Source: a virus
Length of the DNA stretch: 61,692 nt
Direction: 5' to 3' (one strand)
IMG/VR virus record: IMGVR_UViG_3300007734_000739
Span: 1-61,692 of that record
A program made the translations under genes and the position numbers. Of the stretch, positions 1 through 61,692 are shown one piece after another. Numbering within the stretch: the stretch's first letter is position 1; each line of letters starts with the position of its first letter. Below the pieces are notes generated by a model. The model ran no database searches. It was given only the letters and a program-made list of their open reading frames with translations, and was not told the origin of the DNA.

Positions 1-164
1 CCAACGCCGGGAACGCCTAGCGATGCAAGAACGGTTACACAGGCAAATTGGAACGGCGACAAACTAGATGGCACTGGAGCCAGTGGCATAACGCTTGACG
101 TTACCAAGACTCAGATTTTGTACTTTGACTTTGAGTGGCTAGGTGTTGGTCAAGTCAGATGCGG
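1..164. repeat. Left copy of the terminal direct repeat
   Basis: Bases 1-164 are identical to 61529-61692. This shows the contig closes into a circle of 61,528 bp. The sequence alone cannot tell an assembly overlap of a circularly permuted genome from true direct terminal repeats. The repeat lies inside a coding region, and the reading frame is continuous across it. Confidence 0.95.
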
Positions 165-831
165 ATTCTTCCAAGATGGTGAATTTATTGTCTGCCACAC
201 GTTTGACAATGAGAATGTGCAAGCGTATGTGTACATGACCACTGCTATCTTGCCTATTCGCTATGAAATAACTAACACAGCAGCAACTGCCTCGTCATCC
301 ACGATGCAGCAAATTTGCTCTACGGTAATTTCCAATGGTGGGTATCAACAATCTTCTGCTCTTCATTTGGCGCGGCGCACCACGGCGTTTGCAAACATTG
401 ATACAGCAGCGAACTTTTACCCAATCGTGTCTATTCGCTTGGCCTCCACCGCATTGAATGCGGTAGTGTTGCCCTTTCAGATTCAGTTTCAGCCCACTAC
501 TTTGCAAAACTATGAAGTGGCTTTAATCAAAAACCCTGTTCTGACAGGTGCTTCATGGGCGGCCTCGGCAAGTGATGCAAACGTAGAAATAGATGTATCT
601 GCCACTGCAATTGGCACTGCTGGAACAATTGTGCAGCAGGCATACATTGCAAACACCGGAGGCGGTGGTCAAGCAACCACACTTTTGCCGCAAGGATACA
701 ACTGGGACTTGCAGCTTGGTAGCTCACTTTCTTCAGTCAGCGACATTTACACATTGGGCGTAAGAACCATTTCTGGTGCAACCAAAGGCGATGGCGTAGG
801 CTCAATTTCTTTTTATGATTTGACTCAATAA
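1..831 (+). CDS. Virion structural protein, 3' part of the gene that starts at 60965
   Basis: The frame is open from base 1 to the TAA at 829-831 and continues the frame that begins at 60965; joined through the circle the protein is 464 residues. The part visible here is rich in Ala, Thr, Val and Ser with alternating polar and hydrophobic residues, as in a beta-rich virion protein. The N-terminal part, at the other end of the window, carries the DAFGRLQVAEPYTIFDSQ stretch seen in many phage particle proteins. Function within the particle is not known to me. It is followed after 3 bp by the next structural-module gene. Confidence 0.75.
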   Translation, partial: PTPGTPSDARTVTQANWNGDKLDGTGASGITLDVTKTQILYFDFEWLGVGQVRCGFFQDGEFIVCHTFDNENVQAYVYMTTAILPIRYEITNTAATASSSTMQQICSTVISNGGYQQSSALHLARRTTAFANIDTAANFYPIVSIRLASTALNAVVLPFQIQFQPTTLQNYEVALIKNPVLTGASWAASASDANVEIDVSATAIGTAGTIVQQAYIANTGGGGQATTLLPQGYNWDLQLGSSLSSVSDIYTLGVRTISGATKGDGVGSISFYDLTQ

Positions 832-834
832 ACC

Positions 835-1200
835 ATGACGCTACAAGAAATTCTAAAATATTTTGCCGAGCATAACGATCAAGGTGCATCTTATGAAGAT
901 GCAGAAAAATTGGTTGTTGATGCTCAAAATGCAGGCGCAAGAATGGTTGCTGAAGGAAACACGCTTTTTCTTTTTTTAACAAACGATGAAGGTGTTTGTG
1001 AGTTTCAATTTTTAAACGCTGACAAAGAATCAGCTTTTGCAAAAAACTTAAAAGATTTTTTAAACTTAGCAAAAAAAATTGGTTATTCAAAAGCTATGAC
1101 AGACTGTGATGATTCAAAAGAATTGAATATGGTCAAAAAAGCTTTGTCTAACAAATTTAAATTTACTTCAATGCAAAGTTCTGTGGAGGTAAATTTATAA
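835..1200 (+). CDS. Hypothetical protein, 121 aa
   Basis: I do not recognise this protein. It begins MTLQEILKYFAEHNDQGASY, is mixed helical and strand in character, and has no evident signal peptide or membrane segment. Its stop codon overlaps the start of the next gene (TAATG), which suggests coupled translation with the 1137-residue protein. Its position between two virion genes suggests an accessory virion or ejection role, but that is inference from context only. Confidence 0.7.
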   Translation: MTLQEILKYFAEHNDQGASYEDAEKLVVDAQNAGARMVAEGNTLFLFLTNDEGVCEFQFLNADKESAFAKNLKDFLNLAKKIGYSKAMTDCDDSKELNMVKKALSNKFKFTSMQSSVEVNL

Positions 1201-4200
1201 TGGGACTGTTTAAAGCATTAAAATGGGTTGCTTCAAAAGCTACGCAAGCCGTAACTTATGTTGCAAAAAAAATTGAAGATGTTGCAACTACTGTTGTCAA
1301 CACTGTATCCAACATATTAAAAGACCCAAAAGCTGTTGCAATTCTTGCCATAAATGTTATGGCTCCGGGAGCTGGGTCTGCTATTGGTGCATCTTTAGGG
1401 CTGTCGGGAACGATGGCTACATTCGTTGGCAACACGGTATTGAACACAGCATTAAATGGCGGCGATATTAATGCTGCTGCCAAGTCAGCTGCTCTTGCAC
1501 TTGGCGGTCAAGCGGTAGCTGATAAAGTTGTCTCTAATCTTTCTGATGGAGCAATCAGCGCAGCTACAAAACAAATAGTTGGTGGTACTGTTTCCAATGC
1601 AACGATGGCTGCCATTCAAGGGCAAGATCCTGTTGAAGCTATTAAGCGCGGCGGAGTTCTTGCTGGCGTAAACCTAATCACCAGCAACATTGATGGTTTC
1701 GCAACATTACCAGTTCCAGCACAAAACGCTTTAAAGACAACCTTATCTGCATCTTTGCAAGGTAAAGATGCAACAACAAGCATTGTGTATGGAGCGATTG
1801 CTGATGGATTGCAGGCATACAAAAACGTTTCTGATGCTAACGTAGCAACCCAAAAAGAATTGGGCAGAGATTTGACTGAAGATGAGGCAAAAAAGTTTGC
1901 TCTTTACACATCTGCTGGTTCTTTGAGCAGCGACATTAAAAATTTGGTTGTTGGTGAGAAAACAGCTCAGGCAATAGAAAACGGCAATACCTCATTTACC
2001 TATAATGGTAATCCTGTAAGCGTTACCAGCACTGACCTTAACAACTATTTCAAAAACAAACTAACTGCTGCTGGTCTGACTCCAACAGCCGATGACATCA
2101 ATGCAGCAACTGCTGCTTATGGCAAATCAAAAGACGCAACAAGTGCAACCAATGCAATTGTTGATGCCAGAACTGTTGATGCTCAAGAAGTCAAAGATAT
2201 TTTTGCCAAGGAAGGCATTACAAATCTTACGCCCCAGCAAATTGAACAATACGTCAAGTCAAATGTTGATGAGACTACTGCACTTGCTGACATTCAAAAA
2301 CAAGCTGACGAGTCTTACACAACCAGACAAGAGGTATTGGATGCGTTTAAGGGTACTGGATATACACCCACAGATGCAGACATTGCTAGGTTTGAAGGCG
2401 AAAAACCAGAGACTGTGCAAACAAATGCAGTGAATTCGTATGCTGATCCTTTGGTAACTGATTTAGATGAAGCAAAAGATTTTTTGAAATCAGTTCTTGG
2501 CAGGGAGCCAACTGACAGTGAGGCCTCTAAATTTGTTGCGCCAAAATCAGAACAAGAACAAAAAGAAACAATTGGCTTGTATGGCGATATTGTTAAAGCT
2601 TTTGAGCAAGAAAAAAACGAACCTTCAAGCTCAACAGAACTAGCAAAGCTTGCAGAAATTATTTCTGAACCCGGTGTCGTCTTAAGACTTCCAGATGGAA
2701 GAGTTTTAATTGATACAGGCAAAGCAAAAGACTACGGCGAAGGAGCTACTCTTCCTTTGATTAGAGTTATTGCTGATAAATCAGATACGGAAAATTTAAA
2801 TATTCCGACATTTGAAGAAACTCAATACGATGTTTTGCAAGCAATACAAAAACAAAACCCAACTGTAAAAGCTGATGAGTTGGTTACAGATGCCTTCAAT
2901 GCAATGCAAGAGAAGGGATATACCCCAAGCGTTGAGGATCTCATCAATGTCATTACTCAGACAAAAGACAAAACAAAAGCAAGTGTCACCAAAGCAGCTT
3001 CTGACTATGGAGATCAGAAGGTTGTAACAAAAGATGAAGCAAGACAGCGTTTAATTGACAATGGAATTGCAAAACCTACTGATGCGCAAATTAATCAATT
3101 TGTTAAAAAAGGAAACCAAGCTGATGTATTTAAAGAAATAGATACATACGCTAACCCTTTAGCAACTACTGCTGCCGAAGCAGAGCAGATGCTGAAAGAT
3201 GCTGGCATATCTAATCCAACCAAAGAACAGATTGCAATGTTCACAAAAGAAGGGTCACAAACAGATACTCAGCAAGCGTTACTTAAATACATAGATCCTT
3301 TTGTTGTTACAAGAGCGGAGGCAGAAGCTGCTTTAGAGAAGGCGGGTGTGACCAATCCAACGCAGGCGCAAATTGATTTGTTTGCAAAAGAAGGTAATCA
3401 AACAGATATTTTTGATGAGTTGAACAAGTATGGAACTTTAGCAACAGCTACGCAACAACAATATAACGAGCTATCTGCTGCTGATAAAAAACTTGCTGAC
3501 TCTCTTGTGGCTCAAGGCAAAACTTTGGGTGACTCTATTGCTGCTGTTAAGGCCGGTCTTGGAACGCAGATTTCTGATTTGGCAACGACTACACAAAAAC
3601 AATATGACACTCTTACTGCTGCGCAAAAAGCAGAAGTTGATGCTCGCGTCAAACAAGGTCAGGACTTGCAAAAGTCAATTACTGATGTGCAGTCTGGGCT
3701 TGGGACGCAGATTACAAATCTTGCTAAAACCACTCAAGATCAATACAACTCTTTATCTGCTGCGCAAAAGGCCGAAGTTAATGCAAGAGTTAAGGCTGGA
3801 GAATCAACTGACAAAGCGATTGCAACAGTCCAAACAAATATATCTAATCTTGATAAAAGGATTTCAGAGCTTGTCACGCAAGGGCAAGACTACCAAACTG
3901 CTACAAAAAATGCCATAAATGAGTTGTCTCAAAAGAACGCAGATTTATCTAGTCTTATTGGCACGGGCAAGAAAAATGTAACGCAAGCAGACATTGATTT
4001 TATGACTCAAATTGTTTCTGGCAAAGCTGCTGGAGACGCAAGATACGATGTGACTGGGGACAAGAAAGTTACCCAAGAAGACATTGATTATTTGAGCAAG
4101 TATCTTGGCACCGGAACTGGTACAGACACTTTTAAACCCGGCATGGGTACATATTGGGCACCTACGGGTCTATATGGTGAATTGTATGGAAATCAGTTGG

Positions 4201-4613
4201 CTCAAGAAGCTGCTGCTGCCAAGGCAGCTGAAGAAAGAGCGGCTGCCGAAAAAGCTGCTGCCGAAAAAGCTGCTGCTGCTGAGAAAGCCGCCGCAGCCAA
4301 AGCTGCTGCCGATAAATTAGCTTATCAAAAATCTTTAAAACAACAGGCTTACGCAAACAACATAATGATGAACATGGCGGCAAATGCGCCAAGTGGTAAC
4401 GTTACCACGGCTGCGCCTCCGCCTGTTGTTGAGGGCGCTCCTATATTTGATATAGCGGCCCCGCTAGATATTGGGTTTTTCAACCAACCACAAAACCCCA
4501 CACAAGATCAGCCCGGCGTAGTTAAAATTGCTGAAGGCGGGTATATGAACTATTTGTTTCCACCTGAAGAAGTCAGCATGGATGAAATCTTAAAAATTTT
4601 AGAAGGAAGATAG
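1200..4613 (+). CDS. Large repeat-containing virion protein, 1137 aa (ejection or internal protein candidate)
   Basis: The N-terminus (MGLFKALKWVASKATQAV) is amphipathic and is followed by a Gly/Ala-rich hydrophobic region around residues 45-160 that could insert in a membrane. The middle has two sets of internal repeats: a module of about 50 residues of the type EAEAALEKAGVTNPTQAQID, and three copies of a module of about 45 residues of the type TQKQYDTLTAAQKAEVDARV. Near residue 950 the DVTGDKKVTQEDIDYL segment resembles a dockerin or EF-hand calcium loop. A Lys/Ala-rich coiled stretch follows near residue 1005. Its size, position before other giant proteins, and absence of catalytic motifs fit an internal or ejected virion protein; this is inference. 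Confidence 0.75.
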   Translation: MGLFKALKWVASKATQAVTYVAKKIEDVATTVVNTVSNILKDPKAVAILAINVMAPGAGSAIGASLGLSGTMATFVGNTVLNTALNGGDINAAAKSAALALGGQAVADKVVSNLSDGAISAATKQIVGGTVSNATMAAIQGQDPVEAIKRGGVLAGVNLITSNIDGFATLPVPAQNALKTTLSASLQGKDATTSIVYGAIADGLQAYKNVSDANVATQKELGRDLTEDEAKKFALYTSAGSLSSDIKNLVVGEKTAQAIENGNTSFTYNGNPVSVTSTDLNNYFKNKLTAAGLTPTADDINAATAAYGKSKDATSATNAIVDARTVDAQEVKDIFAKEGITNLTPQQIEQYVKSNVDETTALADIQKQADESYTTRQEVLDAFKGTGYTPTDADIARFEGEKPETVQTNAVNSYADPLVTDLDEAKDFLKSVLGREPTDSEASKFVAPKSEQEQKETIGLYGDIVKAFEQEKNEPSSSTELAKLAEIISEPGVVLRLPDGRVLIDTGKAKDYGEGATLPLIRVIADKSDTENLNIPTFEETQYDVLQAIQKQNPTVKADELVTDAFNAMQEKGYTPSVEDLINVITQTKDKTKASVTKAASDYGDQKVVTKDEARQRLIDNGIAKPTDAQINQFVKKGNQADVFKEIDTYANPLATTAAEAEQMLKDAGISNPTKEQIAMFTKEGSQTDTQQALLKYIDPFVVTRAEAEAALEKAGVTNPTQAQIDLFAKEGNQTDIFDELNKYGTLATATQQQYNELSAADKKLADSLVAQGKTLGDSIAAVKAGLGTQISDLATTTQKQYDTLTAAQKAEVDARVKQGQDLQKSITDVQSGLGTQITNLAKTTQDQYNSLSAAQKAEVNARVKAGESTDKAIATVQTNISNLDKRISELVTQGQDYQTATKNAINELSQKNADLSSLIGTGKKNVTQADIDFMTQIVSGKAAGDARYDVTGDKKVTQEDIDYLSKYLGTGTGTDTFKPGMGTYWAPTGLYGELYGNQLAQEAAAAKAAEERAAAEKAAAEKAAAAEKAAAAKAAADKLAYQKSLKQQAYANNIMMNMAANAPSGNVTTAAPPPVVEGAPIFDIAAPLDIGFFNQPQNPTQDQPGVVKIAEGGYMNYLFPPEEVSMDEILKILEGR
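3021..3430 (+). repeat. Tandem protein repeat array A inside the 1137-aa gene
   Basis: Three consecutive copies of a module of about 48 residues can be read: each has an acidic or alanine-rich helix (DEARQRLIDNGIAKPTDAQI, EAEQMLKDAGISNPTKEQIA, EAEAALEKAGVTNPTQAQID), then a K-[EK]-G-[NS]-Q segment and a short Tyr-containing helix. Weaker copies are visible upstream between about 2180 and 2560. The DNA copies have diverged, so this is a protein-level repeat. Limits are approximate. Confidence 0.7.
3448..3846 (+). repeat. Tandem protein repeat array B inside the 1137-aa gene
   Basis: Three copies of a module of about 45 residues with the pattern QQYNELSAADKKLADSLVAQ, QKQYDTLTAAQKAEVDARVK, QDQYNSLSAAQKAEVNARVK, separated by GLGTQI[ST][DN]LA segments. 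They are predicted to be helical and probably form a rod or coiled coil. Limits are approximate. Confidence 0.7.
4393..4408. repeat. 16-bp dispersed palindrome, site 1
   Basis: GTGGTAACGTTACCAC, a perfect 8+8 inverted repeat, inside the 1137-aa gene. One of 12 sites with a perfect TGGWAACGTTWCCA core. Proposed to be a protein-binding site (see findings). Confidence 0.85.
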
Positions 4614-4614
4614 C

Positions 4615-6603
4615 ATGTACGATGACCAAAATTTTAACTTTGATAACTACGGAGCGGATGTCATCCCTGATTCTGCCAATACAAGCTCTCCTTCAGACTT
4701 GAGTGATTACGACTATGGTGATCCTGATCTGCTTGTAAATAATGATACAAGTTCGTACTATGGTGACAATACATTTGAGTACCCCGGAAATCCTTACGGC
4801 GGTGAAACCACATACTACGGTACTGGTGAACTAACCGACGCAGAAAAAGCAGAGCTTGCAAAGCAGACCAACCCCAGCGTTAGACAATTTATTTCAGATA
4901 CTGTCAATAAATTAGGCGATAAAGCAGGCGCATTTCTTAAAAATTACCTTTACGATCCCAAGACAGGAAAGCTCAATCTTGCTGGTATTGTTACAGGCGT
5001 GACAGCTTTAAAGGCTTTGAGCGGTGGAGATACGCCTAAATCTACAGCGTATCAAGGGAAGATCCCTAATCTGACGGCTGTAACACAGGCCATCAATTAC
5101 CAAGACCCCAATCGCAGGCCGGGAGAAAGTGGCAGACGCTACTTTACTGGTACTCAATACGTCACCCCTGAAAATGTGGCGGCAGCCGAAAGCGCTTCTC
5201 AGGCAAAAGCCGCTGGCATTTTGTCTGGATATAAGCCTAAAGAAACCCCTGAAGTTAACCCATATGCTGGTACTTTTGCCATGAAATTTGCAACACCCAT
5301 GTCTGGTGCTGGTAACGTTACCACTTCTCCTGCTTCTGGAGTAAGAAGCCTCTTGCCTGTACCCGAAGCAAGTGCCACAATGAATGAAGGGTTTGCTGGA
5401 GGTGGAATGGCACAAGGCAGATATTTAAAAGGCGCAACTGACGGAATGGCTGATGAAATCCCATCTTCTATTGATGGCAAGCAAAAAGCCGCTCTGAGTC
5501 ATGGAGAGTTTGTTATTCCTGCCGATGTGGTGTCCCACTTGGGTAATGGCAATTCTGACGCTGGTGCCAAAAAACTATATGAAATGATGGCGCGGGTGCG
5601 TAAAGCTCGCACTGGAAACGCAGAACAAGGCAAGAAGATCAATCCAAACCAGTTTATGCCCGGCGGTCAAGTCGGATATGCTGCTGGTGGCATTGCCAAG
5701 TTTGCTGGAACAGATGGAAGTTTGGTTGGCTCAAGCGGCACCACAGGCCCAGCTACAACTGGCGTGAGCACGCCTGCAATACCAAAACAAGGCGAATCTG
5801 TAGCTACTAATTTATCAGGCTGGGCAGGCCCATATGTTTCTGATTACCTTGGTAAAGGGCAGGCACTGTCTAATATGCCGTATCAGGCGTACACAGGGCC
5901 ATTGACTGCTGGCCCCTCGCAATTACAACAGCAGCAATACGCTGGACTTAGCGATATTGCCAAAACTGGATACACCCCCGGACAATTTACGGGCGGCATT
6001 TTTGATACTGCTGCTGCACAGCAATACATGAATCCATACTTGTCAGCTGCGCTTGACCCTCAGTTAGCAGAGCTGCGTCGCCAAGGACAGATTACCAATC
6101 TTGGCAACCAAGCTCAAGCTACAAAGATGGGTGTGTTTGGTGGCTCAGGTTCTACCTTGATGCAGACAGAAACACAGCGCAATGTGCTGGACAAAATGCA
6201 ACAAGCTTTGGGTCAAGGCTATAACACTGCCTATGACAAAGCAATGGCGCAGTACAACGCTGACCAACAGCGCAGAATACAAGCCGCTCAGGATGAAGAA
6301 TCCTCAAGACAGTTTGGCGCTAACTTTGGACTCAAGACACTGCAAGACCTTGGCGCAGCAGGCGCTACACAAAGAGATATTGCGCAACAAGGCATTACTG
6401 CTGACAAGGCTCAATTTGAAGAAGAAAGAGATTTCCCGTACAAGCAAGTTCAATTCCAAAAATCTTTGCTTACAGGTCTTCCAATAACCACGACAGACAC
6501 AACGCCTATGCAAAGTGATATTTCAAAGATTTCTGCTCAAATTCAAGGGCTTGCATCTTTGTATCAATTGCTTGCAGGTTTGGGGCAAACTCAGCCGAAA
6601 TGA
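4615..6603 (+). CDS. Virion-associated protein, 662 aa, with DGMADEIPSSIDGKQKAALS motif
   Basis: The N-terminal 80 residues are acidic and low complexity (D, Y, S, N). Residues around 275-345 carry the DGMADEIPSSIDGKQKAALS block followed by SHGEFVIPADVVSHLGNGNS; from memory this block recurs in structural-module proteins of many aquatic phages. A Gly-rich linker precedes a helical C-terminal half rich in Gln and Ala, suggestive of a coiled structure. An AAGGA ribosome site lies just before the start, 1 bp after the previous stop. Role probably internal virion or ejection; no catalytic motif seen. Confidence 0.7.
   Translation: MYDDQNFNFDNYGADVIPDSANTSSPSDLSDYDYGDPDLLVNNDTSSYYGDNTFEYPGNPYGGETTYYGTGELTDAEKAELAKQTNPSVRQFISDTVNKLGDKAGAFLKNYLYDPKTGKLNLAGIVTGVTALKALSGGDTPKSTAYQGKIPNLTAVTQAINYQDPNRRPGESGRRYFTGTQYVTPENVAAAESASQAKAAGILSGYKPKETPEVNPYAGTFAMKFATPMSGAGNVTTSPASGVRSLLPVPEASATMNEGFAGGGMAQGRYLKGATDGMADEIPSSIDGKQKAALSHGEFVIPADVVSHLGNGNSDAGAKKLYEMMARVRKARTGNAEQGKKINPNQFMPGGQVGYAAGGIAKFAGTDGSLVGSSGTTGPATTGVSTPAIPKQGESVATNLSGWAGPYVSDYLGKGQALSNMPYQAYTGPLTAGPSQLQQQQYAGLSDIAKTGYTPGQFTGGIFDTAAAQQYMNPYLSAALDPQLAELRRQGQITNLGNQAQATKMGVFGGSGSTLMQTETQRNVLDKMQQALGQGYNTAYDKAMAQYNADQQRRIQAAQDEESSRQFGANFGLKTLQDLGAAGATQRDIAQQGITADKAQFEEERDFPYKQVQFQKSLLTGLPITTTDTTPMQSDISKISAQIQGLASLYQLLAGLGQTQPK
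5309..5324. repeat. 16-bp dispersed palindrome, site 2
   Basis: CTGGTAACGTTACCAC, perfect 14-bp core, inside the 662-aa gene. Confidence 0.85.
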
Positions 6604-6612
6604 AAGAAAATT

Positions 6613-8235
6613 ATGAATCTTGTTCAAATTAACGAGCATTTAAAAGAAGTACCTTTGCAGGCATTGATGTCGTATGCAAATGGGGCCAACCCAATGGTGC
6701 CGCCTTACATGGCTACTGGCGAATTAAAACGCCGTGAAGTCATGCAGCAAAAGCAACAGCAGTCTCAGCAAGCCCAACAAGGCATGCCAACAGTAAAAGA
6801 TCAGGTCGAGCAGCAGGCTGGATTGATGGCATTACAGGCACAGCAACAAAAACAAGCACAAGAACAAATGATGCAGCAGGTTCAAACGCAGCCCATGCCT
6901 GTTCCTCCTGAAGTTCCGCAGCCTTCTATGCAAGAAGAAGAAGAGCCTGCTTATGCGTATGGCGGTATTGCAAAATTGCCAGTGCGTTCTGATATGTATG
7001 AATTCAATAGCGGTGGAATTATTGCCTTTGACGGAACAAAAGGCAGTCAAGTTCCTGTTGTAGAAGAAACTGAAGAAGAGAAAAAACGCAGAATTCAACG
7101 TTTGTTAACGCAGGGTTTGCCTTCTACACAAGGTGTTGCTCCTCCGCCAAGCGAAGCAATTGCAGCATCCAAAGAAGAGCCTGCTGGATTGCCTACTCTG
7201 ATGGGGTCATCAGAGCCACCTAAACCTGCGCCTCGCCCCGGCGAAGCAGAGATCCCCGGACTGTATGACACGCAAGCGTTAGATATAGTTAAACAACGTC
7301 TTACGCCAAGGACGCTGAAAGAAATTGCACAATCTCAAGCTGAAGCTGAAAAACTTGCTGGAGTTGAAGGCAAGTATGGCGAAAATCAAATAAAACGATT
7401 TGGTGAAGAAGAAGCACAATACAAGCAGATGCTTCAAGATCGAAACTTCAATCGCATGCTGGCTGTTTTGGGCGGCATAGCTCAAGGTGGATTAGGTGGT
7501 GCTGGCCCTGCTTACTTGCAAACACAAGCTGCTGAACAGGCTGCTGATATTGCTCAGAAGCGTCGAATGAATGAGTTGTATGGAAACGTTGAGGCCAAGC
7601 AGCGTGAAGAAGCTCGGGCTAAGTTCAAAGACATTACCACTCCTTATGAGGCTGGATATACACAAGCTGGTGATCTTGCTGGCAAGATGGCCTCTTCTAT
7701 AATGTCTAGTCAAACTGAGTTTGCCAAGGAAGCAATCAACAACAAGAATGCTTTGGATCGCTTGGATATTCAATACAAGAGAGACTTGGAAGCAGCACAA
7801 CGTAGGGTTGCTAGTGAAATAGAGTTGCGCAAACTTGAAAACGATTACGCTCTCAAGCGCGATGAAATCAACAAAAAAGCCCAAATTGATTTGGAAAATT
7901 ATCGCCGCACCGCACCGACTGATGAGCAAAAGAATATCAATGCATTTATTGCTCGCTGGAAAAAAGATCCAAAGAATAAAAACAAATCTGAAATTGATGC
8001 ATATGGCGATTACTTTGGGTATAGGCTCAATACCGAAATTAAAAATGAAAATATTCAATTGCAATCTTTAAAAGCTCGGCAAATTAGCTACAAAGATCAG
8101 CTTGAAAACAACTTCAGTTTGTCCAAAGAAAAACGCGCTGAAATTCAACAAAAATTAGATCAAGTAAATCAAGATCTTGAGCGCTTAGGGCAATTATCAA
8201 ATCCCGCAGGTAAACCTTCAGTGAGCAACTGGTAA
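6613..8235 (+). CDS. Virion-associated coiled-coil protein, 540 aa
   Basis: The first 40 residues are folded-looking (MNLVQINEHLKEVPLQALMS), followed by a Gln-rich stretch at about 40-105. A YAYGGIAKLPVRSDMYEFNS segment near residue 115 resembles the Gly-rich AGGIAKF segment of the preceding 662-aa protein. The remainder to the C-terminus is strongly charged and helical, likely coiled coil, with many Lys/Glu/Gln residues. It sits between the 662-aa and 2305-aa genes with short spacers, so all are probably co-transcribed. I infer an internal virion role. Confidence 0.7.
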   Translation: MNLVQINEHLKEVPLQALMSYANGANPMVPPYMATGELKRREVMQQKQQQSQQAQQGMPTVKDQVEQQAGLMALQAQQQKQAQEQMMQQVQTQPMPVPPEVPQPSMQEEEEPAYAYGGIAKLPVRSDMYEFNSGGIIAFDGTKGSQVPVVEETEEEKKRRIQRLLTQGLPSTQGVAPPPSEAIAASKEEPAGLPTLMGSSEPPKPAPRPGEAEIPGLYDTQALDIVKQRLTPRTLKEIAQSQAEAEKLAGVEGKYGENQIKRFGEEEAQYKQMLQDRNFNRMLAVLGGIAQGGLGGAGPAYLQTQAAEQAADIAQKRRMNELYGNVEAKQREEARAKFKDITTPYEAGYTQAGDLAGKMASSIMSSQTEFAKEAINNKNALDRLDIQYKRDLEAAQRRVASEIELRKLENDYALKRDEINKKAQIDLENYRRTAPTDEQKNINAFIARWKKDPKNKNKSEIDAYGDYFGYRLNTEIKNENIQLQSLKARQISYKDQLENNFSLSKEKRAEIQQKLDQVNQDLERLGQLSNPAGKPSVSNW

Positions 8236-8237
8236 AA

Positions 8238-11200
8238 ATGCCACGCAATATCACAGTCACTTTTGATGATGGGTCTTCCCATGTTTACCAAAATGCTCCT
8301 GATGACGTAACACCTGATGCGGTTGCATCTAGGGCAAAGAAGGAGTTTGGTAAAAACGTAACCGCTTTGGATGGTGGTAGAGCTGCACCTGCTGCTCCAG
8401 CCAAACCTCCTGAACGCACATACGGAGAAGCTGCGCAAGACGTAGCCGGAAAACTTATCTCTGGTACTGGTTCTTTGGTTCAGTTTCCGGGTCAGCTTTA
8501 TGGCTTGGCTACTGGAGATTTTTCCAAGACAGGTCTACTGGGTGCTGGTGAGGATATTCAGAAGTATGGTGAGTCTTTGCTGTCTCCTGCATTGAAGGCC
8601 AAAGAAGAGGCAAGAGCGCAGAAGATTCAAGAGGCTGAGAAGACTGGTCAGCTTGCCGCTGCTGGTACAGCATTTACCGAAACAGTAAAAGATCCTGCCC
8701 TGCTGGTTGGGTTCTTGGTTGAGCAAGTTCCTCAATTGATCCCTGCTTTGTTAACGGGTGGCGGTACTGCTGCGTTGACTGCTGCTGGTATTGCTTCCAA
8801 AGAAGCTGCTGCATTGGTTGCCAGTGGTGCAGCCAAGGAAGCCGCCCAGATTGCAGCCAAAGAGATTGCTGCCAAGAAAGCTGGTGAGCTTGGTGCCAAG
8901 GCTGCTGTTGGTATGGGTGCTGTACAGCAAGGCGCTGACGTTGGTGCCGGTGCGTATGAAGACATCTACAAAGCAGCAATTGCCAAAGGTATACCTGAAG
9001 CTGAAGCCGCTAAGACTGCACTGAATGCTGCACGGGCTGCTGGTGCATCTGGTGCCATCATTTCTCTGTTGGCTCAAAGACTGCCGGGCGCACGGACACT
9101 TGAAGAATCTTTTGCTGGAGTACCCGGCACGACAGGGCGTTTGTTGGGTGCCGGTAAAGGTTTGCTTGGCGAGTCTGTTGGTGAAGTCACCGAAGAGGGC
9201 GGCGGCAAGTTTACTCAGAACTTGGCGATGCGAGAAGTCAATCCTGAGCAGGATTTATTGGCAGGTGTTGGTCAAGCTGCTGGTATGGCTGCTATTGGTG
9301 GTGGCGGTATGGGTGCTATTGCTGGTGGTCTGCGCACTCCAGAAACAAAACCAGTTGAGCCGCCCGGCAAACCCAAAGTGGAAACGTTACCACCAGCGCC
9401 TGAAGTGCCTCCTGAAGCTCCGCCTACGGCTGCAAAACCTCCACCACCTCCGCCTGAGCCTAAGAAGGAATTTAAGCCAGCAGATGTTGAGGCTTTGGCT
9501 AACTACACCGAAGGCTTGCCTGAAGATGCAGCCGACGTATTCCAGCGCTTACAGAACAGAGACAGGGCTACTCCCGCCTCTATTCAACAGATGCAAGGTA
9601 TCGCATCCAATCCTGACTATGATCGCCTGAAGACCTCTCCTGACTTTGGGTCTGGTGCGCCTGTGGTCATCAGCGACATCAAGATTCCTGACAGCCAAAT
9701 GGGACGGCAAGATATTGTCACTGCTTCAGACGGCAGAAAGATTCCTGTCCAGTATGCAGTTGTGGATGCTGGGGATTTGATGCCGTCTCACACGGCAAGC
9801 GGTCAGACAAACACCGAATATGGAAACGTTACCACTCCTGCGATCAGACCCGTGGCTGGTAATGGACGGGTGGCTGGGTTACAGGCCGCCTACAACCTTG
9901 ATGCAGCAAGCGACTATCGAGCAGCGTTGCAACTTGATACTCAGCACGGGGTAGACCAAGGTGCAATATTGGATATGGAACGACCTGTACTGGTCAGGAT
10001 CATGCCCAAGTCTTATGTCACGCCTGACATTGGTGATGTGTCCAATGTGGCTGGGCAGTTGCGCTTAAACCCTGTTGAAGCGGCAAAGAATGATGTCAAC
10101 CGCTTTGACTTAGAGGGCTTGCAGTTTAATGAAGACGGTGGCATCAACGCCAACTCTGTCATTCAGTTTATTCGTGCCATGCCCAAAGAAGAGCAGGGTG
10201 AACTGATTGATAAGAATGGTGCGCCAAATGCCATTGCTTTTGATCGACTGAACAATGCTGTGTTTTACAAGGCATATGGCAGCGACAGTTTGATTGACCT
10301 GTACGCACAAGCCGCTGACCCAGAAGCAAAGCTGATCTTGCAAGGCTTGGCTAAGGCTGCGCCCAGTGTTTCTCAGTTGGAAGGTGCAGGCGAATACGAC
10401 ATCAGACCAAACATTGTTGAGGCTGCTGAGTTGGCGGTCAATGCTCGTAGACAAGGTATCAAGCTCAAGGATTTTGTTGACCAAGGTCAGCTTGGCGTTG
10501 ATCCCAACACAATAGCTGTGCTGGAAATGTTTGCTGAACATGGACGTTCTGGTAAGCGCATGGGTGAATTGCTCAGTAACTTGGCAGACAAAGCTTACGA
10601 CCAAGCTCAAGCCGGTGAGGATATGTTTGGTGAAAAACCAAAACTTCCGTTGGCTGATGTGTTTAAAGCACTGAAGCCAGAAGCTGCGCCCGATCTATTT
10701 ACAGAACCACCCAAGTTGCCAGAAGTCCCAGAGCCAAAAGACTTTGTAGCCAAGAAGTCAATGGAAGAGATTGCCAAAGAAATCAAAGGCATGACTGCCA
10801 CTGAACTTTCTCAATGGGCTGTTGACAATGCGCCTAACAGTGCAGCCAAAGCAATTGCTGAAAAGGTTTTGATTCGCATCAAAGAGTTGGATGCAAGGAA
10901 TTTCTTTGACAAACCTGTTGAAGTGTTAAACAGGGACAACCTTACCTATCGCGGTAGATTTACTTATGCGCTTAACTTTAGCTACGGCAGATTGAAATTT
11001 GCTGGATTAAAGAACGGCAAAGCACATAGCGGCACAGGCACAAGATACATCACCATTTTGCATGAGCTGCTGCATGCGGCGACTGTTCCGGCATTAAGCA
11101 CCCGTGGCAAAGACTACAACGATTTGACAGTTGTTCTTAACAAAGTTAAGAAACAAATTAATGAAGATCAGAAGGCAGGCAAGACACACCCAGTTTTTGA

Positions 11201-14200
11201 CAAGATTAAACGTGGGGCAAACACAATTCAGAATGTCAAGGAACTGATTTCTTGGGGTTTGACCGATCCAGAGTTTCAGGATTATTTGAGCAAGGTAAAG
11301 GTTGGCGAAACCAATGCGTTGAATCGCATGGTTGAAATCTTCAGAAAGTTTCTTGGCTTGGATGTTAAGTATCAAACTGCTTTGGATGCGGTGGTTAAGA
11401 CAACTGACAATATCTTAGAAACACCCACAGAGACAATTGAAAAAGGTATTGGTCGCGGCATTGGAACCAAGAAGGTTGCGCCTGCTGCGCCTGCTGCGCC
11501 TGCAACAAAACCTGCTGCGCCCACAACGACTAAGCCTGCCGCTAAAGCTGCTCCGCCCAAGTTAACTGCGCCTGCTGGATTTAAATTAAAAGAAGGTCGC
11601 AACGAACAGGTTGTGTTGGCGGCAAGAGAGTTGGCTGCTGGAAGAATTACCAAGCAACAGTATGATGAGTATGTAAATTACTACACTCCCATCGGAGAAA
11701 TACTTGGCGACAAGTTAGAAGCTCCAATTAATGATGATTTAATGCGGTTAATCTTGGTAAACAAGATTCCTCAGAAAAAAGATCCAAAGCTTGTTAATGC
11801 TTCTGTTGCAGACGGCACAAAAGTTGGTTTGCGAATGGACATCCCTGCGTTGGAATGGGGAAGAGATAACGGCGTTAATGGTAGCGTAGTGTCCATCCAC
11901 GAAGGGAAACCCGCAACCAATGCAGCGGCTGGAAAGAATATCAGCTACAAGTCTGCTGGCGTTTTAAAGAATGCGGTGTTTGCCATTCGCTCTGAAGAGA
12001 AAGCGTTTGGCGTTGCTCAAATGAAAGAAGGTCGCGCAGGACAAAAAACACCGCAGCAGACCATTGAAGGTACTTGGGTCAACATGACTCCAGAGGAAAT
12101 CTTTAAGTCTGTTAAGGAAAAACTCAATGATCCAGAGTGGTCACAAGTCAGTCTTGATCCATTGCGTCACTCATATTTCTATGACAGAAAAACAAAGCAG
12201 CCTGTTGTCTCTGCCGATGAAGTGCTGCAAGTAGGTCGCTTTGTCTTGGCAAAGAACGTCAAGTATGCGCCTAGAGAAGAGTTTCTTTATGAGGATGTAG
12301 GTAAAGAACAAGCCGAAGAAGAAAGCGTAGGCGACAAACTAAAAGCCAAAGCCTCTGCTGCACTGCAAAAGCGCAAACCATTGGCACCAGAAAGTTTCCA
12401 AGGCGTTTCTCCTGACTTCCTTGACAAAGCAAATCCTATCTTTGCTCCTCAGAAGAAGACAATCATTGAACGTCTTGAGGATATGAAAGACCGTTTCTGG
12501 CAGCGCCTTGCCCAAGGTATTGCTGACCAGTTCCGCACCATCAAAGAATACAGTGAGCAGGCATACATACTTGCTCGTATGTCAAAGACTGTGGACGGCG
12601 CGCTAGAAGGCCTGATGTTCTATGGTCAAGTCTTTAACGACGGCGGTGCTTTGAATATCAAGCAAGGCACAAAAGGATTGATTGAAATCTTGAAGCCGTT
12701 GGGTAATGAAGTTGACCGTTACCAAATGTGGATTGCTTTGAATCGTGAATCAGAGTTGCCACCCAACAAGCGGTCACAGATAGATAACTTGGAAGAGCTG
12801 GTGCAGCGCAGAAATGAGCTGATTGCTGGTGACATAGATGGTAAGCCCCGTGAGCAGGTTTACAAAGCTGTGCGCACAGAGATGAACAAGCTCAACCGAT
12901 CTGTGCTGAAAGTTGCGTTGGATGCCGGACTGATCGACTCTACGGCAAATGCCATCGACAGACTGAACGCCAGAATCCAAGACACCTTGAACAACGACAA
13001 GCTGTCTGATGCCAAGAAAGATGAGCAGATTGCTGATCTTGAGGCGCAGATTGAAGAGCTACAGAAAAACCCAATTGGCTATGAGCGTTTTATTGCCGAC
13101 ATCAATTACATCCCGTTCTATCGTGAGATGGAAGATGGTGATGTTTCCAAGGTAATGACATCGACTGGTCTGTCGAATCAGCATTTCTCCAAAGCGCTTG
13201 AAGGTGGTGTCAGCCCCTTTGCGGATCTGATGGAAAACACTTTGCGTAACTGGAGTCACATCCTGTCTGCGTCTATGAAGAATCAGGCTGCTGCCGCTAC
13301 GCTGACCGCTGCTGAGAAATTGGGTGGCGCAGAGCCAAACCTCAAAGTGCCGTACTACATGATTGACGGCAAGGTCTACACCCGTGCAAACGATGAGATG
13401 GTGGGCGATGGGTCTGTCAAATCTTGGATGACCACGCAGGGTAAAGGCACAGTCAAGGTAATGGTTGAAGGTCAGCCTGTGTACTACAACGTGCTTGATC
13501 CTTTGCTGCTAGATGCCATCACTTCTATTGGTTACTTGGGGCCAAAGTCTAAGTTCTTGGATGTGGCAAGAGACTTTAAGAATGTCCTCCAGTTTGGCGT
13601 GACCATTTCACCTGCGTTCAAGGTGCGTAACTTGTTCCGTGATTCCATCTCTGCGATGGCTGTCAGTGACCTAAAAAAGAATCCGTTTGCCAACGTGGTT
13701 GAAGGTTGGGCGCTGAGTGATAAGGACAATCCTGCACACATCTCAGCATTGGCTGGCGGTGCGGTGTTTAACTTTGGCTCCATCGTTGAGGGAGATCAAG
13801 CCAAGTTGGTCAGGCGCTTAATCAAGATGGGCGTGAAAGAAGAGCATATTCTGGACACACCTGAGAAGATCAAAGATCAGCTCAAGAAAGCCTTTGACAA
13901 GTATCAGGATTGGGGCAACAAGTCTGAAGCAGCCAACCGCTTGGCTTTGTATCAGCAGTTGATAAACAAAGGCTACGGGCATTTGGAAGCCTCCTACTAT
14001 GCCAGAGACTTGCTGGACTTCTCTATGCAGGGATCATGGCCTGCCTTCCGTCTGCTGACGCAGGTTGTGCCGTTCTTGAATGCCCGTGTACAGGGTCTGT
14101 ACAAGCTGGGTAAGGACGGCATCAATCCTACTGTGCGGGTGTTCTACAACTCCATCACAGGTAAGCCGATTGAGCAGACTGATAAACAGAAAGCCGAGTC

Positions 14201-15155
14201 CTTTGGAATCGTTACCAGCGCTGTGTGCCTTGCATCCTTAGCCTTGTACTTTGCCTTCAAGGACGATGACGAGTTTAAGAAGCGGGATGAATGGGATCGG
14301 GATAACTTCTGGTGGTTCAAGCTGCCCGGCATGGACTATGCGCTGCGCATTCCCAAGCCGTTTGAGATTGGCGCATTTGGCACATTGGCTGAACGCACTG
14401 CCGAGCAGATCTTTGACAAGGGCGCAGAAGGTAAGCAGTTTGAGCAGTCTTTGGGTCGCATGATTACAGACACCTTTGCGTTTAACCTGCCGCAGTTTAT
14501 GAAGCCGCTGGTGGACTTGTATGCCAATAAGGATTCATTCACTGGTGCGCCTATTGAATCTGCTGGCATGGAGCGTTTATCCAAGCAAGAACGTGCGACA
14601 GACACCACCAGCCCCTTGGCTATTGCCTTGGGTGGATTGAGCAGCATAGGCCCCGGAGAAGGCCTGTCTCCTGTGCAGGTGGACTATGCCATCAAAGCCT
14701 ACTTTGGATGGCTTGGCGGCACCATTGCTGAGGCATCACACTATGCTGTCATGCCGTTCAAACAGGGCGCATATCCTGACACCAAGTGGGTAGACAAGGT
14801 GAGCGTTGGATTCATCAAGTCGCTGCCTGCCAACCAGTCCAAGTATGCAACCGCCTTCTATGAGAACAACAAAGAAATCAGTCAGGCATACGCTGACATG
14901 CGGCACTACGCTGAGATTGGGGATTCCGACAAGGTGTTGAAAATCTTGGAAGAGAAGAAGGACAAGATTGCCCTGTCCAAGTTCTACGACAAGACCGCCA
15001 AGAGCATGGCTAAGGTCAGGCTGCAAATCCGTGTGATTATGAATGACACTACGATGAGTGGCGCTGCCAAGCGAGAAGAGATTGACCGATTAAAAGAGAT
15101 CATCTCCATGCTGGCACAACAGGCCGAGGACACACGCAAAGCTTACGGGAAATAG
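8238..15155 (+). CDS. Giant polyvalent virion protein, 2305 aa, with ParB/DdrB-like and zincin domains
   Basis: This is the largest gene of the phage. Residues 1-50 form an ITVTFDDGSSHVYQNAPDD module. Residues of about 100-380 are Ala/Gly-rich and may be membrane-active. From about 470 to 640 the sequence PVVISDIKIPDSQMGRQDIV to RPVAGNGRVAGLQAAYN resembles the DdrB-type ParB superfamily domain. HELLH at 942-946 is a zincin HExxH metalloprotease signature. Pro/Ala linkers follow near 1080. The C-terminal third (about 1780-2300) resembles the large polyvalent protein associated domains found in giant ejected phage proteins, with two hydrophobic segments. The likely role is ejection into the host together with DNA; activity of the zincin is inferred from the motif only. 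Confidence 0.8.
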   Translation: MPRNITVTFDDGSSHVYQNAPDDVTPDAVASRAKKEFGKNVTALDGGRAAPAAPAKPPERTYGEAAQDVAGKLISGTGSLVQFPGQLYGLATGDFSKTGLLGAGEDIQKYGESLLSPALKAKEEARAQKIQEAEKTGQLAAAGTAFTETVKDPALLVGFLVEQVPQLIPALLTGGGTAALTAAGIASKEAAALVASGAAKEAAQIAAKEIAAKKAGELGAKAAVGMGAVQQGADVGAGAYEDIYKAAIAKGIPEAEAAKTALNAARAAGASGAIISLLAQRLPGARTLEESFAGVPGTTGRLLGAGKGLLGESVGEVTEEGGGKFTQNLAMREVNPEQDLLAGVGQAAGMAAIGGGGMGAIAGGLRTPETKPVEPPGKPKVETLPPAPEVPPEAPPTAAKPPPPPPEPKKEFKPADVEALANYTEGLPEDAADVFQRLQNRDRATPASIQQMQGIASNPDYDRLKTSPDFGSGAPVVISDIKIPDSQMGRQDIVTASDGRKIPVQYAVVDAGDLMPSHTASGQTNTEYGNVTTPAIRPVAGNGRVAGLQAAYNLDAASDYRAALQLDTQHGVDQGAILDMERPVLVRIMPKSYVTPDIGDVSNVAGQLRLNPVEAAKNDVNRFDLEGLQFNEDGGINANSVIQFIRAMPKEEQGELIDKNGAPNAIAFDRLNNAVFYKAYGSDSLIDLYAQAADPEAKLILQGLAKAAPSVSQLEGAGEYDIRPNIVEAAELAVNARRQGIKLKDFVDQGQLGVDPNTIAVLEMFAEHGRSGKRMGELLSNLADKAYDQAQAGEDMFGEKPKLPLADVFKALKPEAAPDLFTEPPKLPEVPEPKDFVAKKSMEEIAKEIKGMTATELSQWAVDNAPNSAAKAIAEKVLIRIKELDARNFFDKPVEVLNRDNLTYRGRFTYALNFSYGRLKFAGLKNGKAHSGTGTRYITILHELLHAATVPALSTRGKDYNDLTVVLNKVKKQINEDQKAGKTHPVFDKIKRGANTIQNVKELISWGLTDPEFQDYLSKVKVGETNALNRMVEIFRKFLGLDVKYQTALDAVVKTTDNILETPTETIEKGIGRGIGTKKVAPAAPAAPATKPAAPTTTKPAAKAAPPKLTAPAGFKLKEGRNEQVVLAARELAAGRITKQQYDEYVNYYTPIGEILGDKLEAPINDDLMRLILVNKIPQKKDPKLVNASVADGTKVGLRMDIPALEWGRDNGVNGSVVSIHEGKPATNAAAGKNISYKSAGVLKNAVFAIRSEEKAFGVAQMKEGRAGQKTPQQTIEGTWVNMTPEEIFKSVKEKLNDPEWSQVSLDPLRHSYFYDRKTKQPVVSADEVLQVGRFVLAKNVKYAPREEFLYEDVGKEQAEEESVGDKLKAKASAALQKRKPLAPESFQGVSPDFLDKANPIFAPQKKTIIERLEDMKDRFWQRLAQGIADQFRTIKEYSEQAYILARMSKTVDGALEGLMFYGQVFNDGGALNIKQGTKGLIEILKPLGNEVDRYQMWIALNRESELPPNKRSQIDNLEELVQRRNELIAGDIDGKPREQVYKAVRTEMNKLNRSVLKVALDAGLIDSTANAIDRLNARIQDTLNNDKLSDAKKDEQIADLEAQIEELQKNPIGYERFIADINYIPFYREMEDGDVSKVMTSTGLSNQHFSKALEGGVSPFADLMENTLRNWSHILSASMKNQAAAATLTAAEKLGGAEPNLKVPYYMIDGKVYTRANDEMVGDGSVKSWMTTQGKGTVKVMVEGQPVYYNVLDPLLLDAITSIGYLGPKSKFLDVARDFKNVLQFGVTISPAFKVRNLFRDSISAMAVSDLKKNPFANVVEGWALSDKDNPAHISALAGGAVFNFGSIVEGDQAKLVRRLIKMGVKEEHILDTPEKIKDQLKKAFDKYQDWGNKSEAANRLALYQQLINKGYGHLEASYYARDLLDFSMQGSWPAFRLLTQVVPFLNARVQGLYKLGKDGINPTVRVFYNSITGKPIEQTDKQKAESFGIVTSAVCLASLALYFAFKDDDEFKKRDEWDRDNFWWFKLPGMDYALRIPKPFEIGAFGTLAERTAEQIFDKGAEGKQFEQSLGRMITDTFAFNLPQFMKPLVDLYANKDSFTGAPIESAGMERLSKQERATDTTSPLAIALGGLSSIGPGEGLSPVQVDYAIKAYFGWLGGTIAEASHYAVMPFKQGAYPDTKWVDKVSVGFIKSLPANQSKYATAFYENNKEISQAYADMRHYAEIGDSDKVLKILEEKKDKIALSKFYDKTAKSMAKVRLQIRVIMNDTTMSGAAKREEIDRLKEIISMLAQQAEDTRKAYGK
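9378..9393. repeat. 16-bp dispersed palindrome, site 3
   Basis: GTGGAAACGTTACCAC, perfect core, inside the 2305-aa gene. Confidence 0.85.
9820..9835. repeat. 16-bp dispersed palindrome, site 4
   Basis: ATGGAAACGTTACCAC, perfect core, inside the 2305-aa gene, 442 bp after site 3. Confidence 0.85.
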
Positions 15156-15170
15156 TGGTAACGTTTCCAC
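15155..15170. repeat. 16-bp dispersed palindrome, site 5, filling a convergent gene junction
   Basis: GTGGTAACGTTTCCAC. Its first base is the last base of the TAG stop of the 2305-aa gene, and its last base is the final stop-codon base of the leftward PAPS-reductase-family gene. The palindrome is therefore the whole space between the late and early modules here. Confidence 0.9.
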
Positions 15171-16009
15171 TAATCTCCGCAAAAACAAGACAAGCCTTCT
15201 TCGTTTGGGTCGAATAGGTTTGTCTGTGCTTGCGAGTAGGTAAGCATAGACGCATATCCCGGCCTGTCAGTTCGGAACTTATCGCCATCCTTAATCTTTG
15301 GGATATCAATGGATGATTCCATTTTTGCCCACCAAGTAGCCCTGCTTGGTTTTTCTGCAATCAAAGAAAATATTTGTGACGCACCTTTGAGAAAACAAAG
15401 ATCACAGTTTCCGTGATAGGTAATGCCGTTGATATTTGGCAAGCCCAAGTCAAACGGCTGCTCGCGCCAAAACTTACCTACATCTTCTTTGGTTATTCCA
15501 TCTTGAGCAAGCGGCATATATCTTGTTACGCCTTTTCTCCCGTCAGATGGATTGGCTCTGATCTTTGCCACCCGCCGCTGTTCATCCGCCCTGATTCCAA
15601 TAAGGTTGTCCCACTCAGTCCAACCAATTCCTTTTAGGTATCTTTCAAAGGTTAAGATTTTTAAATCGACAGTGCAAAACCTAGCGATGGGATTTGGCAA
15701 ATAATTCTTTTTCTTGATGAGCGCCTCAAACGGCTCCCCGTTTCTACTGGCTGTTTCGTATGTCACCACCTCGTATGGTGGTTCAGCATCACGATATTCC
15801 AGCCAAACTATTGGAACATTCCAATTGGTTTCGCAATCATGGACAAACTTCAGTGTGGCCTCATCCTCTTTGCCTGTATTGGCAAACATGACCACGGCCT
15901 CCTCTGGTAATCCATTGTTTTCTTGAAGCACACGCCAAAGCAAATAAGCTGATGTCCTGCCGCCGCTAAACGAAATGCAAGTTGGCGCATCTATTTTGTA
16001 TGGATTCAT
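15170..16009 (-). CDS. Phosphoadenosine phosphosulfate reductase family protein, 279 aa
   Basis: The N-terminus has the PP-loop ATP-pyrophosphatase signature SGGRTS at residues 15-20 (CISFSGGRTSAYLLW), followed by a Rossmann-like alpha/beta pattern. A NCDLCFLKG cysteine pair lies past the middle and a SCFCGD tail ends the protein. Phage members of this family are common; their substrate is usually unknown, and roles in sulfur transfer or nucleic acid modification have been proposed for relatives such as DndC. No Dnd partner genes are seen here, so I do not assign modification. Start overlaps the stop of the upstream HNH-like gene by 4 bp (ATGA). Confidence 0.85.
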   Translation of the reverse strand: MNPYKIDAPTCISFSGGRTSAYLLWRVLQENNGLPEEAVVMFANTGKEDEATLKFVHDCETNWNVPIVWLEYRDAEPPYEVVTYETASRNGEPFEALIKKKNYLPNPIARFCTVDLKILTFERYLKGIGWTEWDNLIGIRADEQRRVAKIRANPSDGRKGVTRYMPLAQDGITKEDVGKFWREQPFDLGLPNINGITYHGNCDLCFLKGASQIFSLIAEKPSRATWWAKMESSIDIPKIKDGDKFRTDRPGYASMLTYSQAQTNLFDPNEEGLSCFCGD

Positions 16010-16269
16010 TGAGCGTCCAAAAGCCTTTCGATGGTTATGTTTAGAGCATCAAGCTCATTCATTTTCTTGATCTTCCACATCCGTTTTTGTCCATGCCAGC
16101 CCATCATGGAACCTTGGTGGCAGTCTTTACACAGAGCAACCACGCAATACTGAAGTGACTGTTCTATGTGGTGAGCATCTGATGGGGCAGGCGCATCACA
16201 GACAGAGCAAGGGAGCATCTTTACTCTGCCTATGTGAGCCTTTTGTTTAGCGGATAGATTGTTGTTCAA
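16006..16269 (-). CDS. HNH/Ref-like zinc-binding nuclease candidate, 87 aa
   Basis: The protein has the pattern CSVCDAPAPSDAHHIEQSLQ, then LCKDCHQGSMMGWHG. The CxxC...HHI...CxxCH order resembles small phage HNH-type or Ref (RecA-dependent nuclease) proteins, where Cys and His bind zinc and the HH pair is catalytic. The length is short for Ref of P1 but usual for phage truncated forms. It lies in a recombination operon with ERF and a PD-(D/E)XK nuclease, which fits. Catalysis is inferred. Confidence 0.65.
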   Translation of the reverse strand: MNNNLSAKQKAHIGRVKMLPCSVCDAPAPSDAHHIEQSLQYCVVALCKDCHQGSMMGWHGQKRMWKIKKMNELDALNITIERLLDAQ

Positions 16270-16441
16270 CTTTGCGCAATTCTTTAAAGACCCAAACCAT
16301 TGTGCTGTTCAGGTCGTGAGTGATTGCCTCATTCAATTCATATATGCCATCGTAATTTTTGTGAAGCAGCTTTTCGTTCATTGCCTTTAGGTTTTTCTCT
16401 ACCCGCAACAAATAGGCAGACCAGTCATCCAAATCTTGCAT
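16247..16441 (-). CDS. Hypothetical small helical protein, 64 aa
   Basis: Begins MQDLDDWSAYLLRVEKNLKA, amphipathic helical throughout, with no membrane segment or known motif. Overlaps the downstream gene start by 23 bp and the upstream gene end by 17 bp, typical of tightly packed early phage operons. Function unknown. Confidence 0.6.
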   Translation of the reverse strand: MQDLDDWSAYLLRVEKNLKAMNEKLLHKNYDGIYELNEAITHDLNSTMVWVFKELRKVEQQSIR

Positions 16442-16634
16442 TTCTTTCCCTTATCATGTCTTCTGCTATGTCATAGGCTGTCTTGGAAAAGTCTGGCATT
16501 GTCATACCAGTCTCGCTGATTAAGGCTTGCATTACCTTAGCCGCAAAGTAATCCACCAGCATCATGCCTTCATCGTACCCGTTGGATACGGGAGCCATGT
16601 TCTGCCAATTGTTTGTTGGAAATGCGCTCTTCAT
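16425..16634 (-). CDS. Small phage protein, DYFAAKVMQAL family, 69 aa
   Basis: Core MLVDYFAAKVMQALISETGM followed by a Tyr/Ala helix and IAEDMIRERN. This is a paralogue of the next upstream gene (16631-16825) and of 21911-22141 on the other strand: all share D[YW]-AA, a spacer, and a terminal helix of the type A(D/E)AMxxxRE. I know the family from many phages, but not its function. Confidence 0.65.
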   Translation of the reverse strand: MKSAFPTNNWQNMAPVSNGYDEGMMLVDYFAAKVMQALISETGMTMPDFSKTAYDIAEDMIRERNARFG

Positions 16635-16825
16635 AATCTTTTCTCCCTTTCTTTCATCATGGCCTCCGCCCTGTTGAAGGCATACTCTGCTGCTATTTCG
16701 TGTGGTTGAGTAGAAGCCATCACAGCAAAGGCTGCGTACCAGTCAAGCATTGTGATTTCTTGGATGGACACAGGCTCAGGCTTTGGAACAAGGGCTTCAA
16801 TGCCCTCAGACTTTTTTCGCACCAT
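16631..16825 (-). CDS. Small phage protein, DWYAAFAVMAS variant of the same family, 64 aa
   Basis: Core MLDWYAAFAVMASTQPHEIA then AEYAFNRAEAMMKEREKRL. Diverged paralogue of the adjacent downstream gene, so the two probably arose by tandem duplication. The N-terminal 20 residues are basic and proline-containing and are not shared. Overlaps the downstream start by 4 bp (ATGA). Confidence 0.6.
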   Translation of the reverse strand: MVRKKSEGIEALVPKPEPVSIQEITMLDWYAAFAVMASTQPHEIAAEYAFNRAEAMMKEREKRL

Positions 16826-17123
16826 GTTTGCCCCCTACGGATTGATTGAGAATCATGGCTCCAATCTGCGCAGAAAGAATATCGGCAATAGATTCGCCAC
16901 CCACGGAAATACTGCTGGCGCTCTCGTTCTCTTGGACAACAGCAATCGCATCTCTCAGCCCTTTGTTGTAGCCGCCATTGAACACATCATCGCCTTCTAC
17001 GATCAAGGTGATCGCGTCACGCACCAGCGCAGTGGCTTTGCGTTGACCCGCTGCCTCTTTCAGTTTTAAATAAATATCCTCTCTCAGGTGTACAGAGTAG
17101 GGGATCAGCCGTTTCGTTTCCAT
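16806..17123 (-). CDS. Possible ribbon-helix-helix DNA-binding protein, 105 aa
   Basis: Residues 1-45 (METKRLIPYSVHLREDIYLK, then LKEAAGQRKATALVRDAITL) have the strand-helix-helix pattern of an RHH/Arc-like DNA-binding domain. The C-terminal half is mixed polar with no clear motif. Such proteins often autoregulate phage early operons. No target site is assigned here; the dispersed palindrome is one possibility, without direct support. Confidence 0.55.
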   Translation of the reverse strand: METKRLIPYSVHLREDIYLKLKEAAGQRKATALVRDAITLIVEGDDVFNGGYNKGLRDAIAVVQENESASSISVGGESIADILSAQIGAMILNQSVGGKHGAKKV

Positions 17124-17524
17124 GCTTTAAATTCCTCGTTGATGTTTAATAAAGTTTGTGATGCCTCTGCGTTGGTCTTCAGCTCGGTGCGTGAAATGAC
17201 ACCCAACTCAGAACGCAACCAGTCTGTTGCCAGCTTTGTGTTGGCCTCTGGAATAAGTCCCAGCGACACCAACCACTCATGGAATTTTGGGTCGTTGCAT
17301 AAAATTCCTGCAAGCTGCACCACATCGCGTGGCAAGTCGTGATCTCTGTTCATTGGCTTTTCTTCGCCGTTGAGTCTGACCATTACCACCTGATAACGTG
17401 CGCCAACAAAATCACGCAGGATTTCGTCAGGCACTTCGTCAGGATGAATAGACAGGGTAAGTACATACCCCGTCTTATCCTGTTTCATTGCTACTTTTAC
17501 GCCCTCAAACTGACTGGTCTTCAT
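17105..17524 (-). CDS. Conserved phage protein of recombination operon, 139 aa
   Basis: Begins MKTSQFEGVKVAMKQDKTGY; the first 60 residues look like a beta-sheet domain (VLTLSIHPDEVPDEI, ARYQVVMVRL), the rest helical. From memory this type is common beside phage annealing proteins; function unknown. I use the ATG at 17524 rather than an upstream TTG two codons earlier because homologues I recall start MKT. The upstream gene stops at 17527, three bases before. Confidence 0.65.
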   Translation of the reverse strand: MKTSQFEGVKVAMKQDKTGYVLTLSIHPDEVPDEILRDFVGARYQVVMVRLNGEEKPMNRDHDLPRDVVQLAGILCNDPKFHEWLVSLGLIPEANTKLATDWLRSELGVISRTELKTNAEASQTLLNINEEFKAWKRNG

Positions 17525-17526
17525 GG

Positions 17527-17835
17527 TCAAAAGGGTACGTCTTGGTCATCAAGTTTGTCAAACTTGGGCGCAGGTTCAGCGGCCTTGGGCGGCACATAGG
17601 GGTTGTCTTTTGGCTTGGGCTTGTAGTTATTCCAAGACATCCGATACCACTCTCCGTATTGGCCTGTCATCTTCCATACGCCAAGCTTGATAATGATGTC
17701 ATCTCCATCGTGTTCCTCCAGCAGCTGCTTGAGGGCTGATCTTTCCATAACCAGTTCGCCCACCATGTCAGGTTTTGCAGGGGTGTCTTTGTACTTGTTT
17801 GCGGAAAGCTTTCCACTGTTTGGATACTGTGCCAT
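17527..17835 (-). CDS. Protein with SSB-like acidic C-terminal tail, 102 aa
   Basis: The body (from SGKLSANKYKDTPAKPDMVG to KLGVWKMTGQYGEWYRMSWN) is short, basic to neutral and strand-rich. A Pro/Lys linker follows, and the protein ends KLDDQDVPF. This end matches the DDDIPF-type tip by which single-stranded DNA-binding proteins recruit partners such as RecO, PriA or exonuclease I. It stands directly downstream of the ERF annealing gene (2 bp gap). I infer an ssDNA-binding or recombination accessory protein; no OB-fold signature can be verified by eye. Confidence 0.55.
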   Translation of the reverse strand: MAQYPNSGKLSANKYKDTPAKPDMVGELVMERSALKQLLEEHDGDDIIIKLGVWKMTGQYGEWYRMSWNNYKPKPKDNPYVPPKAAEPAPKFDKLDDQDVPF

Positions 17836-17837
17836 TT

Positions 17838-18509
17838 TTATTCCTTGAAGTTATCTTTGCGAGCTTTGAATTCACCAAGCAAAGTTTGGTATTGATCTGC
17901 GTCCAAGTCTTTCATCTTGTCAAAGATTTCTCTGTTGACCTTGAAGATATTGGTCACATCACTTTCTGATGCAGCAGCTTGCAATTGGATGGCTGCTGAA
18001 CTTTTCACAAGATCAATCCACTCTTGAATGGAGCAGTTCTCGTCAGCCGTTATGGAAAGTTTCCACTCGCCTGTGTTCTTGCCTTCCATCTTTGTTGGTG
18101 GTTTCTTTGGGGTCACCTTTACAGGCTCAGATTTCTCTTCCTGTTTGGTTGCGTCCACGGAATCAGCCTCGACAATCTCCATCGCTAGTAGCCACAGATA
18201 CCTACGCAAATAGGTATGTGTGCTACCTAGCAACTGAATGGGCTGACCTTTGGCGGCCTCAGCGTAGACGATGGGCGTAGAGAATTCAATCTTGCCTTCG
18301 CCTTCTGCGTCATAGACTGTCAGGGTTGCTGTGTCACCAAAGGTAACAACACCGCACAGGCCAACCTCATCAAAGATTTTGTGGACTGTAGGAATGAAGT
18401 CACCCAGTTCGTAGTATTGCCATCCACCATAGGTGTTCAGGCCTGATTTTTTTATGTTGGCTCTCGAAAGCTGCAATCTAGCAGCTTGCAGTTTTTTATA
18501 GACTGACAT
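17838..18509 (-). CDS. erf: ERF-family single-strand annealing protein, 223 aa
   Basis: Start chosen at MSVYKKLQAARLQLSRANIK, preceded by an AAGGAAA ribosome site; an open frame extends further upstream but overlaps another small gene. The N-terminal domain shows the ERF pattern: a long helix, GWQYYELGDFIPTVHKIFDE, LCGVVTFGDTATLTVY, and GSTHTYLRRYLWLLAMEIVE. A Lys/Pro linker near residues 125-150 leads to a helical C-terminal domain. ERF proteins anneal complementary ssDNA during phage recombination and genome circularisation. Neighbours (nuclease, SSB-tail protein) complete a likely recombination set. Confidence 0.85.
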   Translation of the reverse strand: MSVYKKLQAARLQLSRANIKKSGLNTYGGWQYYELGDFIPTVHKIFDEVGLCGVVTFGDTATLTVYDAEGEGKIEFSTPIVYAEAAKGQPIQLLGSTHTYLRRYLWLLAMEIVEADSVDATKQEEKSEPVKVTPKKPPTKMEGKNTGEWKLSITADENCSIQEWIDLVKSSAAIQLQAAASESDVTNIFKVNREIFDKMKDLDADQYQTLLGEFKARKDNFKE

Positions 18510-18517
18510 TGGTTTCC

Positions 18518-18667
18518 TTAATAGCAAGTTGTGTTGCAAGAATTGCCGTAGCAGCAAGTGGTGCAAGTGACAGTGCGCCCGTTTTGGGAGTAGGTGCTGT
18601 AGGTGCATGATGCCCAAACCATTGTGGTGGAGGCGGCAATCCAAACGGCAAAAAGAACTTTTTTCAT
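18518..18667 (-). CDS. Tiny secreted cysteine-rich protein, 49 aa
   Basis: Translation starts MKKVLFAVWIAASTTMVWAS, a short signal peptide with basic n-region, hydrophobic core and a VWA signal peptidase I type site. The mature 30 residues contain six cysteines (residues 21, 35, 38, 39, 44, 48) among Thr, Ser, Tyr and Asn. The start overlaps the stop of the PD-(D/E)XK gene (ATGA) and an AAAGGAAA ribosome site precedes it, so translation is credible. It would be exported and probably disulfide-bonded. A lipoprotein reading (Cys21 as lipobox Cys) is less likely because Trp occupies position -3. Function unknown. Confidence 0.6.
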   Translation of the reverse strand: MKKVLFAVWIAASTTMVWASCTYSTYSQNGRTVTCTTCCYGNSCNTTCY

Positions 18668-19536
18668 GGTGTTTCCTTTGATGAAAGATAGGTTTGATAC
18701 TGACTACAAAATGCGCTGACCTGACAGTAGGATTCACATCGTGTGCGCGAACCGGGGCGGTGTTCAATGAAGTAGCCTTTTGGGGGCATCGCTAACTCCG
18801 CCTCGTCCCTACTGTCGTGCAACGACTTTGCTCTTACGCCGCCTTCTTTCTTGACGGCAAATTTCTCTGGCTTTTCCCACATCTCTTCTGCTGTGCATTC
18901 AGCCATCTCTCCATCTGTTTCGCTGTCGAAATAGGCTGCACTGTGCAAGTGGATGCGTTCATTGATGTATGCCTCTCTCTGTTCCATAGGCCACAAAGGT
19001 ATGTCTATTGTGGCAATGGGTGAGGATGGATAACCTTCTTTGGCTGTGTCTCTTGCTGACCAATCACGCACGATGGCAATGATCTGAAGTTTCTTGACAG
19101 GCTGTTTCTTTACCTTCTCTACCAGCCACGCATAGATGTTGAGCTGGTTGTGCCAGTCCTGTTTCTCATTCATCACAGACCATGCGCCTGTGACTTTGTA
19201 ATCGGAGATGATGATTCCATCCTCTTCAACTTCTTGTAGGTCAATCGCCCCGCTGAGTTTCCATCCCTCATGCTCGGCAAAGATACGTTCCTCCACGATG
19301 TGATGGGAATCTTTTCCATGCTCAAGAATGTTGTGAACGGCAGAGCCGAACAGCGCCCATACCATCTCGCTGGCATCAGTCTCAATCTCATCCCAATGCT
19401 TGCGTTTGAGTTGTACGATACGAGGGCTGTTGAGCAACTCTGTCACGGATATGTTTGCCTTCCCCTTGGTATAGGTCGGGCGTTGAATGACATTGACGAA
19501 TGTCTGCGGCAGTCCAAATTTGTTTGTTAGTTTCAT
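18664..19536 (-). CDS. PD-(D/E)XK superfamily nuclease (RecB/Cas4-like), 290 aa
   Basis: Residues 25-105 hold the expected order: VTELLNSPRIVQLKRKHWDE, ALFGSAVHNILEHG, then the active-site strand pair GAIDLQEVEEDGIIISDYKV (Asp and Asp-Tyr-Lys as motif II/III) and a QLNIYAWLVEKV helix. Such enzymes act as 5'-3' exonucleases or RecB-like nucleases and are commonly paired with annealing proteins. The C-terminus contains four cysteines, including one near RTRCESYCQVSAFC, which could hold an iron-sulfur cluster as in Cas4/AddB. It lies immediately upstream of the ERF region in the same operon. Confidence 0.8.
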   Translation of the reverse strand: MKLTNKFGLPQTFVNVIQRPTYTKGKANISVTELLNSPRIVQLKRKHWDEIETDASEMVWALFGSAVHNILEHGKDSHHIVEERIFAEHEGWKLSGAIDLQEVEEDGIIISDYKVTGAWSVMNEKQDWHNQLNIYAWLVEKVKKQPVKKLQIIAIVRDWSARDTAKEGYPSSPIATIDIPLWPMEQREAYINERIHLHSAAYFDSETDGEMAECTAEEMWEKPEKFAVKKEGGVRAKSLHDSRDEAELAMPPKGYFIEHRPGSRTRCESYCQVSAFCSQYQTYLSSKETP

Positions 19537-19538
19537 GG

Positions 19539-19778
19539 CTAGTCTTCCAGCAAACCAATTTCTTTTAGAAACGCTGGTGTCGAATCGTAAAAGGATCTAC
19601 AGATTTCAAGATACTGATCTCTCGGTATGTTGTAAATATGGGCGCTAACCGCAGTCCCAATTCCAAAAATTGTCTGAACAACCATTGGATCTTCGCCATC
19701 CATTACCCATTTGTTCATGGTTTCTATAGCTATATCCAAAGCGCGATCTGCTCTTTCTCCATCCAATTTATCATTCAT
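19539..19778 (-). CDS. Hypothetical first gene of the leftward recombination operon, 79 aa
   Basis: Begins MNDKLDGERADRALDIAIET and is mainly helical, with no known motif. A good GGAGG ribosome site lies 6-8 bp before the start, and the strong leftward promoter at 19811-19839 is directly upstream, so it is the first gene of the transcript. Function unknown. Confidence 0.65.
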   Translation of the reverse strand: MNDKLDGERADRALDIAIETMNKWVMDGEDPMVVQTIFGIGTAVSAHIYNIPRDQYLEICRSFYDSTPAFLKEIGLLED

Positions 19779-19810
19779 TTATTATCCTCCTGTCTGTTGA
19801 TTGGCATTGC

Positions 19811-19839
19811 AATATACCTGATGAATTGTGTGATGTCAA
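19811..19839 (-). promoter_or_regulatory. Leftward sigma70-type promoter of the recombination operon
   Basis: On the minus strand: -35 TTGACA (19834-19839), 17-bp spacer, -10 TATATT (19811-19816). This matches the sigma70 consensus closely and points at the gene starting at 19778. Confidence 0.8.
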
Positions 19840-19854
19840 GCGGTATGTTATAAC
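19826..19854 (+). promoter_or_regulatory. Possible rightward promoter overlapping the leftward one
   Basis: On the plus strand: TTGTGT (19826-19831), 17-bp spacer, TATAAC (19849-19854). Weaker than the leftward promoter. The two overlap, so occupancy of one would exclude the other. The 16-bp palindrome at 19871-19886 lies just downstream, in the start of the transcript. Confidence 0.45.
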
Positions 19855-19870
19855 TGGTACATTCAAAACT

Positions 19871-19886
19871 CTGGAAACGTTACCAC
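19871..19886. repeat. 16-bp dispersed palindrome, site 6, over the ribosome-binding region
   Basis: CTGGAAACGTTACCAC, perfect core. It ends one base before the ATG at 19888 and takes the place of a Shine-Dalgarno sequence, so a bound protein, or hairpin formation in RNA, could control this gene. Confidence 0.85.
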
Positions 19887-19887
19887 T

Positions 19888-20175
19888 ATGCGCAGGGCAA
19901 ATCGTGTGGATGCCAATCAGGATCAGATTGTTGAGACTTTACGGGCTTGCGGTGCATATGTACGGGTGGTAACGATGGGGGATGGGGTTCCTGATCTGCT
20001 GGTTGGATACAGGGGATATACGCTGCTGCTGGAAGTTAAGGATGGCAAGAAGCCTCCGTCTGCGAGGGAGTTGACTCCGGCAGAGAAGAAGTTCTTTGAT
20101 GAGTGGACGGGCGGAATGCTGGCAGTGGTGAACAGTGTTGAAGAGGCTTTAGAGATTTTGAAAAAATGTGTATGA
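19888..20175 (+). CDS. VRR-NUC-like nuclease, 95 aa
   Basis: The protein has the compact VRR-NUC layout: an N-terminal helix (RVDANQDQIVETLRACGAYV), then GVPDLLVGYRGYTLLLEVKD with the PD...(E)VK catalytic elements, and a C-terminal helix (LTPAEKKFFDEW). Small stand-alone VRR-NUC proteins of phages are structure-specific nucleases, possibly resolving branched DNA during replication or packaging. The ATG is the only sensible start. No clear ribosome site is visible because the 16-bp palindrome lies there. Confidence 0.8.
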   Translation: MRRANRVDANQDQIVETLRACGAYVRVVTMGDGVPDLLVGYRGYTLLLEVKDGKKPPSARELTPAEKKFFDEWTGGMLAVVNSVEEALEILKKCV

Positions 20176-20228
20176 TTGTGGCGTGGTAAGCAGTTGCCAC
20201 TGTTGATTGGTTTCATGTTGGTTCTCTT

Positions 20229-20257
20229 GTGGGGTCTTGATCGACCCCACTTTTTTT
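20229..20257 (+). terminator. Rho-independent terminator after the VRR-NUC gene
   Basis: Perfect 8-bp stem GTGGGGTC (20229-20236) / GACCCCAC (20243-20250), loop of 6, then seven T. It separates the nuclease transcript from the tRNA genes. Confidence 0.85.
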
Positions 20258-20368
20258 AAATTTACCGTATACTTGACCCATCATGAATACATCCCTCGAC
20301 CTTGCTCTACCCATAACCTCTGGGTGTATTGTCAGTCTGGCAACCAAACGATATTGATCCCCTTACAT

Positions 20369-20456
20369 GGGGATGCGGCACAGATGGCGAGGTGCGGCAG
20401 ACTGTAAATCTGTTTGCCTTCGGGCAGAGTTGGTTCGAATCCATCCATCCCCACCA
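20369..20456 (+). tRNA. tRNA-Tyr (GTA)
   Basis: Acceptor stem GGGGATG / CATCCCC, anticodon loop CTGTAAA on a GCAGA/TCTGT stem giving anticodon GTA, long variable arm as expected for tyrosine, TTCGAAT T-loop, and encoded 3' CCA. The T stem seems to have one U-U mismatch. Length 88 nt. Confidence 0.9.
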
Positions 20457-20457
20457 T

Positions 20458-20534
20458 GCCCAGTTGGCGAAATTGGCAGACGCAGCGGTCTTAGAAACCG
20501 AAAGCTGAAGGTTCGAGTCCTTCACTGGGCACCA
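20458..20534 (+). tRNA. tRNA-Leu (TAG) with a very short variable region
   Basis: Acceptor stem GCCCAGT / ACTGGGC, leucine-like D arm (GGCGAAATTGGCAGACGC), anticodon loop CTTAGAA giving TAG, T arm GAAGG-TTCGAGT-CCTTC and encoded CCA. It follows tRNA-Tyr after one base. The variable region is only about 5 nt, whereas bacterial leucine tRNAs have a long variable arm, and the first anticodon-stem pair is G-A. Identity is taken from the anticodon and the D arm. Confidence 0.8.
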
Positions 20535-20535
20535 C

Positions 20536-20563
20536 TTGACACAGCCTGAAATTTGTGTAAAAT
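20536..20563 (+). promoter_or_regulatory. Sigma70-type promoter of a small RNA
   Basis: TTGACA (20536-20541), 16-bp spacer, TAAAAT (20558-20563). It starts 2 bp after the tRNA-Leu CCA end and points into a non-coding unit that ends in a terminator, so transcription would begin near 20570. Confidence 0.7.
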
Positions 20564-20569
20564 TATTCG

Positions 20570-20690
20570 CAGCTAGGACGTGGAACTCCAATGCAATTGA
20601 GCCGTTAAGTCAAACTCCGACCCCGCATGGGGTGCCATTTCTCCAAAAGAGTGATGGGTTCCACCGGGGTTTGACTTAACGGTTTTTTTT
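20570..20690 (+). ncRNA. Candidate small RNA of about 120 nt with a three-way junction
   Basis: Between the promoter and the T-run there is no plausible reading frame, but there is clear structure. A hairpin lies at 20586-20601 (one bulge). A 14-bp perfect closing stem pairs 20602-20615 with 20669-20682. Inside it are a CCCC-GCAT-GGGG hairpin (20621-20632) and a hairpin pairing CCAT/ATGG and CTC/GAG around CAAAA (20635-20657). Together these make a three-way junction followed by eight T. The 5' end is estimated from the promoter. I do not recognise the family. Confidence 0.65.
20602..20690 (+). terminator. Terminator formed by the small RNA closing stem
   Basis: CCGTTAAGTCAAAC (20602-20615) pairs perfectly with GTTTGACTTAACGG (20669-20682), followed at once by eight T (20683-20690). 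The large internal domain is unusual for a simple terminator, so this stem probably both ends and folds the small RNA. Confidence 0.75.
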
Positions 20691-20699
20691 ATTGTTTGT

Positions 20700-21110
20700 T
20701 TCCATGCGCAGCCGTACTCCATACGATATTAAGCACCTGCATGGGTGGCGTGGAAGAGAACACCGATCCCCAAGGACGTAGATCCGGCGTGATGCACCCG
20801 CGCCCCCTAGTAGCGAAAGCGAACAGGATATACAGACTCCCACTTAAATGGGGAAAAGCCAGTTGATTCAGCAGTGGTAACCATTCCACTAATCACGCAC
20901 AGAAGGCCAGCGAGGTTCTCTGTGACGTAAGTGAATAGGCAGCGGAATAGCTCTCCGATAGCCGACAGTAGGGGAAACCCGAACACGGTAGAGTAGTCTG
21001 GTAAAGGATCCGTGGAGCCGCACTCCTCTGGCAGGCAGGCTTCATGGGTAAGAGTAATCTTACATGGGGATATAACTGGTAGGTGTTTGTCCTACCTGTG
21101 TGGTAGATGA
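20700..21110 (+). ncRNA. Non-coding stretch of about 400 nt, possible large structured RNA
   Basis: No convincing gene lies here on either strand. Several stems are visible on the plus strand: CACC/GGTG (20734-20747); TCCCA/TGGGGA near 20838-20853; GTGG/CCAC (20874-20889); GGG-GAAA-CCC (20971-20980); CACGG/CCGTG (20984-20988 with 21010-21014); GGAG/CTCC (21014-21026); GTAAGA-GTAA-TCTTAC (21048-21063); GGTAGG/CCTACC (21078-21096). A possible long-range pair is CAGACT (about 20833) with AGTCTG (about 20995). Three loops are GNRA type. Strand and ends are inferred from location between the tRNAs and rightward genes. Confidence 0.4.
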
Positions 21111-21151
21111 ATAATAGTGTATAGTTGTGCAACATTGTGCAAGGAGGCGAT

Positions 21152-21271
21152 ATGTGGGATGTGCTGGTAACGTTGATCCTGATGGGCTTTGGCGCATTCA
21201 TGGTGATTGTTTTGGGTGCTGTGTTTATTGCAGCGCTTTTCTATATGCAGAACGGAGGACGGGATGACTGA
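21152..21271 (+). CDS. Small membrane protein, 39 aa
   Basis: Starts MWDVLVTLILMGFGAFMVIV after an AAGGAGG ribosome site. One hydrophobic segment covers residues 4-27, followed by a short polar tail. The stop overlaps the start of the next gene by 8 bp. A half copy of the dispersed palindrome (CTGGTAACGTT) lies in its first codons. It is the first gene of the string of tiny rightward genes. Function unknown. Confidence 0.6.
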   Translation: MWDVLVTLILMGFGAFMVIVLGAVFIAALFYMQNGGRDD

Positions 21272-21503
21272 GAAAGAAGAAACATTGATGGATGGGTTTG
21301 GCACAGGGCAGTTGCGCTACGTTGCCATCAAGGTCAACGACAAGATGCTTCAGTTCAATGCAGACGATGGTTTTGGAAAATTGTTTACAAACCCGCTGAA
21401 GACTGACAACGGTTTAACTGTTGGCGAGCGCAACAGGGCGGCACTGCATAGACGGTTGGACGCATGGCTTGATGGCACATGGCGGGAGGACAAGGATGAT
21501 TGA
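21264..21503 (+). CDS. Hypothetical protein, 79 aa
   Basis: Start chosen at MTEKEETLMDGFGTGQLRYV because a GGAGGAC ribosome site precedes it; an open frame further upstream overlaps the membrane protein gene. Soluble, mixed charge, ending in an acidic tail. No family recognised. Overlaps its neighbours on both sides by 8 bp, consistent with translational coupling. Confidence 0.6.
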   Translation: MTEKEETLMDGFGTGQLRYVAIKVNDKMLQFNADDGFGKLFTNPLKTDNGLTVGERNRAALHRRLDAWLDGTWREDKDD

Positions 21504-21735
21504 ACCAACAACACCTGACGAGGATGAAGCATTCAACGAGATTGAGCGCATGAGCAGGGTGAAGCAAGAGCTAATCAGGTGGCAGATGGAGCCAGTCAAA
21601 ACGCAACAGCAAGTCTATGACGAGCTGCGCAACGACATCCTTGAGCAAGTGGCACAGGACATTGAGAAGTTCAAAGGCTTTGGTCAGGACACCATCAGCA
21701 GTTTTGCAATCTACATCAGGGGAATGAAGAAATGA
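21496..21735 (+). CDS. Hypothetical acidic helical protein, 79 aa
   Basis: Begins MIEPTTPDEDEAFNEIERMS after an AGGACAAGG site, 8-bp overlap with the previous gene. Mainly charged helices with no membrane segment or known motif. Function unknown. Confidence 0.6.
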   Translation: MIEPTTPDEDEAFNEIERMSRVKQELIRWQMEPVKTQQQVYDELRNDILEQVAQDIEKFKGFGQDTISSFAIYIRGMKK

Positions 21736-21914
21736 AACTGCGGATTAAACGAATCAAACAATACAGGGTTTGCTTGCAGGGCTGGTTTGAATCTGCTGGC
21801 TTTTTGGCTAGAGAAAAACGCAACAAAGAAAAACGTAGGTTACTGCGTGAGCGATACATGCGCGGTGAATATGTGATTATTGACGGTCAAGCTTGGATGC
21901 AGGAGGACAAATGA
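21732..21914 (+). CDS. Hypothetical basic protein, 60 aa
   Basis: Begins MKLRIKRIKQYRVCLQGWFE and is rich in Arg and Lys across its length, so nucleic acid binding is possible. Overlaps the previous gene by 4 bp (ATGA) and the next by 4 bp. No family recognised. Confidence 0.6.
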   Translation: MKLRIKRIKQYRVCLQGWFESAGFLAREKRNKEKRRLLRERYMRGEYVIIDGQAWMQEDK

Positions 21915-22141
21915 ACAACCCACCAGCATTTCCAAGCAAGCAAAAGGCTCTGATGATTAAGTCCGAGCACATTGGCATTGCCAGCGAATATGAGATTGAG
22001 CACAACGGCATGACCTTGCGGGACTACATGGCGGCTAAGGCTATGCAGGCGCTAATTGACAACGATGGTTTATTTTCAGAGATACCAGCACAGGCTTACG
22101 CATTGGCAGACGCAATGCTTGCCGCAAGGGAGAACAAATGA
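21911..22141 (+). CDS. Small phage protein, MTLRDYMAAKAMQAL family, 76 aa
   Basis: Core GMTLRDYMAAKAMQALIDND, then AYALADAMLAARENK. This is the canonical form of the family also present twice on the other strand at 16425-16825. Start at MNNPPAFPSK follows an AGGAGG site and overlaps the previous stop (ATGA). The family is widespread in phages; function unknown to me. Confidence 0.7.
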   Translation: MNNPPAFPSKQKALMIKSEHIGIASEYEIEHNGMTLRDYMAAKAMQALIDNDGLFSEIPAQAYALADAMLAARENK

Positions 22142-22359
22142 GTTTCAGAGATTCAATGAGCAAATTTATTCGTGAAGTCACAAGGTCAAAGACCATCCAC
22201 GAAACCATAGCCAAGGAACTGCGGGAGGCGCACTTGAAGAAACTTGAAGCCGAGTCAGGTGTTGAGTATGCCCAGTCAGTTGTCTTGTACAACGAGCAAC
22301 GCATTGCACGACTGACCGCACGGTTGACGCAACACACAGAAGAAGGGTACTACACATGA
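22138..22359 (+). CDS. Small coiled-coil phage protein, 73 aa
   Basis: Core ETIAKELREAHLKKLEAESG, then EYAQSVVLYNEQRIARLTAR, a two-helix pattern I know from small early genes of many phages. No catalytic residues. ATGA overlaps on both sides. Function unknown. Confidence 0.65.
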   Translation: MSFRDSMSKFIREVTRSKTIHETIAKELREAHLKKLEAESGVEYAQSVVLYNEQRIARLTARLTQHTEEGYYT

Positions 22360-22556
22360 ATGCAAAAAAACTGCAATGTTTAACCACCGCATCTTGGTTG
22401 CGGGGGTATGCGGGTTCGTTGGATGAGTTTAAACATTCGTCACTTATTCACAAGCTAAATCAAGCGTCCGATTTGTTGGCAGAAACATGGGATGAATACG
22501 CCAAGGCAAACGGATATGAAGACATCAAAGTACCTGTATTGGAGAAGCAACCATGA
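22356..22556 (+). CDS. Hypothetical protein, 66 aa
   Basis: Begins MNAKKLQCLTTASWLRGYAG; helical, neutral to acidic. ATGA overlaps with the previous gene and with the following zinc-ribbon gene. No family recognised. Confidence 0.6.
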   Translation: MNAKKLQCLTTASWLRGYAGSLDEFKHSSLIHKLNQASDLLAETWDEYAKANGYEDIKVPVLEKQP

Positions 22557-22642
22557 GACAAATTTACATCTGCGTCCGATGCAAACGCCATATTTTGACA
22601 ATCATTACACGATGCCCTCATTGTGGAGGTAATCCGCAATGA
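22553..22642 (+). CDS. Tiny zinc-ribbon protein, 29 aa
   Basis: Translates as MRQIYICVRCKRHILTIITR followed by CPHCGGNPQ. Two CxxC knuckles (C7/C10 and C21/C24) give a minimal zinc ribbon. ATGA overlaps with both neighbours, with no spare bases, strongly suggest that it is translated. Function unknown; small zinc ribbons often bind nucleic acid or partner proteins. Confidence 0.6.
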   Translation: MRQIYICVRCKRHILTIITRCPHCGGNPQ

Positions 22643-22673
22643 CAAAAGATGAAGCATTGAAGCTGGCGCTTGA
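22639..22673 (+). repeat. 35-bp direct repeat, copy 1 (gene head)
   Basis: Identical to 22908-22942. Encodes the shared MTKDEALKLAL head of two neighbouring genes. Confidence 0.9.
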
Positions 22674-22911
22674 GGCGTTGGAAACAGAGTTGTCTATTGA
22701 TTGGACAAACAATGATGAGTTCAACGCATCAGCGGAAAAAATGCACGAAGCCATCACCGCCATCAAAGCAGCCTTGGCACAGTCAGTCGTATGGGTAGGG
22801 CTGACGGATGAGGAAAAATCAGAACTGTGGGAATTTAGTCGTGCGGCATTGCCCAGATATGCAACATATGCAAGCCTAATTGAAGCCAAACTCAAGGAGA
22901 AGAACACATGA
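22639..22911 (+). CDS. Modular small protein with TKDEALKLALE head and WVGLTDEE tail, 90 aa
   Basis: Head MTKDEALKLALEALETELSI, middle with two helices, tail VWVGLTDEEKSELWEFSRAA and final IEAKLKEKNT. The next two genes share the head and/or tail at DNA level, so this is one member of a shuffled gene cassette family. RBS GGAGG lies before the start. Function unknown. Confidence 0.65.
   Translation: MTKDEALKLALEALETELSIDWTNNDEFNASAEKMHEAITAIKAALAQSVVWVGLTDEEKSELWEFSRAALPRYATYASLIEAKLKEKNT
22879..22911 (+). repeat. 33-bp direct repeat, copy 1 (gene tail)
   Basis: Identical to 23250-23282. Encodes the IEAKLKEKNT tail and stop codon of two neighbouring genes. Confidence 0.9.
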
Positions 22912-22942
22912 CAAAAGATGAAGCATTGAAGCTGGCGCTTGA
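22908..22942 (+). repeat. 35-bp direct repeat, copy 2 (gene head)
   Basis: Identical to 22639-22673, 269 bp apart. Confidence 0.9.
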
Positions 22943-23282
22943 ATTTATTGAGAATTCGGAGTGTGGAACCGCAGACCTTGAAGCTCGTATCAAAGAAGCC
23001 TTGGCACAGCCAGAGCAGAAGCCTATGGCGTGGAAACTTCCTGACAAGAATGTGGTGTTTTGGGAGGACACAAAAGAGGTGGACGAATATCATGGGTTTG
23101 AACCAACTATTCCTCTTTACCCACACCCACAGCGCACATGGGTAGGGCTGACGAGAGCAGAGCGTTTTGAAATTGAAAAGGCCATGTCGAAGTATTACGA
23201 CTACCAACACGAGTGCAAAACTGTTTGCTTGCCTGAATTTGCCGCCGCTATTGAAGCCAAACTCAAGGAGAAGAACACATGA
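22908..23282 (+). CDS. Modular small protein with TKDEALKLALE head and WVGLTRAE tail, 124 aa
   Basis: Same head as the previous gene (35 identical bases), a new middle (KPMAWKLPDKNVVFWEDTKE), then RTWVGLTRAERFEIEKAMSK and the IEAKLKEKNT tail. ATGA overlap on both sides. The MAW...WVGL layout is frequent in phage accessory proteins of unknown function. Confidence 0.65.
   Translation: MTKDEALKLALEFIENSECGTADLEARIKEALAQPEQKPMAWKLPDKNVVFWEDTKEVDEYHGFEPTIPLYPHPQRTWVGLTRAERFEIEKAMSKYYDYQHECKTVCLPEFAAAIEAKLKEKNT
23250..23282 (+). repeat. 33-bp direct repeat, copy 2 (gene tail)
   Basis: Identical to 22879-22911, 371 bp apart. Confidence 0.9.
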
Positions 23283-23680
23283 ACAGAACCACTTGCCCCA
23301 ATGGAATGGTTGATACTTGTTGTGAAAATTATGACCACTGTTCCCTTAGTTATTACGACAAAGATGCTGAAATCAAACGCCTCAACGAAAAGATTGAATT
23401 CCTTGCCAGAGCCAATATGCTGTACAGCGATTGGGAGCATCGTGAGACTCAGGTTACAAGCGAGTTAATCCGCAAAGGCATTGAGGAACACAAAATCAAT
23501 GCCGAGCTACGAGCAGAGATTAAACAGCTTAAACAACGCACATGGGTGGGGTTGACGGATGAGGAGATTGATGCAGTGACAGACTCGCAATGGGCAAAAG
23601 GTGTCAACAAGCCAATCTATGCAGCGCATCGTGCTTATGCCCGAGCCATTGAAGCCAAGTTAAAGGAACGCAACACATGA
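23279..23680 (+). CDS. Modular small protein with Cys-rich head, coiled coil and WVGLTDEE tail, 133 aa
   Basis: The head CPNGMVDTCCENYDHCS is Cys-rich and differs from the two previous genes. A coiled coil (DAEIKRLNEKIEFLARANML) follows, then RTWVGLTDEEIDAVTDSQWA and IEAKLKERNT, the tail shared with the neighbours. ATGA overlap on both sides. Third member of the cassette family; function unknown. Confidence 0.65.
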   Translation: MNRTTCPNGMVDTCCENYDHCSLSYYDKDAEIKRLNEKIEFLARANMLYSDWEHRETQVTSELIRKGIEEHKINAELRAEIKQLKQRTWVGLTDEEIDAVTDSQWAKGVNKPIYAAHRAYARAIEAKLKERNT

Positions 23681-23889
23681 TTGATCGACTGATCCTAAGC
23701 GCAGTGCTAGGTACAGCGGGATGGAATGGTCTGTTCCCTGACCCACCGCCACCGCCGACACCGCTGACATTAAAAGCCAAAGCCAAAGAGCGCAGCCTAA
23801 GTCAGGTGTGTTCTCGAAAGGGACACAAGAAGCAAAGTGAAACAGTTAAACGTATATGTAGAGAATGGAAGGAGCAACAACGTGCTTGA
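23677..23889 (+). CDS. Hypothetical protein with proline tract, 70 aa
   Basis: Begins MIDRLILSAVLGTAGWNGLF (hydrophobic, possibly a membrane anchor or signal) and continues DPPPPPTPLTLKAKAKERS, then a basic tail with two Cys. ATGA overlap with the previous gene. No family recognised. Confidence 0.55.
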   Translation: MIDRLILSAVLGTAGWNGLFPDPPPPPTPLTLKAKAKERSLSQVCSRKGHKKQSETVKRICREWKEQQRA

Positions 23890-24049
23890 AGCAATCAGAA
23901 CATTTTTTGGTAGATCGCGTGGTTCGCATGGTGATCGCAGGACTGTTGTGCAAGAAGGACTTGTCTGGCGATGCAACAACTGCTATCTTATTTTTTTAAC
24001 TAAATCGGCTGGAGAAAATCACAAATGCCAAGACCCAAGACTGAGTTGA
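23882..24049 (+). CDS. Hypothetical small zinc-finger-like protein, 55 aa, GTG start
   Basis: An AAGGAG ribosome site at 23868-23873 places the start at GTG 23882 rather than an ATG 45 bp upstream. The protein has WRCNNCYLIFLTKSAGENHK followed by Cys, a CxxC...HxC arrangement that may bind zinc. Overlaps the previous stop by 8 bp and the following gene by 25 bp. Confidence 0.5.
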   Translation: MLEAIRTFFGRSRGSHGDRRTVVQEGLVWRCNNCYLIFLTKSAGENHKCQDPRLS

Positions 24050-24186
24050 CTAGTAATCCAAAAATTGTTGGGGCAAGGCTGACACAAGAATTGTTTAAAG
24101 AATGGAGAAAACTTGGAGGGGCAGTATGGTTGAGAAAATTTTTGATGGAGAGTAGGAGGCAAAGAGATGCAACAGAATCTAAATAA
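24025..24186 (+). CDS. Small ribbon-helix-helix-like phage protein, 53 aa
   Basis: Translates from MPRPKTELTSNPKIVGARLT to LFKEWRKLGGAVWLRKFLME and a basic tail. A basic N-terminal strand followed by two helices fits a short RHH-type DNA-binding protein, and the pattern is familiar from small phage genes. Below 60 residues, so easily missed. Overlaps neighbours on both sides. Confidence 0.55.
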   Translation: MPRPKTELTSNPKIVGARLTQELFKEWRKLGGAVWLRKFLMESRRQRDATESK

Positions 24187-24337
24187 ACTGAGGCTGTCTT
24201 TCGAAGGATGGATGGCAGCAAAGGGGCGATCCGAGCAGCTCAAATGGATCGGTAACAAGTATGAACATCCACGAATTCAGTCTCAATGGACTGCGTTTGT
24301 GATGGGATGGACGATGTGTAATAACCAAAAAGGATAA
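24167..24337 (+). CDS. Hypothetical protein, 56 aa
   Basis: Begins MQQNLNKLRLSFEGWMAAKG and contains IQSQWTAFVMGWTM; small, aromatic, helical. An AGGAGG site lies 8-9 bp before the ATG. Ends 2 bp before the ParB-like gene. From memory similar W-rich proteins (WxxW-A..GW) occur in phages; function unknown. Confidence 0.55.
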   Translation: MQQNLNKLRLSFEGWMAAKGRSEQLKWIGNKYEHPRIQSQWTAFVMGWTMCNNQKG

Positions 24338-24339
24338 AA

Positions 24340-25134
24340 ATGTTAAACATAGAAGCAATCAGAATCGACAAAGGAACACAATCTCGCGTAGCTATCAGCC
24401 AAGAAACTGTGGATGATTACGCAAGGCAGATGGACGATGGGGCTAGGTTTCCACCAGTCATTGTCTTTCACGATGGTGTTGAGTATTATTTGGCAGATGG
24501 TTTCCACCGCTACTTTGCCAACCGCAAGCTCAAGCGGGATGGTATTGAGGCTGACATCCTAAAGGGGACGCTGCGCGAAGCCATCCTGTACAGCCTGAAA
24601 GCCAATAAATTACACGGACTGCGCCCAAGCAACGAAGACAAGCGCAATTCAGTCATCAAAATGCTGAACGACCACGAATGGAGGGAGTGGGCAGACCGAG
24701 AAATAGCCCGTCATTGTGGTGTTTCCCATGTTTTTGTAGCAAAAATGCGCAAAGAAGTGGCTGGTGGACAGGCGCAAGATACTCGTAAATTCAAGACCAA
24801 AGCTGGTAACGTTTCCACCTTTACCAACCGACCCGTCCAAGAACCCGAACCTGAAGCCCCAGCCTACGATGAAAAGCAAGAGATGCTGGAAGCGTTGATT
24901 GCCGAGAATGAAAAGCTGTCTGAGCAGCTTGCCATCGCCACGATTGACGGCACCAATGAAGAAAAAGACCTTGCCCAAACCCTGATTTCCGACCAGAAGG
25001 AAGAGATTCGCTTGCTCAAAATTGAATTGGTTGCTGTCAAAAAGAGCAGAGATATGTTCCAAGCGGAGAATGCCCAGCTCAAAAAGCAAGTAGCCATGCT
25101 GCAAAAGAAACTGAAGGCGCACGAAGATGCTTGA
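24340..25134 (+). CDS. ParB/Spo0J-family DNA-binding protein, 264 aa
   Basis: Residues 1-95 form the ParB N-terminal domain: QSRVAISQETVDDYARQM and a DGFHRYFA box (53-60) at the place of the CTP-binding GERR-type motif. A helix-turn-helix follows at about 116-140 (WADREIARHCGVSHVFVAKM). The C-terminus from about 170 is a long acidic coiled coil, likely for dimerisation. ParB proteins bind 16-bp parS palindromes; this phage has many 16-bp palindromes, one of them inside this gene. No ParA is present. It could instead be a ParB-like transcription regulator. Confidence 0.75.
   Translation: MLNIEAIRIDKGTQSRVAISQETVDDYARQMDDGARFPPVIVFHDGVEYYLADGFHRYFANRKLKRDGIEADILKGTLREAILYSLKANKLHGLRPSNEDKRNSVIKMLNDHEWREWADREIARHCGVSHVFVAKMRKEVAGGQAQDTRKFKTKAGNVSTFTNRPVQEPEPEAPAYDEKQEMLEALIAENEKLSEQLAIATIDGTNEEKDLAQTLISDQKEEIRLLKIELVAVKKSRDMFQAENAQLKKQVAMLQKKLKAHEDA
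24803..24818. repeat. 16-bp dispersed palindrome, site 7, inside the ParB-like gene
   Basis: CTGGTAACGTTTCCAC, perfect core. Placed after the helix-turn-helix coding part of the ParB-like gene. Confidence 0.85.
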
Positions 25135-26599
25135 GCTGCGCGGCTATCAGAACGATACCTTGGAAGCTCTGCGTCTAGGTTTTGCTCAAGGCAGACAGGC
25201 GCAGATTCTTTACGCCCCAACAGGCGCTGGCAAAACAGAAATGGCTATTGCCTTGTTGGAAGCCACTCGCAAGAAGGGCAACAGGGCAGCGATGCTGCTT
25301 GACCGGATCATCCTTTGCGACCAGACCAGCCAACGGCTTGAGAAGTATTCCATCGACCACGGGGTAATGCAGTCAGGTCATTGGAGATACAGACCGCATG
25401 AACGCATCCAAGTTTGCTCTGCTCAAACGCTGGAAAGGAAGGGTGAATTCCCCGGCCTAAACCTACTGATCGTTGACGAAGCACATCAGACACGGCAGCA
25501 GACGATGGAGTTCATCAAGAACAATCCTGACATCAAGGTCATCGGGCTGACCGCTACACCTTTCACCAAAGGGCTGGGCAAGACATACACCAATGTCGTG
25601 TCCACAGTCACCACCAAGCAGCTTGTGGATCAGAATGTTCTTGTTCCCCTCAAAGTCTTTATCTCAAAAGAGATTGACATGACAGGGGCAAAGAAGGTTG
25701 CTGGTGAATGGAGTCAGATCGAAGCCACCACAAGGGGCATGAAGATCACTGGCGACATCGTTGCCGAGTGGGTAAAGAAAACCCATGAGATATTTGGCAA
25801 GCCGGTCAAGACCATCGTGTTCTGTTCAGGTGTAAACCACGGCGCAGATTTGGCGCGGAAGTTTGCTGAACAGGGATACAACTTTATTTCCGTCAGCTAT
25901 CGGGATGATGAAACCTTCAAGCGAGATGTGATTGAAGACTTTGCCAAGCCTGACACAGCGATTCATGGACTGATAGCCACCGACATCCTGACCAAAGGTT
26001 TTGATGTACCTGACGTAATGATCGGGGTATCGGCAAGACCATTCAGCAAGTCCTTGTCCTCCCATATCCAGCAGATGGGGCGCATCATGCGCGGCTGCGA
26101 GGGCAAAGAGTTTGCGGTTTGGCTGGATCATTCAGGCAATTACCTGAGATTCAGGTCAGATTGGGAAGATATTTTTGAGAATGGTGTGGATAAGCTGGAC
26201 GATGGCAAAGAAAAAGCCAAGCGTGAACCCACAGAACGAGAAAAGGAGGCGGCAAAGTGTCCAGTTTGTGAATCCTTGTGGCCTTCTAACTCAGATGCGT
26301 GTAGTAACTGCGGTCATGTGCGCGAAAGAAAGAACAAAGTCATTGAATTGCCGGGGGAGTTGAAGGAACTCAAAGGCACCATGTCCAAAGCTGACAAGCA
26401 AGAGTGGTGGTCAATGCTGCAATGGTATGTCCAAGTACAGGGCTGGTCGGCTGGACGGGCAGCTCATGTGTACAAAGATAAGTTTGGAGTATGGCCTCGC
26501 GGTTTGGTTGACCGAGCCATCCCACCCAGCGCAGAAGTGGTTAGGTTCATCGACAAAGGCATCAAAGCCTACATTCGGCAGATCAGAAGGGGAAGGTAA
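25127..26599 (+). CDS. SF2 DEAH-box helicase with zinc finger, 490 aa
   Basis: Walker A PTGAGKT at 31-37, DEAH at 117-120, TATP (motif III) at 142-145, helicase C domain with GLIATDILTKGFDVPD near 281-296 and motif VI QQMGRIMR at 315-322. A CxxC...CxxC zinc knuckle follows at 378-395. This is the RAD3/UvsW/DEAD-type layout of phage SF2 helicases that unwind or branch-migrate DNA, probably at replication start or for recombination. Start overlaps the ParB-like gene end by 8 bp; stop overlaps the primase-like gene by 1 bp. Confidence 0.9.
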   Translation: MLELRGYQNDTLEALRLGFAQGRQAQILYAPTGAGKTEMAIALLEATRKKGNRAAMLLDRIILCDQTSQRLEKYSIDHGVMQSGHWRYRPHERIQVCSAQTLERKGEFPGLNLLIVDEAHQTRQQTMEFIKNNPDIKVIGLTATPFTKGLGKTYTNVVSTVTTKQLVDQNVLVPLKVFISKEIDMTGAKKVAGEWSQIEATTRGMKITGDIVAEWVKKTHEIFGKPVKTIVFCSGVNHGADLARKFAEQGYNFISVSYRDDETFKRDVIEDFAKPDTAIHGLIATDILTKGFDVPDVMIGVSARPFSKSLSSHIQQMGRIMRGCEGKEFAVWLDHSGNYLRFRSDWEDIFENGVDKLDDGKEKAKREPTEREKEAAKCPVCESLWPSNSDACSNCGHVRERKNKVIELPGELKELKGTMSKADKQEWWSMLQWYVQVQGWSAGRAAHVYKDKFGVWPRGLVDRAIPPSAEVVRFIDKGIKAYIRQIRRGR

Positions 26600-27408
26600 T
26601 GGAGTTGGTAGATTTTTGTCGGGCGCATGGAATCATCATAGATGCGCCACCACCAATTGGATACTGGAAACGTTACCACACAGTTGACCACCCAAAGAAG
26701 ATGAATGGGGCTGTCAAGTTCATGGGCGACCATGCCTTTGTGCAAAACCATGCGACTGATACAGAGGTGTCCATATGGAAGCCTGACTCAATCAATGAGA
26801 GCAAGCGCAGAGACTATGTTCTGCTGGCGCAAAAAGCCGAGCAGGAAAAGATTCGGATGCAGGAAAAGGCGGCAGCCAAGGCAACGGAACTGCTCAAAGC
26901 ATCGGTCTTAGCCAAGCATCCATACCTGAAAGCGAAAGGATTTCCGGACGAACAAGGCTGGGTTAACGAAGACAAGCTCATCATTCCTGTTCGCGTGGAA
27001 GGTGAACTGGTCGGATGCCAAATCATAGATGAGACAGGGACAAAGAAGTTTCTGTATGGTCAAAGAACATCGGGCGCATCGTTTGACTTTGACAATAAGG
27101 GAAAACATTATCATTGCGAAGGCTATGCAACTGGTCTGTCATTGCGCCATGCCTTGCGAAGTTTGAAGCGTAACTATGTGATTCATGTATGTTTTTCTGC
27201 CCACAATTTGCTGAAGCTGGCGCAAAAATTCGGAGGGTATGTTATTGCTGACAACGATGAAAGCGGTACAGGCGAGAGGATTGCGAAGCAAACAGGGCTA
27301 CCATATTGGATGAGTGATGTAGTCGGAGAAGATGCCAACGATGCCCATCAGCGGCTCGGTCTGTTCAAGTTCACACAAAGCCTGACCCAATCATTGCCGA
27401 TACGATGA
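26599..27408 (+). CDS. Toprim-domain primase-like protein, 269 aa
   Basis: The C-terminal half has the toprim signature: catalytic Glu in HYHCEGYATGLSLRHAL (about 174) and the DxD-type GGYVIADNDESGTG (about 213-224), followed by a DANDAHQRLG segment. The N-terminal half has no visible zinc finger; a short helical region with many Lys/Glu lies at about 75-100. Likely primes DNA replication together with the SF2 helicase encoded upstream. Its 3' end overlaps the convergent gene by 18 bp. Confidence 0.8.
   Translation: MELVDFCRAHGIIIDAPPPIGYWKRYHTVDHPKKMNGAVKFMGDHAFVQNHATDTEVSIWKPDSINESKRRDYVLLAQKAEQEKIRMQEKAAAKATELLKASVLAKHPYLKAKGFPDEQGWVNEDKLIIPVRVEGELVGCQIIDETGTKKFLYGQRTSGASFDFDNKGKHYHCEGYATGLSLRHALRSLKRNYVIHVCFSAHNLLKLAQKFGGYVIADNDESGTGERIAKQTGLPYWMSDVVGEDANDAHQRLGLFKFTQSLTQSLPIR
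26664..26679. repeat. 16-bp dispersed palindrome, site 8, inside the primase-like gene
   Basis: CTGGAAACGTTACCAC, perfect core, 65 bp inside the gene. Confidence 0.85.
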
Positions 27409-27597
27409 CATGGTAACTTTTTCAACATACAAGTTATCAGACAGTTTTTCTAACATCATCAGACCCTCTAGGATTTCCATGCCTAAATGGAAACTTTGTT
27501 CACCCTGACCTATGTATTCGGTTCGGACTGTCACAACACCCTGATCGTCCTCCATCAGGAACAGGGCAAACAAAGTCTTGGCTGGCTTTTGTTTCAT
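27391..27597 (-). CDS. Hypothetical protein, 68 aa, last gene of the leftward array
   Basis: Begins MKQKPAKTLFALFLMEDDQG with a strand pattern, then a helix (FHLGMEILEGLMMLEKL). ATGA overlap with the gene before it, and an 18-bp tail-to-tail overlap with the primase-like gene. No family recognised. Confidence 0.6.
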   Translation of the reverse strand: MKQKPAKTLFALFLMEDDQGVVTVRTEYIGQGEQSFHLGMEILEGLMMLEKLSDNLYVEKVTMSSYRQ

Positions 27598-27782
27598 CGA
27601 CCTAGCTCAATTTCCATTTTGATGTACTCCTTGTATGTGTCCAAAATAATTTTTTCGGTATCCTCGTCAAAAAACTGTGCGGCTACATCGCCATCCGCAT
27701 GATCCAGTTGTCTCAGGATAAAACTTACCCCAGCAGTCAGGGCGCACTCGGCAAGATTTTTTATTTCGTACTCGGTCATCAT
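27594..27782 (-). CDS. Hypothetical acidic helical protein, 62 aa
   Basis: Begins MMTEYEIKNLAECALTAGVS; acidic helices, no membrane segment. ATGA overlaps on both sides. No family recognised. Confidence 0.6.
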   Translation of the reverse strand: MMTEYEIKNLAECALTAGVSFILRQLDHADGDVAAQFFDEDTEKIILDTYKEYIKMEIELGR

Positions 27783-27961
27783 AACCCCTCTGCTATTTCT
27801 GCGGCGGCGGCTTTGGCGGCTTGCACTTGTTCTTTCGTCATGCCTTGCGCGATCATTATTGCCAACGCTAGAGCCAAGTTGCTTTTGTCCTCAGTCTTGG
27901 CGGTCAATCCAAGGATCAAGGCTTGGGTAAGGGCTTGTGTTCGGCTGATAGTTTCGGTCAT
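27779..27961 (-). CDS. Hypothetical Ala-rich helical protein, 60 aa
   Basis: Begins MTETISRTQALTQALILGLT and ends in an Ala-rich helix (QVQAAKAAAAEIAEGL). A moderately hydrophobic stretch (NLALALAIMIAQGM) could be buried or membrane-associated. ATGA overlaps on both sides. Function unknown. Confidence 0.6.
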   Translation of the reverse strand: MTETISRTQALTQALILGLTAKTEDKSNLALALAIMIAQGMTKEQVQAAKAAAAEIAEGL

Positions 27962-28146
27962 GCTGCCACCTCTTTCATCTCATCCACCTGTAAAACGAAT
28001 TCTTCGGCATGGACTACTTTGAAATCTTCATCCCCAATAAATTCATCTCTTGCTACTTGCCTCGCGTGTTCCTCGTCATCCGCATGGACTTCTAAAAAAT
28101 AAACCTGATGCTCAATCCGAGCATATTGAACTTTGTATTTGGGCAT
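27958..28146 (-). CDS. Hypothetical acidic protein, 62 aa
   Basis: Start set at MPKYKVQYARIEHQVYFLEV because AAGGAGAA precedes it; an upstream in-frame start would overlap the preceding gene. A beta-alpha-beta pattern is visible (YKVQYA..., HADDEEHARQVARDEF, DFKVVHAEEFVLQV), as in small ferredoxin-like folds. Function unknown. Confidence 0.6.
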   Translation of the reverse strand: MPKYKVQYARIEHQVYFLEVHADDEEHARQVARDEFIGDEDFKVVHAEEFVLQVDEMKEVAA

Positions 28147-28156
28147 GGTGTTCTCC

Positions 28157-28648
28157 TTAAAACAAACAGACTTGGCAACTGGAAAAATTCGCACGATAGG
28201 TAATCGTTTTATCTGTCTCGCGGATTTTTTTGCCAGCGGATTTGCTCATGTTGATGTTCTGCTGTAACAAGGGGCGCAACTTTGAATCGGTATAGTCAAA
28301 GTCCACGACCTTGTTTGTTTCCTTGTCAATGACCGCGATTCCATTCCCGCAACCTCTGTATTTCTTTTCTAACAGATCACTCGGGATGGAATAAACCTTT
28401 TCATTTGACTTGCGGTTTTCTTTGCATTGCTCAATTGCGCGGTTGACATAGGTTTGCATGACCTCATCGGGTTCGTTGGCAGTCTTACCATCGTCATGCA
28501 AGAACATGGCGACCAAGCGCGGAAAGTTCCCAACCTCAATACCTTGCAAGACAAAGCCATTCATCATCTGCATGAGGCGCGGCTGACCCATAAGTGTGAT
28601 GCCCATGACATCAATGGCACTCCATTTATTCTGTAAATCTTCAAACAT
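28157..28648 (-). CDS. Hypothetical protein, 163 aa
   Basis: Start set at MFEDLQNKWSAIDVMGITLM, which follows an AAGGAGAA site; an upstream start is possible. Folded, mixed alpha/beta, with VDFDYTDSKLRPLLQQNINM near the C-terminus and two terminal Cys (SSCQVCLF). No family recognised. Overlaps the upstream gene by 8 bp. Confidence 0.6.
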   Translation of the reverse strand: MFEDLQNKWSAIDVMGITLMGQPRLMQMMNGFVLQGIEVGNFPRLVAMFLHDDGKTANEPDEVMQTYVNRAIEQCKENRKSNEKVYSIPSDLLEKKYRGCGNGIAVIDKETNKVVDFDYTDSKLRPLLQQNINMSKSAGKKIRETDKTITYRANFSSCQVCLF

Positions 28649-29102
28649 TTGCGTTCTCCTTGTAAATTTTTCGGGCTTGGTCAAAAGGTAAATTGTTCAA
28701 AATCTGAATTGATTCGGATGGACTGATGCGGACTGCCTTACTAATTTCGTAAAGCTGTCCGTCCCTTGTAAAAAGGGTTTTTGTCTTCATCAGTCGTTTC
28801 AAATCCTTGTCGATCAACCAGTTCGTGAGCAAATCACCAAAAATGGTTTCGTGCGTCTGCTCTAAAAGCATTGGTTTGCCTGTGGTCGGATCATTCCATT
28901 CGCACACAATTGGTGGCAAAGTCTTGGCATAGGCATCTATCTCTTGTGCTAACTGCCAAGGGGTTACATGGTCGCACCCACCATGTCCGTCATTGCTTAC
29001 CAACCCTTCGCGTTTGCCATTGATGTAAATCGCTGCCTCGAAGCAGTTTGTCTCGCGGCTGGCAAACTCGCTGTGCTTGATGTTTTTCAGTTCGATCTTC
29101 AT
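28641..29102 (-). CDS. Conserved phage hypothetical protein, 153 aa
   Basis: Begins MKIELKNIKHSEFASRETNC; contains FEAAIYINGKREGLVSNDGH, GGCDHV and VCEWNDPTTGKPMLLEQTHE. I recall proteins of this style (MKIxIKNIKxxxFASxET) in many phage early regions, but no function. ATGA overlap with the upstream gene; 8-bp overlap with the downstream gene. Confidence 0.65.
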   Translation of the reverse strand: MKIELKNIKHSEFASRETNCFEAAIYINGKREGLVSNDGHGGCDHVTPWQLAQEIDAYAKTLPPIVCEWNDPTTGKPMLLEQTHETIFGDLLTNWLIDKDLKRLMKTKTLFTRDGQLYEISKAVRISPSESIQILNNLPFDQARKIYKENANV

Positions 29103-29299
29103 GCTTGTTCCTTTGCAAATTTAATAGCCGATTCCCATATACACAAGGCATCCATGATGCTTGAGTAATACTCGCTAAATTCTTGATAAAGATCCTCATG
29201 GTCTTCGTGGTATCGACTAACGAATTCTCTAACCACAGTCTCAGGGGCAACCGCTACACACTTGCCATAGGCTTTGATAAATTCCTCGTCTTTGCTCAT
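29099..29299 (-). CDS. Hypothetical acidic protein, 66 aa
   Basis: Begins MSKDEEFIKAYGKCVAVAPE; helical and acidic, Tyr-rich in the middle (YHEDHEDLYQEFSEYYSS). ATGA overlaps on both sides. Function unknown. Confidence 0.6.
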   Translation of the reverse strand: MSKDEEFIKAYGKCVAVAPETVVREFVSRYHEDHEDLYQEFSEYYSSIMDALCIWESAIKFAKEQA

Positions 29300-29688
29300 G
29301 CTGTCATCCCATTCTCAACATCTGTGCCGTATGTACATAGTTCCAAGTCTCTGCGTTCCGTGTATTCGTGGCGCAGTTCGGCATCGGTTTGGTTGTCATA
29401 GCCAACAAAGCCACAACGCAAAATTTCACAAATCCAACCCTTCATGTAGTTTCTGTCCAAGTCTTGCAAATCATCGTCCAGCAAAATGCTGATGATCTGC
29501 TCGCGGTCTAGTTGATCGGCTGGCAGAGAAAAAATTGTGTCAAATGATTCAATCTTCATGGTTCGTTTTCCTTTTTGTTGGGATTCATTCCATCCAGCAG
29601 TCCAAATAAATCTATCTCTGTCGGATAGATCTTGTTCGTTGTTGCGTCTTTCCCATTCGTGAAACGCATCATTGGCATCGGTCATCAT
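29296..29688 (-). CDS. Hypothetical protein, 130 aa, possibly two fused small genes
   Basis: The first 43 residues (MMTDANDAFHEWERRNNEQD, then WTAGWNES) look like a typical small phage helical protein. Within the frame an AAGGAAAA site precedes ATG at residue 44 (MKIESFDTIFSLPADQLDRE), so a second initiation giving an 87-residue protein is likely. Either a fusion or a nested start; cannot be decided here. ATGA overlaps at both ends. Confidence 0.55.
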   Translation of the reverse strand: MMTDANDAFHEWERRNNEQDLSDRDRFIWTAGWNESQQKGKRTMKIESFDTIFSLPADQLDREQIISILLDDDLQDLDRNYMKGWICEILRCGFVGYDNQTDAELRHEYTERRDLELCTYGTDVENGMTA

Positions 29689-30221
29689 TCGTACTCCTCT
29701 GCCTCGCCTATTCCCATTTCTTCTACTATGTCTTCAGGAATATTGCCCTTGGAAATTTCATAGCACTCATCCTCGCCATCGTTCCAGCGACCGCAAAAAT
29801 CACAACCAGTTTCAGCGTAATAGGCGCAAATTTCGTACCCCATCGCCTTCAATTTTTCGTATGCGACACAAGGGGGCGACCATGCGCTATCAAAATTTAC
29901 AGAAAAACTGTTACCTATAACAGTCGCCTCTTCGCCATATGAAGGGTGATAACCTACATCCCACTTCGTACCCCATTCGTTAACGCAGTATTCCCACCAA
30001 GTCGGGTAACCATACTTTTCAATATTGGCGGCTACCTTGGCATCGTTTGCTTTTTGTTCTTCTTCGTCACTTGTCCAACCCTTTACTGTTTCCATCAGTT
30101 CGGATGGACAAGGGACTAGAGTCTGCAAAAATTTGCCAGCGTTCCATGCGTCTGCGGCTTTTTGGATCATGGCTGGGTCGGAATGGCTGATCGTCATTGT
30201 GTTGTTGCACCAGTTTGGCAT
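29685..30221 (-). CDS. Api92/YubB-like ferredoxin-fold protein, 178 aa
   Basis: Begins MPNWCNNTMTISHSDPAMIQ and has a YPTWWEYCVNEWGTKWDVGY block, the hallmark of the DUF1281/Api92-like family of phage and plasmid proteins. The C-terminus has GCDFCGRWNDGEDECYE with a CxxC pair. The family adopts a ferredoxin-like fold; function is not established. Upstream spacing to the next gene is 11 bp. Confidence 0.8.
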   Translation of the reverse strand: MPNWCNNTMTISHSDPAMIQKAADAWNAGKFLQTLVPCPSELMETVKGWTSDEEEQKANDAKVAANIEKYGYPTWWEYCVNEWGTKWDVGYHPSYGEEATVIGNSFSVNFDSAWSPPCVAYEKLKAMGYEICAYYAETGCDFCGRWNDGEDECYEISKGNIPEDIVEEMGIGEAEEYE

Positions 30222-30232
30222 GATGGTTCTCC

Positions 30233-30529
30233 TCAGTTGTAATGGTTAAGTGCTTGGGTTCGGATGCTGTCCAGCATGGCAAGCGCGGCAGTATGTTGTC
30301 TTTCAACTGCTGGTTTTGTGCATCGTTCGGATGATTGAATCAATGTCTGATTAAAGTCGGTGAATGGTGAAAAGGTAAAAAAATAATCTTCTTGGATGCC
30401 GACCTTGGCGGTGGTGGTAATGTTTCCACTTGATCGTTTCATTGTGGTAACGCAGATTTTTTGGTTTTCTTTGAACGGCAAAAATGATTCTGCCATCCAA
30501 GTGCCATAGCATGATTTGAAAATTTTCAT
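30233..30529 (-). CDS. Hypothetical protein, 98 aa
   Basis: Start set at MKIFKSCYGTWMAESFLPFK after an AAGGATC site; a longer open frame upstream begins with an implausible leader. Beta-rich N-terminus, helical C-terminus. A near copy of the dispersed palindrome (30414-30429, one change) lies in the coding region. Function unknown. Confidence 0.6.
   Translation of the reverse strand: MKIFKSCYGTWMAESFLPFKENQKICVTTMKRSSGNITTTAKVGIQEDYFFTFSPFTDFNQTLIQSSERCTKPAVERQHTAALAMLDSIRTQALNHYN
30414..30429. repeat. Dispersed palindrome, near-perfect copy
   Basis: GTGGTAATGTTTCCAC, one change in the centre from the 14-bp core. A separate half site, GTGGTAACG, lies 30 bp to the right. Confidence 0.65.
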
Positions 30530-30596
30530 TCGTATGATCCTTTCTGTTTTGGCAAAAGTGCCACCCAAACCCTGACAACAGGGCTTGAATAGTGTT

Positions 30597-30773
30597 TTAC
30601 ATATCAAAGGAATAATCTTCTAGACTGGTTACAAGTCCGTCAAAGTCTTCGTTTTTGCCCAAAATGTCAGCAAGTGCATAAACAATGTCGCGCGGATAGT
30701 CTTCACACAGGCTCTCTAAGTATTCCTTGCGGTTTGAAAATCCGTTTAACTGGTATTCGTTTGGTATATTCAT
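30597..30773 (-). CDS. Hypothetical acidic protein, 58 aa
   Basis: Translates MNIPNEYQLNGFSNRKEYLE, then SLCEDYPRDIVYALADILGK, ending in acidic residues. Small soluble helical protein. Its start follows a 102-bp gap that holds two mutually exclusive hairpins, so its expression may be controlled by them. A ribosome site GAAAGG precedes the ATG. Confidence 0.55.
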   Translation of the reverse strand: MNIPNEYQLNGFSNRKEYLESLCEDYPRDIVYALADILGKNEDFDGLVTSLEDYSFDM

Positions 30774-30806
30774 GGTCTGCCTTTCGTTGGTTGGTTCGGA
30801 TGGTAT

Positions 30807-30860
30807 CTGTTAGGTTGGGTATCAACCTAACAGGCAGTATCGTGATCGTGATTCTGCCTG
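30807..30860 (-). promoter_or_regulatory. Two mutually exclusive hairpins in a leader region
   Basis: Hairpin A pairs CTGTTAGGTTG (30807-30817) with CAACCTAACAG (30823-30833), a perfect 11-bp stem with a 5-nt loop. Hairpin B pairs CAGGCAG (30831-30837) with CTGCCTG (30854-30860). They share three bases and cannot fully form together. No T-run follows either stem, so they are not simple terminators. Strand is assigned from the flanking leftward genes. Confidence 0.5.
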
Positions 30861-30875
30861 TCCAGTGAATTTTTT

Positions 30876-31055
30876 CTATCGGTTCGGGGTGGTCGATAGT
30901 CGGGCTTCTTGTCTGCCCTGTTCGATTAATCTTCGCGCCTCGGTGCGGTGCGGTATCGTTTCGGATTCGATCATGTGGCGGAGTGTTTCGGCTGGGGTTT
31001 TGCCCTTTTCATAGGCATAGCCAGCGCGGATATATTCGGATTCGGGGTGGTTCAT
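30876..31055 (-). CDS. Hypothetical protein, 59 aa
   Basis: Translates MNHPESEYIRAGYAYEKGKT, then PAETLRHMIESETIPHRTEA and a basic tail. Helical with many charged residues. The start overlaps the stop of the upstream gene (ATGA). Too short for usual gene-calling cut-offs. Function unknown. Confidence 0.55.
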   Translation of the reverse strand: MNHPESEYIRAGYAYEKGKTPAETLRHMIESETIPHRTEARRLIEQGRQEARLSTTPNR

Positions 31056-31261
31056 GTTGTCCCTTTCAATAATTTATTGCAAGCGTTTTCGTAAATTTCC
31101 CTCGCGTTTTCGTTCAATGTTTCCACCGATAGCATGGGCGATGGTTTGAAATAACGCATGAGCTTGCACAATCTTGCGTATTCTTTTGACCATTGCCCAT
31201 TATGACAATGGGACAATGCCAAAAAATAAGCCTCGCAAATATCAAAGCGATCAAAATACAT
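31052..31261 (-). CDS. Hypothetical helical protein, 69 aa
   Basis: Begins MYFDRFDICEAYFLALSHCH and contains KEYARLCKLMRYFKPSP; this style of small Tyr/Cys protein (FDICEAYYL...) is, from memory, common in phages. GAAAGGTT site before the start. Function unknown. Confidence 0.6.
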   Translation of the reverse strand: MYFDRFDICEAYFLALSHCHNGQWSKEYARLCKLMRYFKPSPMLSVETLNENAREIYENACNKLLKGTT

Positions 31262-31271
31262 GATTAACCTT

Positions 31272-31562
31272 TCAAAATAAATCTAGGGTTGTGTCTTTTC
31301 GGGGTGCTGCTGGCGGTGGTTGCAATTGGAAGTGCGCGGATTCTTCTTCTTTGAAGTGGTCGGCATCGGCTCGCGGCTCAAAATCCCCCAAAGTTCCGTC
31401 CCAATAATGGGTTGGATGCGGTTCTACTTTGAAGGTTTTGGCGACTGCCAGCACTTCGTCTGCTGTTTTTTTGTGCTCGCACAATGGCATTTCTTGGTAA
31501 ATTAAACTCCAGCCGTGGGGCGAGTGCGAAAGATAGCATTTTGGGGTTTCGGTCGGTTTCAT
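31272..31562 (-). CDS. Hypothetical protein, 96 aa
   Basis: Begins MKPTETPKCYLSHSPHGWSL and reads as a beta domain with a Pro-rich tail (QLQPPPAAPRKDTTLDLF). The final DLF may be a short interaction tip, a form seen in beta-clamp binding peptides, but this is speculative. ATGA overlap with the upstream gene. Confidence 0.6.
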   Translation of the reverse strand: MKPTETPKCYLSHSPHGWSLIYQEMPLCEHKKTADEVLAVAKTFKVEPHPTHYWDGTLGDFEPRADADHFKEEESAHFQLQPPPAAPRKDTTLDLF

Positions 31563-31723
31563 TGGTCATTTCTCCATTGTTTACAGGGTCTACGGCTCAA
31601 ATAATAGGTGGCGGTCGGGTCGCTGATTCGATATTCGATTAGCGCGGCTCGCGCGGCTTTTAGATTGTCGAATTCGTCAACTGTTTCAAGCTGGCGGCTG
31701 TCTTTTCGTTGGATGTAGATCAT
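31559..31723 (-). CDS. Hypothetical basic protein, 54 aa
   Basis: Translates MIYIQRKDSRQLETVDEFDN, then LKAARAALIEYRISDPTATY and a basic end. It has the pattern of small phage proteins with a YIQRxDxxxLETVDEF core. ATGA overlaps on both sides support its reality despite its length. Confidence 0.6.
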   Translation of the reverse strand: MIYIQRKDSRQLETVDEFDNLKAARAALIEYRISDPTATYYLSRRPCKQWRNDQ

Positions 31724-32178
31724 GTGTTCACCTCTTCCAGCATGGCTACGGCTTCTCTCATGGCTGCGGCTTGATTGGTCAAGCGGTTGGCGCGGTGCTT
31801 GAATTCAGCGCGGTAATATGTTGCTGGGTCGATCTTTTCGGACATTTCCCAAAATTTCAGCGCGGTGGCTTTGCTGTTTGTGCATTCTTCGAATTTTGGG
31901 CGGAAAATCGGTTGTCCGAACAGGTCGAAAACGATAACCCGAAAACCTCGGCAAGTGTTGTCGTAATTGAGGGCGACACTTTCGACCATCTTGAAAAACA
32001 ACCCTTCTTCTATCGGTTCCCCCGAAACAATTCGGGCATGAAAAAATTTCAGCGAGTTATCCTCTGCGTAATGTGTCCGTCCAGCTAGGTTTTTTTGCGT
32101 GTTGTGTTTTGGGTCTCTGGATTTGTGGGTGAACAGTTCAACATTTGCGGTTGTGCTGATAAGCTTGGCGGTTTTCAT
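31720..32178 (-). CDS. Hypothetical protein, 152 aa
   Basis: Begins MKTAKLISTTANVELFTHKS; a globular domain with VIVFDLFGQPIFRPKFEECT in the centre and a helical Ala-rich end (QAAAMREAVAMLEE). No family recognised. Spacing to the upstream gene is 3 bp. Confidence 0.6.
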   Translation of the reverse strand: MKTAKLISTTANVELFTHKSRDPKHNTQKNLAGRTHYAEDNSLKFFHARIVSGEPIEEGLFFKMVESVALNYDNTCRGFRVIVFDLFGQPIFRPKFEECTNSKATALKFWEMSEKIDPATYYRAEFKHRANRLTNQAAAMREAVAMLEEVNT

Positions 32179-32181
32179 GGT

Positions 32182-32505
32182 TTATCCTTTGATTAGTTTG
32201 GCGGCTTTGAATGCTGCTTTCCAGTATTTGGCGGCTCGGTTGTCGTTGTTGCGTGAAAAGTGCAAGCTGTAGATTGTTTCTTCGCCTGTTTGATAGTCAG
32301 GTTCAGGGTATGTGTCCAGCCATTCATAGGGTTCGCCTGTCGCTGGCGAACAGCTAGGATTGTGGAAACCTTCGCGGTCAATCAGGGTTAACAGTTCGCG
32401 GAGGGTGTAGGGTTCATCTTCGAAAATAAACCCATGGTCGGCAATATCGCCATCTTCTGCGGATTCGGGGGTAATGGTTTGGTATGTTTTGGATATGAGA
32501 ATCAT
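32182..32505 (-). CDS. Conserved phage hypothetical protein, 107 aa
   Basis: Begins MILISKTYQTITPESAEDGD and contains YTLRELLTLIDREGFHNPSC and DTYPEPDYQTGEETIYSLHF. This arrangement (PESAEDGD ... DYxTGE...SLHFS) is familiar from phage and plasmid proteins of unknown role. The ATG at 32505 is preferred to a TTG two codons upstream. Confidence 0.65.
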   Translation of the reverse strand: MILISKTYQTITPESAEDGDIADHGFIFEDEPYTLRELLTLIDREGFHNPSCSPATGEPYEWLDTYPEPDYQTGEETIYSLHFSRNNDNRAAKYWKAAFKAAKLIKG

Positions 32506-32507
32506 GG

Positions 32508-32774
32508 TCAAAATCCTATTTCAAAGCGTGGAAGGTTGCGAATAAAAGAATCGTGGCTTGTGTGTTTTTGGGTGGTGGCGATTGTCCAGCCCTTGCTGTC
32601 AGCGGCTCGCAAATAATGGGGTGCATCGCAGTCTTCCTCCAAAAACACGCGGTCGGCTTTTTGGTAGGAATAGCGGCTTATCTTATGCGCGATATTCAAG
32701 GTTTCAAGGTCTGCGCGGTCAACTTCTAACCATCCGTGGGAAGGGTCAGCGTGGAAGGTGAGAGTTTTTTTCAT
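32508..32774 (-). CDS. Conserved phage hypothetical protein, 88 aa
   Basis: Begins MKKTLTFHADPSHGWLEVDR and contains FLEEDCDAPHYLRAADSKG. The DPSHGWLEV and LEEDCDA elements are familiar from phage and plasmid small proteins, function unknown. AAGGAAAA ribosome site upstream. The ATG is used rather than an upstream TTG. Confidence 0.65.
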   Translation of the reverse strand: MKKTLTFHADPSHGWLEVDRADLETLNIAHKISRYSYQKADRVFLEEDCDAPHYLRAADSKGWTIATTQKHTSHDSFIRNLPRFEIGF

Positions 32775-32776
32775 GG

Positions 32777-33073
32777 TCAATTTTCCTTGTTAATGTTAAA
32801 AAATTCGTCCAGTTGGTCGGCAAAATGGTCGCCTCGCCAAGCGTTGCCATCTGACATTTCAATAATCCCTTGGTTGAGCAAATCAAGGTCGAAAACGGCT
32901 ATTTTGGGCGCGGTGAATCCGTTTTCGTCTTTCGGGTCGTCTTTAAATCGAATGGCAAGCATTCGGCAAGGGTCTTGATTGTTTTCTTTCATGGTGAAAG
33001 TCAACACCTCAAAGGGATCGCCACAAACCCCATTCCTGTGCCAAGCTGGGGCGGATATGTTCTCAAGTTTCAT
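32777..33073 (-). CDS. Hypothetical protein, 98 aa
   Basis: Begins MKLENISAPAWHRNGVCGDP, then FEVLTFTMKENNQDPCRMLA and an acidic end. From memory, phage early regions often carry a protein with the WHRNGVxGxPF pattern. Function unknown. 2-bp spacing to the upstream gene. Confidence 0.65.
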   Translation of the reverse strand: MKLENISAPAWHRNGVCGDPFEVLTFTMKENNQDPCRMLAIRFKDDPKDENGFTAPKIAVFDLDLLNQGIIEMSDGNAWRGDHFADQLDEFFNINKEN

Positions 33074-33075
33074 TG

Positions 33076-33315
33076 TTAACCCTTTGCGACAAAGTAAAAA
33101 AGAACAGGGGAAACAAAAATTGCGAGCATCAAAAACGCGATGCTGGCGCGGTGCGCCATCTCTGCGCGGTACTGTTTGCGGTGGTATGCGTCCAGCAGTT
33201 CGGTGCTAGGTATGTGCCAAAAAATGGCGGCATTGACCACAGCATTTGTCAACGGATAACCTTTTTGAAGGTCGGCATCTATCATTTGAAAAACGGCTTT
33301 GTGGATGTATGTCAT
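33076..33315 (-). CDS. Small protein with C-terminal membrane segment, 79 aa
   Basis: Begins MTYIHKAVFQMIDADLQKGY; residues about 57-77 (ASIAFLMLAIFVSPVLFYFV) form one membrane segment, so it is probably a tail-anchored inner membrane protein with a cytoplasmic N-terminal domain. Function unknown. Confidence 0.6.
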   Translation of the reverse strand: MTYIHKAVFQMIDADLQKGYPLTNAVVNAAIFWHIPSTELLDAYHRKQYRAEMAHRASIAFLMLAIFVSPVLFYFVAKG

Positions 33316-33325
33316 GGTTTACCTT

Positions 33326-33511
33326 TCAGAGGTGGATTAATTGGGGGGTTTGTTGAATCACTTCAAAGCCTAGAGCTTTGATGGTTTTCAGGGCTTGAGG
33401 GGTGAGAGTTTTCGTTCCCAGTAATTGCGCGAACAATTGCGCGGTCGGGCAAGCTGGGTAGGCGGTAATGTTTCCATATACCGATTTGATGGTGACTGTG
33501 ACTGTCTGCAT
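33326..33511 (-). CDS. Hypothetical protein, 61 aa
   Basis: Start set at MQTVTVTIKSVYGNITAYPA. Contains CPTAQLFAQLLGTKTLTPQA, then LKTIKALGFEV: a compact alpha/beta protein of a type I recall from phage early regions. A degenerate copy of the palindrome (33462-33477, two changes) lies in the gene. Confidence 0.6.
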   Translation of the reverse strand: MQTVTVTIKSVYGNITAYPACPTAQLFAQLLGTKTLTPQALKTIKALGFEVIQQTPQLIHL

Positions 33512-33572
33512 TGTTTTCTCCGGTTGTGTGCAAAATGGCACTGATAAACCCCGAGGGGCTTATCGCTGACAT

Positions 33573-33872
33573 TTAGGCGGTCTGGTTGTAGGCTGCATCC
33601 CATGTATTCATGAATTCATTCTCGGAACAGTCTGCAACCGTTTCATCATCTTCTAAGCCAAAGGGGATAATCAAAGCCCATCCCTTGTAACCCTCGCCCC
33701 TTGTGTCGGATTTGCTATAGATTTTGATTTGAGCTTCTTCGACCGACTCAACAGCGTCAACGATTGCCTTGTATGCGCTTGATTTGCTAACCTGCCATTC
33801 TTCGCCATCGAATACAGAGACAAGGCAATTGTTTGCCAGTGCGTATTTGATAAGGTGCTTGTATGCTTTCAT
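33573..33872 (-). CDS. Conserved phage hypothetical protein, 99 aa, first gene of the leftward array
   Basis: Begins MKAYKHLIKYALANNCLVSV followed by FDGEEWQVSKSSAYKAIVDA and VESVEEAQIKIY, GWALIIPFGLEDDETVAD. This pattern is familiar from many phages; function unknown. An AAAGGGGAA site precedes the ATG, and the 37-bp inverted repeat lies 23 bp upstream, so this gene is the likely first target of control of the array. Confidence 0.7.
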   Translation of the reverse strand: MKAYKHLIKYALANNCLVSVFDGEEWQVSKSSAYKAIVDAVESVEEAQIKIYSKSDTRGEGYKGWALIIPFGLEDDETVADCSENEFMNTWDAAYNQTA

Positions 33873-33894
33873 GATTTCCCCTTTGAGTGTTTGA

Positions 33895-33931
33895 TGTAGC
33901 AGCTACATAGACTGTCTATGTATCAGCTACA
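33895..33931. promoter_or_regulatory. 37-bp inverted repeat, operator candidate
   Basis: Inner palindrome TACATAGAC-T-GTCTATGTA (33904-33922) is perfect, 9 bp per arm. It is flanked by TGTAGC (33895-33900) and GCTACA (33926-33931), which are also complementary. It stands between the start of the leftward gene array and the rightward terminase transcript, where a repressor or switch protein would act. The binder is unknown. Confidence 0.6.
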
Positions 33932-33998
33932 ACGACAATGCTAGTTAGATCGTTGACAGCGGTCTAATGAATAGTTTCAATGGTGCGATTAGGGGTGA

Positions 33999-34028
33999 TT
34001 GATTTTCTCTATTTGTTCCCTGTATACT
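33999..34028 (+). promoter_or_regulatory. Rightward promoter of the terminase/morphogenesis module
   Basis: TTGATT (33999-34004), 18-bp spacer, TATACT (34023-34028), 31 bp before the TerS-like gene. Moderate match to sigma70 consensus. Confidence 0.55.
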
Positions 34029-34059
34029 GCGCCCACCCAAACAGCGAAGCGGAACAGTT

Positions 34060-34737
34060 ATGAGGAAGCTATCAAGGAAAGCAATCAACGAAGGATTGGA
34101 TACGATACCAATAGCAGAGATACTAGGTGTTTCCCCAAAATCTAAAGGGTTGACACATAAGCAGCAGACATTTGCCCGAGAGCTTGCGAAGGGAACAACG
34201 AAAGCAGAGGCATATCGGAAAGCATATAAAAAGAACGCATCGCCACACACATTAGCGGCAGAGCCTTATCGTATCGCGGCAGACCCGAGAATAACTGCGG
34301 AGGTCGATGCCTACAAGCTGGCAATAGAGTCGGCTAAACATAGAACCCCTGAAGCTTTACGACAGTTAGTTATCAAAACCTTGGTTGATGTAGCTATTTC
34401 CCCTGACGCGAAGGACGCTGTTAAGGTGCAAGCTGTGAAGGTACTTGGCACTGTCGTTGAAGTAGGCGCATTCCTAGAACGAAGGGAAGTAATCAATACC
34501 ACCAATAGCAAACAAGCGAAGGAAGAACTACTCCAGCAGATTAGAACGCTGATGATTGGTGACGCGACCGATGCGGTTGAGGTTGACGCTGACAGTTTAC
34601 TGCGCGAGCTAACCCCAGAAGTGGAAACGCTGCCAGCCGACACCCACCCATCCCACACCCCCCACGATGGCGAGACGGAGTCCCAAGCTGACAAACATAC
34701 TATTCCACACAAACAATCCCAAGATTTATCAGAATGA
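34060..34737 (+). CDS. terS: Terminase small subunit-like protein, 225 aa
   Basis: Residues 30-85 contain GLTHKQQTFARELAKGTTKA followed by EAYRKAYKKNASPHTLAAEP, the helix-turn-helix type N-terminus of TerS proteins that recognise packaging sites. A helical core (EALRQLVIKTLVDVAISPDA) and an acidic, Pro/His-rich tail follow. It lies 444 bp upstream of terL with one small gene between, the usual packaging gene order. Confidence 0.75.
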   Translation: MRKLSRKAINEGLDTIPIAEILGVSPKSKGLTHKQQTFARELAKGTTKAEAYRKAYKKNASPHTLAAEPYRIAADPRITAEVDAYKLAIESAKHRTPEALRQLVIKTLVDVAISPDAKDAVKVQAVKVLGTVVEVGAFLERREVINTTNSKQAKEELLQQIRTLMIGDATDAVEVDADSLLRELTPEVETLPADTHPSHTPHDGETESQADKHTIPHKQSQDLSE

Positions 34738-34744
34738 CCCCCCC

Positions 34745-35074
34745 ATGCAAAATCTAAACAAGCCCCCCCGGGGTAGCAAAAAAATTTTTAATGCAAAGAT
34801 GATTCCTCGGCAGGGGGATATGACGTATGAGGAGTGTTTGGAGAAAAAGATGAGTCCAGCGCAGAATGAAGTTTTTTTGGTGATAGATGAGTGGTGGAAG
34901 AAGTACCACTATGCACCGACCTTGCGGGATATTGCGTATATCCGTGGAAAGATGGGACTGGCAAATACGAAGAGATTGGTGGATAGGCTGGTGGATTTGG
35001 GAGTGGTAAAGAAAATAGAGAAGAGAGGTAGGACGGTCAGACCCGTCTACATTAAGTTCAGAGATTTGGAGTAA
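34745..35074 (+). CDS. LexA-like winged-helix DNA-binding protein, about 109 aa
   Basis: The C-terminal 65 residues (MSPAQNEVFLVIDEWWKKYH, then YAPTLRDIAYIRGKMGLANT and KRLVDRLVDLGVV) match the LexA N-terminal winged-helix layout, with no LexA protease domain. The N-terminal start is uncertain: ATG at 34745, 34799 or 34820 are all in frame, and an upstream in-frame start overlaps TerS. Two C7 runs flank 34745. The gene ends 107 bp before terL, in front of the palindrome repeats, so it could regulate terL or bind those sites. Confidence 0.6.
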   Translation: MQNLNKPPRGSKKIFNAKMIPRQGDMTYEECLEKKMSPAQNEVFLVIDEWWKKYHYAPTLRDIAYIRGKMGLANTKRLVDRLVDLGVVKKIEKRGRTVRPVYIKFRDLE

Positions 35075-35081
35075 GAAATCT

Positions 35082-35119
35082 GTAAGGTGGTAACGTTACC
35101 ACTTTACACGAAACTTACA
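35082..35119. repeat. 38-bp direct repeat, copy 1, upstream of terL
   Basis: Contains dispersed palindrome site 9 (35087-35102). The first 26 bases form a longer palindrome with one mismatch, and the unit ends in a CTTAC that mirrors the starting GTAAG. Copy 2 begins 49 bp later, with four differences. Confidence 0.85.
35087..35102. repeat. 16-bp dispersed palindrome, site 9
   Basis: GTGGTAACGTTACCAC, fully symmetric, in the gap before terL. Confidence 0.9.
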
Positions 35120-35130
35120 GTAAGGAAACA

Positions 35131-35168
35131 GTAAGGTGGAAACGTTACCAGTTTACGTGAAACTTACA
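35131..35168. repeat. 38-bp direct repeat, copy 2, upstream of terL
   Basis: Second copy, containing site 10 (35136-35151). Ends 13 bp before the terL start codon. Short extra GTAAG-type pieces lie before and between the copies, giving an iteron-like look. Confidence 0.85.
35136..35151. repeat. 16-bp dispersed palindrome, site 10
   Basis: GTGGAAACGTTACCAG, perfect core, 49 bp from site 9 (between four and five helical turns). Confidence 0.9.
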
Positions 35169-35181
35169 ATAGAAAGAGACT

Positions 35182-36672
35182 ATGAAACTTGAGGAATTGA
35201 TAGATAAATTAGAACCGCATGAGTATGAGAAGTTCATGGCTCAGGTGATGGAGTATCGTGGGGCGGTGGAGAGGGAGAGGGCGCAGGACAAGTTTATGGA
35301 GTATGTGAAGATGATGTGGCCCGGATTTGTGAGTGGGCGGCATCATGCTTTGATGGCGAAGAAGTTTGAGGATATTGCGAATGGGAAGATAAAGAGGGCG
35401 ATTATCAATATGCCGCCTCGACATACGAAGAGTGAGTTTGCGTCTTATCTTTTGCCGAGTTGGTTTCTTGGCAAGTTTCCGAATAAGAAGGTGATCCAGT
35501 GTTCGAACACGGCGGAACTAGCTGTTGGGTTTGGACGTAAGGTCAGGAACTTGGTGGGGAGTGAACAGTACGCGAAGGTATTTCCGAATGTCGCTTTGAG
35601 ACAGGACAGTAAGGCAGCTGGCAGATGGGCTACGAATGGCGGGGGTGAGTATTTTGCGATTGGTGTTGGGGGTACTGTTACGGGTAAGGGTGCTGATCTA
35701 TTGATTATTGATGACCCGCATTCAGAACAAGAAGCTGCTTTGGCGGCTGGGGATCCGAGTGTTTACGATAAGGTATATGAGTGGTATACGTCTGGCCCAC
35801 GGCAACGTTTACAGCCGGGTGGATCTATTGTGATTGTGATGACTCGTTGGGGAGACAGGGATCTAACGGGTAGAGTGATTAAGGATGCAGCAGGCAGAGA
35901 TAAGGGTGAAGAGTGGGAGATTATTGAATTGCCTGCTATCATGCCGTCGGGGAATCCTTTGTGGCCTGAGTTTTGGAGTATTGATGAGCTGACTGCTTTA
36001 AAGGAGGAGTTGCCACCTGCTAAGTGGAACGCTCAATACCAGCAGAGTCCGACTGGCGAAGAGGGTGCGATTGTGAAGCGGGAGTGGTGGAAGCGGTGGA
36101 CGAAAGAGGATCCACCTCCATGTCAGTTCATTATTCAGAGTTGGGACACGGCGTTTACGAAGAGTGAGAGAAGTGACTATTCTGCGTGTACGACTTGGGG
36201 GGTTTTTTATTTGAATGAGAACCCAGAGGATGCGAATGTTATTTTGTTGGATGCGTTTAAGAAGCGGATGGAGTTTCCTGAGTTGAAGGAAAAGGCGCAT
36301 CAGAATTATTTGTACTGGGAGCCTGATGCTTTTGTGATTGAGGCGAAAGCGGCGGGTAGTCCGTTGATATTTGAATTGAGACAGATGGGCATTGTGGTGA
36401 GTGAATATACGCCGAGCCGTGGAAATGATAAGTTTGTGAGGATCAATTCAGTTGCTGATTTATTTAGTTCAGGTAAAGTGTGGGCACCAGAAACTCGCTG
36501 GGCTGATGAATTGATCGAAGAGATGGCAGCGTTTCCTAATGCGCCGAATGATGACTTGGTGGATTCCTCCACGCAGGCGTTGATTAGATTTCGCAAAGGT
36601 GGCTTTTTGAGACTTGCATCTGATGAGAGAGAAGAGCTTAAAAGCTTTCGCAGAAAACAATCTTACTATTGA
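35182..36672 (+). CDS. terL: Terminase large subunit, 496 aa
   Basis: ATPase domain: PPRHTKS at about 78-84 as Walker A variant, LLIIDDPHS at about 173-181 as Walker B, then a coupling segment (VIVMTRWGDRDLTGRV). The nuclease domain starts near 319 with FIIQSWDTAFTKSERSDYSA, whose Asp is the first metal ligand. This is the packaging motor and headful/end-cutting nuclease. Codon choice in this gene leans towards GAG, AAG, GGG and GTG more than in the following capsid genes. Confidence 0.95.
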   Translation: MKLEELIDKLEPHEYEKFMAQVMEYRGAVERERAQDKFMEYVKMMWPGFVSGRHHALMAKKFEDIANGKIKRAIINMPPRHTKSEFASYLLPSWFLGKFPNKKVIQCSNTAELAVGFGRKVRNLVGSEQYAKVFPNVALRQDSKAAGRWATNGGGEYFAIGVGGTVTGKGADLLIIDDPHSEQEAALAAGDPSVYDKVYEWYTSGPRQRLQPGGSIVIVMTRWGDRDLTGRVIKDAAGRDKGEEWEIIELPAIMPSGNPLWPEFWSIDELTALKEELPPAKWNAQYQQSPTGEEGAIVKREWWKRWTKEDPPPCQFIIQSWDTAFTKSERSDYSACTTWGVFYLNENPEDANVILLDAFKKRMEFPELKEKAHQNYLYWEPDAFVIEAKAAGSPLIFELRQMGIVVSEYTPSRGNDKFVRINSVADLFSSGKVWAPETRWADELIEEMAAFPNAPNDDLVDSSTQALIRFRKGGFLRLASDEREELKSFRRKQSYY

Positions 36673-36679
36673 GGATTAA

Positions 36680-39082
36680 ATGGACATTGCAAAATCACTT
36701 TATGCCGCGCCCCAAGGTCTTGAGTCTTTAGCGGAACCTGACTTGGAAATTGAAATTGAAAATCCTGATGCTGTATCTATTGGCATGGGTGGAGTTGAAA
36801 TTACCCTAGAGCCTGAGCGCGAAGGCAAAGAAGGTGAGCAGTTTGATTCCAATCTCGCTGAGTTCATGGATGAAGGCGAGTTAGAAAAAGTTGGCGCTGA
36901 CATTATGGATATGGTCGAAGCCGACATCAATTCGCGTAAGGATTGGGTAGAGATGTTTGTCAAAGGATTGGAAGTCCTTGGCATGAAGTATGAAGAGAGA
37001 ACCGAGCCGTGGAACGGAGCTTGTGGTGTTTTCTCTACGATACTGACAGAGGCTGCTGTAAGATTCCAATCAGAAATGATTGTGGAAACGTTTCCAGCAG
37101 CGGGGCCGGTGAAGACGGAAATCATTGGTGCCATCAATAAATTAAAAGAGGATGCAGCTGAACGTGTCAGAGATGACATGAACTATCAGTTGACAGAGGC
37201 GATGCCTGAGTACAGACCAGAGCATGAGAGGATGCTCTTTAATTTGGGTCTGGCGGGATCAGCTTTTAAGAAAGTGTATTTTGATCCAGCGCTGGGTAGA
37301 CAGACCTCTATATATATACCAGCAGAGGATGTGATTATTCCTTACGGCTCAAGCGGGGCGAGAACAGCAGAGCGTGTAACTCATGTGATGCGCAAGACGA
37401 AAAATGATGTTCGTAAATTGCAGGCCGCAGGTTTTTATTGTGATGTAGATTTGGGTGAGCCGGTTGCTATACATACTGATGTAGAAAAGAAGAAGGCCGA
37501 AGAGCAAGGCTACTCTTTGACTGACGATGATCGGTATCAGATTTACGAAGTACAGATTGATTACGACTTGCCCGGCTATGAAGATGAAGACGAGATAGCC
37601 CTGCCGTATATCGTGTCGATTGACGCTGGCACAGGGAAAGTTTTATCTATCTATCGTAACTACGAAGAAGAAGATCCGATGCGTCTGAAGCGACAGCATA
37701 TGGTTCAGTATGACTATGTGCCGGGTTTTGGTGCTTATGGATTTGGCTACATACATTTGATTGGCGGGTATGCAAGGGCAGGCACTTCACTAATTCGTCA
37801 GTTGATTGATGCGGGTACTTTGAGTAACTTGCCCGGCGGCTTGAAGTCACGTGGTTTACGAGTGAAAGGTGACGATACGCCTATCTCTCCCGGAGAGTTC
37901 AGAGATGTGGATGTACCCAGTGGGTCTATCAAAGACAACATCATGGCACTTCCATATAAGGAGCCGAGCCAAGTATTGGCTGGGTTGCTGGATAAGATCA
38001 CGGAAGAGGGCAGAAGACTGGGTTCTATTGCTGACATGAAAGTCAGTGACATGAGTGCGAATGCGCCTGTTGGAACAACGCTGGCTATTCTTGAGCGACA
38101 GTTAAAAACGATGTCTGCTGTGCAAGCGCGAGTTCACTTTTCGATGAAGCAGGAATTCAAAATCCTGAAGAACATCATTCGTGACTATGCTCCTAAAGAG
38201 TATGAATACGATCCTGAAAAGGGTGATCGTAAGGCCAAGCAAGAAGACTACGACATGGTGGAAGTTATTCCAGTGTCGGATCCGAACAGCGCAACGATGG
38301 CGCAGCGGATCATGCAGTACCAAGCTGTTATCCAGTTGGCTCAACAAGCTCCGCAGATTTACAACTTGCCTCAATTGCATCGTCAGATGATTGAAGTTTT
38401 GGGTGTGAAGAATGCTGATAAGTTGGTGCCAACAAAAGACGATCAGCAGCCGAGAGATCCGATCAGCGAGAACATGGCGTTCTTGCGAGGCGAGCCGACA
38501 AAGGCTTTCATTTATCAGGATCAAGATGCGCACATTCAGGCGCACCAATCGTTTATGCAGGATCCAAAGATTGCCGCAGTGATTGGTCAAAATCCTATGG
38601 CGCAGCAAATGCAGGCTGCAATCATGGCGCACATTGCAGAACACTTGGCATTCAAATATCGCAAGGATGTGGAAGAGCAAGTCGGTGTACCGCTGCCTAA
38701 CCCAGATGCAGAGTTACCAGAAGATGTTGAAGTTCAGTTGTCTCGTTTGGTGGCGCAGGGTTCACAGCAGTTGATGCAAAAGAACATGGCTGAAGCACAG
38801 CAAGAGCAGGCACAACAAATGCAGCAAGATCCGTTGATTCAGATTCAGCAAGCAGAGCTGCAAGTCAAGCAAGCTGATGTGCAACGCAAAACACAAAAAG
38901 ACCAGACGGATGCGCAGATTGCAATGCAGAAATTGCAGTTGGAGAAGCAGCGTATTGAGGCGGAGATTACCAAAGAGTCGCAACGTCTTCAGTCTCAAGA
39001 GTTGCAGGCAAAAGCAAGAATCCAAGCTGATATGACTATGCGTCAATTGGAATCGTTAACAAGACCAAAGAAGGTTGAATGA
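36680..39082 (+). CDS. Portal protein, 800 aa
   Basis: Large podovirus-type portal. It has the EERTEPWNGACGVFSTILTE and MNYQLTEAMPEYRPEHERML blocks and the IYIPAEDVIIPYG segment typical of long portals, a helical stem/wing region, and a Gln/Lys-rich coiled coil from about 690 to the end (QIQQAELQVKQADVQRKTQK). The length exceeds that of siphovirus portals and fits P22-like or larger podoviral portals, in which the C-terminus forms a barrel. It follows terL after 7 bp. Confidence 0.9.
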   Translation: MDIAKSLYAAPQGLESLAEPDLEIEIENPDAVSIGMGGVEITLEPEREGKEGEQFDSNLAEFMDEGELEKVGADIMDMVEADINSRKDWVEMFVKGLEVLGMKYEERTEPWNGACGVFSTILTEAAVRFQSEMIVETFPAAGPVKTEIIGAINKLKEDAAERVRDDMNYQLTEAMPEYRPEHERMLFNLGLAGSAFKKVYFDPALGRQTSIYIPAEDVIIPYGSSGARTAERVTHVMRKTKNDVRKLQAAGFYCDVDLGEPVAIHTDVEKKKAEEQGYSLTDDDRYQIYEVQIDYDLPGYEDEDEIALPYIVSIDAGTGKVLSIYRNYEEEDPMRLKRQHMVQYDYVPGFGAYGFGYIHLIGGYARAGTSLIRQLIDAGTLSNLPGGLKSRGLRVKGDDTPISPGEFRDVDVPSGSIKDNIMALPYKEPSQVLAGLLDKITEEGRRLGSIADMKVSDMSANAPVGTTLAILERQLKTMSAVQARVHFSMKQEFKILKNIIRDYAPKEYEYDPEKGDRKAKQEDYDMVEVIPVSDPNSATMAQRIMQYQAVIQLAQQAPQIYNLPQLHRQMIEVLGVKNADKLVPTKDDQQPRDPISENMAFLRGEPTKAFIYQDQDAHIQAHQSFMQDPKIAAVIGQNPMAQQMQAAIMAHIAEHLAFKYRKDVEEQVGVPLPNPDAELPEDVEVQLSRLVAQGSQQLMQKNMAEAQQEQAQQMQQDPLIQIQQAELQVKQADVQRKTQKDQTDAQIAMQKLQLEKQRIEAEITKESQRLQSQELQAKARIQADMTMRQLESLTRPKKVE
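37082..37097. repeat. 16-bp dispersed palindrome, site 11
   Basis: GTGGAAACGTTTCCAG, perfect core, inside the portal gene. Confidence 0.85.
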
Positions 39083-39279
39083 TGGATCCAAAGCTGGCTG
39101 AACATTTGAATAAAAAAATTCAAGAACACATTAACCAACATTTAGGAGTGCTGAGTGATGGCGTAGCTAAAGACTACGCACATTACAAAGAGCTGTGCGG
39201 AGCAATCCGGGGTCTGCAAACCGCACAGATGGAAATAAATGACCTTGTGCGGAAACTAAAGGATGTTGATGATGACTGA
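39079..39279 (+). CDS. Hypothetical helical protein, 66 aa
   Basis: Begins MMDPKLAEHLNKKIQEHINQ, helical, with a KDYAHYKELCGAIRGLQTAQ segment. Overlaps the portal stop by 4 bp and the next gene start by 8 bp. From memory many phages carry a similar small protein in this position, of unknown function. Confidence 0.7.
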   Translation: MMDPKLAEHLNKKIQEHINQHLGVLSDGVAKDYAHYKELCGAIRGLQTAQMEINDLVRKLKDVDDD

Positions 39280-39670
39280 GTTTGATGTTCAAGCTGTTGA
39301 TCTTTCGGGGATTTTGAATGCCTCGGCGGAAGAAAAGGCAAAACAAGTACCCGATCCTGTGACTTACCACCTTCTGTGCGTTCTTCCAGAGGTGGATGAG
39401 GAGTATGAGAGTGGTCTTGTTAAGGCTGGGCAAACAATTCACTATGAAGAGCTGCTGTCGCCAGTGCTGTTTGTGGTGAAAATGGGGCCTGATGCCTTCA
39501 AAGACGAGAAGCGATTCCCAAGCGGCCCGTCTTGCAAGGTGGGAGACTTTGTGTTGGTACGTCCCAACACTGGTACTCGCATCAAAATTCACGGAAAAGA
39601 GTTCAGAGTAATCAACGATGACTCTGTTGAGGCTGTGGTTCAAGACCCTCGCGGCATTTCCAGAGTATAA
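39272..39670 (+). CDS. GroES-like co-chaperonin, 132 aa
   Basis: The core resembles a Cpn10 fold: VTYHLLCVLPEVDEEYESGL (beta-strand and mobile-loop region), LFVVKMGPDAFKDEKRFPSG and CKVGDFVLVRPNTGTRIKIH. The FPSGPSCKVGDFVLVRP block is conserved in phage GroES-like proteins. It may replace host GroES on GroEL for folding of the capsid protein. The ATG at 39272 is preferred over two earlier in-frame ATG codons because AAAGGA lies about 9 bp before it. Confidence 0.75.
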   Translation: MTEFDVQAVDLSGILNASAEEKAKQVPDPVTYHLLCVLPEVDEEYESGLVKAGQTIHYEELLSPVLFVVKMGPDAFKDEKRFPSGPSCKVGDFVLVRPNTGTRIKIHGKEFRVINDDSVEAVVQDPRGISRV

Positions 39671-39680
39671 GGAGGGGAAA

Positions 39681-40628
39681 ATGGATAAAACTGAGTACAA
39701 ATTCCCTGATGAAGTCGATAAAAAGGCTGAAAAAGCATCAAAAGATGATGATTTTAAGGTTGAAATCGAAGGTGAGGGTGAAACTGAGATAGAAATTGTC
39801 GATGACACGCCCAAATCCAGCAAAAAGATGGAAGAACCTCCGAAAGAAATTGACGAGGACGAGTTAAACAGCTATGGCGAGAAAGTTAGGCGCAGGATTC
39901 AGCACTTGCAAAAGGGCTATCACGAAGAAAAGCGCAAAACTGAACAGGCTTTAAAGGAAAGAGAAGAGGCCATTCGTGCTGCTCAGTTCATTGCTGAGGA
40001 GAACAAGAAGCTCAAAGGCTCTTTAAATCAGGGTCAAGCCGCATTGTTGGAACAAGCCAAGAAAACAGTGGCTTCTGAGATGGAAGAGGCTCGCAGAAAG
40101 TACAAGGAAGCATACGAATCGGGAGATTCTGAGGCTCTTGTTGATGCTCAGGAAAATTTGACTGCTGCCAAGCTCAAATTAGACAGAGTAAATAATTTCA
40201 AGCCAACCCCTTTACAAGAAGAAGAAACTGAGGTAAAAATACCGCAGGCTCCCTCCGTTGATGTGAAAGCAGCAAAATGGCGGGAGAAGAATGAATGGTT
40301 TGGGTCGGACGATGAAATGACCAGTTTTGCGCTTGGACTCCACAACAAGCTGGTCAAAAGTGGAGTGAATCCGGCTTCAGATGAATACTACGAGAAAATT
40401 GATTCTCGTATGCGCCAAGTGTTCCCAGATGCCTTCGAATCTGACGAACCCGCTGAAGAGCCTGAAAAGGAAGTTAAGCGAACCAAATCGAATGTGGTTG
40501 CGCCAGCAACGAGAAGCTCTGCCCCTAAGAAGGTAACGCTTACTCAAACCCAAGTAAATATCGCCAAACGTCTGGGTGTTCCGTTGGAACTCTATGCGCG
40601 TAAGGTTGCGGAACAAATGAGGACTTAA
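39681..40628 (+). CDS. Scaffolding protein, 315 aa
   Basis: Start at MDKTEYKFPDEVDKKAEKAS after an AAGGAGGGG site. The N-terminus is strongly acidic, the middle a long coiled coil (RRRIQHLQKGYHEEKRKTEQ to AKLKLDRVN), and the C-terminus basic (SNVVAPATRSSAPKKVTLTQ), which is the usual end for binding the capsid inner surface. Position between portal and capsid genes supports the call. Confidence 0.75.
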   Translation: MDKTEYKFPDEVDKKAEKASKDDDFKVEIEGEGETEIEIVDDTPKSSKKMEEPPKEIDEDELNSYGEKVRRRIQHLQKGYHEEKRKTEQALKEREEAIRAAQFIAEENKKLKGSLNQGQAALLEQAKKTVASEMEEARRKYKEAYESGDSEALVDAQENLTAAKLKLDRVNNFKPTPLQEEETEVKIPQAPSVDVKAAKWREKNEWFGSDDEMTSFALGLHNKLVKSGVNPASDEYYEKIDSRMRQVFPDAFESDEPAEEPEKEVKRTKSNVVAPATRSSAPKKVTLTQTQVNIAKRLGVPLELYARKVAEQMRT

Positions 40629-40630
40629 AA

Positions 40631-41089
40631 ATGACAGATGCAAATCAAACCCGCGCAAAGCGCGAAACTGAAAGCCGTGCAGCAGCCGAGCGTCCAAAAA
40701 AATGGATGCCTCCCCAACTTCTGCCTGATCCTCATCCAGAGGAAGGGTATGCGTTCCGTTGGATCCGTCTAGCTACACTTGGCTCCGCAGATGCCATGAA
40801 TATTTCCTCAAAACTTCGTGAAGGCTGGGAACCCGTCAAAGCCTCTGAACACCCTGAAATTGTTTTGATGAGTGGTCAAGCTAACCGCTTTCCAGACAGT
40901 ATTGAGATTGGTGGACTGTTGCTTTGTAAGACCCCAGTTGAATTTACTAAAGACCGTGATGCTTACTTCCAGCAACAAGCGGAAGCGCAAATGGCTTCAG
41001 TAGATAACACTTATATGCGCGAAAACGATCCTCGGATGCCTATGTTCAAAGAACGTAGTTCTAAGGTGACTTTTGGCAAAGGTCATTAA
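40631..41089 (+). CDS. Conserved structural-module protein, 152 aa
   Basis: Begins MTDANQTRAKRETESRAAAE and has a RWIRLATLGSADAMNISSKL to LLLCKTPVEFTKDRDAYFQQ core. I recall similar proteins between scaffold and capsid in aquatic phages. Possibly a minor capsid or decoration protein. 2-bp spacing from the scaffold gene. Confidence 0.6.
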   Translation: MTDANQTRAKRETESRAAAERPKKWMPPQLLPDPHPEEGYAFRWIRLATLGSADAMNISSKLREGWEPVKASEHPEIVLMSGQANRFPDSIEIGGLLLCKTPVEFTKDRDAYFQQQAEAQMASVDNTYMRENDPRMPMFKERSSKVTFGKGH

Positions 41090-41108
41090 TTTTTTTGGAG
41101 CTTAAAAC

Positions 41109-41708
41109 ATGGCTTACCCCACTGTCTCAGCACCCTACGGTCTAAAGCCAATCAATTCAATTGATGGCAAGCCCTACGCAGGTGCTTTCCGACAGATTCC
41201 TGTTGCTGCATCCTACGCTACCGCTATTTTCAATGGCGATACTGTGGCGATTGACAGCACCGGTTATCTGGTCAAATCAACCACCACCGACTCCGGCGCT
41301 ATCGTCGGCGTTTGCATGGGCGGTCAGTATGTGAACTCTAGCGGTCAAACCGTTCAGGGTCAGTACATCCCCGCACTTGCTTCCACCACAGCAAATCCGG
41401 CTTACGCCTATGTTGTGGATGATCCCATGGCTCTGTTCCAAGTTGCTGTTGTTGCAGTTGGCACCACTACTATTGCTACCGCTGGTCGCACTGTGGTTGG
41501 TACTAACCTGCCTCTGGTCATCAACGCTGGTAGCACTACCACTGGTGATTCAGCTTTCGGAGTTACTACCACTGGCGCAAACACTACATCTACTATCCCA
41601 ATTCGGGTTATTGATGTTGTGCCTGCAACTGCCACTGGTTCTGACGCTTATGTGGAACTGTTGGTGAAGATTAACACTCACCAATATAACAACACCACTG
41701 GTGTTTAA
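41109..41708 (+). CDS. Head decoration-like structural protein, 199 aa
   Basis: Begins MAYPTVSAPYGLKPINSIDG, then a beta-rich Gly/Thr/Val sequence with no charged helices. Location directly in front of the major capsid gene and composition match phage head decoration or fibrous head proteins. GGAG site before the ATG. Confidence 0.65.
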   Translation: MAYPTVSAPYGLKPINSIDGKPYAGAFRQIPVAASYATAIFNGDTVAIDSTGYLVKSTTTDSGAIVGVCMGGQYVNSSGQTVQGQYIPALASTTANPAYAYVVDDPMALFQVAVVAVGTTTIATAGRTVVGTNLPLVINAGSTTTGDSAFGVTTTGANTTSTIPIRVIDVVPATATGSDAYVELLVKINTHQYNNTTGV

Positions 41709-41720
41709 GGAGTAACTTAA

Positions 41721-42632
41721 ATGGCTATTTCACGCGCACAACTATTGAAAGAACTGCTCCCCGGCTTGAACGCTTTGTTCGGCTTGGAGTACGCTAAGTA
41801 TGGCGAGGAACATAAAGAGATTTATGAAACCGAAACCTCTGAGCGTTCGTTCGAAGAAGAAACAAAACTGTCTGGTTTCTCTGCCGCACCAGTCAAAAAC
41901 GAAGGCTCTGCCATCGCTTATGACAATGCGCAAGAAGCATGGACTGCTCGTTACAACCACGAAACCATTGCAATGGGCTTCTCCATCACTGAAGAAGCAG
42001 TGGAAGACAACCTGTATGACAGCTTGTCCAGCCGCTACACCAAAGCTTTGGCTCGCGCTATGGCTTATACCAAGCAGGTCAAAGCAGCCTATGTGTTGAA
42101 CAATGCGTTCACCACTGGTGTTGTTTACGGTGACGGCGTTACCTTGTGTAGCACTGCCCACCCATTGATCTCTGGTGGTGTCAACAGCAACCGCCCAACT
42201 ACTGGCGCTGACTTGAATGAAACTTCTCTTGAGAATGCTGTCATTCAAATCGCAGGCTGGACAGATGAGCGCGGTTTGTTGATTGCAGCCAAGCCCAAAA
42301 AGCTGGTCGTTCCTCCTGCTTTGATGTTCGTTGCTACTCGTTTGTTGGAAACCGAACTCCGTGTTTCTACAGCCGACAATGACATCAACGCATTGAAGAA
42401 CAATGGCTCAATCCCTGAAGGCTATACAGTCAACCACTATTTGACTGATACCAACGCATGGTTCCTGATGACTGATGTCCCCAATGGTCTGAAGCACTTT
42501 GTCCGTACTCCGCTGCAAAACAGCATGGACGGCGACTTCGACACTGGTAACGTTCGTTACAAGGCCCGTGAGCGTTATAGCTTCGGTGTATCAGATCCTC
42601 TGGGTATCTTCGGATCACCCGGTTCGTCCTGA
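41721..42632 (+). CDS. Major capsid protein, HK97-fold, 303 aa
   Basis: Contains the N-arm and E-loop pattern LLPGLNALFGLEYAKYGEEH, then TARYNHETIAMGFSITEEAV, TKQVKAAYVLNNAFTTGVVY, PKKLVVPPALMFVATRLLET and NAWFLMTDVPNGLKHFVRTP. These blocks are conserved in Mu/T7-like capsid proteins of many aquatic phages. A terminator follows directly, as usual for the most expressed gene. Confidence 0.85.
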   Translation: MAISRAQLLKELLPGLNALFGLEYAKYGEEHKEIYETETSERSFEEETKLSGFSAAPVKNEGSAIAYDNAQEAWTARYNHETIAMGFSITEEAVEDNLYDSLSSRYTKALARAMAYTKQVKAAYVLNNAFTTGVVYGDGVTLCSTAHPLISGGVNSNRPTTGADLNETSLENAVIQIAGWTDERGLLIAAKPKKLVVPPALMFVATRLLETELRVSTADNDINALKNNGSIPEGYTVNHYLTDTNAWFLMTDVPNGLKHFVRTPLQNSMDGDFDTGNVRYKARERYSFGVSDPLGIFGSPGSS

Positions 42633-42646
42633 TAAAAAAATAAGAG

Positions 42647-42675
42647 AAGGGGGTCAAAAGCCCCCTTTTCTTTTT
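42647..42675 (+). terminator. Rho-independent terminator after the capsid gene
   Basis: Stem AAGGGGG (42647-42653) / CCCCCTT (42661-42667), loop TCAAAAG, then a T-rich tail. Confidence 0.85.
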
Positions 42676-42715
42676 GTGAATTTCGTGTATATTCAAACCA
42701 TTCCGGGGTTCTCCG

Positions 42716-42771
42716 GCGTATCAAACAGTCCCGGCTGACGACATGCAGATTGATACGCTTAACTTGCATGT
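42716..42771 (+). promoter_or_regulatory. H-type pseudoknot leader (possible riboswitch or translational control element)
   Basis: Two interleaved perfect helices can form. S1 pairs GCGTATCAA (42716-42724) with TTGATACGC (42750-42758). S2 pairs ACATGCA (42741-42747) with TGCATGT (42765-42771). The order S1a-S2a-S1b-S2b defines an H-type pseudoknot. GAGG, the ribosome site of the next gene (start 42783), touches the end of S2. A CCGG/CCGG hairpin could compete with S1 just upstream. Confidence 0.65.
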
Positions 42772-42782
42772 GAGGAAAAATC

Positions 42783-43184
42783 ATGTCAAATACTACATTC
42801 AGCGGCCCAGTTCGGTCACAGAACGGCTTTCAATCTATTACTGTTAACGCCACCACTGGTGCCGTTACTGTTAACTCCACTTTTGACACTGGCATTGTTT
42901 TTGGCAATCAAAACTTGTCTGGTGCTGGCGCGGTTGACGTTACTAATGCTTTAACTTCTTTGACTACTACTGGTGCATCTCAAGCCTTGACTTTGGCTGA
43001 TGGTACTGTTGGTGAAATGAAGGTGATTGTTCACACAGTAGACGGCGGTTCAGCCATTCTGACCCCCACTACAAAAATTGGTTTTTCAACCATTACTTTC
43101 ACTGCTGTAGGCGATAGCGCCACTTTGATTTACACAGCTACTGGTTGGGCAATCATCGGTTCTCGCGGCGTAACCATTGCTTAA
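42783..43184 (+). CDS. Structural protein, 133 aa
   Basis: Begins MSNTTFSGPVRSQNGFQSIT; beta-rich, Thr/Gly/Ala/Val-dominated, with GSAILTPTTKIGFSTITFTA. Resembles phage decoration or minor head proteins. Its translation start lies just after the pseudoknot leader. Confidence 0.6.
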   Translation: MSNTTFSGPVRSQNGFQSITVNATTGAVTVNSTFDTGIVFGNQNLSGAGAVDVTNALTSLTTTGASQALTLADGTVGEMKVIVHTVDGGSAILTPTTKIGFSTITFTAVGDSATLIYTATGWAIIGSRGVTIA

Positions 43185-43197
43185 TTAGGAGCCAAAC

Positions 43198-43503
43198 ATG
43201 GCTATGCAAACTGATGTCTTAGCAAGTCAAGCATTGACTGCCGATGGGCAAATGCTTGACCAAGCTGGAAACAATATTGGCAGATGCAGGGTCAAGGCTA
43301 TATACGTAATTCCATCTGGTACAGCTGGAAGCGTTGTATTTAAAGACGGTGGGTCAAGCGGAACAATTCGCTTGACTTTGAACACTGTTGCCTCTGCAAC
43401 TCAGCCAACTTATTTGCTGATCCCAGATCAAGGGATTTTGTTTTCTACTGATGTTTATGCGGATGTGACAACCATTGGCTCTGTCACCATTTTCTATGGC
43501 TGA
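43198..43503 (+). CDS. Structural protein, 101 aa
   Basis: Begins MAMQTDVLASQALTADGQML, contains IPSGTAGSVVFKDGGSSGTI and repeated small beta segments. Similar small proteins accompany capsid genes in other phages; probable virion decoration. Overlaps the glycosyltransferase start by 8 bp. Confidence 0.6.
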   Translation: MAMQTDVLASQALTADGQMLDQAGNNIGRCRVKAIYVIPSGTAGSVVFKDGGSSGTIRLTLNTVASATQPTYLLIPDQGILFSTDVYADVTTIGSVTIFYG

Positions 43504-44233
43504 TGATGAACGTCCTATGAGTGTGGCTGGGCGCAAGCTTATGATTGCGATCCCAGCCTACGATGGCAAGCTGAATATCAAATCAGCATTTGCCTTGGCA
43601 GAGCTTGTTCCGCAAGCAGCCAAATATGGCGTTGAAATTCAGTTATCCCAAGTCTCAGGTTGCTCCATCATCACCAAAGCAAGAAACGCTTTGGTCGGTG
43701 AATTTATGCGTTCTGATTGCACTGATCTATTGTTTGTAGATGCAGATGTGATTGTGAATGCTGATGCAGTTTTGAGACTGTTGGCACTTAGCACAAACAA
43801 AGATGTGACCGCAGGCATTTATCCGCGCCGCGCCAGCGACAGACGTTTCTTCCTTGACTTTTACGTTGATGAAAACAATGAATTGGTCATTGATGAAAAC
43901 GGCATGGTGCAGGTGTTGCACATTGGTACAGGATTTATGATGATCCGCCGCCATGTGTTGGAGCAAATGATTGCAGCTCATCCTGAGTGGAAATACACAG
44001 GCAATGATGGTGTTTCCAAAGACAGTGCAGTTTTTGAATTTGCAGTGATAGATGGCGAATATATTGGAGAAGATTACTTGTTCTGTCGCAGAGCGATAGA
44101 GCATGGATTCTCAATTTATCTTGACCCGTCTATCAGTCTTCCACACATTGGCACAGAGGCATTCTCACGGGACTTCATGGAAGATGTGATGATTCCACTG
44201 CGCCAGCCAAAGTTGAAAGTTTCAAATGGCTAG
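43496..44233 (+). CDS. GT-A fold glycosyltransferase, 245 aa
   Basis: Start set at ATG 43496 (MADDERPMSVAGRKLMIAIP). N-terminal Rossmann-like part with IAIPAYDGKLNIKSAFALAE, a DLLFVDADVIVNADAVLRLL block whose DAD is the metal-binding DxD motif, and a C-terminal segment with GEDYLFCRRAIEHGFSIYLD and HIG. Typical of Anp1/GT-A enzymes that transfer a sugar, perhaps on to virion proteins. The surrounding virion genes favour that over DNA modification. Alternative start at 43517. Confidence 0.75.
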   Translation: MADDERPMSVAGRKLMIAIPAYDGKLNIKSAFALAELVPQAAKYGVEIQLSQVSGCSIITKARNALVGEFMRSDCTDLLFVDADVIVNADAVLRLLALSTNKDVTAGIYPRRASDRRFFLDFYVDENNELVIDENGMVQVLHIGTGFMMIRRHVLEQMIAAHPEWKYTGNDGVSKDSAVFEFAVIDGEYIGEDYLFCRRAIEHGFSIYLDPSISLPHIGTEAFSRDFMEDVMIPLRQPKLKVSNG

Positions 44234-44468
44234 TCCAGCATGGCAGAGGAAAGAAGGCAAATCGGAGAAGGGCGGATTGAACGCCAAGGGCCGCGCCTCT
44301 GCGAAGAAACAAGGTATGAATCTGAAGCCTCCGCAGCCAGAGGGCGGCAAACGGCGAGACTCTTTTTGCGCAAGAATGAGTGGAATGAAAAAGAAACTTA
44401 CGAGCGCAAAGACCGCAAACGATCCCAATTCGAGGATTAACAAAGCTTTAAGGGCATGGAACTGCTGA
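44226..44468 (+). CDS. DUF6321-like basic Cys protein, 80 aa
   Basis: PAWQRKEGKSEKGGLNAKGR, NLKPPQPEGGKRRDSFCARM, SGM and a C-terminal ALRAWNC match the small AWQRKEGKNPEGGLNAKGR family common in aquatic phages. Lys-rich, so DNA binding or packaging is likely. A second frame over the same bases looks less protein-like. 8-bp overlap with the previous gene. Confidence 0.75.
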   Translation: MASPAWQRKEGKSEKGGLNAKGRASAKKQGMNLKPPQPEGGKRRDSFCARMSGMKKKLTSAKTANDPNSRINKALRAWNC

Positions 44469-44469
44469 A

Positions 44470-44706
44470 ATGGACATTAGCACAATTTGGTCGTTGGCCC
44501 TGTCCGCTGTTTTGGGTGGATTTTGGTTTTTCATCCGCGAGAAGTTTGAGGATGTGAAGCGCATTGAAAGATTGTTAAATATCACACGCGAGGAGATTGC
44601 CCGTGATTACGCAACTAACGCAGAAGTTCAGAGAATTACTGACCACATTGACCAGCGGTTTAACCGCCTTGAAGCAAAAATTGACCAGCTTATTCAGAAG
44701 GGATAA
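44470..44706 (+). CDS. Small protein with N-terminal membrane segment and coiled coil, 78 aa
   Basis: Residues 5-22 (TIWSLALSAVLGGFWFFI) form one membrane helix, followed by a heptad-patterned helix (VKRIERLLNITREEIARDYA...IDQRFNRLEAKIDQLIQKG). This looks like a membrane-anchored accessory protein; the location away from the lysis cassette argues against a holin. Confidence 0.6.
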   Translation: MDISTIWSLALSAVLGGFWFFIREKFEDVKRIERLLNITREEIARDYATNAEVQRITDHIDQRFNRLEAKIDQLIQKG

Positions 44707-44712
44707 ATAATT

Positions 44713-45240
44713 ATGGCACTCAGCGCATTTGAAAAAGAATTTAAAGCAGCCCGTGATGCGGGTAAAACAGAATTTGATTTTGGCGGCAAGAAGTACACCA
44801 CAAAATACAAAGAGGAGGCCGAAGCTTCTTCTAAGCCTGCTGCTAAAAAATCACAGTCAACCCCAAGAGAAGCGGCTATTGCAGAGGCTAATGATTTGAC
44901 TTCACCACCTCCAAAAAGAAGCGGTGGAATTGGCCCATACAACATAGGTGCTGGCCCAACCGAAGAAGAAAAACAAGCGGCTTATGATCGGTATGCTGAG
45001 AATCGTAAAAAAATGGGCGACTCAGGTAGCGATGACAGCGGCTCTAAACCTATTGCAGAATCTGACTGGGCAAAGAGTGTTCGTGCTGCGCAGGCGGCTA
45101 GTCCAGAGGGCGGCATGCTTGGTAAGCGTATGCGTGCGGCGCTTGGCTCTTCTTACAAAAAAGGTGGAAGCGTTTCCAGCGCCAGCAAACGTGCTGACGG
45201 CTGCGCCCAGCGCGGAAAAACGAAAGGCAGGATGATTTAA
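44713..45240 (+). CDS. Lys-rich protein with RADGCAQRGKTKG tail, 175 aa
   Basis: The N-terminal 45 residues are basic (FEKEFKAARDAGKTEFDFGG), the middle is acidic and Pro/Ser-rich, and the tail is YKKGGSVSSASKRADGCAQR followed by GKTKG. The same tail ends the next gene. I infer a DNA-associated virion protein. Confidence 0.6.
   Translation: MALSAFEKEFKAARDAGKTEFDFGGKKYTTKYKEEAEASSKPAAKKSQSTPREAAIAEANDLTSPPPKRSGGIGPYNIGAGPTEEEKQAAYDRYAENRKKMGDSGSDDSGSKPIAESDWAKSVRAAQAASPEGGMLGKRMRAALGSSYKKGGSVSSASKRADGCAQRGKTKGRMI
45164..45179. repeat. Dispersed palindrome, near-perfect copy
   Basis: GTGGAAGCGTTTCCAG, one change from the core, inside the Lys-rich gene. Confidence 0.6.
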
Positions 45241-45830
45241 TGCCTGCGACATCAGCAAAACAAAAGAAATTCATGGATGCTGCGGCGCACAACCCAGCGT
45301 TTGCGAAGAAGGTTGGCGTACCTGTAAAGGTTGCCAAAGAGTTCAGCAAGGCCAGCAAAGGTCAAACTTTTAAAGAAGGTGGCGAAATGAAAGAATCCAA
45401 AGGAATGACAAGAAAAGAAGTCAGCTTTATGAAGGCCAAGGGCGCACCAAAGTCTATGGTCAAGCATGAAGAAGCTGAAATGAAAGAAATGAAAAAGGGC
45501 GGCAAAGTCCAAAAATATGGTTTGGGTGGCATATTAAAAAATGTAGCAAGCCGAGTGGCTCCTGCTGTTAGGAGCGCAGCGGCAGAAACTATGGCAAAGC
45601 CTTCTGGCCCTGTAGGACCAGGCGGCTCATCCATGCCAAATGTTGGCCCTGTCTCAAGAGCTATTACTGGCGCAATGCGTCGCGGCATGGCTGCTGGTGG
45701 TAACGTTACCAAAATGGGCGCAGTAAAAACTGCCAAGCCTACCGCTGGTTCTGCATCCAGCCGTGCTGATGGTATTGCTCAAAAAGGCAAAACCAAAGGT
45801 AAGTTGCTCAACAAAGGCGGGAAGTGCTGA
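45240..45830 (+). CDS. Lys-rich protein, 196 aa, with ADGIAQKGKTKG tail
   Basis: MPATSAKQKKFMDAAAHNPA, a basic helix with FSKASKGQTF, then repeated KEGGEM/KKGGKV segments and the tail SRADGIAQKGKTKGKLLN. Motifs and the 3' tail are shared with the previous gene, so the pair probably arose by duplication and change. The start overlaps the previous stop by 1 bp (TAATG). Predicted DNA-associated. Confidence 0.6.
   Translation: MPATSAKQKKFMDAAAHNPAFAKKVGVPVKVAKEFSKASKGQTFKEGGEMKESKGMTRKEVSFMKAKGAPKSMVKHEEAEMKEMKKGGKVQKYGLGGILKNVASRVAPAVRSAAAETMAKPSGPVGPGGSSMPNVGPVSRAITGAMRRGMAAGGNVTKMGAVKTAKPTAGSASSRADGIAQKGKTKGKLLNKGGKC
45697..45712. repeat. 16-bp dispersed palindrome, site 12
   Basis: GTGGTAACGTTACCAA, perfect core, inside the 196-aa gene. 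Confidence 0.85.
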
Positions 45831-45831
45831 G

Positions 45832-46107
45832 ATGAGAGCCTCGCGTGGTATGGGGGCTATCAGCCCCTCCAAAATGCCTAAAGGCGTGAGAAAGCCACGC
45901 CGAGACAATACTGATTTCACTCAGTATGCAGAAGGTGGCAAAGTTAACGCTGCTGGTAACTACACCAAACCCAGTCTGCGCAAGCGGATCGTGGCTCAGG
46001 TCAAAGCCGCAGCCACCCAAGGTACTGGTGCAGGTCAATGGTCAGCGAGGAAAGCTCAATTGGTAGCCAAGAAGTACAAGGCCGCTGGCGGGGGTTACAG
46101 AGATTGA
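45832..46107 (+). CDS. Lys/Arg-rich phage protein, 91 aa
   Basis: Begins MRASRGMGAISPSKMPKGVR and contains KPSLRKRIVAQVKAAATQGT then QWSARKAQLVAKKYKAAGGG, a pattern I recall from many aquatic phages. Strong positive charge suggests a DNA-binding or capsid protein. 1-bp gap from the previous gene. Confidence 0.65.
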   Translation: MRASRGMGAISPSKMPKGVRKPRRDNTDFTQYAEGGKVNAAGNYTKPSLRKRIVAQVKAAATQGTGAGQWSARKAQLVAKKYKAAGGGYRD

Positions 46108-46337
46108 AAGCGCCGCAGCAATCCCTCAAGGATTGGACGGCCCAGAAATGGCGTACCAAATCTGGTAAGCGGTCTTCTGACACGGGCGAACGGTACTTGC
46201 CGGAGAAGGCGATCAAGGCGTTGAGTCCTGCTGAGTATGCGGCAACGACAAGAGCCAAGAGAGCAGGGAAAGCGGCAGGCAAGCAGTTTGTAAAACAACC
46301 ACCCAAGGTGGCAAAGAAAACAGCGGGGTACAGGTAA
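46104..46337 (+). CDS. DUF5872-like basic protein, 77 aa, TTG start
   Basis: Reads APQQSLKDWTAQKWRTKSGK, then RYLPEKAIKALSPAEYAATT and KQFVKQPPKVAKKTAGYR; this whole pattern is known from a small phage/bacterial family (DUF5872). TTG at 46104 overlaps the previous stop by 4 bp and has GGGGG upstream; an ATG further 5' would overlap the previous gene by 70 bp. Lys-rich. Confidence 0.7.
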   Translation: MKAPQQSLKDWTAQKWRTKSGKRSSDTGERYLPEKAIKALSPAEYAATTRAKRAGKAAGKQFVKQPPKVAKKTAGYR

Positions 46338-46606
46338 TGGCAAGCAAATTTCCTGACTTGACAGGGGACGGCAAAGTAACGAAAGCCGATGTTTTAAAAG
46401 GTCGTGGTGTTGAGGGCATGAAAAAAGGCGGCAGCACCGACAAATGGATTCAAAAAGCTATTAAGAAGCCGGGTGCTTTGAAGAAGTCTCTTGGCGTGGC
46501 AAGTGACAAACCAATTCCTGCAAAGAAGTTGGCTGCTGCTGCCAAGAAGCCCGGCAAGATGGGACAAAGAGCAAGATTGGCTCAGACACTTAAAGGCATG
46601 AAATGA
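46337..46606 (+). CDS. Lys-rich protein with dockerin/EF-hand-like motif, 89 aa
   Basis: Residues 5-20 (FPDLTGDGKVTKADVLKG) form an EF-hand-like calcium loop with DxTGDGKVT. The rest is very Lys-rich (SLGVASDKPIPAKKLAAAAK). The same style of loop occurs in the 1137-aa protein. 1-bp overlap with the previous gene. Confidence 0.6.
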   Translation: MASKFPDLTGDGKVTKADVLKGRGVEGMKKGGSTDKWIQKAIKKPGALKKSLGVASDKPIPAKKLAAAAKKPGKMGQRARLAQTLKGMK

Positions 46607-47538
46607 GCTACACCACAGGCACAACTCTTTTCAACATGGAATTCACGGAGATCGCTGAAGAAGCGTGGGAACGTGCAGGCCGTGAAATGAGAAGCGGTTA
46701 TGACCTGAGAACGGCTCGCAGGTCAATGAACTTGATGACCATTGAGTGGGCGAATCGTGGCTTGAATATGTGGACGATTGAGGCTGGTTCGTTCCCGTTA
46801 ACGCCGGGATTGAATACTTATCCACTTCCATTGGATACTATTGATCTGCTGGATCATGTGATCCGCACGGGGGCAAACAGCTCAACAACTCAGGCTGATT
46901 TGACAATTTCTCGTATCAGCGTGTCCACATACGCCACAATTCCTAACAAATTGCAGCAAGCCAGACCCATTCAGGTGTGGATTCAGCGGCTTTCTGGGGA
47001 AACAAACCCAACAACTTTGACCTTAAATGGAAACATTACCAGTGCCGTAACTACGATTTCGCTGAGTTCCACTGCTGGGTTGGCCTCATCAGGCTACATC
47101 AAGCTTGATGATGAAGTGATTTACTACGGATACATATCTGGAAATGATCTTGGCGGCTGTTTCCGTGCGCAGAATGACACGACAGCAGCTTCTCATTTAA
47201 GCAATACGCCTGTATTTGTTCCACAACTTCCGGCAATTACTGTTTGGCCTACGCCAGACAATTCCACTCCGTATGAGTTTGTGTACTACAGGATGCGTCG
47301 CATTCAAGATGCAGGCTCTGGTATCCAGATTGCCGACATGAATTTCCGTTTCTTGCCTTGTGTGGTGGCTGGATTGGCTTACTACATAGCAATGAAGGTT
47401 CCTGAATTGATGCCTCGCATGGATATGCTCAAACAGGCATACGATGAGCAATTCAACTTGGCTGCTGGTGAAGACCACGAAAAAGCGCCGCTGCGGTTTG
47501 TGCCGAGACAGATGTTCATTGGTGGGAGTACGCCCTAA
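46603..47538 (+). CDS. Virion structural protein, 311 aa (head-tail adaptor candidate)
   Basis: Begins MSYTTGTTLFNMEFTEIAEE, then LRTARRSMNLMTIEWANRGL and MWTIEAGSFPLTPGLNTYPL. The N-terminal helical bundle and LTPGLNTYPLP turn are, from memory, common in phage virion proteins near adaptor genes. The middle is beta-rich. Suggested to be a head-tail adaptor or tail component; evidence is position and style. Confidence 0.65.
   Translation: MSYTTGTTLFNMEFTEIAEEAWERAGREMRSGYDLRTARRSMNLMTIEWANRGLNMWTIEAGSFPLTPGLNTYPLPLDTIDLLDHVIRTGANSSTTQADLTISRISVSTYATIPNKLQQARPIQVWIQRLSGETNPTTLTLNGNITSAVTTISLSSTAGLASSGYIKLDDEVIYYGYISGNDLGGCFRAQNDTTAASHLSNTPVFVPQLPAITVWPTPDNSTPYEFVYYRMRRIQDAGSGIQIADMNFRFLPCVVAGLAYYIAMKVPELMPRMDMLKQAYDEQFNLAAGEDHEKAPLRFVPRQMFIGGSTP
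47027..47042. repeat. Dispersed palindrome, near-perfect copy
   Basis: ATGGAAACATTACCAG, one change from the core, inside the 311-aa gene. Confidence 0.6.
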
Positions 47539-47951
47539 TGGGTAATACATACTCATCAGGCAAATTTGCAATTGCTGAGTGTGATCGGTGTGGTCAACAG
47601 TTCAAGCTCAAAAAGCTTAAAACAGAGATCATCAAGACCAAGCGGTATGAGTTGAAAGTATGTCCAGAATGCTGGGATCCCGATCATCCTCAGTTGCTGC
47701 TGGGTATGTATCCTGTAGAAGACCCGCAGGCGTTGAGATCGCCTCGCAGGGACACGACATACATAACGGCTGGTGTGAATGGATTGCAGCTCAACCAAAA
47801 CGGGTTTGGTGGGTATCCAACTGGTGGCTCAAGAGACATTCAGTGGGGATGGAATCCAGTGGGCGGGGCAAGAAATTTTGATAGTGAATTGACCCCAAAT
47901 TACTTGGTGGCAACGACAAGTGTTGGTACAGTAGAGGTTAATCCGACTTAG
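47538..47951 (+). CDS. Zinc-ribbon structural-module protein, 137 aa
   Basis: Two CxxC knuckles (C15/C18 and C42/C45) form a zinc ribbon, with GKFAIAECDRCGQQFKLKKL and YELKVCPECWDPDHPQ. The C-terminal half is Gly/Asn-rich. From memory the family is common in tail regions of aquatic phages; function unknown. Overlaps the previous gene by 1 bp. Confidence 0.7.
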   Translation: MGNTYSSGKFAIAECDRCGQQFKLKKLKTEIIKTKRYELKVCPECWDPDHPQLLLGMYPVEDPQALRSPRRDTTYITAGVNGLQLNQNGFGGYPTGGSRDIQWGWNPVGGARNFDSELTPNYLVATTSVGTVEVNPT

Positions 47952-47957
47952 GAGTGA

Positions 47958-48158
47958 ATGATGGAAAAAGCACAGGTAAAAAAGATTGCTGATGTAGAGG
48001 CTAACAAGGCTGTAAAAAGCCATGAGCGTTCTATGCACGGTGTAAAGAAAATGGCAAAAGGCGGTAAAACTAATCTGCAAATGAAGCAGCTTGGTCGCGG
48101 TTTGGCTAAAGTTGCCAATCAGAAGAAGTCTTCTTTCACCTACAAGCGCGGAGGCTGA
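47958..48158 (+). CDS. Lys-rich small protein, 66 aa
   Basis: MMEKAQVKKIADVEANKAVK, then HGVKKMAKGGKTNLQMKQLG and a basic tail. AGGAG lies 4 to 7 bp before two in-frame ATG codons. Member of the Lys/Gly-rich group of small genes found from 44226 to 48420. Confidence 0.6.
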   Translation: MMEKAQVKKIADVEANKAVKSHERSMHGVKKMAKGGKTNLQMKQLGRGLAKVANQKKSSFTYKRGG

Positions 48159-48159
48159 T

Positions 48160-48420
48160 ATGGGATACAGCAAAAAAATGATGGGCAAAGAAGTTGGTGA
48201 TGCTGCCACTTATGCTGCGCCGCACAACATGCAGGGTAAGGCAGAGCCTATCCAATCAAATCCCGGCAAACGTGCGCCAAAGCGTGACAACAATCCTGAT
48301 TGGACTCCAATGGACGGTGTTGCAATTGGCAGCAACAATGGCGTGAAAACCACTGGCATCAAGATTCGCGGCACAGGTGCAGCTACTAAAGGTGTGATGG
48401 CAAGAGGCCCAATGGCATGA
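48160..48420 (+). CDS. Small structural-module protein with GTGAATKGVMARGPMA tail, 86 aa
   Basis: Start set at MGYSKKMMGKEVGDAATYAA after a CGGAGG site. The tail TGIKIRGTGAATKGVMARGP is, from memory, a recurrent phage C-terminal motif. Basic and Gly-rich. ATGA overlap with the adaptor gene. Confidence 0.65.
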   Translation: MGYSKKMMGKEVGDAATYAAPHNMQGKAEPIQSNPGKRAPKRDNNPDWTPMDGVAIGSNNGVKTTGIKIRGTGAATKGVMARGPMA

Positions 48421-49070
48421 ACTACGCCGATCTTGTCATCGCTGTTTCTGACTATTGTGAGAACACGTTTCCCACAGTAGACATGAACATAATGATTAAG
48501 CAGGCTGAACAGCGTATCTATAACACTGTTCAGATTGCGAATCTGCGCAAAAACATGACTGGTACTGTTACCGCTGGTAATCCATATCTGTCTGCGCCTG
48601 ATGACTTTTTATCTGCTTATTCTTTGGCTGTGATTGATGGAAGCGAATATCTTTATTTGTTGAATAAAGATGTGAACTTCATGCGTGAAGCATATCCAAA
48701 TACGGCTGTTGCTTATCGTGGCAAGCCTAAACACTATGCCATCTTTGGCCCTCAATCATCCAATGTGACTGAGTTGTCTTTCATGCTTGGCCCAACACCA
48801 AACGCAACTTATTCGGTGGAGTTGCACTTCTATTACTACCCTGAATCAATTGTTACAGCTGGTACAACATGGCTTGGTGATAACTTTGATTCTGCGCTGC
48901 TTAATGCAACGATGGTCGAGGCCATTCGATACATGAAGGGTGAGCCAGACATGGTTAAGTTTTACCAAGATATGTATCTTCAGTCGATTGCTCTTCTCAA
49001 GAATTTGGGCGATGGCAAACAGCGCATGGATGCTTATCGTGATGGACAAGTCAGGACACAAGTTCAATGA
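48417..49070 (+). CDS. Adaptor-like head-tail connector protein, 217 aa
   Basis: Begins MNYADLVIAVSDYCENTFPT, then IKQAEQRIYNTVQIANLRKN and FLSAYSLAVIDGSEYLYLLN, PDMVKFYQDMYLQSIALLKN. The helical core with a beta insertion matches SU10/P22-type adaptor proteins that connect portal and tail. Such adaptors fit a short-tailed phage. Confidence 0.7.
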   Translation: MNYADLVIAVSDYCENTFPTVDMNIMIKQAEQRIYNTVQIANLRKNMTGTVTAGNPYLSAPDDFLSAYSLAVIDGSEYLYLLNKDVNFMREAYPNTAVAYRGKPKHYAIFGPQSSNVTELSFMLGPTPNATYSVELHFYYYPESIVTAGTTWLGDNFDSALLNATMVEAIRYMKGEPDMVKFYQDMYLQSIALLKNLGDGKQRMDAYRDGQVRTQVQ

Positions 49071-49489
49071 GTATTGTTCAAACACAAACCACTTCATTCA
49101 AAGCCGAGTTGTATCAAGGCATTCACGATCTCACAACAGATCAGATCAAGATTGCTTTGTATACAGCAAACGCAAATTTGAATGCAGACACTACCACCTA
49201 CTCTTCTAACAATGAAAGTAGTGGCGGTAATTATGTGGCTGGTGGTTTGGTTTTGACACCCATCACTGTAAGCAGCTCTGGTTACACGGCGTATGTTGGG
49301 TTTCCAAATGCGTCATGGACTGGAGCTATCACCGCAAGATGTGCATTGATTTATAACGCTACCAAGGGTAATAAATCAGTTGCTGTTTTGGATTTTGGGT
49401 CTGATAAATCATCTACATCAGGCGGTACGTTTGTTATAACAATGCCAGCAAACACGGCAACAGAGGCACTTATTAGGAGTTCAAATTGA
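49067..49489 (+). CDS. Structural protein, 140 aa, paralogue of 49689-50165
   Basis: Begins MSIVQTQTTSFKAELYQGIH and carries YVAGGLVLTPITVSSSGYTA, CALIYNATKGNKSVAVLDFG and GTFVITMPANTATEALIRSS. The next structural gene has matching YSAGGVTVTN, CVLIYNSTQSNKAVSVHTFG and TFTLTMPSNTTTTALLRLAT, so the two are duplicates. Beta-rich virion protein. ATGA overlap with the adaptor gene. Confidence 0.65.
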   Translation: MSIVQTQTTSFKAELYQGIHDLTTDQIKIALYTANANLNADTTTYSSNNESSGGNYVAGGLVLTPITVSSSGYTAYVGFPNASWTGAITARCALIYNATKGNKSVAVLDFGSDKSSTSGGTFVITMPANTATEALIRSSN

Positions 49490-49677
49490 TAGTCACAACT
49501 ACCAAAGGCGAAATGGATGATTCTTTGCTTGAAAAGCGTGAGGGCACCATTGACAATGAAAATGAATTAACCACATGGGTTGAGTATTGGTTAGATGGAG
49601 AACTTGTCCATCGCTCTGCGCATGTAACTTTAAAAAAACCACCTACATTTGTTGGCGGTGAAGCAGCTTCGTTTTAA
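49486..49677 (+). CDS. Small protein, 63 aa, TTG start
   Basis: TTG at 49486 overlaps the previous stop by 4 bp and has TAGGAG just upstream. It reads MIVTTTKGEMDDSLLEKREG and TTWVEYWLDGELVHRSAHVT. A similar small protein stands beside this structural gene type in other phages that I recall. Function unknown. Confidence 0.6.
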   Translation: MIVTTTKGEMDDSLLEKREGTIDNENELTTWVEYWLDGELVHRSAHVTLKKPPTFVGGEAASF

Positions 49678-49688
49678 GGAGAACTAAA

Positions 49689-50165
49689 ATGGCAAATACT
49701 CAATCAATGTGCACCTCGTTTATGGGCGAGCTGATGACAGCAACCCATAATTTTGGCACCGCACCAATCCGCGCCGCATCTACTGCGGACACCTTTAAAG
49801 GGGCGTTGTACTTGGCCTCAGCCACGATCAATGCTTCTACCACTGCTTATACAGTGACAGGTGAAGTCTCTGGCGCAGGTTATTCGGCTGGTGGTGTAAC
49901 GGTAACCAATGCAACAGCGCCGATTGCAACTAACAGCTCTGCTACCGCAGGCGTAGCGTATTGGACACCTTCTGCCAGTTTGACTTACACATCTGTGACG
50001 CTGACCACAGCGTTTGACTGCGTATTAATTTACAACAGTACTCAAAGTAACAAAGCTGTATCTGTCCACACATTTGGTTCACAAACCATTACGGCAGGTA
50101 CTTTTACTTTGACAATGCCTTCAAACACCACAACCACCGCATTACTGCGCTTGGCAACTACCTAA
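49689..50165 (+). CDS. Structural protein, 158 aa, paralogue of 49067-49489
   Basis: Begins MANTQSMCTSFMGELMTATH; shares the AGG, CVLIYN and TLTMPSNT blocks with the 140-aa protein. All-beta composition. Likely a tail or capsid surface protein. Confidence 0.65.
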   Translation: MANTQSMCTSFMGELMTATHNFGTAPIRAASTADTFKGALYLASATINASTTAYTVTGEVSGAGYSAGGVTVTNATAPIATNSSATAGVAYWTPSASLTYTSVTLTTAFDCVLIYNSTQSNKAVSVHTFGSQTITAGTFTLTMPSNTTTTALLRLATT

Positions 50166-50174
50166 AGGTAGCTT

Positions 50175-51863
50175 ATGTCTCTCGGATGGGGCGACGGTAC
50201 ATGGAGTAGCGGCCCTTGGGGTGGAGGGACTGTCTATCCAACAGGCAATTCGGCGACCGGCTCCGTTGGAGCTGTTTCGCCTAGCCGCACCGTTGCGCTA
50301 TCCGGTGTATCTGCAAGAGGAAATGTTGGTAATGTTACCGAGACAAATAACCGAACAGAAAATGGTAATCTTGCTTCTGGATTTGTTGGAACGGTCACAT
50401 CTAGTCGTACTATTGCTCTTGCAGGTGTAGCTGCCACTGGAAATGTAGGCACAGTAAGCAATGGAACAAGAACCGTTGACCTTACAGGATCGTCTGCTGT
50501 TGGAGATGTTGGAGCTGCAACAGTTCTTTGCACAACATCCATAACAAACGTATTTGCAATTGGAGATGTTGGTTCGGTTGTAGAAACTGTTGCAGTTTCC
50601 CTTACCGGAGCACAAGCCAGCGGAAACATTGGAGATGTCACTGAAACAAATACAACCCCAGAGACAGGCGATCAAGCCAACGGTTTTGTTGGCGCTGTTG
50701 AAGTTAATCTTTCTGTTAATTTAACAGGTGCGTCTGCGTTTGGAAGTGTTGATACGGTTGGTTCTAGTTACACAATTGAATTAACCAATGTTTTAGCAAT
50801 AGGCAGCACGGGAATTGTTTCCCCCGTAAGCTCAGAAGATCAGACAGGCAATCAGGCATTAGGCAGCGTTGGAACGGTTGGTGCAGATTTTTCTGTTGCC
50901 CTTACTGGAGTTTTATGCCACCCAGACATTGGCGGTGTTTCAGAAGAAATCAACCCTGAAATTCAAGAAGTTCACGCCAATGGTTACTCTGGTACAACCA
51001 CTCCTACTCTATCTATTGCGCTATTTGGCGTAGCGGCTTCTGGCTCGGTTGGCGCTGTCACAGTTGATGAGCGTCAAATTGCCATTTCTGGGGTTCAGGC
51101 CATCGGCTCTGTTGGCACGGTTATTTACACGATTGACCAGTTTGAAACTGGAGATCAAGCAAACGGTTACGTTGGTACAGTTGAACCCACACTGACGGTA
51201 GCTCTGTCTGGCGTTGGAGCTGCGGGTCTGGTCGGCACAGTCGTTAGGGGCGAAACCCAGTTTGGCATAACAGGGGTTGAGGCTTCGGGTTCTGTTGGCA
51301 CGGTTGCGGCTGTAAACACACACGCGCTGACAGGCGTAGCCGCATCCGGTGAAGTTGGGTCTGTTGTCCACGGCAAAGAAATTGCCCTGACTGGCGTTCA
51401 GGCTGATGGCACGGTTGGCACAGTTTCCGTAACAAACACTGAAGCTCTGACGGGCGATGATGCCACTGGGGGTGTTGGCACAGTCACATACAACCTAATA
51501 AGGGCGTTGACCGGCGTATCTGCCGCAGGGTCTGTTGGCAATGTTGAGTTTGTCCAAGTAGCGGATTTGACTGGCAGTGCAGCGATAGGCGCAGCTGGAA
51601 CAGTTGGCCCACGAATCGGCGTGGCTTTGTCTGGGGTTCAAGCCGCAGGCGCAGTCGGAGATGTGCTTGCCGTCTATTGGAAATTGATTGATGATAGTCA
51701 AACAGCAAATTGGGCGGGTATCTTTAACACACAAACGGCAGGTTGGTCAAATATAGATGACACGCAGTCTGGAAACTGGCAAAATATCAATAACCCACAA
51801 ATTCCCGGATGGGCAGTCATTGATGATGAGCAAACTGCAGATTGGGAAGAAGTAGTAACTTGA
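50175..51863 (+). CDS. Fibre-like protein with about 20 Gly/Val-rich repeats, 562 aa
   Basis: After an N-terminal GWGDGTWSSGPWGG motif, the protein is a long series of repeats of about 22 residues with the pattern xLTGVxAxGSVGTVxxxx, covering about residues 20-500. This suggests a beta-solenoid. The C-terminal 60 residues hold four copies of an IDDxQTxxW unit. It is probably a fibre or spike shaft. No chaperone or depolymerase motif seen. Several antisense frames on this gene are by-products of the repeats. Confidence 0.7.
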   Translation: MSLGWGDGTWSSGPWGGGTVYPTGNSATGSVGAVSPSRTVALSGVSARGNVGNVTETNNRTENGNLASGFVGTVTSSRTIALAGVAATGNVGTVSNGTRTVDLTGSSAVGDVGAATVLCTTSITNVFAIGDVGSVVETVAVSLTGAQASGNIGDVTETNTTPETGDQANGFVGAVEVNLSVNLTGASAFGSVDTVGSSYTIELTNVLAIGSTGIVSPVSSEDQTGNQALGSVGTVGADFSVALTGVLCHPDIGGVSEEINPEIQEVHANGYSGTTTPTLSIALFGVAASGSVGAVTVDERQIAISGVQAIGSVGTVIYTIDQFETGDQANGYVGTVEPTLTVALSGVGAAGLVGTVVRGETQFGITGVEASGSVGTVAAVNTHALTGVAASGEVGSVVHGKEIALTGVQADGTVGTVSVTNTEALTGDDATGGVGTVTYNLIRALTGVSAAGSVGNVEFVQVADLTGSAAIGAAGTVGPRIGVALSGVQAAGAVGDVLAVYWKLIDDSQTANWAGIFNTQTAGWSNIDDTQSGNWQNINNPQIPGWAVIDDEQTADWEEVVT

Positions 51864-51871
51864 GGTAAAAC

Positions 51872-53257
51872 ATGGCTACAGCATACACATCACTTTTGGG
51901 TTTGGCACTTCCCGTCACGGGCGAACTGTCAGGAACATGGGGGGATACTGTAAATAATAGTATCACTTCATTGTTAGATACTGCGATTGCAGGCACTACA
52001 ACTTTAAGTACTGATGCAGATGTCACGCTGACAACTACTACAGGCGCATCAAATCAATCACGACAGGCCGTATTACTATGTTCTGGGGCTAGAACAGCAA
52101 TCCGCACTATTACCGCTCCGGCTCAATCCAAAATTTATACCATTATTAATTCCACCACAGGGGGTTTTGCGGTCAAAATTGTAGGCGTTGGCCCAACTAC
52201 TGGTATATCAATTTCTGCGGGCGAATCAGCGTTAGTTGCGTGGAATGGATCTGATTTTGTCAAAGTAAGTAGTCAAGGGGGCGCTGGAGTATTCACCTCA
52301 TTGACTGATAGTGCATTAACTTCTGGTCGAGTAACTTATGCTTCGACTGGTGGTTTATTGGTAGATTCTGCCAATTTATTATTTAATGGAACAACTCTTA
52401 CAGCTAATACGTTAAATTTGACCAATGCTCTTGGCGTGGCTTATGGTGGCACAGGTCAAACAAGCTACACCGATGGTCAGCTTTTGATTGGTAACAGCAC
52501 AGGCAATACCTTAGCAAAATCCACCCTGACGCAAGGTACAGGGATCACCATCACAAATGGGTCTGGAGCGATCACGATTGCCAACGCATCGCCGATGACG
52601 TACCCCGGTGCTGGTATTCCAAATTCCACTGGAACCGCATGGGGAACTTCTTATTCAACCAGCGGAAGTGGAACAGTAGTAGCTCTTGCAACTTCGCCAT
52701 CTTTTACAACTCCAACACTTGGTGTAGCAACCGCCACATCCATCAACAAAGTTGCTTTGACTGCGCCAGCAACAGGTTCGACTTTGACCATAGCAGATGG
52801 AAAAACACTGACGGTCAATAACAGCATCACATTGAGTGGTACTGACGCAACCATAATGACTTTCCCATCAACCAGCCAAACAATTGCGGGTTTGGGGAAC
52901 ACACAGACATTTACCAACACCAACACTTTTTATCAAATCAACTTTACGGTTAACGTAGTCACTGTTGCCGCAAATGCTGGAACGGTGCCAATTACTTATC
53001 GTCTGAACAATTTCACAAACAGTTCAGCGGCAACCATGACAATTACTTTGGCAACTGCAAGTGCAGTTGATGGGCAAATGTCGATTGTCAGAATTTATGA
53101 TTTCAGCGCAGTAGCACAAACGATTTCTTGGGTGAATACAGAAAACAGTACAGTTACTGTTCCAACCACTTCAAATGGCTCAACAACACTGCCACTGACT
53201 GTTGGATTTATGTACAACTCAGCAACATCAAAATGGCGTTGCATTGCGTCAGCATAA
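51872..53257 (+). CDS. Tail-fibre-like protein, 461 aa
   Basis: The N-terminus MATAYTSLLGLALPVTGELS followed by GTWGDTVNNSITSLLDTAIA is a widespread phage fibre or structural N-terminus. The middle contains GVAYGGTGQTSYTDGQLLIG, a common fibre turn (VAYGGTGQTS). Ser/Thr/Ala-rich beta protein throughout; the C-terminus ends in WRCIASA. Role probably host attachment. Confidence 0.7.
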   Translation: MATAYTSLLGLALPVTGELSGTWGDTVNNSITSLLDTAIAGTTTLSTDADVTLTTTTGASNQSRQAVLLCSGARTAIRTITAPAQSKIYTIINSTTGGFAVKIVGVGPTTGISISAGESALVAWNGSDFVKVSSQGGAGVFTSLTDSALTSGRVTYASTGGLLVDSANLLFNGTTLTANTLNLTNALGVAYGGTGQTSYTDGQLLIGNSTGNTLAKSTLTQGTGITITNGSGAITIANASPMTYPGAGIPNSTGTAWGTSYSTSGSGTVVALATSPSFTTPTLGVATATSINKVALTAPATGSTLTIADGKTLTVNNSITLSGTDATIMTFPSTSQTIAGLGNTQTFTNTNTFYQINFTVNVVTVAANAGTVPITYRLNNFTNSSAATMTITLATASAVDGQMSIVRIYDFSAVAQTISWVNTENSTVTVPTTSNGSTTLPLTVGFMYNSATSKWRCIASA

Positions 53258-53266
53258 GGACAAAAC

Positions 53267-53488
53267 ATGAAAATTGATTTTTCTTTTGATACTGAACATG
53301 GAAAATTTGCAGACGCTTTGCATTTGCCAGACGATCATGGCTTAACTGATGCTGAGATTGAAAACATGAAGCAACAGCGTTTGGCTAATTGGATAGCAGT
53401 CATTACTGCACCACAACCCAACTATGTATTGGACGCTGACGAAAACATTGTTTTTGATACTGATGGCAACCCAGTTATTGCGGAGTAA
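53267..53488 (+). CDS. Small protein, 73 aa
   Basis: Begins MKIDFSFDTEHGKFADALHL, then MKQQRLANWIAVITAPQPNY. Acidic; may be a small fibre chaperone because it lies between two fibre-like genes, but no such motif is seen. From memory similar DAxxxxDxxxTxxEIxxMKQ proteins occur in phage fibre loci. Confidence 0.6.
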   Translation: MKIDFSFDTEHGKFADALHLPDDHGLTDAEIENMKQQRLANWIAVITAPQPNYVLDADENIVFDTDGNPVIAE

Positions 53489-53491
53489 AAC

Positions 53492-56200
53492 ATGGCAGAT
53501 CGTTATTGGGTTGGTGGATCAGGTACATGGGATACCACCAGTACGACTAATTGGTCAACAAGTTCTGGTGGTGCTTCAGGCGCATCTGCGCCTACAGCAT
53601 CTGATAACGTCTTCTTTGACTCCAACTCCAATGTAGGAACAGGCGCTTTTACCGTTACTGTTTCTGCGGCTGTTTGTAACGACTTCAATGCCCCCGGCGC
53701 ATCGACTGCATTAGATGGCGCAATGACGCTGGCTATGGGGTCATCTACACTGACCGTATCTGGCTCATGGACGAATCAAGCAACTAACTTTGCTGTAACA
53801 AACACAGCAGGAACACTGACGTTTAACGCCACCACTACAGGAAAAACAATCACAACCAATGGTGTAACTATTGGCGTTAATACTACGCTAAATGGTGTTG
53901 GTGGTGCATGGACACTTGGTTCTGCGTTAAATATTAGTACGTTTCAGCTTACGCTAACCAACGGAACGTTTGATACTTCTAGTGCTAGTAACTATTCTTT
54001 GACTTTAGGAAGTTTCAGTTCTAGTAGTGGCGCTACAAGAATACTTAATTTAAACGCATCAACAGTATCAATGCCATCTTTTGCTGGCACATCTTGGAGT
54101 ACCAATGCTGGTCTAACACTTAACCGAGGCACTTCTACAATAAATATAACCCAGAGTGCTAGTAGTGCTATTATGAGTACTGGCGGTTTAACTTTTTATA
54201 ATTTATCAATTACTCTTTTTAATACTAATGTTAGTAGTGCTGGCGGTTTTACATTTAATGATAACAATACTTTTAATAACTTAACTTTTACTCTTCCTTT
54301 AAACTTTAATCCAATTGCCAGCGTAATTTTTACTCAAAATAGTACTGTGCAGGGTAGCTTGGCTGCTACAGGATCAAGTGGAGCATATCGTATTTTTATG
54401 CGCTCTAGCGCAATTAATCTTGGACGCACTCTTACTTGCGCAGCTTTTGGATCAGTGTCCGATGTTGACTTTAGAGACATTATAATTGCAGGTGCGGCTG
54501 GTACGTTATCTGGTACTCGTTTAGGTGATTGCGGAGGTAACAGCAATATTACGTTTGTTGCTGGCACAAATAAATATTGGAATTCGACGGCTGGTGGTAA
54601 CTGGGCATCTCCTGCTTGGGCAACAAGTTCCGGGGGTAGTGCATCAACTGTCAATTATCCATTGCCACAAGATACGGCAATTATTGAAAATACAGGATTA
54701 ACTGCTGGAAACACAATAACAATTAATGACTCTTTAAACATTAGCACATTAGATGCATCAACACGCACTAACGCAATGACGTTAGCGTCAAGTACAACTA
54801 CACCAACTTTCTACGGAAACTTTACTTACGGATCAGGCGTAACGCCTACTGGCACTGGAACGTACACATTTTCTAATCGCTCCACAAAAACGCTTAATTC
54901 TGGTGGTAAAACATTTACTCAGCCAATAACAATAAATGCGCCCAGTGGAGGTATTCAGCTTGTTACAAATAACTTGACATTAGGCTCAACGCTTACCACT
55001 ACTTTAACGTTAGGTACGTTAGACCTGAATAACCTGACATTAACAACAGGTTTATTTTCTTCAAGCAACTCAAGCACCAGAACAATTGCATTTGGTACTG
55101 GAAATATATCTTGTTCTGGTACGGGTACGGTTTGGACTACTGCAACTGCAACCAACTTAACTACAACAGGAACTCAAGTAGTCAACGTCACTTCAGCAGG
55201 GTCAACGGCAATTACTGTTTCACCCGGCGCATTATCAGAAGCTAATTCCATCAGCTTTAATTTTACTGGCGGTACTTATGCCTTAACTTTTTTAGGAACA
55301 AGTAGTCATACAGCAAGAAATGTAAATTTCACAGGATATGCTGGTACATGGCAGGCTACTAGCACCGCTAATTTTATATACGGAAATCTTACACTTTCCA
55401 CAGGAATGTCATTAACTGCTACAACTAACGGCGTGACTTTTGGTGCAACAAGTGGAACCCAGCAAATTACCAGCAATGGTAAAACGATAGATTTTCCAAT
55501 TACGTTTAACGGTGTTGGTGGTACGTTTAGTCTTCAGGATGCAATGACTCTTGGTTCTACAAAAACTATGACATTGACAAACGGCACATTGAACCTGAAT
55601 GGTAAAACTTGCACAGTAGGAACAGCGTTTACAACTGCTACAGGAACTAAAAACCTAACATTTAATGGCGGCACATTAGTTTGCCCAACCGCATCTACAA
55701 CCGCATTTAACAACGCTCAACCAACTAACTTTACCACCACAGCAGGTACTGGCACAGGCACAATCTCTATGACTGCCGCAACTGCAAAAACATTTGTTGG
55801 GGGTGGTTCAACTTACAACTGCACATTAAATCAAGGTGGTGCTGGTGATTTGACCATCACAGGCTCAAACACATTTGACAACATCACAAATACGGTTCAA
55901 CCAGCATCGGTCTTATTCACCGCAGGAACAACAAGTACGTTCTTGTCTGGGTTTTCACTGTCTGGCACTGCTGGAAACCTGATAACCATAGGTTCTGTCA
56001 CTGCCGCAAGCCACACGCTGTCCAAAGCAAGTGGTACTGTGTCTGTGTCTTACTGCTCCATCAGTAGATCATCTGCCACAGGTGGGGCTGCATGGTATGC
56101 GGGAACTACTTCAACAAATGGAGGTAATAACACAGGATGGATATTTACCGCTCCTCCTCCTCCTTCAGCGGCAACAGGCAATTTCATAATGTTTTTTTAA
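53492..56200 (+). CDS. Large beta-helix spike-like protein, 902 aa
   Basis: Begins MADRYWVGGSGTWDTTSTTN, the RYWVGGSGTWD type N-terminus common in phage and bacterial beta-helix proteins, and repeats a NKYWNSTAGGNWASPAWATS unit near residue 363. The rest is a long Thr/Ser/Asn/Gly-rich beta repeat (GxxTLTxxTGxxNLN). Predicted beta-solenoid adhesin or spike. No catalytic residue seen. The last residues (AATGNFIMFF) form a short hydrophobic tip. Confidence 0.7.
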   Translation: MADRYWVGGSGTWDTTSTTNWSTSSGGASGASAPTASDNVFFDSNSNVGTGAFTVTVSAAVCNDFNAPGASTALDGAMTLAMGSSTLTVSGSWTNQATNFAVTNTAGTLTFNATTTGKTITTNGVTIGVNTTLNGVGGAWTLGSALNISTFQLTLTNGTFDTSSASNYSLTLGSFSSSSGATRILNLNASTVSMPSFAGTSWSTNAGLTLNRGTSTINITQSASSAIMSTGGLTFYNLSITLFNTNVSSAGGFTFNDNNTFNNLTFTLPLNFNPIASVIFTQNSTVQGSLAATGSSGAYRIFMRSSAINLGRTLTCAAFGSVSDVDFRDIIIAGAAGTLSGTRLGDCGGNSNITFVAGTNKYWNSTAGGNWASPAWATSSGGSASTVNYPLPQDTAIIENTGLTAGNTITINDSLNISTLDASTRTNAMTLASSTTTPTFYGNFTYGSGVTPTGTGTYTFSNRSTKTLNSGGKTFTQPITINAPSGGIQLVTNNLTLGSTLTTTLTLGTLDLNNLTLTTGLFSSSNSSTRTIAFGTGNISCSGTGTVWTTATATNLTTTGTQVVNVTSAGSTAITVSPGALSEANSISFNFTGGTYALTFLGTSSHTARNVNFTGYAGTWQATSTANFIYGNLTLSTGMSLTATTNGVTFGATSGTQQITSNGKTIDFPITFNGVGGTFSLQDAMTLGSTKTMTLTNGTLNLNGKTCTVGTAFTTATGTKNLTFNGGTLVCPTASTTAFNNAQPTNFTTTAGTGTGTISMTAATAKTFVGGGSTYNCTLNQGGAGDLTITGSNTFDNITNTVQPASVLFTAGTTSTFLSGFSLSGTAGNLITIGSVTAASHTLSKASGTVSVSYCSISRSSATGGAAWYAGTTSTNGGNNTGWIFTAPPPPSAATGNFIMFF

Positions 56201-56234
56201 AAAAATTAAACCAGAAGTTTTTGCGGAGTAAAAA

Positions 56235-56933
56235 ATTGACCCAATCAGCCTTCTCTTCGCCGCCAATGCTTGCGTTGCCGCCATTAAAGAAGGTTGTGAG
56301 TTATACAAGCAGGCGAAGACTTCTTTCATGGAGGTCAAAGCCACGGTTGACGAGGCCATCGGGGTTGGAAAAGAAATCTATGGATTTTGGGGAAAGATTT
56401 CTGCTTTCCTTGGCGCGAAGCCTAAAGCTCGACCAGCGTCGAAGCCTGTGGCGAAAAAGAAAGAGAAGTTCGTTGCCGTTGACGAAACCCAAGTCATGGT
56501 TGATGTTGTCAAGCAACTCACCGAGTTCTTCAGAATTCAGGAACAGTTAGCTGCACACATTCGGGAAGAGGAGGAAAAGTCCAGAAACGTCTACGAGCCT
56601 GACCAAAACCAAATGGAAGCCGCATTGAAGCGGGTGATGGCGATGGATCAGATGGCGGAGCTGGAGAAAACGATCAGGGAGACGATGGTTTATCAGAGTC
56701 CACCAGAGATGGGGGCGCTGTATTCCAAGGTGTTTGAGATGCGGGATGTCATCGCCGCTGAACAAGAAGCCGCTAGATTGGCGCAGGAACAGCGGGAGCG
56801 AAGACTGAGATGGCAACGACACCAAAGGGAAAGAAGCCAAAACCTGCGAGCAGGAGCAGCCGTCCTAACCTTGATTCTTATCGCATACCTGTGGACGTGG
56901 TTCCTGTGGTTGAAACAACTGAGGAGCGTTTGA
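56235..56933 (+). CDS. Membrane-associated phage protein, 232 aa, probable ATT start
   Basis: Conserved-looking coding begins upstream of the first ATG: codons from 56235 read (I/M)DPISLLFAANACVAAIKEGC, which matches the DPI(S/T)LLxAANA start of related phage proteins. The frame has a TAA at 56229-56231 and no ATG, GTG or TTG before 56328, so ATT at 56235 is the likely start. GGAG lies at 56225-56228. The centre is coiled (EEVEKSRNVY... type helices); residues about 208-226 (AAVLTLILIAYLWTWFLWL) form a membrane helix. A shorter 201-aa form would start at 56328. Confidence 0.6.
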   Translation: MDPISLLFAANACVAAIKEGCELYKQAKTSFMEVKATVDEAIGVGKEIYGFWGKISAFLGAKPKARPASKPVAKKKEKFVAVDETQVMVDVVKQLTEFFRIQEQLAAHIREEEEKSRNVYEPDQNQMEAALKRVMAMDQMAELEKTIRETMVYQSPPEMGALYSKVFEMRDVIAAEQEAARLAQEQRERRLRWQRHQRERSQNLRAGAAVLTLILIAYLWTWFLWLKQLRSV

Positions 56934-57151
56934 TGGGGATGCTGGGTTGGATTGTGGCGGTGGTGTTGGTTGCGTTCATGCTGCCCTTGCTGGCGTTTCT
57001 GTATTTGGACATATTGGAGACTAAGCATGAGAGCAAGGCGCAGATCGAAAAGGTAGAGAAACTACGACGGGAAGTGGAGAGGAAGAATCGGGACAGTCCA
57101 AAAGAATTCACGGACAACCCCATTTTTGACCGGAGAAAGAAACATGAGTAA
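56810..57151 (+). CDS. Single-span membrane protein, 113 aa
   Basis: Begins MATTPKGKKPKPASRSSRPN (basic, disordered); residues about 43-69 (MLGWIVAVVLVAFMLPLLAF) span the membrane; a charged coiled C-terminus follows. Overlaps the end of the 232-aa gene by 124 bp in another frame and the next gene by 8 bp. It may belong to the lysis set, but the role is unknown. Confidence 0.55.
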   Translation: MATTPKGKKPKPASRSSRPNLDSYRIPVDVVPVVETTEERLMGMLGWIVAVVLVAFMLPLLAFLYLDILETKHESKAQIEKVEKLRREVERKNRDSPKEFTDNPIFDRRKKHE

Positions 57152-57470
57152 GCAACTGGAAAAAGACTCAAGTTACAACCAATTTGACACCGACCACGAC
57201 GGCGTGGTGACGGATACGGAGTTGGCTCGCTCCGAACGGATGATGCAGATTGAGAACATGGACAAGATGGCTGACCAGCAGCGCATCATGGCTTGGGCGG
57301 CACTGGTTGCTCCTCCTGCCTTGATTGCTTTCTTGGCCTCTAGTCTAGTGGCCTTAGAGAAGGTTAATGCCCTGAATGGATTGGTTACCACCTACTGTGC
57401 AGCTATGGGAACGATTGTGGTGGCATTCATGGCGGCACAAGCCTACGTCCGTGGTAAAGCGGGGGAGTAA
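57144..57470 (+). CDS. Holin-like membrane protein with EF-hand motif, 108 aa
   Basis: Start set at MSKQLEKDSSYNQFDTDHDG after a GGAGAAAG site. An EF-hand loop (DTDHDGVVTDTEL) near residues 15-27 precedes two membrane segments at about 50-70 (IMAWAALVAPPALIAFLASS) and 80-100 (LVTTYCAAMGTIVVAFMAAQ). This family is, from memory, common before endolysin genes in aquatic phages. Pore-forming function inferred. Confidence 0.65.
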   Translation: MSKQLEKDSSYNQFDTDHDGVVTDTELARSERMMQIENMDKMADQQRIMAWAALVAPPALIAFLASSLVALEKVNALNGLVTTYCAAMGTIVVAFMAAQAYVRGKAGE

Positions 57471-57472
57471 AT

Positions 57473-57715
57473 ATGGAACAGACACTGCGGGGAAAACTGA
57501 CCTACAAGGTGACCTTGATGGTTGCCGCCACCCTGTGCATTGTGGTGTGCAGTATGGTATTTACGCTGATGTTTGGACTGTTTGACGAAAAAGTGGACAA
57601 CACCGAAATTTTTAAACTAATCAGTCCTGCGTTTCAGACGGTGGTTGGTGGATTTATTGGGTTGCTGGCGGGTATCAAACTTAGCCACGATGACGAAGAA
57701 GTCAACAAACCATGA
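57473..57715 (+). CDS. Holin-like two-span membrane protein, 80 aa
   Basis: Membrane segments at about 13-34 (VTLMVAATLCIVVCSMVFTL) and 49-67 (LISPAFQTVVGGFIGLLAGI), acidic C-terminus. Placed directly before the spanin and endolysin genes, so it is the better holin candidate of the two membrane proteins. ATGA overlap with the spanin gene. Confidence 0.6.
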   Translation: MEQTLRGKLTYKVTLMVAATLCIVVCSMVFTLMFGLFDEKVDNTEIFKLISPAFQTVVGGFIGLLAGIKLSHDDEEVNKP

Positions 57716-58182
57716 GCCTGCTCAACCCATATGTCATTCTTGGCTTTGTGCTTGCCCTGCTGGGCAGCTTTGGGGCTGGATATTGGCAGGGAAAAGATGC
57801 AGAATACACCCGTCAGCAATTAGAGATTGCCGCCTTGAACGAGAAGGCACGGGAGACAGAACAGCGCATGGCGCAGGTGGCACAAACCTACGCCCAGACT
57901 TTGAGGAAAGCCAACGATGTTGCACGGATTAAAGAGACTAAGCTGCGTACTGATCTTGCCGATGGCAGTCTCAAGCTGCGCATTCCTGTCAAAGCCAGCT
58001 GCCCCGTATCAGTGTCCGAACCCTCCGCCCCTGCCAGCGGAAGTGACAACGGAGCCGCATCAGCCGAACTTGACCGACAGGCTGCTGAAACTCTTATCGC
58101 CATCGCCGCAGAAGGCGACGCAGCCATCCGCAAACTCAACACCTGCATCGAGCAGTACAACCAAATAAGGAGTGCAAAATGA
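57712..58182 (+). CDS. Rz: Rz-like inner-membrane spanin subunit, 156 aa
   Basis: An N-terminal membrane helix (PYVILGFVLALLGSFGAGYW) is followed by a long periplasmic coiled coil with KDAEYTRQQLEIAALNEKAR, a Pro/Ser linker with two Cys and a C-terminal helix. This is the standard i-spanin layout. An outer-membrane partner gene lies inside it in another frame. Acts at the last lysis step, joining inner and outer membranes. Confidence 0.8.
   Translation: MSLLNPYVILGFVLALLGSFGAGYWQGKDAEYTRQQLEIAALNEKARETEQRMAQVAQTYAQTLRKANDVARIKETKLRTDLADGSLKLRIPVKASCPVSVSEPSAPASGSDNGAASAELDRQAAETLIAIAAEGDAAIRKLNTCIEQYNQIRSAK
57917..58168 (+). CDS. Rz1: Rz1-like outer-membrane spanin lipoprotein, 83 aa, nested in Rz
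   Basis: Reading frame +1 relative to Rz. MLHGLKRLSCVLILPMAVSS followed by Cys21 gives a lipobox (VSSC). The mature protein is Pro-rich (YQCPNPPPLPAEVTTEPHQP), as Rz1 proteins are. It starts and ends fully inside Rz, the classical embedded arrangement. Confidence 0.8.
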   Translation: MLHGLKRLSCVLILPMAVSSCAFLSKPAAPYQCPNPPPLPAEVTTEPHQPNLTDRLLKLLSPSPQKATQPSANSTPASSSTTK

Positions 58183-58646
58183 CACAGTTGACCGCCAACT
58201 TTTCCCTGCACGAACTGACTAAATCTGAGACAGCCTTGCGCATGGGTCTGGACAACACGCCCGGCCCAGTGGAGACTGAGCATTTGAAAATTCTTTGTGA
58301 GCGAGTCCTCCAGCCTGTGCGCGATCACTTCCAAAAAGGTGTCAAGGTGAACTCTGGGTATCGCTCTCCTGACTCAAATGCAGCGGTGAATGGATCTCGT
58401 ACCTCAGACCATTGCAAGGGCCAAGCAGCCGATATAGAGATTCCCGGCGTACCTAACGCTGAGTTGGCGCAATGGATCATGGACAATCTGGACTACACCC
58501 AGTTGATTCTGGAGTTCTACACCCCCGGCATCCCTGATAGCGGTTGGGTGCATGTGAGTTACGACCCAGACAACTTGAAGAAACAAGAGTTGACTGCTAC
58601 CAAAGTCGCTGGTAAAACAACTTATCTCCCCGGATTGGTTGCCTAA
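58179..58646 (+). CDS. Endolysin, M15 peptidase family, 155 aa
   Basis: VNSGYRSPDSN at about 57-67 and SDHCKGQAADIEI at 76-88, followed by WVHVSY around 123-128, give the zinc ligands H78, D85 and H125 of M15 (VanY/L-Ala-D-Glu-type) peptidases that cut peptidoglycan cross-links. No signal peptide, so it needs a holin. ATGA overlap with Rz. Confidence 0.9.
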   Translation: MTQLTANFSLHELTKSETALRMGLDNTPGPVETEHLKILCERVLQPVRDHFQKGVKVNSGYRSPDSNAAVNGSRTSDHCKGQAADIEIPGVPNAELAQWIMDNLDYTQLILEFYTPGIPDSGWVHVSYDPDNLKKQELTATKVAGKTTYLPGLVA

Positions 58647-60968
58647 ATGTTGAAAAAACTTGTTCTTAAACCCGGCGTTAATAAAGAAAATACTCGCTAC
58701 ACAAATGAGAACGGGTGGTATGACTGCGACAAAATTCGTTTCCGTCAGGGTACGCCTGAAAAAATAGGCGGATGGGAAAAAATATCAAACAGCACATTCA
58801 TTGGTGTTTGCCGATCTTTGTGGGCATGGGTAACACTTGGCTATCAAAAACTACTTGGTGTTGGTACAAACTTAAAGTTTTTTATTGAAAGCGGCGGAGA
58901 TTATTACGACATAACTCCCTTAAGGTCAGCGGTAACTTTGACTAATCCTTTTGCAATGGTTAGCGGATCATCAACTGTGACTGTGACTGACACAAACGGT
59001 GGATACATTAACAATGATTTCGTAACATTTACTGGCTCCACAGCAAATGGCGGCATTACTTTGCTTGGTGAATATCAAATAACAACAATAAGCCCAACAA
59101 GTTATACAGTGACAGCAGAATCTGTAGCTGCTATTTCTATTGCAAATCCAGCTGTTTTTACAACGCAATTTAAGCTTGCAAACAATGTTCAGGTAACCTT
59201 ATCTACAACAGGAATATTGCCATCTCCATTTGTTGCTGGAACAACTTACTATGTAGTAAATACATCTGGATATACATTTAGCCTTTCTGCTACGCTTGGC
59301 GGAACAGCAATAAGTACGGTTGGATCCACACAATCTGGCACCCAAAAAGTTACAGCCAAAGCCTCATCAACAGCTACTGGAGGAGGCACAGTTCGCGCAA
59401 GTTATCAAATAAATACTGGCCCTGCATATGCCGTGTCTGTAACTGGATGGGGTGCAGGGACATGGGGTTCAGGAACTTGGGGATACGGATCATCTTCCAA
59501 TGATGTTATGCGCCTATGGAGCCAAAGTAATTTTGGTGAAGATTTAATATTTGGCCCAAGAGGTGGGGGTATTTATTACTGGGACGCATCAACTGGAGTT
59601 GTTGGAACAATTTTTACGGTGACAATTGCTTCACCTGCTGTATTAAATACAACTATTACATTGACAAATGGAATGGCTATTTATCTGACTACTGATGGCG
59701 AATTGCCTACAGGATTAAGTGTTGGGCAAGTTTACTATGTTATTAATTCAACAGGTGTAACTTGTAATCTATCTGCTACTTATGGTGGATCGGCAATAAA
59801 CACCACTGGATCACAATCAGGAACACACAAAATTTCTTCAAGAGCAATTTCTCTTGCAATCATGGGTGGCGCATCTGATGTGCCAACCCAACAAAACTGT
59901 TTGCTTGTATCTGACTCTAGTCGTTTTGTTTTTGCTTTTGGCGCAACAGAACTTGGTTCAACAGCATTTAACCCAATGTTGATTCGATGGTCAGATCAAG
60001 GCGATCCTGTGAACTGGACACCAAGTGCAACAGTGCAGGCTGGTTATACATACCTTTCTCATGGATCAGAAATCATAACTTCCATGCAGGCTCGCCAAGA
60101 GATACTTGTGTGGACAGATTCTTCTTTGTATTCTTTGCAATACCAAGGAGCGCCTATTGTTTGGTCTGTTCAGATTGTGGGGGACAACACTTCTATTGCC
60201 GGAGAAAATGCTGTTGCTTACGCTAACGGCGTTGCATACTGGATGGGTGTAGACAAGTTCTATATGTACAACGGACGCACCCAAACGTTGCCTTGCGACT
60301 TGCGTCAGTTTGTTTTTGAAAACATCAATAAATCACAATTCTCTCAAGTTGTTGCCGGAACAAATGAAGGCTTTAATGAGATTTGGTGGTTCTATTGTTC
60401 CGATGAAAGTACAACAATTGATAGCTATGTGGTTTATAACTACTTGGAAAACCAAGGGCAAGGAGCTTGGTACTACGGAACAATGGGGAGGACAGCTTGG
60501 CTTGATAGCGGCTTAAGAGATTACCCAATTGGGGCAACATATGACTACAACATTGTTAACCATGAAAGTGGTGTAGATGACAACACCACCGCTACGACAT
60601 TACCAATTGAGGCATACATAACTTCTGCCGAGTTTGACCTTGATGACGGTGACCGGTTTGGATTTGTGTGGCGTGTGCTGCCAGACATTACTTTTAGAGG
60701 GTCAACTGCTGCCAGTCCTCAAGTGACTATGTATTTGAAGCCCATGCAGAACTCTGGTTCAGGATATAACGTGCCTGCATCTGTTGGCGGAGAAAATAAT
60801 GCCACTGTCACAAGAACGGCAGTGTTACCAATTGAAGAATTTACTGGTCAAATTTACACCCGTGTGCGCGGCAGACAAATGGCAATGGAAGTGAGATCAA
60901 CTGCTACAGGGGTAACTTGGCAGCTTGGCTCTCCTCGTATTGACATCAAACAGGATGGCAGACGATGA
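58647..60968 (+). CDS. Large tail structural protein, 773 aa (tail nozzle/stabilisation-like candidate)
   Basis: N-terminus MLKKLVLKPGVNKENTRYTN, then WYDCDKIRFRQGTPEKIGGW and SLWAWVTLGYQKLLGVGTNL: this start is, from memory, typical of a conserved tail protein of podovirus-like aquatic phages. The body is beta-rich with inserted Ig-like segments (about 90-260 and 310-395), then a conserved core (WSDQGDPVNWTPSATVQAGY, KFYMYNGRTQTLPCDLRQFV). Probably the tail tip or nozzle; not proven. Confidence 0.65.
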   Translation: MLKKLVLKPGVNKENTRYTNENGWYDCDKIRFRQGTPEKIGGWEKISNSTFIGVCRSLWAWVTLGYQKLLGVGTNLKFFIESGGDYYDITPLRSAVTLTNPFAMVSGSSTVTVTDTNGGYINNDFVTFTGSTANGGITLLGEYQITTISPTSYTVTAESVAAISIANPAVFTTQFKLANNVQVTLSTTGILPSPFVAGTTYYVVNTSGYTFSLSATLGGTAISTVGSTQSGTQKVTAKASSTATGGGTVRASYQINTGPAYAVSVTGWGAGTWGSGTWGYGSSSNDVMRLWSQSNFGEDLIFGPRGGGIYYWDASTGVVGTIFTVTIASPAVLNTTITLTNGMAIYLTTDGELPTGLSVGQVYYVINSTGVTCNLSATYGGSAINTTGSQSGTHKISSRAISLAIMGGASDVPTQQNCLLVSDSSRFVFAFGATELGSTAFNPMLIRWSDQGDPVNWTPSATVQAGYTYLSHGSEIITSMQARQEILVWTDSSLYSLQYQGAPIVWSVQIVGDNTSIAGENAVAYANGVAYWMGVDKFYMYNGRTQTLPCDLRQFVFENINKSQFSQVVAGTNEGFNEIWWFYCSDESTTIDSYVVYNYLENQGQGAWYYGTMGRTAWLDSGLRDYPIGATYDYNIVNHESGVDDNTTATTLPIEAYITSAEFDLDDGDRFGFVWRVLPDITFRGSTAASPQVTMYLKPMQNSGSGYNVPASVGGENNATVTRTAVLPIEEFTGQIYTRVRGRQMAMEVRSTATGVTWQLGSPRIDIKQDGRR

Positions 60969-61692
60969 CATTGATTGTCACTTCTGACTTTGCGATCAAC
61001 AGGGTTGCTGCGCCAGCGTTGCCTTTCCCGCCAAATCAATATGATCGGATGTATCAGGATCAGCTGAATAATGTCCTGCGTATCTATTTCAATCGACTTG
61101 ACAGTATTTTGGGGCAGCTCATGGCAACGGACACAACAGTACCAATTACTTTTCCGCCAACATCTTTGGATGCTTTTGGTCGACTGCAAGTTGCTGAGCC
61201 GTACACCATTTTTGATAGTCAAAATAGATACACTGCCGACAATCAGTTTGATACAAGCACCGCTTCTGGTGGAACAACTACATACAACTCAAACTTAGCA
61301 AGCGTGTCTATGACTGTAGACACGACAAACGGCTCATCCGTTGTTCGCCAGTCCTATCGTTGCATGCCTTATCAACCCGGCAAAGGTTTGGAAGCCATGA
61401 TGACATTCACCATGAATGCAGCAAAGACTGGATTGCGTCAGCGGGTTGGATATTTCAATACTCAAAATGGCGTGTTCTTGCAGCAAGATGGGAATACTTT
61501 GTCTTTTGTACTGCGGTCTAATTCCATCCCAACGCCGGGAACGCCTAGCGATGCAAGAACGGTTACACAGGCAAATTGGAACGGCGACAAACTAGATGGC
61601 ACTGGAGCCAGTGGCATAACGCTTGACGTTACCAAGACTCAGATTTTGTACTTTGACTTTGAGTGGCTAGGTGTTGGTCAAGTCAGATGCGG
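60965..61692 (+). CDS. Virion structural protein, 5' part (continues at 1-831)
   Basis: Start overlaps the previous stop by 4 bp (ATGA). Reads MTLIVTSDFAINRVAAPALP, then PTSLDAFGRLQVAEPYTIFD and SQNRYTADNQFDTSTASGGT. The DAFGRLxVxEPxTxFDxQxxY motif is known from many phage virion proteins. The frame runs off the window end and continues in frame at base 1 of the circle; full length 464 residues. Confidence 0.8.
   Translation, partial: MTLIVTSDFAINRVAAPALPFPPNQYDRMYQDQLNNVLRIYFNRLDSILGQLMATDTTVPITFPPTSLDAFGRLQVAEPYTIFDSQNRYTADNQFDTSTASGGTTTYNSNLASVSMTVDTTNGSSVVRQSYRCMPYQPGKGLEAMMTFTMNAAKTGLRQRVGYFNTQNGVFLQQDGNTLSFVLRSNSIPTPGTPSDARTVTQANWNGDKLDGTGASGITLDVTKTQILYFDFEWLGVGQVRC
61529..61692. repeat. 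Right copy of the terminal direct repeat
   Basis: Identical to bases 1-164 (see that entry). Confidence 0.95.

Follow-up and report, generated by a model that had tools for sequence, protein, structure and literature searches.

What kind of element is encoded by the roughly 120 nt just downstream of a tRNA-Leu gene in an uncultivated phage, and on what would its product act? The stretch of DNA analyzed here (the window; 61,692 nucleotides) is a 61.7 kb virus record from a tailed phage, in which terminase, portal and major head protein genes were recognized. The terminase is nearest to those of freshwater and marine phages, such as DSL-LC04 and the pelagiphages HTVC023P and HTVC027P. An earlier note, made from sequence alone, had proposed that a self-contained unit of promoter, three-way-junction RNA and terminator lies beside the tRNA genes and represents an independently expressed phage small RNA (sRNA). 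Positions given below are those of the window, and the RNA features and the first open reading frame after them all lie on its plus strand.

Promoter, transcript and fold of the small RNA

Genes for tRNA-Tyr and tRNA-Leu lie upstream of the sRNA, and the latter ends at 20534. A sigma70 promoter (20536-20563) begins 2 nt further on, with a -35 box TTGACA at 20536-20541, a 16 nt spacer and a -10 box TAAAAT at 20558-20563, matching the consensus at 11 of 12 positions. At least 10 of the 12 sigma70 positions were also matched in 99 of 127 relatives scored. The promoter holds the same position in the relatives as in the window, with a median of 51 nt between the end of the -10 box and CCGACCCC. The predicted transcript begins at about 20570, as judged from the position of the -10 box, and ends with the T-run at 20690, a length of about 120 nt (about 119 nt in the mechanism proposed below). 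No plausible reading frame crosses it: the sole frame has 47 codons, starts at a TTG inside the -35 box and lacks a ribosome site.

The folding energy was -60.7 kcal/mol, compared with -40.9 ± 3.9 kcal/mol for dinucleotide shuffles (z = -5.1), and none of 200 shuffles was as stable. The minimum-energy fold opens with the 5' hairpin P1 (20572-20594; GC..GGA-CGUGGAAC-UCC..GC), which displays a seed in its loop. The terminator stem P2 comprises 19 bp in the window, formed by 20601-20619 with 20665-20682 and extended by flanking A-U pairs; across the family it measures 19-22 bp. It encloses P3 (20620-20633; ACCCC-GCAU-GGGGU, with arms at 20620-20624 and 20629-20633, from the minimum-energy fold) and P4 (20635-20657; CCAUUUCUC-CAAAA-GAGUGAUGG, with arms at 20635-20643 and 20649-20657), which together with P2 form a three-way junction. 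The seed core GUGGAAC in the P1 loop (20580-20586) pairs with GUUCCAC (20658-20664), directly before the P2 3' strand, and so forms a pseudoknot. The 3' strand of P2 and the eight T of the terminator (20683-20690) complete the unit (20665-20690). The conserved sequence core of the sRNA consists of CCGACCCCGNAUGGGGUG and CCACCGGGGU.

Most of the earlier note's description held, namely the promoter, RNA and terminator beside the tRNA genes, the 2 bp distance from tRNA-Leu, the two hairpins inside the main stem with a further hairpin 5' of them, the absence of a reading frame and the lack of a match to known RNAs. Its 14-bp stem was an understatement, and it missed the pseudoknot.

An inverted repeat of variable sequence was observed in many promoter spacers, in the window (20542-20557) and in relatives (for example, ACACGTCCTGAGACGTGT in L123 and CACAGTTTGAAACTGTG in L117). 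The excess of pairing was small (4.7 versus 4.1 bp) and not universal, so that a covarying operator hairpin in the spacer remains no more than a possibility.

Covariation of the helices and the pseudoknot

To assess the structure, we used an alignment (A1) of 68 sequences less than 86% similar to one another. P2 was paired in 98.7% of cells, with both sides changed at 11 of 21 pairs, and G-U pairs were kept at alignment columns 70, 86 and 87. In P4, all eight aligned pairs were doubly changed. P1 with GTGGAA in its loop was present in 82% of members, as against 6.6% with shuffled arms. The pseudoknot (P1 loop GTGGAAN with N'TTCCAC) was paired in 99.5% of cells, and its outer pair, alignment position 45/136, occurred as all four Watson-Crick pairs (AU 22, GC 22, CG 13, UA 9, with 2 unpaired). 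Pairing was lost in slid controls.

Since GGGG, CCCC and CCAC were part of the search pattern, these columns alone prove nothing; members reached by other routes remedy this. P3 is nearly invariant in relatives, partly as a result of the fixed pattern, and was kept in members found through a pattern for P2 only. Outside the search pattern, compensated pseudoknots were found in L312 (GTCGAAAC/GTTTCGAC; 46.6 bits to the covariance model of the family, R1), L346 (TTGGCGTC/GACGCCAA), L376 (TGGCACTT/AAGTGCCA), L276 (TGGTAAC/GTTACCA) and L416 (GTGAGACG/CGTCTCAC). Because these outliers carry compensating changes, we regard the pseudoknot as established by covariation. A test blind to sRNA type, on 59 non-redundant units, gave -16.7 kcal/mol for cognate pairing against -14.6 kcal/mol, matched by 0 of 5000 permutations.

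The earlier note had named loss of the stems in relatives as the outcome that would refute it; the result was strongly the opposite, as all helices covary. An independently expressed sRNA should have its own promoter and a Rho-independent terminator as its 3' end, and both are present, as sequence features only. With the covariation and a universal terminator, the promoter supports the proposal of such an sRNA. We consider the structure near certain; expression and function are inferred. A CsrA-type sponge with GGA in the loop was also considered and was rejected by inspection, since the single loop GGA is paired in the pseudoknot.

Relatives and distribution

A BLAST search returned one annotated relative, the metagenome-derived MW202545.1, with the same promoter and stems in different letters. 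The IMG/VR pattern scan, together with other scans, yielded at least 139 loci, about 114 of them distinct. The distinct members number more than 110, all in IMG/VR contigs except MW202545.1. Model R1 matched the window at 20559-20688 with 109.3 bits, and its matches on the reverse strand reflect the palindromic terminator and not a second RNA. Where records were searched whole, each phage had a single copy. In MW202545.1, the hypothetical protein UOF78434.1 (5882-6109; L001:3475-3702) is annotated across the sRNA and into the following Betaproteobacteria-1 RNA, and is probably not a real gene.

Neither the window sRNA nor its counterparts in about 40 other loci reached the gathering score of any Rfam 15 family, and relaxed E-values gave only chance-level matches over the window sRNA; cmscan matches to Xist and ncS16 were far below the cut-off. 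Neither ARAGORN nor Rfam matched tmRNA, 6S, SRP RNA or riboswitch classes in the window, and cmscan found no GOLLD or ROOL there. A pattern scan of genome contigs gave 34 hits, all of which proved on inspection to be chance matches in G+C-rich genomes. The sRNA was not found in plasmids by pattern scan, nor in cultured phages, where no other sRNA types were found either; the terminase relatives DSL-LC04, 023Pt_psg01, HTVC023P and HTVC027P lack it. Model R1 found no member in 399 Burkholderiales genomes, a weak negative given stricter filters, no positive control and limited sensitivity. A pattern for the head of the larger RNA described below found nothing in these 399 and 398 phylum-level genomes. 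Our search of the available literature found no paper on Betaproteobacteria-1 and no phage-wide RNA catalogue; a published catalogue of structured viral RNAs may number this family.

A tRNA gene lies within 800 nt upstream in only 10 of 107 members. The tRNA linkage is thus incidental, and we rejected the tRNAs as meaningful partners of the sRNA. The sRNA often lies near replication or recombination genes (PD-(D/E)XK exonuclease, helicase, primase, ParB), and flanking genes differ between loci while the spacing of promoter, P1 and terminator is fixed. In the window, a small nuclease gene (19888-20175; endonuclease/Holliday junction resolvase in PHROGs, VRR-NUC-like) was observed just 5' of the tRNAs, with a strong terminator near it at 20229-20257. 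The first co-directional open reading frame after the RNA modules (21152-21271) encodes 39 aa, membrane-like, behind an AAGGAGG ribosome site, and had no PHROGs match.

A linker complementary to the 5' segment

Beyond the T-run, the window contains a linker (20698-20712) composed of GUUUCCAUG (20698-20706) and AGC (20710-20712), which are complementary to CGUGGAAC (20579-20586) and GCU (20572-20574) of the sRNA and would form with them a helix, P0. In the predicted folds, a transcript ending at the terminator forms P1, whereas one extended by 34 nt to 20722 forms P0, the energy changing from -52.4 to -64.4 kcal/mol (a gain of 12). Other members have a comparable linker, for example TTTTCCACGCCCAGCC, between the T-run and the following module, complementary to their own 5' segment GCTAGGxGTGGAA.

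Pairing of the seed with its own linker was stronger than with exchanged linkers (0 of 5000 and 0 of 3000 permutations), also when permuted within a module type (-14.2 versus -13.2 kcal/mol; z = -4.7). Two segments served as controls: the downstream one was without effect (z = 0.1), and the one within the sRNA had a weak effect (z = -1.7). Because relatedness inflates permutation tests, we quote a non-redundant test on a set collected through the modules, comprising 48 units with seeds less than 70% identical: own linkers gave -13.1 versus -9.9 kcal/mol (z = -8.4), with pairs such as GTTGCGGTCGT/ACGACCGCAG in L384 and GTTGCCGTGGAAA/TTTCCACGGCAA in L414. These duplex energies ignore intramolecular competition. 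That the complementarity of the linker tracks its cognate sRNA is shown. In L119, L145, L224 and L232, an extra hairpin module follows the T-run and the linker stands behind it, still complementary. In some members, such as L140 and L201 (with GTGGCAAC), the module follows the T-run with hardly any linker in between.

The extra module is a closed hairpin of about 100 nt (GAAACTGGACNGGTANCGGGTTAGCGCC...CAGTTTC). Between terminator and linker it was seen in L119, L145, L210, L224 and L232, and the same module also occurs in L352, L381, L392, L397 and L398.

A larger structured RNA follows the unit

Directly after the T-run, members have 250-500 nt without a clear gene. In the window, this region holds a structured RNA module of about 350 nt (20713-21059) with a head beginning CCGTACTCC and a body containing GTAGCGAAAGCGAACAGGATATACA, shared with eight loci (L019, L140, L151, L155, L167, L201, L226 and L288). 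Its alignment, small like those of the other larger RNAs, showed double changes in 26 of 52 predicted consensus pairs. Downstream modules of at least five kinds occur, assigned to classes by short motifs; they measure about 120-400 nt and usually stand behind a promoter-sRNA-terminator unit.

In nine loci (L001, which is MW202545.1, and L031, L057, L113, L152, L179, L216, L223 and L233), the RNA directly downstream of the sRNA is Betaproteobacteria-1 (RF02932). The cmscan match in these relatives lies downstream of the sRNA and not on it, and RF02932 was not matched in the window. Burkholderiales genomes, too, contain Betaproteobacteria-1, there without this sRNA unit upstream. Upstream of one such copy (L294:1000-1500), we observed a different promoter and terminator (AAAGCCAGTCATTTGACTGGCTTTTTTTT), possibly another type of the same plan.

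The association was also approached in reverse. Scans with two module heads gave 95 non-redundant sites, of which 89 had, within 260 nt upstream and usually behind a promoter, a T-run closing a terminator stem of 10 or more pairs, compared with 51 of 600 random windows for stem and T-run. The modular coupling of an sRNA unit to a larger RNA is therefore shown. The upstream units are of several types: the window sRNA is type 1; type 2 is about 170 nt long and has a covarying pseudoknot of its own; and at least one further type starts with GTTGNCGTAG. The description of this third type rests in part on the type-blind tests, and a pattern written for it returned type 1 only.

Type 2 was seen before the same larger RNAs in L313-L328 (for example L313:3179-3345), with a core GGGCTTCGTCAAAGCGCATGGAAGG and a terminator stem AACCCTTATTGAG/CTCAATAAGGG. 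Heads of module A without an evident sRNA unit directly upstream were observed in L362, L387 and L389. The larger RNA of the window also holds CCCCCTAGTAGCGAAAGCGAACAGG, which we take to resemble the well-known 23S rRNA segment AGUAGCGGCGAGCGAA; this likeness may reflect a shared three-dimensional motif.

The earlier note's "self-contained" thus failed in part: two elements that it missed, the complementary linker and another structured RNA, regularly follow the sRNA.

A self-targeting leader RNA as the favored explanation

We favor the explanation that this element is a self-targeting leader sRNA working like IsrK or the P4 CI RNA, although we would give it slightly less than an equal chance; expression and regulation are inferred. 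Host sigma70 RNA polymerase would start near 20570, and most transcripts would end at 20690, yielding a stable RNA whose P1 loop GUGGAAC is held in the pseudoknot by GUUCCAC, within the domain that the terminator stem closes. Read-through transcripts would carry, a few bases later, the linker complementary to the same 5' segment. In them, P1 and the pseudoknot would give way to the longer helix P0, beyond which the larger structured RNA and, after it, the early operon would come. Folding, processing, termination or expression of the read-through RNA may then be decided either in trans, by the short RNA, or in cis, by the leader itself. This could happen because the partners of the 5' segment are mutually exclusive, being either the P1 arm and the pseudoknot or the linker. 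This exclusivity, together with IsrK as an experimentally worked case of the plan, is why we prefer this reading.

The promoter, terminator, helices and pseudoknot covariation on which the scheme rests are shown, and a self-targeting RNA should have a complementary target in the same transcript beside it, as is the case here. Transcription, partial read-through, the switch in vivo and trans action on the linker are inferred, and so is the putative purpose, which may be autoregulation or a control, resembling immunity, over the downstream RNA or early operon. Several points count against the explanation. P1 and the pseudoknot sequester the seed in the short form, an awkward arrangement for trans action; the target is the start of a structured RNA and not a ribosome site, and the regulated output is unidentified; P0 could be structural only; and, as noted above, the linker is almost absent in some members.

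Alternative explanations

The main rival, which remains possible, is one long multi-domain RNA resembling GOLLD or ROOL, with the sRNA as its 5' domain, P0 as its closing helix and a weak or incidental T-run. The close association of unit and larger structured RNA, the greater stability of P0 over P1 in the extended transcript and the mosaic exchange of domains all agree with it, as does the frequent location of the large phage RNAs GOLLD and ROOL next to tRNA islands (PMC12286853). However, members keep a G+C-rich stem of 19-22 bp with 7-8 T behind it, the textbook form of a strong terminator, the pseudoknot closes the fold without the downstream part, and the Burkholderiales copies of Betaproteobacteria-1 manage without the unit upstream.

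A stand-alone sRNA acting in trans on host or other phage mRNAs, the linker being an autoregulatory side site or a remnant, appears unlikely. In its favor are its own strong promoter and terminator, a compact and stable fold, and a conserved core (CCGACCCCGNAUGGGGUG, CCACCGGGGU) as a potential protein-binding site. However, the 5' segment drifts with its own linker, which fits a self-target and not a fixed host target.

Two further readings are very unlikely. The first is a DNA-level element, such as a replication origin, packaging signal or recombination hot spot with hairpins, for which the frequent proximity of replication and recombination genes and a change of GC skew sign near 20 kb could be cited. 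Against it, the promoter and T-run are strand-specific and fixed in position, the G-U pairs kept in P2 are an RNA signature, the skew change follows gene strand, and the neighbors vary. The second is a packaging RNA like the pRNA of phi29, which is about 120 nt long and has a three-way junction and long-range loop-loop pairing. The size, the junction and the pairing of a loop with a distant strand are similar, but the loop pairing of the sRNA is intramolecular, its terminase neighborhood is inconsistent (16 of 114 loci; TerL of the window is 14.5 kb away), and the four TerL relatives named above do not carry it. Finally, a mere tRNA-operon terminator with a chance promoter, in keeping with its place directly after tRNA-Leu, is all but excluded and indeed already refuted, as tRNAs lie upstream in so few relatives and as promoter, P1 and pseudoknot are conserved.

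Implications

A bolder reading than the self-targeting leader, which we hold to be less likely than not, is an RNA-only modular system of a kind not described before, in which two co-adapted noncoding RNAs, an sRNA of several exchangeable types and a likewise exchangeable larger RNA whose linker covaries with the sRNA 5' end, operate as a pair without a protein component. If true, it could be, for example, an immunity, exclusion or counter-defense device with variable specificity. An understanding of the locus would tell us whether interchangeable RNA pairs are maintained by phages much as immunity or anti-defense genes are. The family described here is large, aligns well and covaries strongly; it has no counterpart in Rfam and, within the searches made, none in cultured phages, in plasmids or among 84,980 species represented by one genome each. 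The joint variation of seed and linker predicts self-recognition with phage-specific pairing, and the orphan family Betaproteobacteria-1 gains a context as the second half of a two-RNA locus.

Comparison with known systems

Compared with phi29 pRNA, the sRNA differs in topology and has no link to packaging genes, and membership was rejected. Betaproteobacteria-1 is its neighbor in nine loci and not the sRNA itself, and the window has another module in that place. GOLLD and ROOL, large structured RNAs of phages that sometimes lie next to tRNAs (PMC12286853), are comparable in kind to the downstream module. The present RNAs have no Rfam match to either; the modules are about 120-400 nt long, come in many types and usually stand behind a promoter-sRNA-terminator unit.

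The closest parallels are drawn in plan; no relation of the sRNA to IsrK or P4 CI was found via Rfam. The P4 CI RNA, with seqA and seqC, is a small RNA of a leader that pairs with flanking leader sequences and controls the same transcript (PMC4825925). Unlike the present sRNA, it is processed and not self-terminated, and it acts via premature termination. IsrK of the Salmonella prophage Gifsy-1 is an sRNA with its own leaky terminator, passed by part of the transcripts, and it acts in trans on its own read-through transcript, in whose inactive fold the sRNA region pairs downstream (PMC4825925). IsrK has been shown experimentally, whereas the present mechanism is inferred; IsrK controls orf45/anrP translation, whereas the present linker opens a larger structured RNA, and the covarying pseudoknot belongs to the present family. 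Both elements are nevertheless phage-borne, with their own promoter and intrinsic terminator, and as in IsrK, the read-through RNA is predicted to hold a sequence that pairs with the sRNA region in an alternative fold to its own hairpin.
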